A stretch of 31,442 nucleotides of DNA, from IMG/VR virus record IMGVR_UViG_3300036979_000244, positions 1 through 31,442 of that record; one strand, 5' to 3'. The first letter of the stretch is position 1, and every line of letters begins with the position of its first letter. Under the pieces are notes generated by a model. The model saw only the letters and a program-made list of their open reading frames with translations, ran no database searches and was not told the DNA's origin. The translations under genes were made by a program, and so were the position numbers. Of this stretch, positions 1-31,442 are shown one piece after another. This DNA comes from a virus.

Positions 1-43
1 CGGCTTGTTCCATTCAAACCTCCAGCAGAACAAGAGATCCTAG
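1..43 (+). CDS. possible 3' end of the cysteine-rich protein if the molecule is circular
   Basis: If the window ends are joined, the last two bases (TG) plus base 1 (C) give a Cys codon. The open frame starting at 30241 then continues for 14 more codons to a TAG at 41-43, ending in residues LQQNKRS. This is an inference. Nothing in the first 43 bases is recognisable alone, and the reading depends entirely on the contig being circular or terminally redundant. It fits the surroundings: a rightward late transcript would end here, just before the leftward terminator at 112-147. Confidence 0.35.
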   Translation, partial: GLFHSNLQQNKRS

Positions 44-111
44 GCGACCCGAACGAATGACTCGTTTGGTTCTATCAGCTCCCTGCGTCATGGATGGCGT
101 GGGGAGTTGTT

Positions 112-147
112 ATATAAAAACCCCACGCCGCGTAGAGCGGCGTGAGG
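112..147 (-). terminator. intrinsic terminator of the leftward mini-operon
   Basis: Read on the minus strand, an 11-bp GC-rich stem (CCTCACGCCGC pairing with GCGGCGTGGGG, one T-G wobble, loop TCTAC) is followed directly by TTTTTATATAA. On the plus strand there is no T-run after the stem, so it works leftward. It lies about 80 bases past the end of the small membrane-peptide gene. Confidence 0.8.
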
Positions 148-226
148 TCAGGGGAAAAGATGTTTGAAAACGATGCGCCGGGGAATCGCGGAACCCGACG
201 CACCGCAGAGGTAGTGCCGTAGTATA

Positions 227-316
227 TCACGGCAGGAAAATGATCAATAACATGATCAAAATTCCGACAGCACAAGCTAGATACATTTCGATGTCGTTGT
301 CGCTTTCGTGTTTCAC
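227..316 (-). CDS. 29-aa membrane peptide
   Basis: A GTG start is preceded by AGGTGG about 5 bases upstream and overlaps the stop of the 10-aa leader by four bases (GTGA). The peptide is a charged N-terminus (KHESDNDIE) followed by one hydrophobic helix (MYLACAVGILIMLLIIFLP) that reaches the C-terminus. It should be a single-pass membrane peptide. Its unit has a leftward promoter, a leader hairpin and an intrinsic terminator, so I think it is real although it is far below usual gene-caller limits. The in-frame extension upstream to 475 runs through the promoter and leader and looks like non-coding sequence. Function is unknown; superinfection exclusion, holin-like or other inner-membrane targeting roles are guesses. 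Confidence 0.5.
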   Translation of the reverse strand: MKHESDNDIEMYLACAVGILIMLLIIFLP

Positions 317-345
317 GCTGCACCACCTGTCAAAGACGGTTTCAT
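313..345 (-). CDS. 10-aa leader peptide (MKPSLTGGAA)
   Basis: An ATG lies 9 bases after the AAGGA core of the conserved leader motif TTCTGAAAGGAATCAGA. The same motif precedes the ATG of the genes at 1072 and 1397 at the same distance, which is the main evidence that this start is used. The frame closes after ten codons with a TGA overlapping the GTG of the membrane-peptide gene, so translation of the two is probably coupled. No homology can be judged at this length. Confidence 0.4.
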   Translation of the reverse strand: MKPSLTGGAA

Positions 346-348
346 AGG

Positions 349-365
349 TCTGATTCCTTTCAGAA
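349..365 (-). promoter_or_regulatory. SD in a mini-hairpin loop (leader motif copy 1)
   Basis: On the minus strand TTCTGAAAGGAATCAGA forms a 5-bp stem (TCTGA/TCAGA) with AAGGAA, the SD, in the loop. Copies occur at 1056-1068 and 1378-1393. A GGA in a short hairpin loop over the SD is the classical form of a CsrA-binding translational operator. The link to the CsrA-like gene at 1767 is an inference. Confidence 0.5.
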
Positions 366-381
366 GCGGAACAATTTCCGC
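366..381 (-). other. leader hairpin, leftward transcript
   Basis: GCGGAA-ATTG-TTCCGC on the minus strand is a perfect 6-bp stem between the conserved box (389-406) and the SD motif. The rightward leader at 1033-1050 has a hairpin with a different sequence in the same place, so the structure rather than the sequence is shared. Confidence 0.45.
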
Positions 382-386
382 GACCT

Positions 387-415
387 ATCCTATATCGGCG
401 CAGGGGTTGTGGCAA
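387..415 (-). promoter_or_regulatory. leftward promoter with conserved 18-bp box
   Basis: The minus strand reads TTGCCA (410-415), a 17-bp spacer, then TAGGAT (387-392), a plausible sigma70 promoter. Overlapping it at 389-406 is CCCCTGCGCCGATATAGG, which matches CCCCTACGCCGATACAGG at 1001-1018 on the plus strand at 16 of 18 positions. The box may be an operator for a shared regulator or part of the promoter. Confidence 0.5.
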
Positions 416-444
416 CTGTAGCGATTCATCAAAAACATTTTGGG

Positions 445-486
445 AAAAAAGCAAGCGACCCCGTTGCGGGTGCATACGGGGTCGCT
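445..486 (-). terminator. second leftward intrinsic terminator
   Basis: AGCGACCCCG (454-463) pairs perfectly with CGGGGTCGCT (477-486) across a 13-base loop. On the minus strand the stem is followed by TGCTTTTTT. It lies upstream of the leftward promoter at 387-415, so it must end a different leftward transcript that comes from the gene-free region to its right. Confidence 0.7.
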
Positions 487-1000
487 ACGCTGCGGTTCGC
501 TGCGCGGCTTTGTTTTGCCAACGTGCCTTGCAGCGGTCAATCTGAGCGTGAGCAGCATACACGCGAATTGGGGAAATTCAACGCGGTCAGGCCGCAATGT
601 TGCACCGTCGCGGGACGGTCTGTATCCCGGCAGAATGGGTGCAGCGGTGACGCTGCTAGACGCGGAGATTGACCCTACTCCGCGCACCAGCGAAAGTTGG
701 TGGCTCCCGCACGATGGAAGCCGTGACCCGCAAAATGGTGGAAATCGTGCCTATGGGATACCTCGCTGCGGCTCCGTGCGGCTGTGATTTCCCGTGACCT
801 CAATGCGCTGGGGTCATGGTGTTCCTGCATTTCACCATGCAACTGCAAACGCCGTAGGCGGCGAGTGCGCCGCGCAGCGGTGCAACTGTTTGGGTCGAAT
901 CTTTGGTGGACGTGACCCGCCCCCCGCTGGGGCCATCCAAAAAGCCCAAAGCGGGGTGGCGGTAAATAGAAAAAGTTTCAAAAAACTCTTCTGTGTACTT
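487..1000. other. gene-free structured region
   Basis: No reading frame here looks like protein on either strand. The region holds several inverted repeats: GGAAATC (740-746) with GATTTCC (786-792); CATGGTG (815-821) with CACCATG (833-839); and a long arm around 917-962 in which a CCGCCCCCCGCT-like sequence pairs with AGCGGGGTGGCGG, TGGG pairing with CCCA inside it. CCGTGACC-like words recur near 721, 793 and 911. It may hold a leftward non-coding RNA ending at the 445-486 terminator, or a replication origin. Neither can be shown from sequence alone. Confidence 0.4.
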
Positions 1001-1050
1001 CCCCTACGCCGATACAGGTGTACAATCATCGCGTCGGGAATGAACCCGAC
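1001..1050 (+). promoter_or_regulatory. rightward early promoter region: conserved box, -10 and leader hairpin
   Basis: 1001-1018 is the second copy of the 18-bp box found in the leftward leader. TACAAT at 1021-1026 is a fair -10, but no good -35 lies 16-18 bases upstream (CTTCCC), so activation may be needed or the box may supply it. A 6-bp hairpin, GTCGGG (1033-1038) with CCCGAC (1045-1050), follows, as in the leftward leader. Confidence 0.5.
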
Positions 1051-1055
1051 CTAAC

Positions 1056-1068
1056 CTGAAGGAATCAG
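1056..1068 (+). promoter_or_regulatory. SD in a mini-hairpin loop (leader motif copy 2)
   Basis: CTGA-AGGAA-TCAG puts the SD of the 1072 gene in a 5-base loop, 7-8 bases before the ATG. It is one of three copies of the same leader motif. Confidence 0.55.
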
Positions 1069-1071
1069 AAC

Positions 1072-1311
1072 ATGGCACACACTTGGACTAACGACGCAGA
1101 GCAAACCGCACTCCGATTCATCGCCAGCGCATATGAAGCGTTGGCCGCGCAAACAAAGATTGGTTTGCAGCAGGCCGATGACTACAGCCATCGCGTGGCT
1201 GATCTCATCATCACCTATGGCGCGTATAAGGGTCATTGTGTGCGAGAGCAATGGTTAGAGCTGTGCGAAGCGCGGCGCGTTTGCAACGCCAACTACGCGA
1301 ACCTGAAATAA
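1072..1311 (+). CDS. small early protein, unknown
   Basis: The 79-aa soluble protein is the first rightward gene. The ATG follows the conserved leader motif, which fixes the start. It is rich in Ala, Glu and aromatic residues, looks wholly alpha-helical (for example ALRFIASAYEALAAQ and REQWLELCEARRV), and has three cysteines with no obvious zinc pattern. I do not recognise a family. Its place right behind the early promoter suggests a host-takeover or regulatory role, which is only a guess. Confidence 0.7.
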   Translation: MAHTWTNDAEQTALRFIASAYEALAAQTKIGLQQADDYSHRVADLIITYGAYKGHCVREQWLELCEARRVCNANYANLK

Positions 1312-1328
1312 CGACGATCACCCGTGAA

Positions 1329-1350
1329 CCTGTCCCCTACGGGGGACGGG
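1329..1350 (+). other. UACG-tetraloop hairpin in the 5' leader of the 1397 gene
   Basis: CCTGTCCCC-TACG-GGGGACGGG is a 9-bp stem with one T-G wobble closed by a UNCG-type tetraloop, an unusually stable RNA fold. No T-run follows, so it is not a terminator. A smaller stem (GGCGA/TCGCC, 1356-1368) comes next, then the SD motif. It may protect a processed 5' end or insulate the SD element. Confidence 0.6.
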
Positions 1351-1377
1351 CTACGGGCGACCGTCGCCTATTCGCAA

Positions 1378-1393
1378 TTCTGAAGGAATCAGA
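1378..1393 (+). promoter_or_regulatory. SD in a mini-hairpin loop (leader motif copy 3)
   Basis: TTCTGAAGGAATCAGA: TCTGA (1379-1383) pairs with TCAGA (1389-1393), loop AGGAA. It precedes the ATG at 1397 at the same spacing as the other two copies. Confidence 0.55.
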
Positions 1394-1396
1394 CCA

Positions 1397-1774
1397 ATGA
1401 ACAAGACACAAATCAAAGCCGCTGGCGCAGTCATTATTGCTGAGATGCAACCGCAACCACACACCGAAGATGTTGCGGTGGCGTTGTGGGTTGTAAAAAC
1501 GAAACTCCGCGAATACGACGAGCGTTCGGCAAAAGTTGGTGCGCGATGGACATCGCAAGACTTGAAAGTTGCAACGCAGAAATTGCAGCGCGTTCTAGAC
1601 GGCGACATTTGCGGCAACGCCGTTATCAAAGCGCAAAACGTACGCATGTACGCGCAGTATGTCTGCGAGGAATGCGGCAAGCATAAACCGGAATCTGAGA
1701 TGATTTCCGCTAGTGAAATTAGTTTGTGCAGGGGATGCGTTCAACCAGTAAGCAGCGAAGAACACCATGATTGA
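1397..1774 (+). CDS. small protein with C-terminal zinc ribbon
   Basis: This is a 125-aa protein. Residues 1-85 are helical and charged. Near residues 90-115 there are two CxxC pairs (CEEC and CRGC) about 20 residues apart, a likely zinc ribbon. The rest shows no enzyme motif, so nucleic-acid or protein binding is the best guess. The start is set by the leader motif 1378-1393. The 3' end overlaps the start of the CsrA-like gene by eight bases, implying joint translation. No named family is recognised. Confidence 0.75.
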   Translation: MNKTQIKAAGAVIIAEMQPQPHTEDVAVALWVVKTKLREYDERSAKVGARWTSQDLKVATQKLQRVLDGDICGNAVIKAQNVRMYAQYVCEECGKHKPESEMISASEISLCRGCVQPVSSEEHHD

Positions 1775-1970
1775 AACCAACAAACCAACATGCGTTGTGC
1801 TGACCGTCAATCACAATCGCGAAACACTCAACCTGCAAACGTCCGATGGCGAGGTAAAAATTCTGCTGTCTCGACGAACGTGCAACAAAACACAGGCCGT
1901 TATCTACGCGCCGAAATGCGTTCGCATTACGCGAGTGGCTACAGGAGGTAGCGATGAAACACACGATTGA
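1767..1970 (+). CDS. divergent CsrA/RsmA-like RNA-binding regulator
   Basis: The 67-aa protein follows the CsrA pattern: VLT then RETL at residues 11-21 (LTRxxGETL in CsrA), a GEVKI strand near 28-32, and IYAPKCVRITR at 46-56, matching the CsrA IxAPKxVxVHR signature. R56 corresponds to the key RNA-binding Arg44. The Arg pair 6/7 of E. coli CsrA is replaced by VNHNR, and a 3-residue insertion follows the first strand, so specificity may differ. CsrA proteins are dimers that bind GGA in hairpin loops over SDs and block or alter translation. Five nearby genes have that arrangement. A GCA-GGGGA-TGC element at 1728-1738, 28 bases upstream of the ATG, could serve autoregulation. The start overlaps the previous gene and has a weak SD. 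Confidence 0.6.
   Translation: MIETNKPTCVVLTVNHNRETLNLQTSDGEVKILLSRRTCNKTQAVIYAPKCVRITRVATGGSDETHD
1938..1952 (+). promoter_or_regulatory. SD in a hairpin loop (GCTAC-AGGAG-GTAGC)
   Basis: A perfect 5-bp stem holds AGGAG in the loop directly before the ATG at 1954. The sequence UACAGGAGGU is close to the known CsrA consensus (ACARGGAUGU-type). The 12-mer TACAGGAGGTAG recurs before the ERF gene at 2969-2980. Confidence 0.55.
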
Positions 1971-2295
1971 AGCCGTAACGTTGTTTGATGCAGCGGAATC
2001 GCAACGACGCAAAGAAATTGGTTGTGAACTTGCCGCAGCAGCTCGCAAACAAAAGCTGCAAGTTGCACAGGAAATTGCCAACGAACTGGCGAAGCAACAC
2101 GGCAGCGTTCACATGGATATGGTTGCTGCGGAGATGCTGAGCCGGGGCTGTGACCCAAACGAATTAGGGAACGCGGCAGGCACAATCTTCAAGGGGAAAC
2201 AATGGATGTGGACTGGCGAGTTCGTTGCGAGTCATCGCGTGTCACGGCATTCGGGCCTGTTGCGAGTGTGGCGAAAAACCACCCAACAAGATTGA
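1954..2295 (+). CDS. small phage protein with C-terminal FxGxxW...RVWR region
   Basis: This is a 113-aa protein. Residues 1-50 form a long charged helix (QRRKEIGCELAAAARKQK). Residues 52-80 read HMDMVAAEMLSRG then AAGTIFKGKQW. The C-terminus has tGEFVaSHRVSRHSGLLRVWR, a pattern common in uncharacterised phage early proteins that suggests a small winged-helix DNA-binding fold. The start is fixed by AGGAGG inside the hairpin 1938-1952, and the gene overlaps the CsrA-like gene end by 17 bases. Function unknown; it lies among recombination and early genes. Confidence 0.75.
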   Translation: MKHTIEAVTLFDAAESQRRKEIGCELAAAARKQKLQVAQEIANELAKQHGSVHMDMVAAEMLSRGCDPNELGNAAGTIFKGKQWMWTGEFVASHRVSRHSGLLRVWRKTTQQD

Positions 2296-2326
2296 GCGAC
2301 TGTCAACGGCAACGTACAACACCTGT

Positions 2327-2497
2327 ATGGAACCAAAAAAACACCATCGGCCACGATTGACTGATGACGTAGTGCAGGCAATTCGTGCGTTGAAACAAAC
2401 GGGAATGTCGCAAAAAGCAATTTCGTTGCAGTTGAAAATCAGCACCGCTGCCGTGTGCCGAATTTTGAAAGGCAACCGACATGCACAACGTCCTTGA
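2327..2497 (+). CDS. small helix-turn-helix protein
   Basis: The 56-aa basic protein contains one HTH unit: LTDDVVQAIRALKQTGMSQ then AISLQLKISTAAVCRILKG, like the C-terminal HTH of resolvases or sigma region 4. I chose the ATG at 2327. The frame is open back to a TTG at 2225, but that part lies over the conserved C-terminus of the previous gene in another frame. No good SD is visible before 2327, so the exact start is uncertain. It overlaps RusA by 17 bases. A DNA-binding regulator or RusA accessory is plausible. Confidence 0.6.
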   Translation: MEPKKHHRPRLTDDVVQAIRALKQTGMSQKAISLQLKISTAAVCRILKGNRHAQRP

Positions 2498-2909
2498 ATT
2501 TTTTGCTGCTGGGAAACCACGCCCACAAGGCAGCAAGCGATTGGTACGGCTCCGAAACGGTCGAACTGCAATGATTGATGCAGGCAAGGGGTTGAAGGAA
2601 TGGCGACACGCCATTGCTAAACAAGCCAGCAGACAAAAAACAACGTGGGATGGGGATGTGCGGGTCAATATGCTGTTTGTCTTTGCGCGACCGAAAGCCC
2701 ACTTTGACAGCAAGGGAGTGCTACGCGCAACGTCGCCAATTAGGCCAAGAAAACTTGACCTAGACAAGTTGGCGCGTGCCGTCTGTGACGCGCTTTCAGG
2801 TGTTGCGTACCTTGATGACAGACAGGTAGCGATGCTGTGTGCGGAACGCCGATACGTTGATTGGGACGAACCAAAGGAAGGCGTTCGGGTTGTTGTGCAA
2901 CCAATGTAG
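2481..2909 (+). CDS. rusA: RusA-family Holliday junction resolvase
   Basis: The 142-aa protein has the full RusA layout: an N-terminal strand with GKPRPQGSKR (11-20), a beta strand before a PKAHF segment (about 63-75), then the catalytic block LDLDKLARAVCDALSGVAYLDD ending in RQV (92-115). D93, D95 and D113 match the metal-binding acidic residues of the family. RusA dimers cut four-way junctions symmetrically and resolve recombination or replication intermediates before packaging. It is the last gene before the promoter at 2910, and its recombination partner is probably the ERF annealing protein just downstream. Confidence 0.92.
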   Translation: MHNVLEFFAAGKPRPQGSKRLVRLRNGRTAMIDAGKGLKEWRHAIAKQASRQKTTWDGDVRVNMLFVFARPKAHFDSKGVLRATSPIRPRKLDLDKLARAVCDALSGVAYLDDRQVAMLCAERRYVDWDEPKEGVRVVVQPM

Positions 2910-2938
2910 TTGCACCCTGCGAGATCGTAGGGTATACT
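2910..2938 (+). promoter_or_regulatory. sigma70-type promoter for the ERF-Dcm operon
   Basis: TTGCAC at 2910-2915, a 17-bp spacer, and TATACT at 2933-2938 make the best promoter match in the window. It starts one base after the rusA stop codon (TAG, 2907-2909). Confidence 0.8.
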
Positions 2939-2944
2939 GATCGC

Positions 2945-2961
2945 AGACGCATGGTGCGTCT
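2945..2961 (+). promoter_or_regulatory. dyad at the transcription start: operator or leader hairpin
   Basis: AGACGCA-TGG-TGCGTCT is a perfect 7-bp inverted repeat located where transcription from the 2910 promoter should begin (about 7 bases past the -10). It could be a repressor operator or a 5' hairpin in the mRNA. Confidence 0.5.
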
Positions 2962-2965
2962 ACAC

Positions 2966-2980
2966 ATTACAGGAGGTAGT
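2966..2980 (+). promoter_or_regulatory. SD in a hairpin loop (ATTAC-AGGAG-GTAGT)
   Basis: A 5-bp stem with one wobble pair holds AGGAG in the loop right before the ATG at 2982. It shares TACAGGAGGTAG with the 1954 leader, although this gene has its own promoter. Confidence 0.5.
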
Positions 2981-2981
2981 C

Positions 2982-3764
2982 ATGCAGACAAGTTCTAGCA
3001 TCGGTGCGCTGATTGCTGCGCTAGCAAAAGCGCAATCAGAAATCAAAAATCCTGCGTTGGACAAATTGCACCCGCATTTCAAGGGATTTCGTTATGCGTC
3101 TCTTGGATCGCACATTGACGCGATCCGCGAGTCGTTTAGCCGTCACGGGCTGGTGATTTCTCAAGGAATCAATAGCGAAGACGTTCGTGTGAGCGTTACC
3201 ACGATGATCGCGCACGCAAGCGGTGAATGGCTATCTAGCACGGTGGGCATGACCCTTGCAGAAAAGGCGACCGCGCAAAACCTTGGCGCGACCGTTACCT
3301 ACCTGCGTAGATACGCGCTCGCGTCAATGTGCCTGTTGACAGGCGACGATGACACCGACGCGGAAGAGGATCGCGTAGCGAAGCAACCACAGCAACGTGC
3401 CGTGGTGCGAGACGTGTTTGATTCAACACCAGTTGCAACGTCAAAGGCGACGTATGACAAACCAAAAAGCGCAAAGGCAACCACAGAAAAAAGCAAATGG
3501 CCGACGAGCGGAACCGACGTTGTAAAACCTGTCAAGGTCGTAAATCGCGATGGTGGTATGTGGGCCGTGCTTTGCAGTCACGCGACCGCTGGAAACGCTT
3601 GGGTGTGCGTCAACCAAGCGTTGATTCGTGGCGTTAGTGAGGGCGACAACATCGAATTGACGTGGCACACCAACGATGCTGGTGTGATCGTGGCATCGGA
3701 AATTGCAGAGCCGATGCAGTTTCGCGATGCAAAGGGTAACCCTGAAATTCCATTCTTCAAATGA
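2982..3764 (+). CDS. erf: ERF-family single-strand annealing protein
   Basis: This is a 260-aa protein. Residues 8-125 match the ERF core: ALIAALAKAQSEIKNPALDK, FRYASLGSHIDAIRESFSRHGL, HASGEWLSS, and NLGATVTYLRRYALASMCL followed by an acidic GDDDTDAEED tail (121-130). ERF proteins form rings on ssDNA and anneal complementary strands, used for circularisation or recombination-dependent replication. The middle (135-180) is Lys/Thr-rich and probably disordered, and residues 175-260 form a separate C-terminal beta-rich region. It has its own promoter, dyad and strong AGGAGG SD. Its stop overlaps the Dcm start by four bases. Confidence 0.88.
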   Translation: MQTSSSIGALIAALAKAQSEIKNPALDKLHPHFKGFRYASLGSHIDAIRESFSRHGLVISQGINSEDVRVSVTTMIAHASGEWLSSTVGMTLAEKATAQNLGATVTYLRRYALASMCLLTGDDDTDAEEDRVAKQPQQRAVVRDVFDSTPVATSKATYDKPKSAKATTEKSKWPTSGTDVVKPVKVVNRDGGMWAVLCSHATAGNAWVCVNQALIRGVSEGDNIELTWHTNDAGVIVASEIAEPMQFRDAKGNPEIPFFK

Positions 3765-5071
3765 CACCACCAAAACCAAAATCACCACAGCCGTTGCGAG
3801 TAGGCTCCATGTTTGCCGGAATCGGCGGATTTGACTTGGGATTTGAGCGAGCCGGATTTGAGGTCGTTTGGTGCATTGAATGGGACAAACACTCACAGGC
3901 CGTTTTGCGTAAGCGATTCCCAAATGTCACCATCTACGGCGACATTCGCGAGGTTGATGCCGCGCAGCTCGCGCCCGTCGATGTCGTGTGTGGTGGATTC
4001 CCGTGCCAAGATCTGTCAGTAGCAGGTAAACGAGCCGGATTGGCCGGCGAAAGGTCAGGGCTGTTCCATGACGCAATTCGACTTGTTCGGAAACTCAATC
4101 CCAAACTTCTCGTACTCGAAAATGTCCCCGGACTGCTGTCAAGTAATCAAGGACTCGACTTCGCCACCGTCCTCCGTGAAGTGGGCGAAGGCTGGAATTG
4201 TGCGGAGGTCGCGTGGCGAGTTTTGGACAGTCGATATTTCGGAGTGGCCCAACGACGGCGTAGAGTGTTTGTTGTCGCAGGTGCTAGAGAAGGTCACGCC
4301 GAACAAATACTTGCTTTCCAAGAAAGCGTGCGCTGGAATCCTGCGCCGAGCGGGAAAGCGCGGGAAGACGTTGCCGGAACAATTGCGGCTCGCTTTGGAA
4401 TCAGTCGCAACAACCCCGAGGAATGCGTAATTGGGGCTATTGATTGCAACATTCCTAAGCAACGCGCACAGAATGCTCAACAGGGTCATTACATCGCCTG
4501 TTTAGTTTCCTCGCAGGGCCAAGAGTGCCACAAGGAAAGCGGCGGCCCTGATAGAGATGAAACAGATTTGTCGGTGGCTCAAGCATTCCGCAAATCAAAG
4601 CGAGCGCAGTCATGCGAAGACGATGAAACATGGGTCGATGACGGACTTGCGAACACGCTCAACGGATTCGACACGGGAGACACGCGAACGACTCATGCGG
4701 TCGCGTACACGGTCGATATGCAGGCGTGCAAGGGCAACGCAAACATTGGCGATGGCAGCGTCAGCCCGACGCTGTGCAAGCCGAGCGGGAACGATGTTCA
4801 CGCCGTCGCGGGTGCGTTCTCATGCAAGGATCACGGAGCCGACGCATCCGCCGTCGCAACCTGCATGGTCGTTCGCCGCCTAACTCCCGTCGAGTGCGAG
4901 CGGCTTCAAGGATTCCCTGATGGTTGGACGCAAATAGGAACTGATGAGAAGCCGACAGCGGATACCCATAGATACAAGCAACTTGGAAACGCCGTCACAG
5001 TCAACGTTGCGGAGTGGATCGCGAAAAGAGCGCATGATGTGCTTGTCAAAGAGGTGAAACATGACCAATGA
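3761..5071 (+). CDS. dcm: DNA (cytosine-5) methyltransferase
   Basis: The 436-aa C5-methyltransferase has its motifs in order: motif I FAGIGGFDLGF (18-28, SAM binding), motif IV GGFPCQDLS with catalytic Cys82, motif VI ENV (120-122), motif VIII QRRRRVFVV (164-172), motif IX RRLTPVECERLQGFPDGW (372-389) and motif X QLGNAV (407-412). The target-recognition region (about 180-370) is long and carries DGLANTLN/DGSVSPTL-like repeats typical of phage enzymes; the target cannot be read from it. No restriction endonuclease neighbours it, so its likely role is protecting phage DNA from host restriction. Codon use shifts toward G/C-ending codons in the 3' part. Confidence 0.95.
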   Translation: MTPPKPKSPQPLRVGSMFAGIGGFDLGFERAGFEVVWCIEWDKHSQAVLRKRFPNVTIYGDIREVDAAQLAPVDVVCGGFPCQDLSVAGKRAGLAGERSGLFHDAIRLVRKLNPKLLVLENVPGLLSSNQGLDFATVLREVGEGWNCAEVAWRVLDSRYFGVAQRRRRVFVVAGAREGHAEQILAFQESVRWNPAPSGKAREDVAGTIAARFGISRNNPEECVIGAIDCNIPKQRAQNAQQGHYIACLVSSQGQECHKESGGPDRDETDLSVAQAFRKSKRAQSCEDDETWVDDGLANTLNGFDTGDTRTTHAVAYTVDMQACKGNANIGDGSVSPTLCKPSGNDVHAVAGAFSCKDHGADASAVATCMVVRRLTPVECERLQGFPDGWTQIGTDEKPTADTHRYKQLGNAVTVNVAEWIAKRAHDVLVKEVKHDQ

Positions 5072-5321
5072 CATCGTGGCGAGGCTGCGCGAGGAGGGAT
5101 TCATCACGCACATGGCTCGTTTGCCGCGCGAATCAAAGATTCTTCACGCTGCCGCCGACGAGATTGAACGGCTGCGCGAGCAGCGCGACGAGGCGAGGCG
5201 GGAAATTTTGGAATCTCTGCATCCCGATCTGCGGAAAGGTTATGCCGCTGCAAGAGGCTGGAACTGCTTTGACAAAAACAAAGGCAGTTCAGGAGACGAG
5301 TGTCAAAGGGAGGCACTATGA
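5061..5321 (+). CDS. coiled-coil small protein, tandem paralogue 1
   Basis: The 86-aa protein begins with TNDIVARLREEGF and has the core AADEIERLREQRDEARREI (about 31-49), then RGWNCFDKNK near the C-terminus. Its start lies inside the Dcm 3' end with SD GAGG. Three related genes follow directly, sharing the ADEIERLR-x-RDEARR heptad core and the R(G/N)W(N/D)C motif. Such proteins are common among phage accessory genes without known function. The helix should form coiled-coil oligomers. Confidence 0.8.
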   Translation: MTNDIVARLREEGFITHMARLPRESKILHAAADEIERLREQRDEARREILESLHPDLRKGYAAARGWNCFDKNKGSSGDECQREAL

Positions 5322-5575
5322 AAAACGATGACATCGCGGCGCGGCTTCGCATGTACGCGAATGCCTCCATAGACGGTGGGTGGGCGAGTGTGTTCAGGGC
5401 TGACCTAAACATCGCCGCCGACGAGATCGAACGCCTCCGCAAGGAACGAGACGAGGCAAGGCGGCGAACGAACTCCATCCTCACCGAGATCGACTGCCGC
5501 ATCGAACACGGTGCTGAAAGCAATGGGCATCTTGAGGCGATCCGCAGTCTGTTCAAGGAGGACACCAATGAATAA
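5318..5575 (+). CDS. coiled-coil small protein, tandem paralogue 2
   Basis: The 85-aa protein starts MKNDDIAARLRMYANA, with the core IAADEIERLRKERDEARRR (about 33-51) and a C-terminus reading LFKEDTNE. I chose the ATG at 5318 over the GTG at 5300 because GGGAGG lies 5 bases before it and it overlaps the previous stop as ATGA. It lacks the RGWNC motif of its neighbours. Function unknown. Confidence 0.78.
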   Translation: MKNDDIAARLRMYANASIDGGWASVFRADLNIAADEIERLRKERDEARRRTNSILTEIDCRIEHGAESNGHLEAIRSLFKEDTNE

Positions 5576-5864
5576 CAACCAACGAATCAACCAACTGCTG
5601 ATGCAAACCCGAGGCTTGAGCAGCACGAATCTTGAGGGTACTGCGCTGATTGAACGGCTTCGCAAGGAAGCGTTCGCGCTTGCTGCGTGGTCGTGCCGCG
5701 AGATCGACCGCATCACCGCCGAGCGTGACGAGGCGAGGCGCATTGCCTGCAAGATGGAGGAACGGGCAGGCTGCGACGAGAGCGGATGCCCCAAGAACGG
5801 AACCGCACAAGACCATGCCACCCGACGTGGCTGGGACTGCTTCAAGGAGAACACCAATGACTGA
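5568..5864 (+). CDS. coiled-coil small protein, tandem paralogue 3
   Basis: This is a 98-aa protein with core REIDRITAERDEARRIACKM, then a Cys-bearing GCDESGCPKNG stretch and RRGWDCFKENTND at the end. The ATG at 5568 follows AAGGAGG. The junction CAAGGAGGACACCAATGA at its start is nearly identical to CAAGGAGAACACCAATGA at the start of paralogue 4, so duplication included the ribosome-binding site and the tail of the upstream gene. Function unknown. Confidence 0.78.
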   Translation: MNNNQRINQLLMQTRGLSSTNLEGTALIERLRKEAFALAAWSCREIDRITAERDEARRIACKMEERAGCDESGCPKNGTAQDHATRRGWDCFKENTND

Positions 5865-6237
5865 ACCTACCGACAACGTGAGTCGGCTAGCAAGGATTGC
5901 CAAGACTATGGAGGCTGGTCATTGGCATTCATCGGCGAAAGTAGTGCGCGAAGCCGCCGACGAGATTGAACGCCTGCGCGAGGCATTGCGAATTGAGCAG
6001 GAAGAGTTGGCCGCGTGTTTCATAGACCGGAAAGAGACGCAGCGGGAACGCGACGATGCGAGGCGGGAAGTGTGCGAGTGGGTTGCGCTGCATTCTAAAA
6101 AGACAACTAGCGCAATTGCAAAGGATCGGAATTGGGATTGTTACCGATGCGCGTTCTGCGGATCAAACGACGAACTTCTTCGCAAGGCCGACAAGCGGAT
6201 GTGCGGCCCATGTCAACGACAAGAAAGAGAGGATTGA
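5857..6237 (+). CDS. coiled-coil plus zinc-finger protein, tandem paralogue 4
   Basis: This 126-aa protein is the longest of the four paralogues. It has VVREAADEIERLREALRIEQ followed by a second RERDDARREV heptad segment, then RNWDCYRCAFCGSN and CGPCQRQ at the C-terminus, giving CxxCxxC and CxxC clusters that could bind zinc. The start at 5857 follows AAGGAGA and overlaps the previous stop. The zinc part appears to have grown from the shorter RGWDCF ending of paralogues 1 and 3. Nucleic-acid binding is possible but unproven. Confidence 0.78.
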   Translation: MTEPTDNVSRLARIAKTMEAGHWHSSAKVVREAADEIERLREALRIEQEELAACFIDRKETQRERDDARREVCEWVALHSKKTTSAIAKDRNWDCYRCAFCGSNDELLRKADKRMCGPCQRQERED

Positions 6238-6381
6238 ATGGTAGATCTACTCGCGTGTGCAGCGTTTGTTTGGTGTGTCGCAATCATCATTGGGATTGTG
6301 ATGATTGAATACCGGCTGAACAAAATCCAACGTGTGCTGGAAACGCGAGAACGTCGCGAACAGGCAAGAGGATATCTATGA
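6238..6381 (+). CDS. 47-aa single-pass membrane protein
   Basis: The ATG directly follows the TGA of the previous gene, with AGAGAGGA upstream as SD. The protein is a hydrophobic helix at residues 4-24 (LLACAAFVWCVAIIIGIVMI) followed by a basic cytoplasmic tail (RLNKIQRVLETRERREQ). It ends in an ATGA overlap with the next gene. The tight coupling on both sides supports expression. Function unknown. Confidence 0.6.
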   Translation: MVDLLACAAFVWCVAIIIGIVMIEYRLNKIQRVLETRERREQARGYL

Positions 6382-6554
6382 ACACGTTTGAAATAGTCGT
6401 GCAATGTGTGTGCGAATGCATCGAAGCGTTGGAACAAATTGTTGACAACAAAAACAACGAACCATACGCAGCAGGCACGGCAGAGGACGCAATAAACAAA
6501 GTCAGACAGACATTAGCAAACACATTCAACGAAACGAATAGGAACGTTCCATGA
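6378..6554 (+). CDS. 58-aa small acidic protein
   Basis: Starts MNTFEIVVQCVCECIEALEQ and continues with Asn/Glu-rich sequence to NETNRNVP. It is coupled by ATGA overlaps to the membrane protein upstream and Gp157 downstream. It has three cysteines (CVCEC) near the N-terminus and is predicted helical. I recognise no family. Confidence 0.6.
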   Translation: MNTFEIVVQCVCECIEALEQIVDNKNNEPYAAGTAEDAINKVRQTLANTFNETNRNVP

Positions 6555-7057
6555 GTCTCTATCAAATCCAAAACGAATTGATGCCGTTGCTAGAGATGTC
6601 ACAGCAAGAAAACATGGAAACCGAAATGGCAGAGGCATTTCGGGAACACACCGCAGCACTCATTGAGGCATTTGATGCAAAGGCAGACGATTACGCAGCA
6701 TTGATTAGAACTTGCGAATCACGAGCTGATGAACGGTTGGTAGAAGCGGAGCGGTTGCAAACCCTAGCAGCGCGAGACAAGGCATTAGCAGACCGACTGC
6801 GAAACACCTTGCTTGAGGCAATGCAAGCAACGGGAAGGAAACGAGTTGAAACATCGCGGTTTGCGTTGTCGGTCGTGCAAAACGGCGGCAAGATCCCTGT
6901 GCAAATTCACGATGAAACCGCGTTGCCAGAGCAATTCAAAATTCCTGTGTGGTCAACCAAAATTGACAAGGAGGCGATTCGCGCAGCATTAGAACGCGGC
7001 GAAGCCATTGACGGCGCAGCGTTGGGACAGCGTGGAACACGACTCAGCCTCAAATAA
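6551..7057 (+). CDS. Gp157-like phage protein
   Basis: The 168-aa protein matches the Siphovirus Gp157 family (PF05565): MSLYQIQNELMPLLEM start, a long coiled-coil helix (about 45-100), LLEAMQATGRKRVETSRFALSV (about 88-109), then IPVQIHDETALPEQF and KIDKEAIRAALERGE near the C-terminus. The family has been linked to phage resistance in streptococci. Its biochemical role is unclear, though it usually sits next to recombination genes, as here. The start overlaps the previous stop as ATGA. Confidence 0.9.
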   Translation: MSLYQIQNELMPLLEMSQQENMETEMAEAFREHTAALIEAFDAKADDYAALIRTCESRADERLVEAERLQTLAARDKALADRLRNTLLEAMQATGRKRVETSRFALSVVQNGGKIPVQIHDETALPEQFKIPVWSTKIDKEAIRAALERGEAIDGAALGQRGTRLSLK

Positions 7058-7062
7058 ACATC

Positions 7063-7090
7063 CCCTGTTTCGGTTGACGCTGAAACAGGG
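7063..7090 (+). promoter_or_regulatory. hairpin hiding the SD of the 7099 gene
   Basis: CCCTGTTTC pairs perfectly with GAAACAGGG over a 10-base loop. The only SD-like sequence for the next gene, CAGGG, is in the 3' arm, 8 bases before the ATG. No T-run follows, so it is not a terminator. It would hold translation of the 7099 gene low until the stem is opened. Confidence 0.55.
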
Positions 7091-7098
7091 TATTGGAC

Positions 7099-7371
7099 AT
7101 GAAAAACGTAAAACTCAAAAATTACCTTGATTGGAAACACGCGATTCAAGCACGATTGCTGGTCGATGGTATTTCCCGATACCGATTTATCCGAAGCTGT
7201 ACAGACTCCGGAATCGTGACCAAGCACAGCGGGGAGTGTTTACTAGCGAACGAGGGAACGGTGACAGGCGCACGTGCGCCATCGTTTCAAACAGCCATTG
7301 ACATGGCGAACCTCGCCGGATACGACGTGATGCTAGTACCACGCAAAAAGACCGCTAGAATGTCAACATGA
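7099..7371 (+). CDS. XRE-like small protein
   Basis: The 90-aa protein ends with PSFQTAIDMANLAGYDVMLVPRKK, which resembles the last helix and AGYxxxLVPR tail of XRE-type regulators and antitoxins. The N-terminal half (YLDWKHAIQARLLVDGISRYRFIRS) could be the HTH. I chose ATG 7099 over TTG 7093. The nearest SD is inside the hairpin 7063-7090. It sits between early genes and the terminase, so it may control the early-late switch. HTH assignment is moderate and the function is an inference. Confidence 0.65.
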   Translation: MKNVKLKNYLDWKHAIQARLLVDGISRYRFIRSCTDSGIVTKHSGECLLANEGTVTGARAPSFQTAIDMANLAGYDVMLVPRKKTARMST

Positions 7372-7799
7372 GCGAAAACCCACAATCAACCCCTTTGCCG
7401 GGGGATATGGGGGAATTACCGGAAGCGCGAAAGCGTTGGTATCAACGGCAACATCTGCGAGTGCTGGAACAGGCGGTCTATCAGGGTTGGCAAATCCCTG
7501 AAGCAGCGTTTGCCACCATTCCCATTGATCTACTCGCAATCGTGCAGGATGACGCTGCATCATCTCGCGACAGAATCAGAGCGACGGAGGCACTGGCGCA
7601 CCTCGCACAACAGCGAATGGACGCAGCGGTTGCGTATGACCGTATCAAACGGTTGGATTCGGGAATGGCAACGGATCGGCACGAAGTCCTGAATAGCCTC
7701 ACAGACCAACAAATTGCAGCGGTGGCAGATTCAATAATCCTGTTGCCACAGCCCGAACCGCAATGCAAAAAACCAAAGGCCAAACGAAAACGCAATTGA
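7368..7799 (+). CDS. terS: putative terminase small subunit
   Basis: The 143-aa protein sits directly upstream of, and overlaps by 37 bases, the large terminase. It is helical with an acidic-basic mix (ASSRDRIRATEALAHLAQQRMDAAVAYDRIKRL) and a strongly basic C-terminus (KKPKAKRKRN). There is no clear HTH signature, so the call rests on position, size and helix content. TerS forms a ring that recognises the packaging site and feeds DNA to TerL. The gene start overlaps the previous stop as ATGA. Confidence 0.65.
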   Translation: MSENPQSTPLPGDMGELPEARKRWYQRQHLRVLEQAVYQGWQIPEAAFATIPIDLLAIVQDDAASSRDRIRATEALAHLAQQRMDAAVAYDRIKRLDSGMATDRHEVLNSLTDQQIAAVADSIILLPQPEPQCKKPKAKRKRN

Positions 7800-9235
7800 C
7801 CGCTGCACAGGCAGTTGCACAGGCACGAGAAAACCCTGTGGCATTTCTCGCGCTCGCGCTGGGATTCAAACCGTCTGAACTGCAACGCGAACTACTGCAT
7901 CACGCATTGACACATGCGGAGTGGTACGCGGAACTTCCACGTGGTCACGCGAAAACGTCAACGCTGTGCTATCTGACGGCGTGGTGGTTGGGCATTCGAC
8001 CCGACACCCGATTCAAAATCGTGAGTCAAAACGACGAGGCGGCAGGCGCAACGACACGATTCATTCGCGATATTGTGCGCGGTGCAGCGTTTCAAGCGAC
8101 GTTCCCAAACGTCAAACTCAAGCCCGGCGAGGACACCATTACGTCGTGGAGTATTACCGCGCCGGGGTTGTTACCTCGCAGCAAAGACCCTAGCGTGCAG
8201 GGCAGCGGTGTGTTTGGTCGTACGGGTGGCCGAGCCGACGTAATTTGGTTTGACGATATCTGCGATTTGCGTAACTCCGTGTTACAGCCCACGTTACGCG
8301 CACAAGTCAAAGAAGCCATTGCAAACATTTGGCTTCCGATGCTCGACCCAGCAGCAACGCACAATAGTCGCGTGTGGAAAACGGCAACCCCCTTCCATAC
8401 CGACGATGCAACAGCCGATTGGCGGCGACTACACGAACGCACAAACAGTTTGCTCAGGCGACCGTGTGCGGGGGAAAACTCCCCGTGGCCGGACGTATTC
8501 ACGCCGGAAATTCTCGCAGCGCGGCGACACGAAATGGGAGCGATGGCGTACGCAAGAGCGTACGAGCTTGTCCCGTTGTCGAGCGACCTGTTGGTATTCC
8601 GTCCTGAATGGCTAGCCTACTACAAACGGGAAACCATTCCGCTGAACACGCGCACGGTGGCAGCGGTGGATTGGGGATACGGGCGAAAGGCTCAGGATCG
8701 CGACGATCCCGATTACAGCGTGTGCATCGTTGGTGAAATTGACAGTCAGCGACGTTTGTACTTGACGGACGTTCTGCGGGTACGCGAATCATTTCCGACG
8801 TTTGCAGCAATGGCAGCAAGCCTGTTGGAGCGTCGCGGGGTTTCGGTTGTGCTGGCGGAGGCTAATGGGCCACAACGCGGTATCTTTGATCAATTCGCGC
8901 AATTGACACGCCAACCAATGATTTCGGTGGAGAGAACAACCGACAAGCACATGCGAGCGGCGGGAGCGCAACCATTCGTACAGGGGATGAAACTGCATTT
9001 TCCGACCGATCATGCGGGTAATGTCTTGACCGCTTTTCAGCCTGTGATTGACGAAATGCTCGCGTTTCCGGCTGGCGCACACGATGACAGCGTGGATTGC
9101 GTTGTGGATTTGTGCAGCGAGGCTGTTCGCGGATCGTTGTCATCCAACGATTTGCGCGTCTCGCGAATTGACAAACCTGATGCGATCAGTCGAATGTTTG
9201 GAGCAAACAAAGCCAAACGTCCGTTCTTTGCGTGA
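7763..9235 (+). CDS. terL: terminase large subunit
   Basis: The 490-aa packaging motor and nuclease has Walker A PRGHAKTS (59-66), Walker B VIWFDD (160-165), a TATPFH coupling motif near 208-212, and an RNase H-like nuclease with acidic residues in AVDWGYG (D303), VLAEA (E366) and AHDDSVD (D441/D442). It pumps DNA into the prohead using ATP and cuts genome units. Length is normal. The start lies within the TerS end. Confidence 0.95.
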   Translation: MQKTKGQTKTQLTAAQAVAQARENPVAFLALALGFKPSELQRELLHHALTHAEWYAELPRGHAKTSTLCYLTAWWLGIRPDTRFKIVSQNDEAAGATTRFIRDIVRGAAFQATFPNVKLKPGEDTITSWSITAPGLLPRSKDPSVQGSGVFGRTGGRADVIWFDDICDLRNSVLQPTLRAQVKEAIANIWLPMLDPAATHNSRVWKTATPFHTDDATADWRRLHERTNSLLRRPCAGENSPWPDVFTPEILAARRHEMGAMAYARAYELVPLSSDLLVFRPEWLAYYKRETIPLNTRTVAAVDWGYGRKAQDRDDPDYSVCIVGEIDSQRRLYLTDVLRVRESFPTFAAMAASLLERRGVSVVLAEANGPQRGIFDQFAQLTRQPMISVERTTDKHMRAAGAQPFVQGMKLHFPTDHAGNVLTAFQPVIDEMLAFPAGAHDDSVDCVVDLCSEAVRGSLSSNDLRVSRIDKPDAISRMFGANKAKRPFFA

Positions 9236-9247
9236 TACGATCCGCGC

Positions 9248-12200
9248 ATGTGCGGAAACCGAGCGACATTTTCTAGAACCGAAACGAAGTATTTCGCAGG
9301 TGGAACCCAAGTTGAATCGGGGCAATTGCGCGAAATAACGGAAATGCAGTTTGCGCGTCTATTTCCGAATCGAAAAGACGGATACACCGCACAGGGCGGT
9401 GCAAAGCGAATGCCGCTAGATGAACGCGCATTGTGGCCCGAAGCACGTTGGCAACAGAGTTACACTGAACAGGCTCAAGCAGCAATCGAATCAACAAAGT
9501 CGTGGTCAGCAAAAACCGCGAATGAGGTGCGTGCAGCAGGTGGTGTTGATGCGTGGGTGCGACTACAGATGACAAATCTGTATTCCGATCATCCGTCAAT
9601 CGGCATCCCAAAACAACGATTCCTTGTGATGAATTCGTCGCCACCGCAGGCTATCGACCGCGTGGTGAAATGGGAGAAGACCGAAACACCAACATCGTGT
9701 GGCGCACGGTGTCGCATGGCGCGTGGCCCAATGTGCGATTGCGTTTGTGAAGGGAAGAATCACGGCGCAGGCGCAACGATGTCACGGTCGCGATTTGATC
9801 GTCAAACAGACCTAAAGAAGACGAAGCAACTAGTTTCCGATGCCTCTCAAACAATCGAAAGGTTGAAGGACAAACTGAAGCGGCAGCGTGCGTTAGATTT
9901 AGATGGCGATAGTTCCTCATCCACGCAAAGAACGGAAGACACTCTTGACCTCTTGTTGACCCAATACCGCGCTGTTGCAGCATTAGTAAACGAAAACGCT
10001 GCGTGGCAGGAAATCGTGACCGCAGTTGAAAAACTGCGGTCTACGCTCCAAGTCGCTCAAAGCGAGTCAGCGCGGTTTTCGCGAGGGTTCAAAGGTTTTG
10101 TTGACCCGTGGGCGGCTATGTCGCCTGATGATCGACGCGAGGCAGGAAAACTGCAAATAGCGGCGTTGAAGGCAATGCCGAGTTCGCCGCGTCAGAAGGA
10201 GATTCGCGTCAAGTTGAACGCGATTCTCGCCAAGTACGGACTTGATAAGTCGCCTGAAGAAAGAAACATGAAATCGGCCCGTAGGGCTGCAAGGAAAACA
10301 ACGATGGCAAATCGAACGAATGACTCATTCACGGTGCAACTGCGATGGAATGGAATGGGTGCGCCACAGCATCGTGTTACTTTCAAGACACTCGCGCAGG
10401 CAGAAAAGGAGGCCGAACGGCTTCATGCTCTGTATGGAAGTCTTGGGAATCCTGAGTTCCCGACGATGAAGGGAATTGTGGAAATTGAGGTTTCCGATGC
10501 AAATCAGCCTTGGAAAAATCGAACCGTCCGATGGTTTGCATCCCGCCCCGGCGCGAAGGCAACAATGGCAAATGAACTTTTCCGAGTCCGCATTGGAAAC
10601 GCCACGGTTTCCACAACAGAGTTCATGCAGTATGCGCGGCGATTTATTCCGAATGTCAGCCGCAACGATTTTCTTCCCGACATGGTTGAAAAAGTCAATC
10701 AAGCGTTGGCCGCAAGGGGTGATTCAATTCGTGTGTCTATCCTTATGAAAGGACAAGATTTCTCCCGCTACAGCGCGAAGGCGGCGTTTGGACAAAAGGA
10801 TGCGTACACGACTAGCCTCAATAAACCAGTTACCGTAGCAAATTGCAACAGGATGATGAACATTGCATCTGAAGCGATTCAATATGCAAAATCCGTTGGA
10901 GACAACGAGCTGCTTGATCTTGCGGAAGAGGTAGGAATTGAATGCCAAGCGATAAAGTCTCGTGCGTCCCGCCCCGGCGCGAAGGCGGCGTTTGCTGCAA
11001 ACGATGTTGATTTGTGGAACTTGTTGGCTAAAAGCGATGTTGTGCTTGCGCGACAAAACGCTAACGAGCTTGCCACGTTGAAAAAATACGCGCAAAAAGC
11101 CTTACGAATGCCGAACTTTACGCCACCTGCGATGGCGCAGCATGGGCCGAGTTTGCATCAAATCGCAACGGACACGCTTGCAGACATCCAAGCATTTGAG
11201 CAGGCGGCGTATCGCTATCGCAATCGCGCACCGTGGGCAGGATCTAGGGCAAAAGCGGCATTCGACGCATTCGATCCGTTCACCGCGCCAGCCAAACCCG
11301 CTAGTTGGGACGGCAAGCGAATCAATCTCAACAACAAGATGTACAAGGTCGAACCTAACGGGGACGTGTACGACCTGTACGACATGAACACAAACAAGAA
11401 GGCCAAATCAATGACCGCAGAGCAGTTGTATCGTGCGTGGGAGCAGGGACGTATCAAAACGATCTACAAACGCTCCGGCGCGAAGGCGTCGTTTGATAAA
11501 AACACCATCGTGGAATCGTGGACGAGTCCAAAGGGGACACGATACGAGGCTGGCCTATGGCAGTCTTACGGAGGTACATACCAGCCATATGTCACCGCGA
11601 CCTACAGCGACGGTGGAGAACAGCTGATGACCCTGAATGAAAAATCCTACGCAACGGAAAGCGGGGCGCGAAAGCGACTCGCGGCAGTTGTGTCCCGCAT
11701 GAAAAGTAACTACTCCCGCGTTGGCGCAAAGGCAAAGTTTGAAATCAAGGTTGGTGATCGTGTGCTAGGTAGCCTTGCTGTTCAAGGCGGTGCTGGCGTG
11801 ATGGGTACGGTATTCAAGATTGAAGACGGCTACGCGCATATCCAAGCAGATCCAAGCGTGGACGATGAGCGTTGGGGCCGCAAGACCTACAAAGTACCTT
11901 TGCGGCTTGTTACGCGGATGTCTCGCTCCGGCGCAGCGGCGGCGTTCGGCAACGAGGGCATTCAAAAGGGCTTGTCACGTTTGCTGAAGGAAACGGGATT
12001 CAAAGCGATGTCGCAGGACATTCTGAAGGGTGGATCAGACGCGGAAACGCTTCGTAAGTACATCCGCGTGTTGAAGTCAAAGATGTCACCGTTGCATGGC
12101 GATGAACGTGCCGCACAACTTTTGGACACGCTAGATCGACAACTGATGTCTCGTTCCGGCGCGAAGGAGAAGTTCGGACAGGTAACGCAGTTACTTGGAT

Positions 12201-13141
12201 ACATTGAATCGCAGGCACATGATCAGCGAGAACTTGCAAAATCGAATCTTCGCAAGCTTGCAGAGAACATCGGGCGGATTGATCACACCGACGCGGAGTG
12301 GAAACATTTCGTGCGCGTAGCGCATTCGCTGGGGTTCACCGACTCACAAATCGCAGGGTTTTCTCGTCGTGGCGCAAAGGAGGCGTTCGCAGAGCCGCAG
12401 TCATTCAGAGATTTGGTTGCCTATGCGCGATTCCATTTCAATCTCAATTTCTATCAGGCACAGGATGTTGCAGGTCGTGCCGGAATCATGTTGAAGATGC
12501 ACCCAAACAAATATCCGGTGGAGATGGTGATGCAGGAAGCATTGAAACGATCCAATGCGGCATTGACCGCAGAACAAAAAGCCCCTGATTACAGAGTGGG
12601 AAGCAACATCAAAGGAAACCCAACTATGCGTGATAGTTCGCTAGTGATGTCCCGCTCTAGCGCGAAGGCAAGTGTTGCAGAGGAACTGCACAAGGCATCA
12701 ACGGAAGGCCGATTGATGAAGCAAAATGTTGCCGGAACGAAAACCACGGCATTCAACCGCATTGGTGAAGAGGAAGCATTTGGATTAGGCGCGGCATCGG
12801 AGTCCGATGACCCGTCGAAGGACGAGAATTTGATTGCGCTTGCGAACCGCGTAGGTCGCGAACACACCGTCAATCTGTTCAAGTGCTGGAGCGAAGGCAA
12901 GGCAAGTATGCAACGAGCTGCGACGATGTTCAGTGCAAACATGTACTACTCCGTTCAGGCAACCGTTGGAAACGATGCTGTAGGAGAACGAACTGCCCAA
13001 ACGGTTGAAGAGGCAAAACGATTTGCATACAGCATGTTGGATGCCACGAAACAAAATGCCCGAGGGAAAACTGTAGTTGTGGACGTAATTCCTGTAAAAA
13101 ATTACGAACCGCAAGCATCGGTGCTGACATTGCGCGGATGA
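9248..13141 (+). CDS. 1297-aa modular protein with repeated SRxGAKAxF linkers (putative polyprotein)
   Basis: This is the largest gene, between TerL and portal. Residues 1-177 include a Cys/His cluster, C151-x3-C155-x7-C163-x-C-x-C167 then NHG (171-173), likely zinc-binding. From residue 178 about 14 copies of (F/Y/M)SRxGAKAxF recur at roughly 178, 277, 343, 430, 505, 574, 664, 740, 822, 891, 967, 1038, 1134 and 1169, spaced 35-99 residues apart. The segments between them differ from each other: a coiled coil (about 187-276), a VGDRVLG...YAHIQ SH3/KOW-like domain (about 833-885), several helical bundles and a C-terminal domain (1180-1297). I recognise no whole-length homologue. Its place among head genes suggests an internal head or ejection protein, possibly cut into mini-proteins at the linkers. 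The start at 9248 has no strong SD. Confidence 0.85.
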   Translation: MCGNRATFSRTETKYFAGGTQVESGQLREITEMQFARLFPNRKDGYTAQGGAKRMPLDERALWPEARWQQSYTEQAQAAIESTKSWSAKTANEVRAAGGVDAWVRLQMTNLYSDHPSIGIPKQRFLVMNSSPPQAIDRVVKWEKTETPTSCGARCRMARGPMCDCVCEGKNHGAGATMSRSRFDRQTDLKKTKQLVSDASQTIERLKDKLKRQRALDLDGDSSSSTQRTEDTLDLLLTQYRAVAALVNENAAWQEIVTAVEKLRSTLQVAQSESARFSRGFKGFVDPWAAMSPDDRREAGKLQIAALKAMPSSPRQKEIRVKLNAILAKYGLDKSPEERNMKSARRAARKTTMANRTNDSFTVQLRWNGMGAPQHRVTFKTLAQAEKEAERLHALYGSLGNPEFPTMKGIVEIEVSDANQPWKNRTVRWFASRPGAKATMANELFRVRIGNATVSTTEFMQYARRFIPNVSRNDFLPDMVEKVNQALAARGDSIRVSILMKGQDFSRYSAKAAFGQKDAYTTSLNKPVTVANCNRMMNIASEAIQYAKSVGDNELLDLAEEVGIECQAIKSRASRPGAKAAFAANDVDLWNLLAKSDVVLARQNANELATLKKYAQKALRMPNFTPPAMAQHGPSLHQIATDTLADIQAFEQAAYRYRNRAPWAGSRAKAAFDAFDPFTAPAKPASWDGKRINLNNKMYKVEPNGDVYDLYDMNTNKKAKSMTAEQLYRAWEQGRIKTIYKRSGAKASFDKNTIVESWTSPKGTRYEAGLWQSYGGTYQPYVTATYSDGGEQLMTLNEKSYATESGARKRLAAVVSRMKSNYSRVGAKAKFEIKVGDRVLGSLAVQGGAGVMGTVFKIEDGYAHIQADPSVDDERWGRKTYKVPLRLVTRMSRSGAAAAFGNEGIQKGLSRLLKETGFKAMSQDILKGGSDAETLRKYIRVLKSKMSPLHGDERAAQLLDTLDRQLMSRSGAKEKFGQVTQLLGYIESQAHDQRELAKSNLRKLAENIGRIDHTDAEWKHFVRVAHSLGFTDSQIAGFSRRGAKEAFAEPQSFRDLVAYARFHFNLNFYQAQDVAGRAGIMLKMHPNKYPVEMVMQEALKRSNAALTAEQKAPDYRVGSNIKGNPTMRDSSLVMSRSSAKASVAEELHKASTEGRLMKQNVAGTKTTAFNRIGEEEAFGLGAASESDDPSKDENLIALANRVGREHTVNLFKCWSEGKASMQRAATMFSANMYYSVQATVGNDAVGERTAQTVEEAKRFAYSMLDATKQNARGKTVVVDVIPVKNYEPQASVLTLRG
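9779..12787 (+). repeat. dispersed in-frame linker repeat, about 14 copies
   Basis: The DNA of the linkers is conserved as well as the peptide: TCCCGCCCCGGCGCGAAGGC is identical at 10541-10560 and 10967-10986, and GGCGCGAAGGC-like cores recur near 11477, 12160 and 12652. Degenerate copies (near 9779, 10076, 10274, 12752) keep only part of the motif. In two copies the GAAGG or AAGGA word sits 5-9 bases before an in-frame ATG encoding MAN, which could act as internal start sites. Confidence 0.8.
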
Positions 13142-13154
13142 AGCAGGTGCAACT

Positions 13155-13319
13155 ATGACGTTCCTACAAATCTCCGAACAGGTATGGATACCTGTTCACA
13201 CGATTGTTCGCGTGTCGGTGTGGAACAATGTGGTGACGATCATCACCACAAACGGAACAGAAACGTGTGACGGCGAGGATGCCGAACGAATCCTGAATCA
13301 ATTGAAGCCGTTACTGTGA
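13155..13319 (+). CDS. 54-aa small beta-rich protein
   Basis: ATG at 13155 is preceded by AGGTG. The 54-aa protein reads VWIPVHTIVRVSVWNNVVTIITTNGTE, then a DGEDAERILNQLKPLL helix: several beta strands plus a final helix, the look of a small PH/SH3-like fold. It lies in the gap between the modular protein and the portal gene and fits with small spacers on each side. No family recognised. Confidence 0.6.
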   Translation: MTFLQISEQVWIPVHTIVRVSVWNNVVTIITTNGTETCDGEDAERILNQLKPLL

Positions 13320-13326
13320 GCCAACT

Positions 13327-14808
13327 ATGCCGGACTCTCTGCCGTCTACAAATCCGCTGACGAATGGGCTACCAGTTGCGGAGCGTCCGCGAGAACCGCT
13401 ACCCGCTCCTATTCAACGCGGAATCACGAGTCCGCTGGCAACCGCAGTAGAATTGCAGCGGTCGTTCTTCACGACCGCAGACAAGATGCTGCGGAATAGC
13501 AGTATCGCGTACAGGTTGAACCCGCAATATCAACAGATGATGCGGTCAGACGCAGACATCGAAGGGGTGTTGCGTAGTTTGCAGGTCACATTGGCAAGTC
13601 TTGAATGGGCAATCATTTGCACAGATGAAACCGACGAACGCGGCAAAGCGTTAGCAGAACAGGTTGGGAAAATTTTCGACGCAATGCCGCGACGAAGTGA
13701 TTTTGTTCGGTCGATGCATGAGGCCGTGTGGTACGGCAATGCTGCCTGCAACCTTGTGTATCGCAAGGATGAACGAACAAAGGTAGCCATTCAGGAGTGG
13801 TATCCCTTTCATCCGGACACCCTCGCATACGACCAACGTGGCAATCTCGCAATGCGCGTCGGCGCACAGTACAGCAGCGATGGGCCATCAGAACAGAACA
13901 TTGGTTTTGACAGCCGAGTTCACATTTTTACCGCTGAAGAGCGCAAGGCAATCGTGTTGCACCGCGTGTTTATCAACGCGCCCGATTTCAACGATCCCAA
14001 TGCGACAGAATCCATCTATCGTGGCGTAGGAGCGCGAGACGTTTGTTGGTTTATGTGGCTCGCCAAGCAAGAGATTTTGCAGGACGCGATCACTTACGCG
14101 GAACGGTACGCGATGGGAATTCGCGTTGGGTATTACCCATTGGGTCAGGACGAAGGCCGCACGATGATGGAAAACGTGCTGGCGAATTTGACCAACGACA
14201 ACAGCGTTTTGTTGCCTCAAAGCGGAACCGAAAAGATCTACGACATTGACATCAAAGAGCCAAACGCGGGTCGCGCTCAGGTGTTTATGGAATTGGTCAA
14301 TTGGTTCAGCGGAAAAATCAAGGAGGCAATCCTTGGGCAATCGCTTTCAAGCGAAACGGGCAGCACAGGGTTAGGTTCAGGTGTCGCGAATCTCCACGCC
14401 GATACCCTTTCACGCATCATTCGATATCACGCTGACGCGCTTGCCGACAGCATGACGTGCGATTTTGTGCGAGTAGTAGCCAAAATGCTTGGCGCAACGG
14501 ATGCAGAATGCAGCACCCTGCGATTCCAATTCGCACCTGAGCGACCTGATCCCAAGGAAAGGTTGGAAGCTATCCGTGCGTTCGTTGACATGGGCGGCAA
14601 GGTCGCAGAACGCGAAGTGCGTGACCTGTTGGGACTTTCGCAACCAACTGCGGATGATGCGGTGCTAGGTGGTAGCACCGGACAGGGCGGTGGCGTCGCA
14701 GATACCGTCGCGGGTTGGTTGGAACAGGGTCAGCAGGCAGTTCCGGCTGAAGGTGTGTCCCCGAAGGACGGTGCGCCAAAAACATTTTCTAGGCGGTCGT
14801 GGTGGTAA
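13327..14808 (+). CDS. portal protein, DUF935 / Mu gp29-like
   Basis: The 493-aa protein matches the Mu-type portal family: an N-terminal DADIEGVLRSLQVTLASLEW region (about 75-97), a middle with QEILQDAITYAERYAMGIRVGYY, and KIKEAILGQSLSSETGSTGLG (about 338-358) followed by NLHADTLSRIIRYHADALADSM, the characteristic ILGQ-L and H-D region. The portal dodecamer is the DNA entry and exit ring at one capsid vertex and docks TerL. The C-terminal 50 residues are Gly/Ala-rich and likely disordered. The stop overlaps the MuF start as TAATG. Confidence 0.88.
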   Translation: MPDSLPSTNPLTNGLPVAERPREPLPAPIQRGITSPLATAVELQRSFFTTADKMLRNSSIAYRLNPQYQQMMRSDADIEGVLRSLQVTLASLEWAIICTDETDERGKALAEQVGKIFDAMPRRSDFVRSMHEAVWYGNAACNLVYRKDERTKVAIQEWYPFHPDTLAYDQRGNLAMRVGAQYSSDGPSEQNIGFDSRVHIFTAEERKAIVLHRVFINAPDFNDPNATESIYRGVGARDVCWFMWLAKQEILQDAITYAERYAMGIRVGYYPLGQDEGRTMMENVLANLTNDNSVLLPQSGTEKIYDIDIKEPNAGRAQVFMELVNWFSGKIKEAILGQSLSSETGSTGLGSGVANLHADTLSRIIRYHADALADSMTCDFVRVVAKMLGATDAECSTLRFQFAPERPDPKERLEAIRAFVDMGGKVAEREVRDLLGLSQPTADDAVLGGSTGQGGGVADTVAGWLEQGQQAVPAEGVSPKDGAPKTFSRRSWW

Positions 14809-15923
14809 TGCAACCACCTGCTGGGGTCAGTCAAATCGCTAACGATGCGGCGGCGGCGTATCGCGATGCTGTTGCCGCTCAAATTCAGAGAAAAAATCCC
14901 GACGAGTATTGGCAGCGATGGCAAACGGATACCGCTGCGCTACTCCTTATTTCGTGGGCTGAGGGGGCGGTGTCAACGCTGAAACAGGCCGGAGTTCCTA
15001 TTACAGCCGCAGCGCAGGTTCAGGTATCTACCTTCGCGAAACTCAACGAAACCGTTCGCGTTGGGGACGTAGCACAGGACATTTCCCTGCGATTTGCAGG
15101 TGGGCCAGCCAAGGAAGTTGTTGAGCGGTACGTTCGATTGTTGCCATTGACCCGCGAACGGTGGGACGCGCTAGTTCAACATGCGTTTCAGGCAGCGGGG
15201 GAAATGCGAGAAGCAGAAGCTGCGGAGGCGTTAGAGCGTATTTTGGAACGGTCGCCAAATCTGCGACAACTAGTGCAGGGAACCCCAACCCCGATCAAAC
15301 CGTCTCTACCGGAGGAGGTGCAAATTCGCAGGACTCCCGCAGTACAGGCAGCGGTACAAGGGACGTTTTTTGTGACGGGAATGACAGAGGAACAGATTGA
15401 GGATACTCGCGAATTGCTCGCGAAAACTGTTCGGGGAGAGGTCACGGTTAGCGTTGCAGGCAAGCGGTTGGAAACGCTAGGTGTCGGGGATTTCGTCGAG
15501 CAAACGACGTTGCAAACCGCTACCGATTTGACACAGGCACGGTTGGAAACGGTGTATCGAACCAATTTGAATCGGGCGCAGACTCAGGGGCGATTGGACA
15601 TTTGCCGCGATGAAACGGTGAAAAAGTTCGTCCCCTTGTTGATGTTCCGTGCCACGAAGGACAAGCGCACACGAGAAACCCACAAGGCAATGAATGGCTT
15701 TGTGGCTACTACCGAACAAATTGACAGCATGGGAATTCCCGCACCGCTAGGTTTCAACTGTCGGTGCAGTTGGTCGCCCGTATCCATTGCAACGGCGTTC
15801 GGAAAAGGTTGGTGTGATGAGGATGGCAACCCAAACTACGAGAGCATCAAACAACACAATGGAAACCGACAAGGGTTGATTGACAAAGGGCTAGTTCCCG
15901 ATGCGGGATTCATTTCCGGATGA
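14808..15923 (+). CDS. phage head morphogenesis protein, MuF-like (SPP1 gp7 family)
   Basis: The 371-aa protein has the MuF minor-head domain in its C-terminal half: ARLETVYRTNLNRAQTQGR, DKRTRETHKAMNGFVA, and PLGFNCRCSWSPVS near 313-326, the conserved NCRC element. Such proteins bind the portal, enter the capsid in a few copies and can leave with DNA. No toxin domain is fused at the C-terminus. I chose the ATG at 14808 (TAATG overlap) over the GTG at 14799. Confidence 0.88.
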   Translation: MQPPAGVSQIANDAAAAYRDAVAAQIQRKNPDEYWQRWQTDTAALLLISWAEGAVSTLKQAGVPITAAAQVQVSTFAKLNETVRVGDVAQDISLRFAGGPAKEVVERYVRLLPLTRERWDALVQHAFQAAGEMREAEAAEALERILERSPNLRQLVQGTPTPIKPSLPEEVQIRRTPAVQAAVQGTFFVTGMTEEQIEDTRELLAKTVRGEVTVSVAGKRLETLGVGDFVEQTTLQTATDLTQARLETVYRTNLNRAQTQGRLDICRDETVKKFVPLLMFRATKDKRTRETHKAMNGFVATTEQIDSMGIPAPLGFNCRCSWSPVSIATAFGKGWCDEDGNPNYESIKQHNGNRQGLIDKGLVPDAGFISG

Positions 15924-17167
15924 TACGATTTCAAGCAATGACACAGCCATCTCACAGAGTCACCGAAAATGCAGACAAGGTCGTAATTCACGACCTAGAA
16001 GTGTTTTCTGCGTACGATCCTGCTATCGACGGCGATCACGATGCGGAACTAAAGAGTTTCGACAACGACCGTGTTGAGAGCATTGTGGAAAGCACCAAAC
16101 GGTACATGGAAAAGGGTTCGTTTCCGCGTCTAGTCGTGATGCATGAACGCGATGGTAATGAACCAAAATCCTGCATTGGGCGTTTCACAAAGATTCATTA
16201 TCAGGAACGCAATGGTGTGGGATACATCGTTGGCGATTGCGAAGTAGAACGCGCTGCATTCGACAAGCTGTTGGCTACCAATGCGTTTCCGCGTCGATCT
16301 GCGGAAATTTGGCAAGATCACAACCATCTATCAGAGGTAGCGTTGCTTGGTCGCGAAACACCGCGCAGGCCGCTGCCCGATACGCACTTTTCCCGTAAGG
16401 GAAATCGCGTCACGTTTTCCCGATCACTCCGCTTTGACATGGGAACTGTCGGTGGCGGTCTTTCAACGTTTGTTCCCGATACGAAGGACATCAATATGGC
16501 AGACGATCTGCGAGAAGAGATGTCATCAATGAAGGCCGCGATGGAAGAACTTCGCAACGAGTTCAAGAAGCGGTTCGCAGAGGATGACGATGAAACCATC
16601 GACATGAGCGCGTATGAGCGCGATGACGATGACAAGGAAACAATGGAAGCCGATGACATGCTTCAACAGCAATTCGCTGAGGAGATGCCTGAGGAAATTC
16701 ACATTGACATTGGATCTCACGACCAAGTTGACGAAGACGAAGACGAGGAAGAGGACAGCGCAGATGCTGTGTTCCCTGCTTCGCGTCTTGGTTCTTCGGA
16801 TATGTTTGCGATGCGTCGTGAAAACACGCGCATGGCGCGAGAACTCAAATCTCTCCGAACGCAACTGTCTCGCGAAAAGTTTTCGCGGGAACTTGATGCG
16901 ATGGAGCAGGACGGCTACCGCATTCCTGCGGAACGTCGTGACGCGCTTCTAGGGGAACTCCTCGCGAGTCGCAACCCAACTGAATTGATCGACACTTGGC
17001 GCGATCTATTTGCGCGTGATCCGATGGGTGTTCGCATTGACATGAGCCGTGCAACAATTCCTCAGAGCAGTCAAATTCACGCTTCGGATGTAAGCGAACT
17101 TGTTCGCGAGTTTGCTGGCAAGCCCGAAGAATTCCGTAAGGCAATCAATTCGCGAATCAAGCGATAA
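15920..17167 (+). CDS. prohead protease-scaffold fusion
   Basis: This is a 415-aa protein. Residues 20-155 (FSAYDPAIDGDHDAEL, FPRLVVMHERDG, FPRRSAEIWQDHNHLSEVALLG) look like the maturation protease part found with Mu-type heads. Residues 194-415 are an acidic, coiled-coil scaffold (a run of Asp/Glu near 265-277, then SLRTQLSREKFSRELDAM). The boundary holds two notable peptides: FSRKGNRVTF (157-166), which fits the linker motif of the 1297-aa protein, and VGGGLSTFVPDTKDI (177-191), which matches the N-terminus of the major capsid protein. Catalytic residues are not certain; H112-like or Ser residues cannot be assigned without structure modelling. It overlaps MuF as ATGA. Confidence 0.8.
   Translation: MIRFQAMTQPSHRVTENADKVVIHDLEVFSAYDPAIDGDHDAELKSFDNDRVESIVESTKRYMEKGSFPRLVVMHERDGNEPKSCIGRFTKIHYQERNGVGYIVGDCEVERAAFDKLLATNAFPRRSAEIWQDHNHLSEVALLGRETPRRPLPDTHFSRKGNRVTFSRSLRFDMGTVGGGLSTFVPDTKDINMADDLREEMSSMKAAMEELRNEFKKRFAEDDDETIDMSAYERDDDDKETMEADDMLQQQFAEEMPEEIHIDIGSHDQVDEDEDEEEDSADAVFPASRLGSSDMFAMRRENTRMARELKSLRTQLSREKFSRELDAMEQDGYRIPAERRDALLGELLASRNPTELIDTWRDLFARDPMGVRIDMSRATIPQSSQIHASDVSELVREFAGKPEEFRKAINSRIKR
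16496..17167 (+). CDS. scaffold protein from an internal in-frame start
   Basis: The in-frame ATG at 16496 (residue 193 of the fusion, MADDLREEM) is preceded by GAAGGA at 16483-16488 with 7-base spacing, a better SD than many genes here have. It would make a 223-aa stand-alone scaffold, as lambda Nu3 is made from inside C. Start is inferred; the amino-acid boundary (end of linker, start of helix-rich scaffold) agrees. Confidence 0.55.
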   Translation: MADDLREEMSSMKAAMEELRNEFKKRFAEDDDETIDMSAYERDDDDKETMEADDMLQQQFAEEMPEEIHIDIGSHDQVDEDEDEEEDSADAVFPASRLGSSDMFAMRRENTRMARELKSLRTQLSREKFSRELDAMEQDGYRIPAERRDALLGELLASRNPTELIDTWRDLFARDPMGVRIDMSRATIPQSSQIHASDVSELVREFAGKPEEFRKAINSRIKR

Positions 17168-17184
17168 AGAAAGAGAGATAACAC

Positions 17185-17574
17185 ATGTCTGATATGGGCT
17201 TCACACCAAACCTCATCGCAAGCGCAAACGTAAACCCGTTTCGTTTTGTTATCGTTTCGGGAGAGTTCACCGGATCGCAAGCAACAGCAGCAACCCAAAT
17301 TCCTGTCGGCGTGAGCGATGGCAGCGTGTATAAATTTGATCAAACGCAACACGCAATTTCGGGACTTCCAATCACGCTTCAGCCAAGCAACACCGTGCAG
17401 GTTACGGCGGGTGCTGCCGTAACCGCTGGTGATGCTGTCATGACCGACAGTACTGGCCGTGCGATTACCTTAGCAACAGCAGGAAACTACTCGACCTACG
17501 TTGCACTTGAGTCCGCTGCTGCGGCAGGCGACGTTATTCGCGTGTTCCGTACTGGAACCCTCAAGCAAGCTTGA
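17185..17574 (+). CDS. capsid decoration protein (DUF2190-like)
   Basis: The 129-aa beta-rich protein is rich in Ala, Thr, Val and Gly, with IPVGVSDGSVYKFDQ and VTAGAAVTAGDAVMTDSTG, a pattern of repeated G-D turns typical of DUF2190-type head decoration proteins. It sits between protease-scaffold and major capsid, where decoration proteins are usually found. SD AGAGAG. It would bind the outside of the expanded capsid and stabilise it. Confidence 0.72.
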   Translation: MSDMGFTPNLIASANVNPFRFVIVSGEFTGSQATAATQIPVGVSDGSVYKFDQTQHAISGLPITLQPSNTVQVTAGAAVTAGDAVMTDSTGRAITLATAGNYSTYVALESAAAAGDVIRVFRTGTLKQA

Positions 17575-17607
17575 ACCTAAGTTCACCCAAAGAAAGAAGG
17601 CAAAAAC

Positions 17608-18657
17608 ATGGCATACACAGTTGTTGGTGGTGGACTTTCAACATACGTCCCATCCACGAATGATCTCGCAACCGGAGCATTGCAGGTTGAATTCACGCGC
17701 AGCGTCAATTCGTTTGCGTTGACTCGTTACGCACAAATTGTTCCAACATCTAAAATGCAGGGCTATTACCTGCGGCAAGATGTCAACGACAACGTGCGCG
17801 TTCCTGACACCAAGCGGTTTGCGTGGCCGTTGGGCAATGACCGCCCTACCGGAGAGCAAAACGCATTTGATTTCATCCAGTACACCACGCAACGTTTCGC
17901 ATTCCCGTTCTACATCCCGCAGGAAACCACGCAGCAGGCCGCGTGGGATGTGGTCGCGCAACACGCTCGCAGCAAGGCCCAGTTGGCAATGACTGCACGA
18001 ACCGTTCGTGCAGCATCCGTTCTTGCGAACAGCGGGTCGTGGGGTGACAACTACGCTGCGTTCCTCAATTCGTCTCCGTTGAGTTTGGGTAGCGGAGCAG
18101 ATTGGTCAGACAGTAGCACGACGAACGCATACATTCAAAAGACCATTCAAAAGGTCATGCGTTTGGTCAGCCTGTCGAGCGGCGGCGCGGTTTCACCGAA
18201 TCAAATGATGATGGTCATTTCTCCTACGGTTGCCAACATCGTCTCGCAAGCACCTGAGGTCAAGGACTACGTGAAGAACTATCCGCAAGCCCTGAGTTTC
18301 TTGCAGGGCAGCGATACGTTCAGCCGTTGGGGTATCCCATCGACGTTGTTCGGTCTTGGTGATGTCATCGTGGATGACTCGGTCAAGGTCACGAGCAAGA
18401 AGGGAGCAGCGACCACCACGGATTACGTCTACGGCAACGGTGCGTACTTCGTTTCACGTCCGGGTGGTTTGGTTGGGGTCGAAGGGGCGACTTCGTTCAG
18501 CACGATTCAGATCTTCGCGTACGAAGACATGACGGTTGAACAGTTCAACGATCCGTTGAACCGTCGCATTGAGGGTCGCGTGATCGACAACAGCGTTGCA
18601 GCAGTCGTTGCACCTGTCGGTGGTTTCGCGATTGGTGACGTTGTCAACGCATCGTGA
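17608..18657 (+). CDS. major capsid protein, HK97 fold
   Basis: The 349-aa protein is the expected major head subunit by position and content: an N-terminal arm, VPDTKRFAWPLGNDRPTGEQ (E-loop-like), an alpha-rich spine with WDVVAQHARSKAQLAM, a P-domain middle with NQMMMVISPTVANIVSQAPEV, and FSTIQIFAYEDMTVEQFNDPLNRR near the end. The N-terminus MAYTVVGGGLSTYVPSTNDL repeats a peptide of the protease-scaffold linker. An SD GAAGG precedes the start, and a strong terminator follows, consistent with high expression. Confidence 0.88.
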   Translation: MAYTVVGGGLSTYVPSTNDLATGALQVEFTRSVNSFALTRYAQIVPTSKMQGYYLRQDVNDNVRVPDTKRFAWPLGNDRPTGEQNAFDFIQYTTQRFAFPFYIPQETTQQAAWDVVAQHARSKAQLAMTARTVRAASVLANSGSWGDNYAAFLNSSPLSLGSGADWSDSSTTNAYIQKTIQKVMRLVSLSSGGAVSPNQMMMVISPTVANIVSQAPEVKDYVKNYPQALSFLQGSDTFSRWGIPSTLFGLGDVIVDDSVKVTSKKGAATTTDYVYGNGAYFVSRPGGLVGVEGATSFSTIQIFAYEDMTVEQFNDPLNRRIEGRVIDNSVAAVVAPVGGFAIGDVVNAS

Positions 18658-18674
18658 GATGAACAAATAAAACA

Positions 18675-18709
18675 CTAGGGGAGGGGGGAAACCTCCTCCC
18701 CTAGATTTT
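18675..18709 (+). terminator. intrinsic terminator after the major capsid gene
   Basis: CTAGGGGAGG (18675-18684) pairs perfectly with CCTCCCCTAG (18695-18704), followed by ATTTT. It probably reduces transcription into the tail genes relative to the capsid gene. The T-run is short, so read-through is expected, as no promoter is visible before 18719. Confidence 0.75.
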
Positions 18710-18718
18710 GAGGTACGC

Positions 18719-19207
18719 ATGACCGCCTACGCGACCTACGCCGATCTTGAACACGCGCTAGATCAGACGATTTTGGCGCAACTTTGCGGCGACGGCGGAA
18801 CCCCGATGCCGGGGCCGAACCCGATGACTGACGCTGCGCTAGAGCGTGGTACAGCATCAGTTCGTGCCTACATTCGCGTCGGAAACATTTATACAGATGA
18901 CGAGATTGCAACTCTCGTGACCAATCACGATCCGTTGCTTATTGCGCTTGTTGTCGATCTTGCAACGGAATTCCTGTTCCAACGTCGCGGCGTAAAACTC
19001 ACGCCAGCAATTGAACAACGAATCAAGCAGGCGTACAGCTACTTAGAGGGTTTGCGAGACGGGAAAATGCTGTTTGGAAACGTCGCAGGAAACGTTGCAG
19101 CAGGAACGCCGACCGTCGTTGCTGTCCCTCTTTCAAATCTTGCGTGGTACAACAGTACGGCAAACAGTCAGTTTTTCCCACCTAGACGCGGCACGGTGTA
19201 CCCGTGA
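18719..19207 (+). CDS. head-tail connector (DUF1320 / Mu gp36-like)
   Basis: The 162-aa protein starts TAYATYADLEHALDQTI and has AALERGTASVRAYIRVGNIYTDDE, a helical layout and ending typical of adaptor proteins that follow the capsid gene (DUF1320 or HK97 gp6-like). It would form a ring under the portal. SD GAGG before the ATG. Its 3' end overlaps the next GTG start by four bases. Confidence 0.7.
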   Translation: MTAYATYADLEHALDQTILAQLCGDGGTPMPGPNPMTDAALERGTASVRAYIRVGNIYTDDEIATLVTNHDPLLIALVVDLATEFLFQRRGVKLTPAIEQRIKQAYSYLEGLRDGKMLFGNVAGNVAAGTPTVVAVPLSNLAWYNSTANSQFFPPRRGTVYP

Positions 19208-19884
19208 GCCAATGGCGCGACAAGGTGAAAGCCGCGTTGCGAAAACCTGAAGTTCTTCGCGGCATTTCCGCCATTGCTGCGGAATGGATGGAAGAACACA
19301 TTGCTGAAAATGTAGGACGCGGCGCGAATGGTTTGCCTGTCCCACACAAGCCTCTCAAAGCTGTTGCTGGCGGCGTATGGGTATCGCGGAAACCCAAGAG
19401 CGGAGGATTTACTGCGACCCGCAAAAAGCAAGTTCAAGTGTTACGACACAATCGGGAAAAGACAAAAAGTTGGATTGTTACCACCCAACGGACGCAGTAT
19501 TTCATTCCGTCGATGTCATACCGAACGGGTGGTCAGCCGTTACGCGATACGGGAAGTCTCGCACGGTCAGTTGGAGCTTCGGCTACGAACAATGGCTCAC
19601 GGTTGCGGCTGACGATGCACGGCAACAAATACGGTCTGTATCAGGATCGCGGTTTCAAAACCAATGGCCCCAACTACATTCCGTTGACCAAAAAAGGCAA
19701 GCGAAATCACGGCACAGGACAGAACCCAAATCAGGAGGGTTTAGTTCGTGGCAAGGATTTCAAAATGGCGTGGAAGGGCGTTCGTGTTCCTGCGCGACCG
19801 TTTATCCTGCCTACAAAGCAAGATATGATCACCTTTGGCCGCAGCATCTATTTAGGGCTGAAGGCCGTTTTGAAAGGCACTTAG
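19204..19884 (+). CDS. tail completion / virion morphogenesis protein (gpG-type, PF05069-like)
   Basis: The 226-aa basic protein has QPLRDTGSLARSVGASATNNGSRLRL, then NKYGLYQDRGFKTNGP and VRVPARPFILPTKQD, matching the L-dTG-L-S and ARPF motifs of Mu gpG / P2 gpS-like tail completion proteins. GTG start overlaps the previous stop. It would join tail to head. Confidence 0.78.
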   Translation: MSQWRDKVKAALRKPEVLRGISAIAAEWMEEHIAENVGRGANGLPVPHKPLKAVAGGVWVSRKPKSGGFTATRKKQVQVLRHNREKTKSWIVTTQRTQYFIPSMSYRTGGQPLRDTGSLARSVGASATNNGSRLRLTMHGNKYGLYQDRGFKTNGPNYIPLTKKGKRNHGTGQNPNQEGLVRGKDFKMAWKGVRVPARPFILPTKQDMITFGRSIYLGLKAVLKGT

Positions 19885-20436
19885 ATGGCAACAACAATTC
19901 AGGTTCCCGGCCCAACCACAGTCCAATTTTTGCGAGACAACACAGGAGCAGGGAGTTGGACAACGCTGGGGTACTCAGACAATGACAACTTGCCTTCAAT
20001 TCAATTCACCGACCATCAGCACGAAATCAAAACAAGTCTGTCAGGTGCTGTTCCTGAGGAAATTGTCCGACAGGGGACAGACGCTCGGATTGCGTGTGCG
20101 CTAGTCAAATGGGATGAATTGCAGTTTGAGCGGCTTATTACATTTGCTCGTGGTGACAATGGCGTACTCTTCACAACTCCCGGAACTCGGGTGGTTGGCG
20201 TTGTTGACTCAGGTTTTCTGTTTTCACTTCGATTGCTAGGCTCTGACGGCAGCAGTTGGGTGTTCCGAAACGTGTATCTGCAACAGGAATCTGTTTCGGA
20301 TTCTCAATGGGGAAATCGCGAACGTGTTTTGACGCTCGGATTCCGAACCATTTGGCATCAAGCAGACGAAAGCGCAGTTACTCCTCCATTCGCCTATTCC
20401 CCAGCGTCGGGGACAACAACGACTGTTGAAACATAA
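19885..20436 (+). CDS. probable major tail tube protein
   Basis: The 183-aa beta-rich protein has IQFTDHQHEIKTSLSGAVPEE, a DARIACALVKWDELQFERLI segment and a strand-rich C-terminus. This, with its place just upstream of a frameshifting chaperone pair, fits a tail tube subunit. No family signature is certain. SD AAAGG. Confidence 0.68.
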   Translation: MATTIQVPGPTTVQFLRDNTGAGSWTTLGYSDNDNLPSIQFTDHQHEIKTSLSGAVPEEIVRQGTDARIACALVKWDELQFERLITFARGDNGVLFTTPGTRVVGVVDSGFLFSLRLLGSDGSSWVFRNVYLQQESVSDSQWGNRERVLTLGFRTIWHQADESAVTPPFAYSPASGTTTTVET

Positions 20437-20449
20437 TTGAACTACTGCA

Positions 20450-20713
20450 ATGATTGATCTGAACAACGACAACGATCCGTGCCTGTTTTCGGTGCAATTG
20501 GCCTGCGGTCAACTGATTGTGCAGTACATGGAAACACTCGCTTCGATGCAGGAATCTCTTGCAGCAAACGCGCAACCCACGAATGCAGACATTGTCGCGC
20601 ACATTCGGAAAACGGCGCGTACTCGCGAGGTTGCTGCTAACGCGCAGGATTGGGAACTGACCAGCGCGTGGATTCGCATGACGCAGGCGATGACGGCAGC
20701 GGGAAACGTCTAA
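20450..20713 (+). CDS. tail assembly chaperone, short form (gpG-like)
   Basis: The 87-aa helical protein begins after a short gap with no clear SD. Like lambda gpG it lies between tube and tape-measure genes. The last codons before the stop contain the slippery heptamer GGGAAAC at 20701-20707, in the correct X-XXY-YYZ frame, six bases after which is the zero-frame TAA. Confidence 0.8.
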   Translation: MIDLNNDNDPCLFSVQLACGQLIVQYMETLASMQESLAANAQPTNADIVAHIRKTARTREVAANAQDWELTSAWIRMTQAMTAAGNV

Positions 20714-20964
20714 AGGCATCCGCGAGATTTCTCGCGATTTACGGACGGATGCCATCCGAATTTGACCCTGAGACAGCGATGGGTCTGACAGCCAACATTT
20801 CCGCAGTTGAGGCACATCAAACGTTGGTGATGGCTCGCGCCATTGCTATTACGTTTGGCGATTCTGCGACCCTAGCCAGCACAGTTTTCAGCGCAACGGG
20901 TAGCGCGAAACTCGCGCAACGTATTGAAGTTCAGGCGCAGATGAAGAAGGCGATGAATGGCTAA
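20450..20964 (+). CDS. tail assembly chaperone, -1 frameshift product (gpGT-like)
   Basis: A -1 slip on GGGAAAC (20701-20707) joins residues 1-86 of the short form to a second frame beginning RLKASARFLAIYGRMPSEFD and ending QMKKAMNG at 20964, giving a 171-aa protein. The second frame has no convincing start of its own near the junction and is conserved-looking helical sequence. Lambda uses GGGAAAG in the same place for G/GT. The chaperone coats the tape measure during tail assembly. The junction is inferred from sequence alone. Confidence 0.8.
20701..20707 (+). promoter_or_regulatory. -1 ribosomal frameshift site GGGAAAC
   Basis: The heptamer is read gcG GGA AAC in the zero frame, ideal for two tRNAs to slip back to GGG AAA. 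I do not see a strong stem directly downstream, so stimulation may be weak or from a pseudoknot. Confidence 0.75.
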
Positions 20965-21412
20965 CGTCCCGGACATCATCTACACCATTCGCAACGATCT
21001 ATCAGCGTGGCTGATGCAACGCGGCTACGGCAACGCGGTGTACATTACTGAAGCGCAAATTGATGAGGTCGTTGGGCAAGCGGCAATTCAATTGCTTCCC
21101 GGTACAGATACGGCTGTGCATCCAAATAGCGGTGTGGGTTTGATCCGTACGCAACTAGATGTTGTCGTTTGGTGGCGGGGACTGCTCGACCCGATGCAGC
21201 GAGGGACAGAGCGAATCGCTGGTGAAAGCGGTATTCAACCGTTTGTTGACACCTTGCGCCAATACCTCACGCAGCGAAAATACCCCGGCATGACCATTGC
21301 ATTGTTGTTTCGTAGCGGCGGAAACGTCGAAGCCATTCCTGAACTAGATGGGTGGCTAGTGTTGAAGGACTCATACGATTTTGCATTTGAAATGGCATGG
21401 ACGGTGAAGTGA
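20957..21412 (+). CDS. tail protein, possibly tail terminator-like
   Basis: This is a 151-aa protein with IRNDLSAWLMQRGYGNAVYI, GLIRTQLDVVVWWRGL and a last strand YDFAFEMAWTVK. The alpha/beta pattern with a final strand after DGWLVLKDS resembles tail terminator (gpU-like) proteins, although these usually precede the tube gene. Overlaps both neighbours. Function moderate. Confidence 0.55.
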   Translation: MANVPDIIYTIRNDLSAWLMQRGYGNAVYITEAQIDEVVGQAAIQLLPGTDTAVHPNSGVGLIRTQLDVVVWWRGLLDPMQRGTERIAGESGIQPFVDTLRQYLTQRKYPGMTIALLFRSGGNVEAIPELDGWLVLKDSYDFAFEMAWTVK

Positions 21413-22422
21413 TGGAAGATCTTGGAAACATCAACATCACCATTCGTGACGGTGCAGGCGGCGGTGCGAGTGGTGGTAATGGCAGCGGCCAACCGGGCAT
21501 GGGGCCGCTTGTCCCTAGCAGATGGAGACAGCTCATTGGCTTAGGCACACGACTTCCAACTAGCACAGGTGCAGGGGCTACAGAAGCAGCGGCCACAACA
21601 AAGATGGCATCTTTGTTTGACAAGTTGCAACAGGGTTTGAATGTTACGGGTGAACTTGGCAGCGCAATTCGATCACCGTCTGTTTCCGGCTTGTTGAGCC
21701 TTGGGCAAACGTCCTCAGCAACGGGATCTGCTATTGCAGGGTTGGGTTCTGCCGCAGCGGTGGCTGGGCCGATCCTGATTGCGGTTGTCGGCGCGGTGAT
21801 GCTTGCCAAAGTCGCAATTGAGAAACTTGCACAGGCATCCGAATATGTGTTTTCACGCATTCGTGAGGTCACGCGGTTTTCGGGTCAGTTGCAATACGCG
21901 ACAGCAACAGAACGGCTAGCAGAATTTCAGCGGCAACTGCAAGACGCGACCATCAACGGTGCAGCGTATGCACGGGTGCAGCAATTGCAGACGGTCGCAA
22001 ACGACGCACAACAGAAGGTAATGATTCGACTGAATGCCATCTTTGCGGACATGGCAGAGCTTTTTCAAAGGTTACGTATTGCGGCGTATGGGCTGTTGGA
22101 TGTCGTTCTGTCGCTGCTTGCCAAAATTCCGTGGCAAGCAATCATCACGGCGATGCAATCCGCGTTGCAGGCATTTACGCGGTTTCAGCAGGCGATTTTG
22201 TCTGCCTTCCAATCAATCATCACGACCATTCAAAGCATTCCGTTGATTGGAAATCTTCCAAGCCTTACGTTTGCACAAGGATATTTGAATTTCTTTCAAC
22301 AAGTCCTCGCGCTATTGCAAGGCATTTTGGGAAATACAACTCCTCAACCGCAGGCAAAAACGGGCAACCTGAACGCATGGTTCATGGGTGATGTGCGAGC
22401 CATTACAGGACGGGCGTACTAA
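21412..22422 (+). CDS. short tape measure protein
   Basis: The 336-aa protein has a Gly-rich N-terminus (DGAGGGASGGNGSGQ), two hydrophobic helices (about GPILIAVVGAVMLAKVAIEKL and LLDVVLSLLAKIPWQAII), and helical repeats with Gln/Phe (FQQAILSAFQSIITTIQ). Position after the G/GT chaperone genes identifies it as the tape measure. It is far shorter than usual (often 700-2000 aa), implying a very short tail of around 50 nm by the usual 1.5 angstrom per residue rule. ATG 21412 chosen for the TGATG overlap. Confidence 0.65.
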   Translation: MEDLGNINITIRDGAGGGASGGNGSGQPGMGPLVPSRWRQLIGLGTRLPTSTGAGATEAAATTKMASLFDKLQQGLNVTGELGSAIRSPSVSGLLSLGQTSSATGSAIAGLGSAAAVAGPILIAVVGAVMLAKVAIEKLAQASEYVFSRIREVTRFSGQLQYATATERLAEFQRQLQDATINGAAYARVQQLQTVANDAQQKVMIRLNAIFADMAELFQRLRIAAYGLLDVVLSLLAKIPWQAIITAMQSALQAFTRFQQAILSAFQSIITTIQSIPLIGNLPSLTFAQGYLNFFQQVLALLQGILGNTTPQPQAKTGNLNAWFMGDVRAITGRAY

Positions 22423-24308
22423 TGAGCGCAACGCTATCTCTCGTTTCCGTTGACGTTGCCACGCAAAATTTGGCAAACGCCGATCTTGAATCGTACGACG
22501 CAAGCGTGGTTCTAGCAGACGATCAAATGACTCCTGTAGCGGAGCGCATTACCGCTGTCATTTCATGTGTTCTAGACAAAGCCTCATGGGTTGAACTAGA
22601 GGCGTTTTTGAAGCAATTTGCCAATCGTATGTTGTCGGTTGTGTTGTACGACAACAACAACCCATTAATTTCGTTGGTCAAACTATTGCGTACCGAATGC
22701 AGCGATGGGAGTCCATTCGTAAAGGTTGCCGCACAGGAGGTCATGGGTTCAACGCTTATGTTGACCCGTGTCGAGGTGACGGCGGAACGTCCTGTTTGCG
22801 CCACACGGCCAATTTTGTCGCATGTGTGGAAACAAAGCATGTCGGTAGACGAAGTTGGCAAACTGACGCGAACAATTGAGGGACAGGTTCGTGCGTTTCG
22901 CTACGCACCCGGAACAACAACGCAAATTGCTCCGAATCCCTTGTCGTTCACAGCAATGACTGCATACGCGGGTATTGCAGATTTATTCAGAGCAGCGTTG
23001 TTGCCGCAAGTACCAGCAAAGGCGTGGAGACGTATTTCGCAGTCGTTTGTGTATGACCCAACGAATACAGCGTTGCAGTACACGGTCACAGACAAGCAAT
23101 TCATGCACGATGTCCCCGATTTTGTTCGCGTCGGTGATATGGATTTCACCTATGAACGATCTGCGGAGACAGCCGGTATTGCTAACTGCTATTTCACCTG
23201 TGACCTAGAAGCAGATCAGAACGCCGTTCGTGGTGGCGTATGGGGAACGGGCAACCGAACACTCGTGGAGGCGGCAGTCAAACTGTCGAAAACACGAATC
23301 AATGCTGCGTACTCAAACGTGATCATCACGCGCATGCGCGTGACAGAAAAGGGTTTGTTGAGCGGTCAATCCATTCGTTTTGAGCTTGACGCGCAAATGT
23401 TCCCATCGCAAACCGCAGCGGCGGCAGGGGTAATTGCGCCGCTCGCGTACATGATCGGTCAGCAATTCACAGTAGTACGCAACAGCGGCCCGAACACCGT
23501 ATATCCGTACGGCCAAGCAAGTCGGGTAGAGGTCAGCGGATCAGATGTGTTTGCATGGCACTACATGCAACCACATTGGGTTCAGGACATGATCAATGGA
23601 ATGGAGAACTGCGGCACAGATCCGGGCGGTAATCTGCCATACGCATTGCTGTATTACGAACAGGGGGACATTTCCAACACCGGAACGATTCAGGTAGTCG
23701 TTGGTGATGCGTCGTTCGATAATGAAATGAACGAGCAGTTCGACGGAAAATACAGCGCAAATTTGTCACAACCGCCAGCCGACGATGATGGCTATGCAAC
23801 GATTGTGGCGCACAACGTCAGTCTGACGAATGCTGGGTACAAGTCAGGAATAGTGCGTCTGTCACCGATGTACACCACGGGTGCGGATCTCGTGTTCCAA
23901 ACACAGAAGCCAACGGTGATGGTCAAGGAGCGAATTGAAGTTGCTCGCGCAAATGTTGCGCCGAACAAAGTGTTTCGACCATTGCCCGTTGGCGCGTTCG
24001 TTGTCGATGAGGATTGGAACGTGTCATACGGAAAATTCGACGCGCAAGGGCAGCGCATGTTCATCGGAACCTACGAGCGAACATATGGTCTGTATGACAA
24101 TGGAACGTCAGGTCGCGGGTTCGTGACGCAGACTACGTTGTTAGGAAACGTCCGTGCATGGGGTGCGCCGCATCAAACCCTGCTTCCGACAATTGCAAAG
24201 GTTGCTACCTCTGCATCGCAGGCTACGACTAGTAGCGTCTTTGCTCCGGCTTCTATTTCGGCTGACGAAAAATACAATACGGGTTTAACGGAAACATTCC
24301 TCACATGA
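22422..24308 (+). CDS. large tail structural protein, possibly distal tail/baseplate
   Basis: The 628-aa protein has no transmembrane helices or enzyme motif. It is beta-rich with many aromatic and Asn residues. By position after the tape measure it should be a distal-tail or baseplate hub component. I recognise no family by motif. TAATG overlap with the tape measure; ATGA overlap with the next gene. Confidence 0.7.
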   Translation: MSATLSLVSVDVATQNLANADLESYDASVVLADDQMTPVAERITAVISCVLDKASWVELEAFLKQFANRMLSVVLYDNNNPLISLVKLLRTECSDGSPFVKVAAQEVMGSTLMLTRVEVTAERPVCATRPILSHVWKQSMSVDEVGKLTRTIEGQVRAFRYAPGTTTQIAPNPLSFTAMTAYAGIADLFRAALLPQVPAKAWRRISQSFVYDPTNTALQYTVTDKQFMHDVPDFVRVGDMDFTYERSAETAGIANCYFTCDLEADQNAVRGGVWGTGNRTLVEAAVKLSKTRINAAYSNVIITRMRVTEKGLLSGQSIRFELDAQMFPSQTAAAAGVIAPLAYMIGQQFTVVRNSGPNTVYPYGQASRVEVSGSDVFAWHYMQPHWVQDMINGMENCGTDPGGNLPYALLYYEQGDISNTGTIQVVVGDASFDNEMNEQFDGKYSANLSQPPADDDGYATIVAHNVSLTNAGYKSGIVRLSPMYTTGADLVFQTQKPTVMVKERIEVARANVAPNKVFRPLPVGAFVVDEDWNVSYGKFDAQGQRMFIGTYERTYGLYDNGTSGRGFVTQTTLLGNVRAWGAPHQTLLPTIAKVATSASQATTSSVFAPASISADEKYNTGLTETFLT

Positions 24309-26143
24309 TTTCCGCGTGGTTTGAACTCCCCAACGCCGTTCGCATTCCCGCGATGATTCCTAATGAGGAAATTCGCGAGATCGCGAAGATGAGCGATATT
24401 CCATTGCAGGATTTGTTCTGCATTGATGTTCCGGGCGGGGCGACAAATCGCGCACGAATTCGTGTTTTGATAGCACAGTCAGCTTTGCAAACGCTGTATT
24501 CCGCAAAGGGATGGCTGGATGATGCAACATGTGCATTCAAGTGGCAAGAGAGTGCCGTTGCTCCTGTTTATTCCATGAATGTGATTCTGTTGCCACCACG
24601 ACCATTGTTTATGGTCGCGGGTGGTAACGGTGTCGCGGTCGTAGAGGCCACCGACATTCGGTACATGTGGCAACGTCGCAGTACCATCGTTGCGGGATCA
24701 GATTTATTTACGCCACAGATGTTCAGCAGCGATGGCCGATATACGGATCGCGTGAACAATGTCACATCCCTGCTAGAGTTAGTGCAGGAGTTGCGGACTG
24801 CTTTGCAAATTGCAGGCGGTACTGCCGCGCTAGAAACATATTCAACAACAGGCTACACACCAAATGCCGCGTTGTTGCAGCGCATTGCCAATTACGATTG
24901 GCCCAATCAAGCCAGTTTAGCGTTGATGCTTGACACCGTTCTGTCGTTGTCGGGATACGCGCTTATTTGGAATCCCTCAGCCACCGCACTCCAACAAAAA
25001 TACGTCCTTCAAAAAATTCAGAATGATGGCAACACGCTCATCCCTTGGATGATTGAAACCGAACGTGCTGTTGCAGGAGGCTTAGAGCCACCGTCCGAAA
25101 ACACCTACATCGGTTCCGAACCGCTCTACTCGCTGTGGCAAGGCACGGATGACATGCAGTTCAACCGTTCGCCTGAAAACATCGACATTGTGTATCCGTC
25201 GCGAGCTTGTGAAGGTCAAACGCATTACCCGAATAATCGAGCTTTACCGCCTGCACAGGGCGTTCGATTCCCTGAATACGCTGAGACGCACGATGCTAGA
25301 GCCACAGCCGCAGCGCGGCCACGTCGGGCGGAACTCGTAGGGATTTTGAACGAGTCCCGTGCCGTACCGAAAAGCACAGCCGTCCCACCGGGTTGGTCAA
25401 CAACCGCAACAAGCAACGAAATCGCCAACAACGTTGTCAATCGCGTTGAGGCTAATTTAGGTCGCGTCGTTTGGGGTGGGTGGCCGATGTTCCCCAACGG
25501 CGTATTCCGCGTGTCAATGTTCCGATTCACAATTGGAATTCGACACCAGCAACTTGTACCCATCACAATTACAGAGTGCCGTGAAGACGATTGGTTGCTC
25601 GGGCCTGATGGCCTGCTTGCGAACGACCCTCGTGACATCATTATGGGTACGGGCATGGTGCAAGCCCGTCGCCTGTCAAGCGGCACGGTACACGTGAACG
25701 TCGCAGAGCCTATGTGCAGGATTTTCCCTGCGGAAATCACAGGGTTTACTCAATGCGGCGGCAGCGGTAACGGTCAATGGCAATTTGAATACGATTGGAA
25801 AGAAATCGAACCCAATCCGTTAGTCCCGTGTCCTGCGGGAGTTGACATTACGCCATTCGCACGAACGTCCGCCGTAAGCCTGCGAGCTAGAAACTTGTGC
25901 GAAGCCCCGAATATCTATCAGGGGCCGGGGAACATCAATAACGTAATTGCGCCGGGCGTTCGGCAGGCAGATTATGACCCTAGTTTGGTGCGCGTTGAGG
26001 CGTTGCCGATTATGGTTGGAACCATCGTGATGATGTGCGAACAATTCCCAACCAACTCGTATGCTGTTCAATACCCACCACGGCAGCGAGAATACTGGTT
26101 CTCAATGCCACAGGCCATCAAAACTATTTGTGTGCAACAATAA
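24305..26143 (+). CDS. large tail protein, possibly baseplate hub
   Basis: The 612-aa protein starts MISAWFELPNAVRIPAMIP. The middle is Arg/Pro-rich (about 325-345, AAARPRRAELVG) and the C-terminus has Cys residues within Pro-rich loops (NPLVPCPAGVDITPF). It is probably the tail hub or a tail-associated lysin scaffold by position, but no catalytic signature is visible. Overlaps neighbours by ATGA and TAATG. Confidence 0.65.
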   Translation: MISAWFELPNAVRIPAMIPNEEIREIAKMSDIPLQDLFCIDVPGGATNRARIRVLIAQSALQTLYSAKGWLDDATCAFKWQESAVAPVYSMNVILLPPRPLFMVAGGNGVAVVEATDIRYMWQRRSTIVAGSDLFTPQMFSSDGRYTDRVNNVTSLLELVQELRTALQIAGGTAALETYSTTGYTPNAALLQRIANYDWPNQASLALMLDTVLSLSGYALIWNPSATALQQKYVLQKIQNDGNTLIPWMIETERAVAGGLEPPSENTYIGSEPLYSLWQGTDDMQFNRSPENIDIVYPSRACEGQTHYPNNRALPPAQGVRFPEYAETHDARATAAARPRRAELVGILNESRAVPKSTAVPPGWSTTATSNEIANNVVNRVEANLGRVVWGGWPMFPNGVFRVSMFRFTIGIRHQQLVPITITECREDDWLLGPDGLLANDPRDIIMGTGMVQARRLSSGTVHVNVAEPMCRIFPAEITGFTQCGGSGNGQWQFEYDWKEIEPNPLVPCPAGVDITPFARTSAVSLRARNLCEAPNIYQGPGNINNVIAPGVRQADYDPSLVRVEALPIMVGTIVMMCEQFPTNSYAVQYPPRQREYWFSMPQAIKTICVQQ

Positions 26144-26484
26144 TGCCTACCGATAGATACAGCATCATTTTTGCTCGCGGCGCAACTTACACATCGACGT
26201 TGACGCTAGAAAACGTCGATGACATTGCGACGGCAACGCTGTGGCGGGTTCGATGCGCGATGCCGAACGTCGCGCCATTTCTTGAAGCAACAACGGCAAA
26301 TGGCATGATTTTGGCTGGCGCGACAAGCAACAGTAAAATCTTGAATGTGTCTGCGGTCACGACAAGCACCATGCCATTAGGCAACGGAAGATACGATTTT
26401 GAACTGGAATTTCCGGGCGGTGTAGTTCGGCGGTATTTATCTAACCAGCCGCTTCAAGTTATTCCGGAAGTCGGGGAAATCTGA
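26143..26484 (+). CDS. small tail protein, beta-rich
   Basis: The 113-aa protein starts at ATG 26143, overlapping the previous TAA. IIFARGATYTSTLTL and LGNGRYDFELEFPGG then VVRRYLSNQPLQVIPEV suggest the small Ig-like/BppU-type N-terminal fold that often precedes fibre genes in tailed phages. Ends with a TGATG-type overlap. Confidence 0.65.
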   Translation: MPTDRYSIIFARGATYTSTLTLENVDDIATATLWRVRCAMPNVAPFLEATTANGMILAGATSNSKILNVSAVTTSTMPLGNGRYDFELEFPGGVVRRYLSNQPLQVIPEVGEI

Positions 26485-26771
26485 TGCCCGATATAAATCT
26501 ATACGTTGAGCCAAACGTCATTACGGTCAACGTTGGTGTCGGCGGTGGTGGTGGTGGTGGTGGTGGGTTGACTCCGCTAGACCCATCGCCAGCAGGGTCA
26601 TACATCCTCGCGTCATTGACCGTCGATGTATACGGCAGAACAACAACTGCTAGCAACACTCCTGATGTAGCAGCTCAATCGACGCAGCAACTTATCCTCG
26701 GCAATGTGCAGGATTTAGTTGATTTGCTGAACAATATCCCATATGTGGGAAACGCTGAGTTTGGGCCATAA
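26484..26771 (+). CDS. short fibre-attachment-like protein with polyglycine hinge
   Basis: The 95-aa protein has nine consecutive glycines from 26541-26567 (seven tandem GGT codons), then PLDPSPAGSYILASLTVDVYGRTT, a repeat type known from tail-fibre shafts (TVDxxGRxT). It ends with a helix. It could be a flexible adaptor between baseplate and fibre. The GGT tract may vary in length. Confidence 0.65.
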   Translation: MPDINLYVEPNVITVNVGVGGGGGGGGGLTPLDPSPAGSYILASLTVDVYGRTTTASNTPDVAAQSTQQLILGNVQDLVDLLNNIPYVGNAEFGP

Positions 26772-26773
26772 AC

Positions 26774-27829
26774 ATGCTAATCGGGTATCCCTACAACCCA
26801 TCATTACATGATCTGTGGTTGTACGAGGATCATGTCATCACATGGTCTGCGCCCACACCCGGATCGCAACTCGTGCGACGGCCATATGCGTGGAACCCAA
26901 ATAGTTGGTTGTACCCGTATCGAAAGAGCATTGAGGCGATGCCAGCCGTGTATCGGCTGTTGACTACTGACTCGGGTGCTTCAGAGTACGGTTCAAATCT
27001 GCGAAGCGATCCAATCAACCGCCCTGTGTTTTGGAACTCCTATTGCCCGTGGAAAGCGTATTTTGTCTCTCCAACGCTGGGGTTGCAATCGGAGCATTGG
27101 CAAGCTACCAACACATACAGGGACGTGTCAGACACGTTTGGCAACCAATATCTACCAAATGGTGCGTTCGTCGCGCAGACGTTAGTTCGGTACATCACCC
27201 ACGACAACCAAATTTTTGATTTGTCGCCTAGCGATATGGTGTGGCCGTACAAATTCACGAGTCCTGCGTTCGGCAGCGTACCTGTATTTGGAAGCGCAGA
27301 AATCAACGATTGTGCGGCGGTTGAATGCCCAATTGGTATTCCTGTTCCGCCGTTGAAAATGGTTGATGCGAGAACGGCGTTGCCAAACGCGAATACGTTT
27401 TACGTTGACAGCAATTTCAAAATTGTCCGTGTGCAGTTCAATCAATGTAACTATTTTACTTTTTACCCAATCCTCCAGTATCGCATCAAATCGTTTGCAT
27501 ATCAGCCGCCTGTACAACCGTTTTTGCACGACTCCGGGAGCGTAATTTTTATTGAAATATCTCCCCCAACGAGTCCCGAAGCGGGGGACGGCGTCCTTGG
27601 GTTGGTGACGAAACCTGTAATTGGGGCCGACGATTTCGTGTCTACATCGACAACGAATATCGCATTGATTCCTCCTGAAACGCATAACAGCAATCCTGCT
27701 GTGCTTTACCAGCAATCTATTGGCAACCAGTTTCCTCCTGCAATTGCTGTGTCACGTCCGAATACGCAAGCGATAGCATCACAAACGGTTGAGTTGCAAA
27801 TTCTTGCGCTTACTGAACAGTTTCCGTGA
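26774..27829 (+). CDS. tail or receptor-binding protein, unknown
   Basis: The 351-aa protein is rich in aromatics, Pro and Asn (YPYNPSLHDLWLYEDHVITW). Position between adaptor and fibre genes suggests a tail tip or receptor-binding part. No recognised domain. No obvious SD before the ATG; the frame is long and unambiguous. Confidence 0.65.
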   Translation: MLIGYPYNPSLHDLWLYEDHVITWSAPTPGSQLVRRPYAWNPNSWLYPYRKSIEAMPAVYRLLTTDSGASEYGSNLRSDPINRPVFWNSYCPWKAYFVSPTLGLQSEHWQATNTYRDVSDTFGNQYLPNGAFVAQTLVRYITHDNQIFDLSPSDMVWPYKFTSPAFGSVPVFGSAEINDCAAVECPIGIPVPPLKMVDARTALPNANTFYVDSNFKIVRVQFNQCNYFTFYPILQYRIKSFAYQPPVQPFLHDSGSVIFIEISPPTSPEAGDGVLGLVTKPVIGADDFVSTSTTNIALIPPETHNSNPAVLYQQSIGNQFPPAIAVSRPNTQAIASQTVELQILALTEQFP

Positions 27830-27838
27830 GATGTACTT

Positions 27839-29176
27839 ATGTCTACGTTTTCAGTTTCCCTAATTCCTCGCCATTACGTTGACCAACAAAGTGCGTCGCC
27901 GTATCCAAACGATGCGATGGCAAACTGGGGGTCGATCCAAGCGGGAGAAATTATTACCTGCATTTCCACAGGAAGAATGTGGATGATGGACGAGCGGCAA
28001 GAGGCCGTTTTTCCGCTTGCATGGCACTGGCAACACACGAATACAAGTTCAGTCGTTTCCAACGCGCACATTCGGCGGTTTATCGCGGGAGAGGCTTCTC
28101 CATCAACCGCGCTCGCTGCGATTGAACTCAATGGTGAGGTATGTTTCACCTCACTTCCAAATGCGCCGTTTTTGGGAACAGGCGCAGATGGGCGACTACA
28201 AGCGGTTACAGCCGCTCCAGCCGCTTCATCCGTCACGATCACGGCTCGCAACAACACCGGATCTCAGATCAACAAAGGTCAGGCCGTTCGCATCAGCGGT
28301 GCGCTCGGACAGAATCCGACTATCTCGCTCGCGCAGGCGAACGCATACGCGACCACCGACGCGGTCGGGCTGGCGGCAGCGAACATCCTAAACAACGCTA
28401 CTGGTTCAGTCATCATCGCTGGAACGCTGACGAATCTTGATACTAGTGCATTCTCCGATGGAGCGACCTTGTATCTCAGCGCGGCAATAGCAGGTGCGCT
28501 GACGGCTACCGAACCATCGCGCCCAAACTGGCAGATGCAGATGGGATACGTCGAGCATGCTCACCCGACGCAGGGCAAGATCCTCGTTCATCCAAATCTT
28601 GAATCCACCAAGACGCAATACATCACCGACATGACGAGTGCAGGCGTGACGCTTGCCACGCTCGCTCCGATGTCTGAATCGACGCTGCTTGGTCGCGGTA
28701 GCGGTTCGGGAGCAGGGAATCCCGAACTCATCACGATGGGATACGGTAATCAAATGGCTGGGCTAGGAACGGAACTAGCAACAGCGTTGACATCGACGCA
28801 GCAATTCATCACCGCAGATGTAACGTTGGCTACCGCAAACACGGCGTATGATGTCACCAGTGTTTCCCTTGCAGCTGGAACGTGGTTTCTAACTGCCGGA
28901 GCAGTTTTGACAGCGTCAGCGGGGGCTACAACCTCTTACACCATTGATTTGCAAAATGCAACATCGGCAGTAGTGTTAGCGTCTAGCAGTATTTCGCACG
29001 GTACTGTCGCGAATTTGCCTGTCAACGCATCGGTTGCTGTTCTCGTTACCCTCACGGCGACTACGACGATAAAATTGCGAGCGCAGGCCAACGTCAATGC
29101 GCGAACAGTCAAATATCAATCAAATCCCGGCAACCTGCCAAATACCACAGGAATCGTCGCTGTGAGGATCGCATGA
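27839..29176 (+). CDS. tail fibre protein with C-terminal jelly-roll-like domain
   Basis: This is a 445-aa protein. Residues 1-120 bind the tail. Residues 130-260 (INKGQAVRISGALG, AVGLAAANILNNATGSVII, LYLSAAIAGALTAT) are a domain common in phage fibres. The C-terminal 140 residues (QQFITADVTLATANTAYDVTS, LAAGTWFLTAGAV, TIKLRAQANVNARTVK, GIVAVRIA) look like a C1q/TNF-like receptor-binding domain. The middle uses more G/C-ending codons than the ends, suggesting domain exchange. Confidence 0.8.
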   Translation: MSTFSVSLIPRHYVDQQSASPYPNDAMANWGSIQAGEIITCISTGRMWMMDERQEAVFPLAWHWQHTNTSSVVSNAHIRRFIAGEASPSTALAAIELNGEVCFTSLPNAPFLGTGADGRLQAVTAAPAASSVTITARNNTGSQINKGQAVRISGALGQNPTISLAQANAYATTDAVGLAAANILNNATGSVIIAGTLTNLDTSAFSDGATLYLSAAIAGALTATEPSRPNWQMQMGYVEHAHPTQGKILVHPNLESTKTQYITDMTSAGVTLATLAPMSESTLLGRGSGSGAGNPELITMGYGNQMAGLGTELATALTSTQQFITADVTLATANTAYDVTSVSLAAGTWFLTAGAVLTASAGATTSYTIDLQNATSAVVLASSSISHGTVANLPVNASVAVLVTLTATTTIKLRAQANVNARTVKYQSNPGNLPNTTGIVAVRIA

Positions 29177-29442
29177 ACGAAAGTGCTAAACAGAACTCTC
29201 AACTAGTTGCGTCTTGGGCGCAATTCGTCGCGATCTGCATCGGCATCGGAACGGTGCTGCTGAACATGGGTCGCAAGGATCAGCAGTTGGCGACCACCAG
29301 CGAGCAGGTCAAGGAGTTGAGCAGCATCGTCTCCGATCTTGCAAAGGCGCAAGTCGGCTTCAACCTCACGGATCAGCAGACCTCTGAGCGTCTGCGCGAA
29401 CTGGCCGCACGGCTGGATCGTCTTGAAAGGACTAGTAAATGA
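29173..29442 (+). CDS. small membrane protein with coiled-coil tail, possible holin or antiholin
   Basis: The 89-aa protein has one hydrophobic helix (FVAICIGIGTVLLNMG, about 16-32) and a long charged helix ending RLRELAARLDRLERTSK. ATGA overlap with the fibre gene, and ends just before the next small membrane gene. Location at the start of the lysis block suggests a holin accessory. Single-pass with coiled-coil topology also resembles inner-membrane spanins. Confidence 0.65.
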   Translation: MNESAKQNSQLVASWAQFVAICIGIGTVLLNMGRKDQQLATTSEQVKELSSIVSDLAKAQVGFNLTDQQTSERLRELAARLDRLERTSK

Positions 29443-29648
29443 CTGAATTTACTGCATCGTGGCGAACGACCATTGCGGGTGTTGGTGCAATTCTTGTTGC
29501 TGTCGGCAGCGCGTTCGCGGCCTACTTTGACAACGACCCGATGACCAATGCAGATTGGGGTGCGGTGGTAGCCTCAATCATTGCAGGTGTTGGTTTGCTC
29601 AATGCTCGCGACAACAAGGTTAGCAGCGAAGCTGCGGGTGCTAAATGA
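29439..29648 (+). CDS. putative holin
   Basis: The 69-aa protein has two hydrophobic segments (IAGVGAILVAVGSAFAAYF and WGAVVASIIAGVGLLNA) separated by a short polar turn (DNDPMTNAD) and a charged C-terminus (RDNKVSSE), the layout of class II holins. It would form inner-membrane holes that release lysis enzymes. SD GAAAGGA; ATGA overlaps on both sides. Confidence 0.78.
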   Translation: MTEFTASWRTTIAGVGAILVAVGSAFAAYFDNDPMTNADWGAVVASIIAGVGLLNARDNKVSSEAAGAK

Positions 29649-29953
29649 TGCCATGTTCGGGTTCTTCACCCAATTGCTCATCGCGATCCTGTCGTGGATC
29701 GAAGAACGTGCCAAGCGCGGCCACGTTGCCGTTGACGCTGACGCTGACGATACTCGCGTTCGTCGTGCTGGTACTCGCGTTCGCGAGTGGCTGCGGTCGA
29801 ACCGTTCTAGTCAACTCGGGAAGCCCAATTCGGATCGGGCCAGCGAATCGGGGTCAGATTTACACTCAAGTTGATGGCGAATGGGTGTTGAGTCCGCACG
29901 ATGTGACGATACCTGAGGGTTGGTACGTCGTTCCTCCTGAGTACGTTGAGTAG
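29645..29953 (+). CDS. putative outer-membrane spanin lipoprotein (Rz1-like)
   Basis: The frame encodes a hydrophobic signal (LTLTILAFVVLVLAFASGC) ending in lipobox FASGC, then RTVLVNSGSPIRIGP and a soluble end VDGEWVLSPHDVTIPEGWYVVPP. A lipid-anchored protein in the lysis block of this sort is most likely the o-spanin. The ATG at 29645 gives 102 aa, but the first ~21 residues overlap another frame; a GTG at 29708 would give a more standard 81-aa lipoprotein. Presence implies a Gram-negative host. Confidence 0.7.
   Translation: MMPCSGSSPNCSSRSCRGSKNVPSAATLPLTLTLTILAFVVLVLAFASGCGRTVLVNSGSPIRIGPANRGQIYTQVDGEWVLSPHDVTIPEGWYVVPPEYVE
29653..29874 (+). CDS. putative inner-membrane spanin overlapping the lipoprotein gene (Rz-like)
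   Basis: The 73-aa frame begins MFGFFTQLLIAILSWIEERAK, an N-terminal membrane helix, followed by charged helical sequence with RVRRAGTRVREWLRSN. It occupies the same DNA as the lipoprotein in another frame (the lambda Rz/Rz1 arrangement is known for nested spanins). Start at 29653 lacks a strong SD. Both frames look protein-like, which is the main evidence. Confidence 0.55.
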   Translation: MFGFFTQLLIAILSWIEERAKRGHVAVDADADDTRVRRAGTRVREWLRSNRSSQLGKPNSDRASESGSDLHSS

Positions 29954-29966
29954 AGATCAGGAAAAA

Positions 29967-30215
29967 ATGAAAGCGCGTAATCGGTCAAGACCGTCAGTTG
30001 AATGTACAGGCGTGGCGTGGATGACGACGGGCCAAGTTGCTAATCGTCTCGGCGTTTCTGCAAAAACGGTCAACAAATGGATTGATGAGGGGCGGTTGAT
30101 CGGTATGCGCTTGCCATATAGCCTTGATCGTCGTGTGCATCCTGATGTTGTTGCAGAGTTTGAGGAGCGACACGGATTCAACCGCGCTCGGAACAAACGG
30201 TCAGCAGCAGAATGA
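29967..30215 (+). CDS. excisionase/MerR-like small HTH protein
   Basis: The 82-aa protein has MTTGQVANRLGVSAKTVNKW, a clear HTH_17 excisionase-type motif, then IDEGRLIGMRLPYSLDRRVH (wing) and PDVVAEFEERHGF. ATG 29967 follows AGGA; an alternative TTG at 29946 is less likely. With no integrase visible, it is more likely a transcription regulator or DNA-binding factor than a real excisionase. Confidence 0.75.
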   Translation: MKARNRSRPSVECTGVAWMTTGQVANRLGVSAKTVNKWIDEGRLIGMRLPYSLDRRVHPDVVAEFEERHGFNRARNKRSAAE

Positions 30216-30244
30216 TCGTATTTTTTGACGCAAGGATTCCATGA
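30212..30244 (+). CDS. 10-aa bridging ORF (MIVFFDARIP)
   Basis: An ATG overlaps the stop of the HTH gene (ATGA) and its TGA overlaps the ATG of the cysteine-rich gene (ATGA), so ribosomes could pass from one to the other with no gap. Same 33-base length as the leftward leader at 313-345. It may exist only to couple translation. Confidence 0.35.
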   Translation: MIVFFDARIP

Positions 30245-31442
30245 GTGCTACCACGGTCGCTGCGTGTTGCTGTGATGTTTCTGTGCGGTATTACGCGCTG
30301 AAATGTCCTGACCTGATGCCGCAATGTTGTCCGTACAACGACTGCGACAACGCACCAAATCGCATTGATATGTGCGAAGCGTATTTGCGTCTGTGGGGCA
30401 TAACAACACCACCTGATCCAACGAAGTGCTACATATTTTCGTACAAGTGCTGTTTCTACTACCTGTATTCGACTGATCCAGGGCCATGCCCGTATCCGAA
30501 TAGCCCGTGGCCGACCAACGTTGGAAAACTGGTGATGGTTTTCAATCGCGGTGGGGTGTCGTGTTGCCGCCCAAATCCGTATGACACAACGTTGATGCCG
30601 CCCGGCTCAATGGGCTTGATCACAATTCCGGGTTGCGGCCCTGTGGTTGTCAATCCTGATCCAATCGAATTCCCATGCGTGGAATTGATCGCAGACTGCT
30701 ACGAGCTTTGCGACCAGTACGGAACGGTCAAAGGAAAGTCCAACAGAATTACCTCACGGCTCTCAATGTGCGTGAATGTTCCTGGCGTACCGCCGGACGT
30801 TCGATGTAATCACGGGCCAAGCGATCAAACTATTGAGGTGGTTGTAAGAACGGATACGTACATTGGAAACTGCGAACCGTGCAAGTTCCTGAACAACGTA
30901 CCTGTTCCAAATCCAGGCGGCGGGTACGACTGTCTCCCAAGCCCGTTTTCGTGTCCTAATCAGGTCGAACAAGAATTCATCGAACTCGCCAACTGCCCTA
31001 ATTGCTGGGCGTTCGTTGCGCTTGATTGCTGCGGGGGTTCAGATCCTTGCACAAGCGACCCGCTTGCATGTAGTAACGCAAACGTGTTGGACTACCTGCA
31101 AAGTTACAAGGTCACGACGTGTTACAGCGTTCAGGATTGTTCGCTAGAGGGTACGGAATTTCAGGTCGAGGATTTGTTGCGCGTGTATTTTGACAGGTGC
31201 ATTCCTATTGCAGAGGGCATCAATCCGCTTGACTCAGCAGCGTTAGATACATGGGTGCGAACGCAATTCCTCACGTTTGGATCGGGGTCGTATCAAACGT
31301 GTTGGGGTGCGATGAGTACCTACGATGTCAACGTCTGCGGTTTGACAGTTCGGATGTTGTCGGGAAACGCGACACGACTTGCGGAAAAGATCAACAACCG
31401 TATCGGTGCAAGCGTTCAAGTTGAGGTTTTGAATAACCCGTG
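30241..31442 (+). CDS. cysteine-rich protein of at least 400 aa, truncated by the window end
   Basis: The open frame starts at ATG 30241 (AGGA upstream at 7-8 bases) and has no stop to the end of the window. My count gives about 35 Cys in 400 residues, many as CC or CxxC (ACCCD, QCCPYNDC, KCCFYY, SCCRP, NCEPC, NCPNC, DCCGG), with many Pro and Asn. It has no signal peptide or membrane helix at the start. If the DNA is circular it ends at base 43. Possible roles are a disulfide-locked or zinc-rich tail-tip/virion surface protein, but I recognise no family. Confidence 0.75.
   Translation, partial: MSATTVAACCCDVSVRYYALKCPDLMPQCCPYNDCDNAPNRIDMCEAYLRLWGITTPPDPTKCYIFSYKCCFYYLYSTDPGPCPYPNSPWPTNVGKLVMVFNRGGVSCCRPNPYDTTLMPPGSMGLITIPGCGPVVVNPDPIEFPCVELIADCYELCDQYGTVKGKSNRITSRLSMCVNVPGVPPDVRCNHGPSDQTIEVVVRTDTYIGNCEPCKFLNNVPVPNPGGGYDCLPSPFSCPNQVEQEFIELANCPNCWAFVALDCCGGSDPCTSDPLACSNANVLDYLQSYKVTTCYSVQDCSLEGTEFQVEDLLRVYFDRCIPIAEGINPLDSAALDTWVRTQFLTFGSGSYQTCWGAMSTYDVNVCGLTVRMLSGNATRLAEKINNRIGASVQVEVLNNP

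Follow-up and report, generated by a model that had tools for sequence, protein, structure and literature searches.

A derived CsrA-superfamily protein, shared early leaders, and a structured RNA in a family of uncultivated phages

The window, meaning the whole stretch of 31,442 nucleotides analyzed here (IMG/VR record IMGVR_UViG_3300036979_000244), is a phage genome, and the phage probably infects Planctomycetota. It encodes a 67-amino-acid protein whose family, judged from profile comparisons, lies within the CsrA superfamily and is a strongly altered, derived form of CsrA. The gene was present in all family records of at least 31 kb (20/20) and is a core gene of this family of uncultivated environmental phages, placed among the early genes close to RusA and ERF. 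As read from alignments, early genes in these phages share a multicopy cassette consisting of a sigma70-like promoter, a 5′ hairpin with compensatory changes, and an SD. A shared early-leader regulon is supported, and the CsrA-like protein may plausibly control these leaders. Feature coordinates are collected in Table 1.

Table 1. Positions of the features discussed, numbered from the first letter of the window.
Feature	Position	Strand	Basis
CsrA-like protein, 67 aa	1767..1970	+	Family profile, Pfam match of one relative, gene distribution, AF2 models
10-codon mini-ORF	313..345 (ATG at 345)	-	Sequence; compared with leftward gene of L001
SD hairpin TCTGA-AAGGAA-TCAGA, leftward leader (ATG at 345)	349..364	-	Sequence
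5′ hairpin GCGGAA-ATTG-TTCCGC, leftward leader	366..381	-	Sequence; predicted in fold
Conserved structured ncRNA core	544..845 (recognizable ~430-960)	+	15-genome alignment
ncRNA subdomain modeled as R2	659..751	+	Covariation
Early promoter: -35-like TTCCCC, -10 TACAAT (1021-1026), spacer element CCCTAC...AGG	998..1026	+	Promoter alignment
Leader 5′ hairpin GTCGGG-AATGAA-CCCGAC	1033..1050	+	Model R1 match 1015-1074, 62.9 bits
SD hairpin CTGA-AGGAA-TCAG over start 1072	1056..1068	+	Sequence; same architecture in relatives
SD hairpin TCTGA-AGGAA-TCAGA over start 1397	1379..1393	+	Sequence; G003 orthologue leader
SD hairpin GCTAC-AGGAG-GTAGC over start 1954	1938..1952	+	Stable (-7.5 kcal/mol, z -4.5); not conserved
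ATTAC-AGGAG-GTAGT, possible SD hairpin of the ERF recombinase gene (start 2982)	2966..2980	+	Sequence; not conserved

The CsrA-like gene was recognized in an earlier sequence-only reading and is present as described there, but its kinship with CsrA emerges from the family profile rather than from the window protein alone. The latter gave no CsrA match in Pfam, PHROGs, or the PDB, and as a direct query it retrieved nothing useful from viral contigs, INPHARED phages, or the same three collections. Relatives of the window phage were collected via their ERF and capsid proteins, not via the 67-amino-acid protein. When a profile of 16 relatives was used, the top 11 PDB matches were all CsrA/RsmA/RsmN chains (best E value, 2.2e-5), with RsmN/RsmF of Pseudomonas (4k59 and 4kji) matching best. 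A single relative (G034) exceeded the Pfam cutoff for CsrA (27.5 versus 27 bits; PF02599). In profile-profile comparison, the phage family matched both E. coli CsrA (probability, 85; E value, 5.9e-6) and the CsrAs of Planctomycetota (89.5; 2e-6).

The phage protein resembles CsrA/RsmA (PF02599) in being small and beta rich, with an Ala-Pro pair (Ala36-Pro37) and an Arg44 equivalent in beta5 that are invariant across the aligned relatives (16/16). CsrA strands beta3 to beta5 align without gaps to its C-terminal half, and the beta1-beta2 region holds extra residues relative to CsrA. The residue aligned with Arg6 (beta1, LxLT/S-R) hinges on the placement of a one-residue insertion: if placed directly after T5, the position is never Arg in the 16 relatives, while placement one residue later yields Arg in 10 of them. 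A family-wide loss of Arg6 was therefore not upheld, as gap placement in the global profile alignment decides the outcome. The window protein has Val and Asn at the two possible positions and thus lacks the Arg under either placement. The canonical RNA-site residues are in this sense unequally kept, with the Arg44 equivalent retained and Arg6 absent in the window member, which also differs from CsrA/RsmA in falling below Pfam detection. AF2 predictions, made for the monomer only, gave two models (pLDDT, ~75) for which Foldseek ranked CsrA/RsmE chains first, but with E values of >0.1. VIA-align likewise placed a CsrA chain first for the window model, at a Z score of only 4.5, too low by itself to settle the fold. 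Neither model contained the C-terminal alpha helix, in a region of low confidence. One subclade (G010, G011, G012, G017, G025, G044, and G046) carries a cysteine-rich insert. RsmN/RsmF of Pseudomonas is likewise a divergent CsrA, with an inserted helix and changed topology; no helix is predicted in the phage protein.

CsrA homologues have been described in 30 phages (Sobrero and Valverde 2020, PMC7366521), those of Pseudomonas phages being near canonical (63% identity; PMC7366521). Knockdown of one homologue, PTXU04_00028, cut plaques substantially (PMC11879866). What the present family shares with these homologues (PMC7366521; PHROG 9500; PTXU04_00028) is a phage-borne csrA-type gene. In contrast to the known Pseudomonas phage CsrAs, this gene is far more diverged, is a family-wide core gene, and belongs to an early block that has a leader family.

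The leaders recur in multiple copies; in the genomes that were mapped, matches to model R1 fall in the early region. The promoter in the window aligns with 33 other leader promoters, to which an ACCCT...AGGGT spacer element is common. The palindromy of this spacer is higher than after shuffling (4.52 versus 3.87), although the palindrome does not covary (4.52 versus 4.63 recombined). The helix of the 5′ hairpin is paired in 100% of cells, with double changes in 4/6 pairs. This hairpin is nearly universal among leaders, and its loop usually lacks GGA; the second hairpin, over the SD, is dispensable. The leaders at 345(-), 1072, and 1397 are members of this cassette or similar to it. The mini-ORF behind the leftward leader is probably, by comparison with relative G001, the remnant of a deleted first gene that encodes ~124 amino acids in that relative.

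All five GGA-loop hairpins reported by the sequence-only reading, at 345(-), 1072, 1397, 1954, and 2982, were found. Three had been assigned to one CTGA-AGGAA-TCAG type; this description fits 1072 and 1397, while the 345(-) hairpin is not identical to them because its loop has six bases. The hairpin over 2982 includes a G-U pair, differs from the minimum-energy fold of its leader, and is preceded by another hairpin (2945-2961); R1 scores just 20.3 bits there (2927-2984). In a curated start list, 5/15 GGA-SD starts reached the stem threshold versus 1.0 to 1.3 expected (P = 0.0012 to 0.0026), and automatic gene calling, which overlooked 345(-), gave 4 hairpins versus 1.65 expected (P = 0.05); these P values are optimistic, since the stems were chosen post hoc. 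GGA tends to occur in every SD. Later genes had been thought to lack such stems, as 5061 and 17608 indeed do, but under a looser loop rule 5568 forms TGTTC-AAGGA-GGACA, and 5318 also forms a GGA stem.

Conservation in related phages divides these hairpins. The leader type of 1072 is kept, while relatives lack the 1954 and 2982 hairpins at their orthologous genes. The 1397 orthologue has the same kind of leader in G003 but not in G001 or G004, and the leftward first gene of G001 carries TTCTGA-AGGAA-TCAGAA, a counterpart to the 345(-) leader. GGA-loop SD hairpins occurred in 21/59 distinct leaders versus 5.5 under the null, a count never reached in 2000 permutations, though the leaders are related by descent and hence not independent. 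The stems differ by lineage and still pair (CTGA/TCAG, CAGG/CCTG, TCAAA/TTTGA, CGAAA/TTTCG, and ACGAA/TTCGT). Genome-wide, an excess of GGA hairpins was found only in the window (P = 0.05), G024, and G027.

A structured noncoding RNA adjoins the CsrA-like gene region, between the divergent early operons; it lies inside the region (313-2982) covered by the sequence-only reading, which did not report it. Double changes occur in 34/62 predicted pairs of its core in the 15-genome alignment. In the R2 subdomain, 97.7% of cells are paired versus 71% after shuffling, with double changes in 19/22 modeled pairs. R2 was found in 18 family loci and 44 further viral loci (total, ~60 phage loci), and Rfam scans of three ncRNA members gave no match, including to large RNAs (GOLLD, ROOL, and others). 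A pattern scan of genomes returned 41 matches, 1 of which fit the RNA model. This Planctomycetota locus was rejected as an intact prophage of the family because its neighborhood holds no homologues of window proteins. A scan of genomes for the capsid found nothing. As a structured ncRNA beside a CsrA-type gene, the phage RNA recalls the antagonists CsrB/RsmZ; it differs in that GGA is not enriched (window, 6 observed versus 6.1 expected; cores, 2 to 9 each versus 3.6 to 6.1 expected), and a GGA sponge was rejected on these counts.

Tentatively, and with less than even confidence, we favor the CsrA-like protein as the phage's own translational regulator, repressing early leaders via the GGA of the SD. 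Genes around it would be expressed from the repeated cassette, with a leader in which a linker joins a stable 5′ hairpin to an SD; in several lineages, including the window, a second small hairpin holds this SD in its loop. The protein would accumulate early and bind the GGA of these SDs; bound leaders would be translated less, and output of the early first genes would peak before ceasing. The homology, the core-gene status, the common leader family, and the conserved hairpins placed over the SD are observed; dimerization, RNA binding, GGA specificity, and leader repression are properties that we infer for the protein. Within the window phage, the likeliest targets would be the 1072, 345(-), and 1397 leaders, with those at 1954 and 2982 as weak candidates. 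The post-transcriptional regulon originally proposed survives in part: a CsrA-superfamily core gene, shared leaders, and some GGA-loop SDs stand, whereas a five-leader regulon is not supported, because two of the five hairpins (1954 and 2982) are private to the window phage. Nor is the hairpin a universal companion of the protein, because G035, G042, G020/G021, and G010/G044 have protein and leader without the GGA-loop stem. Besides this mismatch, the absence in the window protein of Arg6 and of a predicted C-terminal helix counts against leader repression, as does the lack of a genome-wide hairpin excess in most genomes.

Conservation of the protein where GGA-loop hairpins are absent would also be expected if it acted on host mRNAs or the host Csr network, for instance by altering metabolism or by entering mixed dimers with the CsrA of the host, with phage leaders not being targets. 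CsrA is common in Planctomycetota (up to 17 matches in some), and CsrA genes of other phages have been proposed to act on hosts (PMC7366521; PMC11879866). Host action is possible but rather doubtful, as RNA-site residues are unequally kept and the host is only probable. The common promoter and spacer element could be another basis of coregulation. The leaders might be a transcriptional and mRNA stability module, in which a phage or host regulator binds a DNA element of the early promoter, the 5′ hairpin would protect the transcript, the second hairpin would only present the SD, and the CsrA-like gene is a mere neighbor. The shared promoter boxes and spacer, a palindrome without covariation as expected of a DNA site, and the near-universal 5′ hairpin with a dispensable second one all fit such a module; it leaves unexplained the lineage-specific stems exactly around GGA and the CsrA relative as a core early gene, and we consider it rather unlikely. 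Chance pairing around GGA-containing SDs, short dyads being frequent, agrees with the unconserved 1954 and 2982 hairpins, the many genomes without excess, and the looser stems at 5318 and 5568. As an account of the window hairpins generally it is very improbable given the excess among curated starts and the recurrence of leader hairpins with different stems in several lineages. For 1072-type leaders, the 5′ hairpin covariation and the 21/59 count disfavor chance; for the 2982 hairpin, chance is the likely origin. Quite improbable, too, is a complete phage Csr-like circuit, which would combine a CsrA derivative whose RNA-contact surface has changed, multicopy target leaders, the ncRNA as antagonist or cofactor, and a recognition rule beyond a plain GGA loop.

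The ncRNA, with strong covariation across dozens of uncultivated phage contigs and no Rfam match, merits its own study. Phage CsrA genes have been reported before. Here, a phage family combines a core early CsrA relative with multicopy candidate target leaders that can be compared across genomes; what such a protein regulates in a phage can therefore be tested directly, using a single small protein and short RNAs.

Judging from sequence profiles and structural models, the 67-aa product of the window gene at 1767-1970 (plus strand) is a divergent CsrA; a CsrA signature had been noted in the sequence-only reading. As a single query, the window protein returned no CsrA match with E values up to 10 from Pfam, PHROGs, or PDB; one relative passed the Pfam CsrA cutoff, with others scoring below it. 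When a profile of 16 relatives (A1) was compared with all PDB sequences, the eleven best matches were all CsrA-type chains (RsmF/RsmN, E = 2.2e-5; CsrA, E = 3.2e-5). Profile-profile comparison agreed, both with E. coli CsrA and, separately, with a set made up of 22 CsrAs from Planctomycetota and that of E. coli. CsrA or RsmE chains also ranked first for both AF2 models, although the statistics were weak and pLDDT was about 75. No C-terminal helix was predicted.

Arg6 and Arg44 are key CsrA RNA contacts according to published mutagenesis. The Ala-Pro and Arg44 equivalents are invariant in the 16 aligned relatives (A1). The Arg6 equivalent hinges on the placement of a one-residue insertion: directly after the T5 equivalent, the aligned residue is never Arg in the 16 relatives; with the position shifted by one residue, 10/16 have Arg. 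At these two alternative positions, Val and Asn occur in the window protein. The CsrA-like proteins of one subclade (G010, G011, G012, G017, G025, G044, and G046) carry a cysteine-rich (CRCG-type) insert between the strands corresponding to beta3 and beta4, which is possibly metal binding.

Relatives (73 related viral loci) were reached via the major capsid protein, which had no match in INPHARED. Direct search retrieved a homologue of the 67-aa protein from 17/47 related records, and a profile built from these homologues found the gene in 24/30 genomes (window counted). All 20 genomes of 31 kb or more contain it, "near-complete" being defined by length alone, as the records give no completeness values; the six genomes without it are shorter or were only partly fetched. 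With moderate confidence, the host is predicted to be a planctomycete, given the phage RNA copy beside tRNA-Leu on a Planctomycetota chromosome (L275) and the homologues of capsid, portal, and terminase (36, 30, and 24% identity) on a contig of a Planctomycetota genome (L297), which could be mis-binned. Some Planctomycetota genomes (G096, G117, G072, and G135) contain 9 to 17 CsrA-family matches.

The structured RNA is large, shows strong covariation, and recurs in dozens of contigs from uncultivated phages. Its sequence is conserved across 15 genomes, among which lengths often differ by numbers not divisible by three. Double changes occur in 34/62 pairs of the core consensus fold and in 19/22 pairs of a 93-nt subdomain (659-751), where 97.7% of cells are paired (versus 71% shuffled) and G-U cells favor the plus strand. 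Of 66 other viral loci preselected by pattern, 44 matched the subdomain model, as did 18 sites within the family and, at 56 bits, a single site on a Planctomycetota chromosome (L275), near which no homologues of window phage proteins were found. An Rfam scan of three members at permissive thresholds returned no credible family, and no GGA enrichment was found in this RNA. Elsewhere, the 1297-aa protein had no Pfam match; it looks like small domains in concatenation, perhaps processed, and similar repeats occur in several relatives.

Features of the window and of the related Planctomycetota locus
Feature	Position	Strand	Context
29-aa membrane-peptide ORF	227-316	-	After mini-ORF; counterpart in genome G001
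10-codon mini-ORF	313-345	-	Retains leader of ~124-aa gene found in G001
Conserved structured ncRNA	about 430-960, core 544-845	+	Between divergent leaders
ACCCT...AGGGT element	998-1026		Between -35 and -10 boxes of early promoters; also in leaders of relatives
1297-aa protein	9248-13141		Downstream of terminase; nine spaced SR-x-GAKA-x-F-like motif copies
Phage ncRNA copy	L275 449-554	-	Planctomycetota chromosome CP053450.1; adjoins AlpA-like HTH gene and tRNA-Leu

All five reported hairpins holding the SD GGA in the loop (starts 345 on minus; 1072, 1397, 1954, and 2982 on plus) are present. The stem threshold is reached at 5/15 window starts with a GGA SD, versus 1.27 expected with shuffled left flanks (P = 0.0026) and 1.04 with random flanks (P = 0.0012); the automatic gene call, which missed the minus-strand leader, gave 4 versus 1.65 (P = 0.05). 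Because the stems were picked post hoc, we regard this excess as modest. The stems at 1954 and 2982 (ERF gene) proved not to be conserved, as orthologues mostly retain a GGA-bearing SD without the stem; the 2982 stem also differs from the minimum-energy fold.

The region upstream of 1072 occurs several times per genome in relatives. A covariance model (R1) built from 15 leader copies (alignment A5) matched about 49 copies in the family at E values below 1e-3, with further copies in other contigs. The order is constant: -35/-10 boxes with a common spacer element, 5' hairpin, linker, SD, and ATG. The spacer element (ACCCT...AGGGT) is conserved without covariation and is a candidate DNA operator. 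The 5' hairpin lies a few bases downstream of the expected transcription start; all its cells are paired, and 4/6 pairs are changed on both sides. These double-sided changes, together with U-G pairs, favor RNA over a DNA palindrome.

That the hairpins reflect chance is very improbable: 21/59 distinct leaders place the SD in a GGA loop whose closing stem is at least about 4 bp long, versus a mean of 5.5 and a maximum of 14 in 2,000 trials with recombined flanks. The stems vary (CTGA/TCAG, CAGG/CCTG, TCAAA/TTTGA, CAAA/TTTG, CGAAA/TTTCG, and ACGAA/TTCGT), and in orthologous leaders of G027 and G029 the stem is retained across a register shift. It is absent from leaders of G035, G042, G020/G021, and G010/G044. 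In mapped genomes, the leaders occupy the early block, in the vicinity of the CsrA-like gene, RusA, and ERF, and none precedes the capsid gene. CsrA was found in 38/99 sampled Planctomycetota genomes. Action of the phage protein on host targets is only slightly less probable than its action on the early leaders. Marginally less probable again is that the leaders serve transcription and stability, leaving the CsrA-like protein a bystander.

We tentatively favor, at less than even odds, action of the phage protein on the early leaders. A phage post-transcriptional regulon was proposed in the sequence-only reading. The analysis shows CsrA homology, core status, common leaders, and hairpin position; we infer the dimer, RNA binding, specificity, and direction of control. 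Sobrero and Valverde (PMC7366521) reported csrA alleles for 30 phages, and knockdown of the csrA homologue of phage PTXU04 gave substantially fewer plaques (PMC11879866). What is new here is the structured RNA, a far diverged core phage CsrA, and the linkage of this CsrA to an early leader family present in repeated copies.

Follow-up and report, generated by a model that had tools for sequence, protein, structure and literature searches.

Between the terminase and portal genes of an uncultured phage lies a single open reading frame in which small, unlike modules are strung together by copies of much the same short peptide. What is this linker kept for, when the modules on either side of it are so different? 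The window, a 31,442-nt stretch from an IMG/VR virus record, contains the frame (the chain ORF) on its plus strand, running from an ATG through 1297 codons free of stops. As the sequence-only reading had placed it, the ORF is flanked by the terminase large subunit (TerL, PHROG 38) and a Mu-type portal (Portal_Mu), an interval that carries 12-14 chain segments in one polypeptide. The gene is probably best explained as a cassette array within one ORF, encoding a polyprotein of the prohead interior; its product would probably end up inside the virus head and may be cleaved into pieces.

Table 1. Coordinates of the array and of neighbouring genes in the window.
Feature	Position	Strand	Remarks
RusA Holliday-junction endonuclease	2481..2909	+	E 6.5e-15
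ERF single-strand annealing recombinase	2982..3764	+	PF04404, E 8e-20; candidate engine of exchange
Terminase large subunit (TerL)	7763..9235	+	PHROG 38
Chain ORF	9248..13141	+	head module, ~13 small modules, ~14 linkers; homologous arrays in relatives
Head module F4 (aa 1-177)	9248..9778	+	Cys/His cluster CxxxCxxxxGxxCxCxCxGxxHG
Degenerate linker MSRSRF (aa 178-183)	9779..9796	+	homology to L009 and L005 stops here
Degenerate linker SRGFKGF (aa 278-284)	10079..10099	+	
Degenerate linker SARRAARKTTM (aa 343-353)	10274..10306	+	
Linker SRPGAKATM	10541..10567	+	DNA TCCCGCCCCGGCGCGAAGGCA...
Module, cluster F1 part	10568..10762	+	FRVRIGNATVSTTEF...; L010 block 10568-10783, linker to linker
Linker SRYSAKAAF	10763..10789	+	
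Module F11	10790..10966	+	block common to L079: 10760-10971
Linker SRPGAKAAF	10967..10993	+	DNA core is the clade consensus 21-mer
Module F12	10994..11242	+	block common to L075: 10964-11237
Degenerate linker SRAKAAF (aa 666-672)	11243..11263	+	
Module F24	11264..11467	+	block common to L002: 11234-11484
Linker KRSGAKASF	11468..11494	+	one additional whole module here in L002
Module F2	11495..11713	+	model WGR-domain-like, Z ~7, weak
Linker SRVGAKAKF	11714..11740	+	
Module F5	11741..11920	+	modelled as Tudor/KOW-like small barrel, Z 8.0; L010 block 11714-11950
Linker SRSGAAAAF	11921..11947	+	
Module F15	11948..12148	+	
Linker SRSGAKEKF	12149..12175	+	
Module F6	12176..12361	+	block common to L079: 12166-12391
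Linker SRRGAKEAF	12362..12388	+	
Module F34	12389..12649	+	
Linker SRSSAKASV	12650..12676	+	
Degenerate linker NRIGEEEAF (aa 1170)	12755..12781	+	SRPGAKDAF in the L001 homologue
Terminal modules F3 + C-terminal module	12782..13138	+	in relatives also separate, also in the array interior
Portal (Mu type)	13327..14808	+	Portal_Mu
Protease-scaffold ORF, 415 aa	15920..17167	+	N-terminal domain model like T4 gp21 and herpesvirus proteases
Linker-like site 1, SRKGNRVTF	16391..16417	+	after protease domain
Linker-like site 2, SRLGSSDMF	16781..16807	+	after acidic stretch; protein conserved, codons free

Scored with a weight matrix, in which 7 or more marks a strong linker, the window has nine strong copies of SRxGAKAxF (aa 432, 506, 574, 741, 823, 892, 968, 1039 and 1135) and about five degenerate ones, in agreement with the roughly 14 linkers first counted; their spacing is also roughly the 35-99 residues proposed. 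In chain ORFs generally, the median module between linkers is 68 aa. Linkers in the window vary more than the clade consensus, and many differ from one another. Across 95 chain ORFs the matrix finds 381 matches, against none in shuffled sequence and none in TerL, portal, MuF, major capsid and small head proteins (112,523 residues), which rules out chance repeats. Strict linkers, absent in several relatives, lie on the coding strand 208 times over all loci and never on the opposite one. Counted free of search-pattern bias, position 8 is F or M at about 80% of sites; Leu is nearly missing and both Phe codons are in use, so this residue is held at the protein level. Like junction peptides recur throughout the long ORF, as expected of a polyprotein.

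The modules between the linkers belong to different sequence clusters, as their unlike appearance had suggested. The pool comprises some 69 families found in at least two phages and about 80 singletons, numbers that are approximate because cluster F1 fuses a tail of 32-50 aa with another module. Head module F4, with a weak match to PHROG 6842, keeps its N-terminal position in relatives, and the start peptide MCGxRxTFSRTETK is preserved in one of them (L001). Structure comparison of a two-module model gave weak fold hints only; a three-module alignment and a first two-module alignment were poorly aligned and were left out of folding.

More than 100 IMG/VR contigs, all from one uncultured phage clade, carry related chain ORFs. 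Among 50,697 phage records, tblastn found no relatives of the chain, portal or protease-scaffold protein, the chain's top matches being due to chance (E 0.4 and worse); a search of genome contigs for the clade portal returned none, and cultured phages yielded neither a chain ORF nor a member of the clade. Whole-protein searches of the chain against Pfam, PHROG, PADLOC and PDB sequences assigned no function: Pfam gave no match for the window chain and sub-threshold matches only for eight relatives, and PADLOC gave none.

The linker, about 27-30 nt long, is preserved not only as peptide but as DNA, above all in a 21-nt core, TCCCGCCCCGGCGCGAAGGCG. At the S, R, G, A and A positions the same codon is used in 71-91% of pairs, as against 22-30% predicted from module codon use, and third codon positions carry 0.6-1.6 bits within the core versus about 0.1 outside it. 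In the window, the 20-mer reported earlier at two places, TCCCGCCCCGGCGCGAAGGC, is indeed found at 10541 and at 10967. Codon bias was rejected as the source of the fixed codons, since within the same genomes the modules and the scaffold site are encoded with different codons (scaffold-site Ser: TCG 20, TCC 3, AGC 3, TCA 1); the linker's preferred codons are the common ones except for Ser TCC. The exact 21-mer is present in at least 119 IMG/VR stretches. Every locus examined has chain linkers, and all carry clade core genes except one 1.5-kb end fragment, whose contig was already in the set; their portals are 38-83% identical to that of the window. In 257 Gb of genomes the 21-mer occurs in five stretches, of which four have a single copy and no core genes and the fifth is a contig of 6.5 kb from another phage of the clade. 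This contig is binned with a Nitrospiraceae genome, an association too weak for naming a host. The 21-mer can serve as a bar code for finding further arrays.

Modules are drawn from a common pool and their order changes continually among phages of the clade. The DNA blocks shared by close relatives have 134 distinct ends, 52% of them inside the 30-nt linker (8.7% for random positions) and 75% within 10 nt of one (random, 14.6%), with breakpoints scattered inside linkers. Seven homology blocks in the window span linker to linker, one pair of relatives (L055/L056) differs by the clean insertion of a module, and module order is swapped in two others (L033/L041 and L047/L049). Modules with 99-100% DNA identity are common to phages whose portals are only 64-67% identical, and both ends of these blocks lie in a linker. 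Genome comparison thus shows that phages of the clade gain, lose and rearrange modules and transfer them to distant members, with exchange points in linkers. A comparison of related phages for such gains and losses had been proposed as a check. The outcome named as counting against the candidate polyprotein, homologues that lack the motif yet keep their modules in order, did not turn up; relatives instead retain the motif and change the modules. Together, fixed codons, breakpoints in linkers and identical modules in diverged phages strongly support the linker as an in-frame recombination seam, and so the suggestion of a domain-shuffling hinge that recombines at the DNA level.

The phage itself probably supplies the enzyme that would use the seam, its ERF annealing recombinase, which is present in the window and in 20 of 27 records; the other seven, in which it was not found, may be fragments or carry a different recombinase. 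Erf and Red-type proteins act on short segments, the minimum for Redbeta being 23-27 bp (PMC3945230). A dedicated site-specific or mobile-element site served by an unrecognised enzyme, as in integrons, would also account for linker DNA highly conserved over a deep clade and for its single orientation; it is very unlikely, as the 27 records, a sample that covers phage-encoded enzymes only, contain no tyrosine recombinase (integrase) and no serine recombinase above cut-off or as an intact copy, and as linker variation and scattered breakpoints fit homologous exchange. A site-specific recombinase was rejected on the same count. Linker DNA could instead be kept for translation: it might pause the ribosome, or offer it an internal start in the form of AAGG followed by ATG, and so let modules be made or folded separately. 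M-type linkers, GAAGGCGAAGATG, do look like a ribosome site ahead of a start codon, and Met opens some modules, but about half of the linkers have Phe and so lack a start codon, a single copy in the window is clearly M-type, the core's 5' part is left unexplained and codon preference, Ser TCC apart, follows common usage; this explanation is highly improbable. The chance that assemblers fused unrelated metagenome pieces at repeats of 21-27 nt is negligible: the exact repeats are short and common to phages that may co-occur, but 24 times two different metagenomes yielded the same array, 99.7-100% identical and with up to 10 linkers, on which ground chimeras were rejected, and the window's linkers often differ mutually with the frame kept throughout.

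Does the peptide have a role beyond the seam? The protease-scaffold protein encoded nearby has invariant His75 and Ser127, and its model (mean pLDDT 72) ranks T4 gp21 first (Z 7.6 over 116 residues, below the tool's caution line of 8), followed by several herpesvirus proteases; gp21 leads only in this second aligner, Foldseek giving no match below E 0.001. The clade's candidate prohead protease and gp21 may, on this model, be related. The pattern [SAT]RxG-x4-[FM] is matched at 75 sites in protease-scaffold proteins and at none in five other head proteins (115,443 residues), and the two linker-like sites of the window's protein fall at domain borders. What they have in common with the linker is SRxG-x4-F alone, GAKA being absent, and in distant relatives site 1 has diverged (FTKHGSKVVF). 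Module F0, with which many chains begin, forms an in-frame fusion with the protease-scaffold protein in four relatives (L064, L073, L074 and L081), and in a cultured Vibrio phage it opens a protein encoded at the equivalent position in the head cluster. Cleavage at linkers, a role proposed early on, is a plausible candidate that gains from the gp21-like neighbour, the related motif found twice in it and missing from other head proteins, and the F/M at position 8. A docking site shared by the modules inside the capsid had been the third candidate role.

Against cleavage, the conservation of linker DNA has no need of it. The same array and seam could encode a protein that stays uncut, a beads-on-a-string virion or host-takeover protein in which the linker is a short hinge and the peptide is fixed by way of its DNA. 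Conservation of the core beyond protein need suits such a protein, as do modules that may fold independently, with model confidence dropping at the linker, and the precedent of N4 virion RNA polymerase and other multi-domain proteins of phages that are packaged uncut (PMC5512222). It is nevertheless rather unlikely, given that F/M at position 8 is held in the protein while Phe codons are free and Leu is nearly excluded, and that the related motif marks domain borders in the protease-scaffold protein and is absent from other head proteins.

In the preferred explanation, a polyprotein read from cassettes in a single frame, every small module bounded by linkers counts as one cassette, and the phage's ERF-type recombinase would anneal short linker homologies and thereby exchange cassettes. 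The chain product would be built into the prohead, where SRxGxxxx[F/M] may double as the target of a gp21/herpes-type protease encoded by the phage itself; both steps have moderate support. Cut inside the head, the chain would yield up to about 14 small proteins. More speculatively, the released modules could be internal or ejected proteins for host takeover or counter-defence, a role from which fast turnover of the module set would follow. Somewhat short of an even chance is given to the fuller proposal that a shared, fast-exchanging, effector-like library is held as one-gene cassettes whose 21-nt seam is a recombination handle in DNA and part of a prohead-protease site in peptide. With both codes in the seam, a captured cassette would be packed, released and delivered automatically. 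One short sequence would then handle both shuffling and processing, and would hint at the way in which phages fill their heads with a variety of proteins.

Integrons are arrays of exchangeable gene cassettes with a common site at each border and an integrase. The chain shares the common-site cassette array, but no integrase was found in its phages and its cassettes are domains in one frame rather than genes. The boundary (linker) sequences of phage mosaicism are short conserved border DNA that permits homologous exchange (PMC3029335); known examples lie between genes, whereas the chain's border is translated, present up to about 12 times per ORF and clade-wide. Border sequences in dozens of copies within one gene make the boundary-sequence idea directly testable. 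Ongoing shuffling of fragments among phages is also described for domain mosaicism, in a survey that names no shared linker, the word being absent from its main text (Smug et al., 2023; PMC10684548). The CdiA-CT/Rhs junction (VENN motif) likewise marks where variable modules diverge, though with a single junction and a single variable end per protein, where the chain has many junctions (PMC3150448).

On the side of function, polyvalent proteins of phages and conjugative elements are long, have 2-15 domains, are often encoded near head genes and are thought to be packaged (PMC5512222). The chain resembles them in its many domains, location, variable domain order and, more speculatively, a part in host conflict; they carry recognisable enzymes and other profiled domains with no common linker described, while the chain has small, largely unprofiled modules and one DNA-conserved seam. 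T4 internal proteins IPI-III are small variable proteins that enter the prohead, are cut by gp21 and are ejected, IPI countering restriction; each has its own gene and targeting peptide, whereas chain modules would be strung together (PMC9026906). The module pool is an unexplored set of candidate anti-defence and host-takeover proteins.

The window, 31,442 bases long, comprises an entire IMG/VR record. Its chain ORF carries nine strong and about five degenerate copies of the peptide SRxGAKAxF, confirming the sequence-only reading of a long ORF with about 14 such linkers between the terminase (TerL) and portal genes. The linker consensus is [F/M/A/S]-S-R-P-G-A-K-A-[K/A/R]-[F/M]-[A/G]. A linker matrix gives 381 matches at a score of at least 7 over 95 chain ORFs, and none in shuffled sequences or in other head proteins (112,523 residues). 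Variants occur (SRTG in loci L012, L037 and L057 of related uncultured phages; SRAG in L005) and are partly uniform per genome, 27-nt linker identity being 0.76 within and 0.70 between chains, as if homogenised.

Coordinates of the features discussed
Feature	Position	Strand	Remarks
RusA gene	2481-2909		
ERF annealing recombinase gene	2982-3764		E 8e-20
C5-cytosine DNA methylase	3761-5071		PF00145, E 7e-67; adjoins ERF and RusA
Chain ORF	9248-13141	+	1297 aa; between terminase and Mu-type portal
Portal	13327-14808		C-terminus FSRRSWW, also in L001 and L002; begins linker-like (FSRxx)
Protease-scaffold ORF	15920-17167	+	N-terminal domain with invariant His75 and Ser127
Cys-rich ORF	30241-31440		Very Cys-rich; at record end, open at end; no Pfam match

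An initial search for relatives returned two loci. In L001 the first ~180 aa are 74% identical to those of the window's chain, beyond which different modules are joined by the same linkers; L002 keeps several window modules and has one additional module inserted between two linkers. Searching by portal yielded 80 loci, most with a linker-bearing ORF in the TerL-portal or the MuF-protease-scaffold interval. Among 50,697 phage records, tblastn of the chain, portal and protease-scaffold found no relative in cultured phages. Sorting the 397 modules of 70 non-redundant ORFs (60 loci) gives 151 clusters, 69 common to at least two phages and 80 singletons, these counts being approximate because boundaries and clusters were assigned automatically. 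Arrays usually start with either a Cys/His module (F4) or a KHGKGG module (F0), and many end in one common short tail; interior modules occupy many positions beside many different neighbours. Modules are gained and lost among related phages, as the earlier reading proposed. L032, L048, L052 and others have a second, separate chain gene in the MuF-protease-scaffold interval, with another head (MSxxRKxIAxRLG).

Sequence comparison shows that module exchange occurs at the linkers, as had been suggested from their DNA. In relatives whose portal genes share 85-99.9% DNA identity, homologous blocks within chains have 134 distinct ends, 52% of which lie in the 30-nt linker (8.7% of random points) and 75% within 10 nt of it (14.6%). 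A clean insertion of one module distinguishes L055 from L056, and L033/L041 and L047/L049 have the same modules with the order swapped. Pairs of phages at just 64-67% portal-protein identity share modules that match at 99-100% over roughly 200 nt, in blocks with both ends inside linkers; window blocks common to L010, L079, L075 and L002 likewise extend from linker to linker. Misassembly is an unlikely origin of the arrays, since 24 pairs of different metagenomes yield the same array at 99.7-100% identity.

The linker is also conserved as DNA, as the earlier reading held. Within one ORF, codon choice at the S, R, G, A and A positions agrees in 71-91% of linker pairs, against 22-30% predicted from module codon use (91% against 76% for K). 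Third codon positions vary little more than the other two, and conservation drops to background immediately beyond the linker edges. A wider set shows TCC for 91% of Ser, CCC for 97% of Pro and GGC for 95% of Gly, a preference stable across portal identities to the window's of 70+%, 50-70% and under 50%. Codon bias could fix such codons, but the related peptide of the protease-scaffold mostly uses TCG for Ser (TCG 20, TCC 3, AGC 3, TCA 1), which argues against it. Position 8 differs in being held at the protein level, because it is mostly Phe (with both codons, TTT and TTC, in use) or Met and almost never Leu. At least 119 viral stretches contain the exact 21-mer of the linker core; all IMG/VR loci examined with it have chain linkers and clade core genes, the latter lacking only in one 1.5-kb fragment from the end of a contig already in the set. 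Bacterial genomes totalling 257 Gb yield five occurrences, one of them on a same-clade phage contig. CCGG and GCGC both lie within the core.

Besides the window's ERF and RusA genes, ERF is present in 20 of 27 long records, which contain no tyrosine recombinases and only three broken, sub-threshold traces of serine recombinases. Recombination of short, diverged segments has been shown for phage Erf and Red-type proteins, with a minimum of 23-27 bp for Redbeta (PMC3945230). The linker just reaches the length needed for this. We infer that ERF would be the actor in exchange at the linkers.

The model of the protease-scaffold protein (mean pLDDT 72) is good for residues 1-137. Its best structural match is the T4 capsid assembly protease gp21, followed by many herpesvirus proteases; the gp21 score (Z 7.6 over 116 residues) falls below the aligner's caution line, with the top of the match list consistent. 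A related motif, [S/T/A]RxG-x4-[F/M], occurs once beyond the modelled domain and again beyond an acidic stretch. Protease-scaffold proteins contain it 75 times, whereas 115,443 residues of TerL, portal, MuF, MCP and small head protein contain no copy. In L064 (9226-11172), L073, L074 and L081, the protease-scaffold begins with an in-frame fusion to F0, the module at the head of many chains; Vibrio phage 1.122 has F0 at the start of a 661-aa protein encoded at the corresponding position of its head cluster. Because of the gp21-like model, the confined motif and the F0 fusions, the chain product is suggested to lie inside the prohead, where it would meet the putative protease. Linker cleavage by this predicted protease is a candidate role. 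For the modules, the T4 internal proteins offer an analogy only: these are small and variable, they are ejected after gp21 has cut them, and one acts against restriction (PMC9026906). In L074, a further module lies between F0 and the protease-scaffold.

The linker peptide was not found in the literature searched, mostly without subscription papers, and may have been described elsewhere. Polyvalent proteins (PMC5512222), phage boundary sequences (PMC3029335), integrons and CDI junctions each have one side in common with the cassette array; none of the systems located has a translated, repeated, clade-wide seam within one gene. The components of the proposed mechanism, namely annealing recombinases, prohead proteases and packaged proteins, are already known; the organisation is the new aspect.

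A two-module model has two separate folds with a confidence dip at the linker, one a Tudor/KOW-like barrel (Z 8.0) and the other, as a weak match, a WGR-like domain (Z about 7). Agrobacterium phage Milano encodes module F13 on its own, as a gene of 94 aa. One clade phage contig (OMJK01000020.1, L198) has been binned with a Nitrospiraceae MAG, a possible but weak hint of the host.
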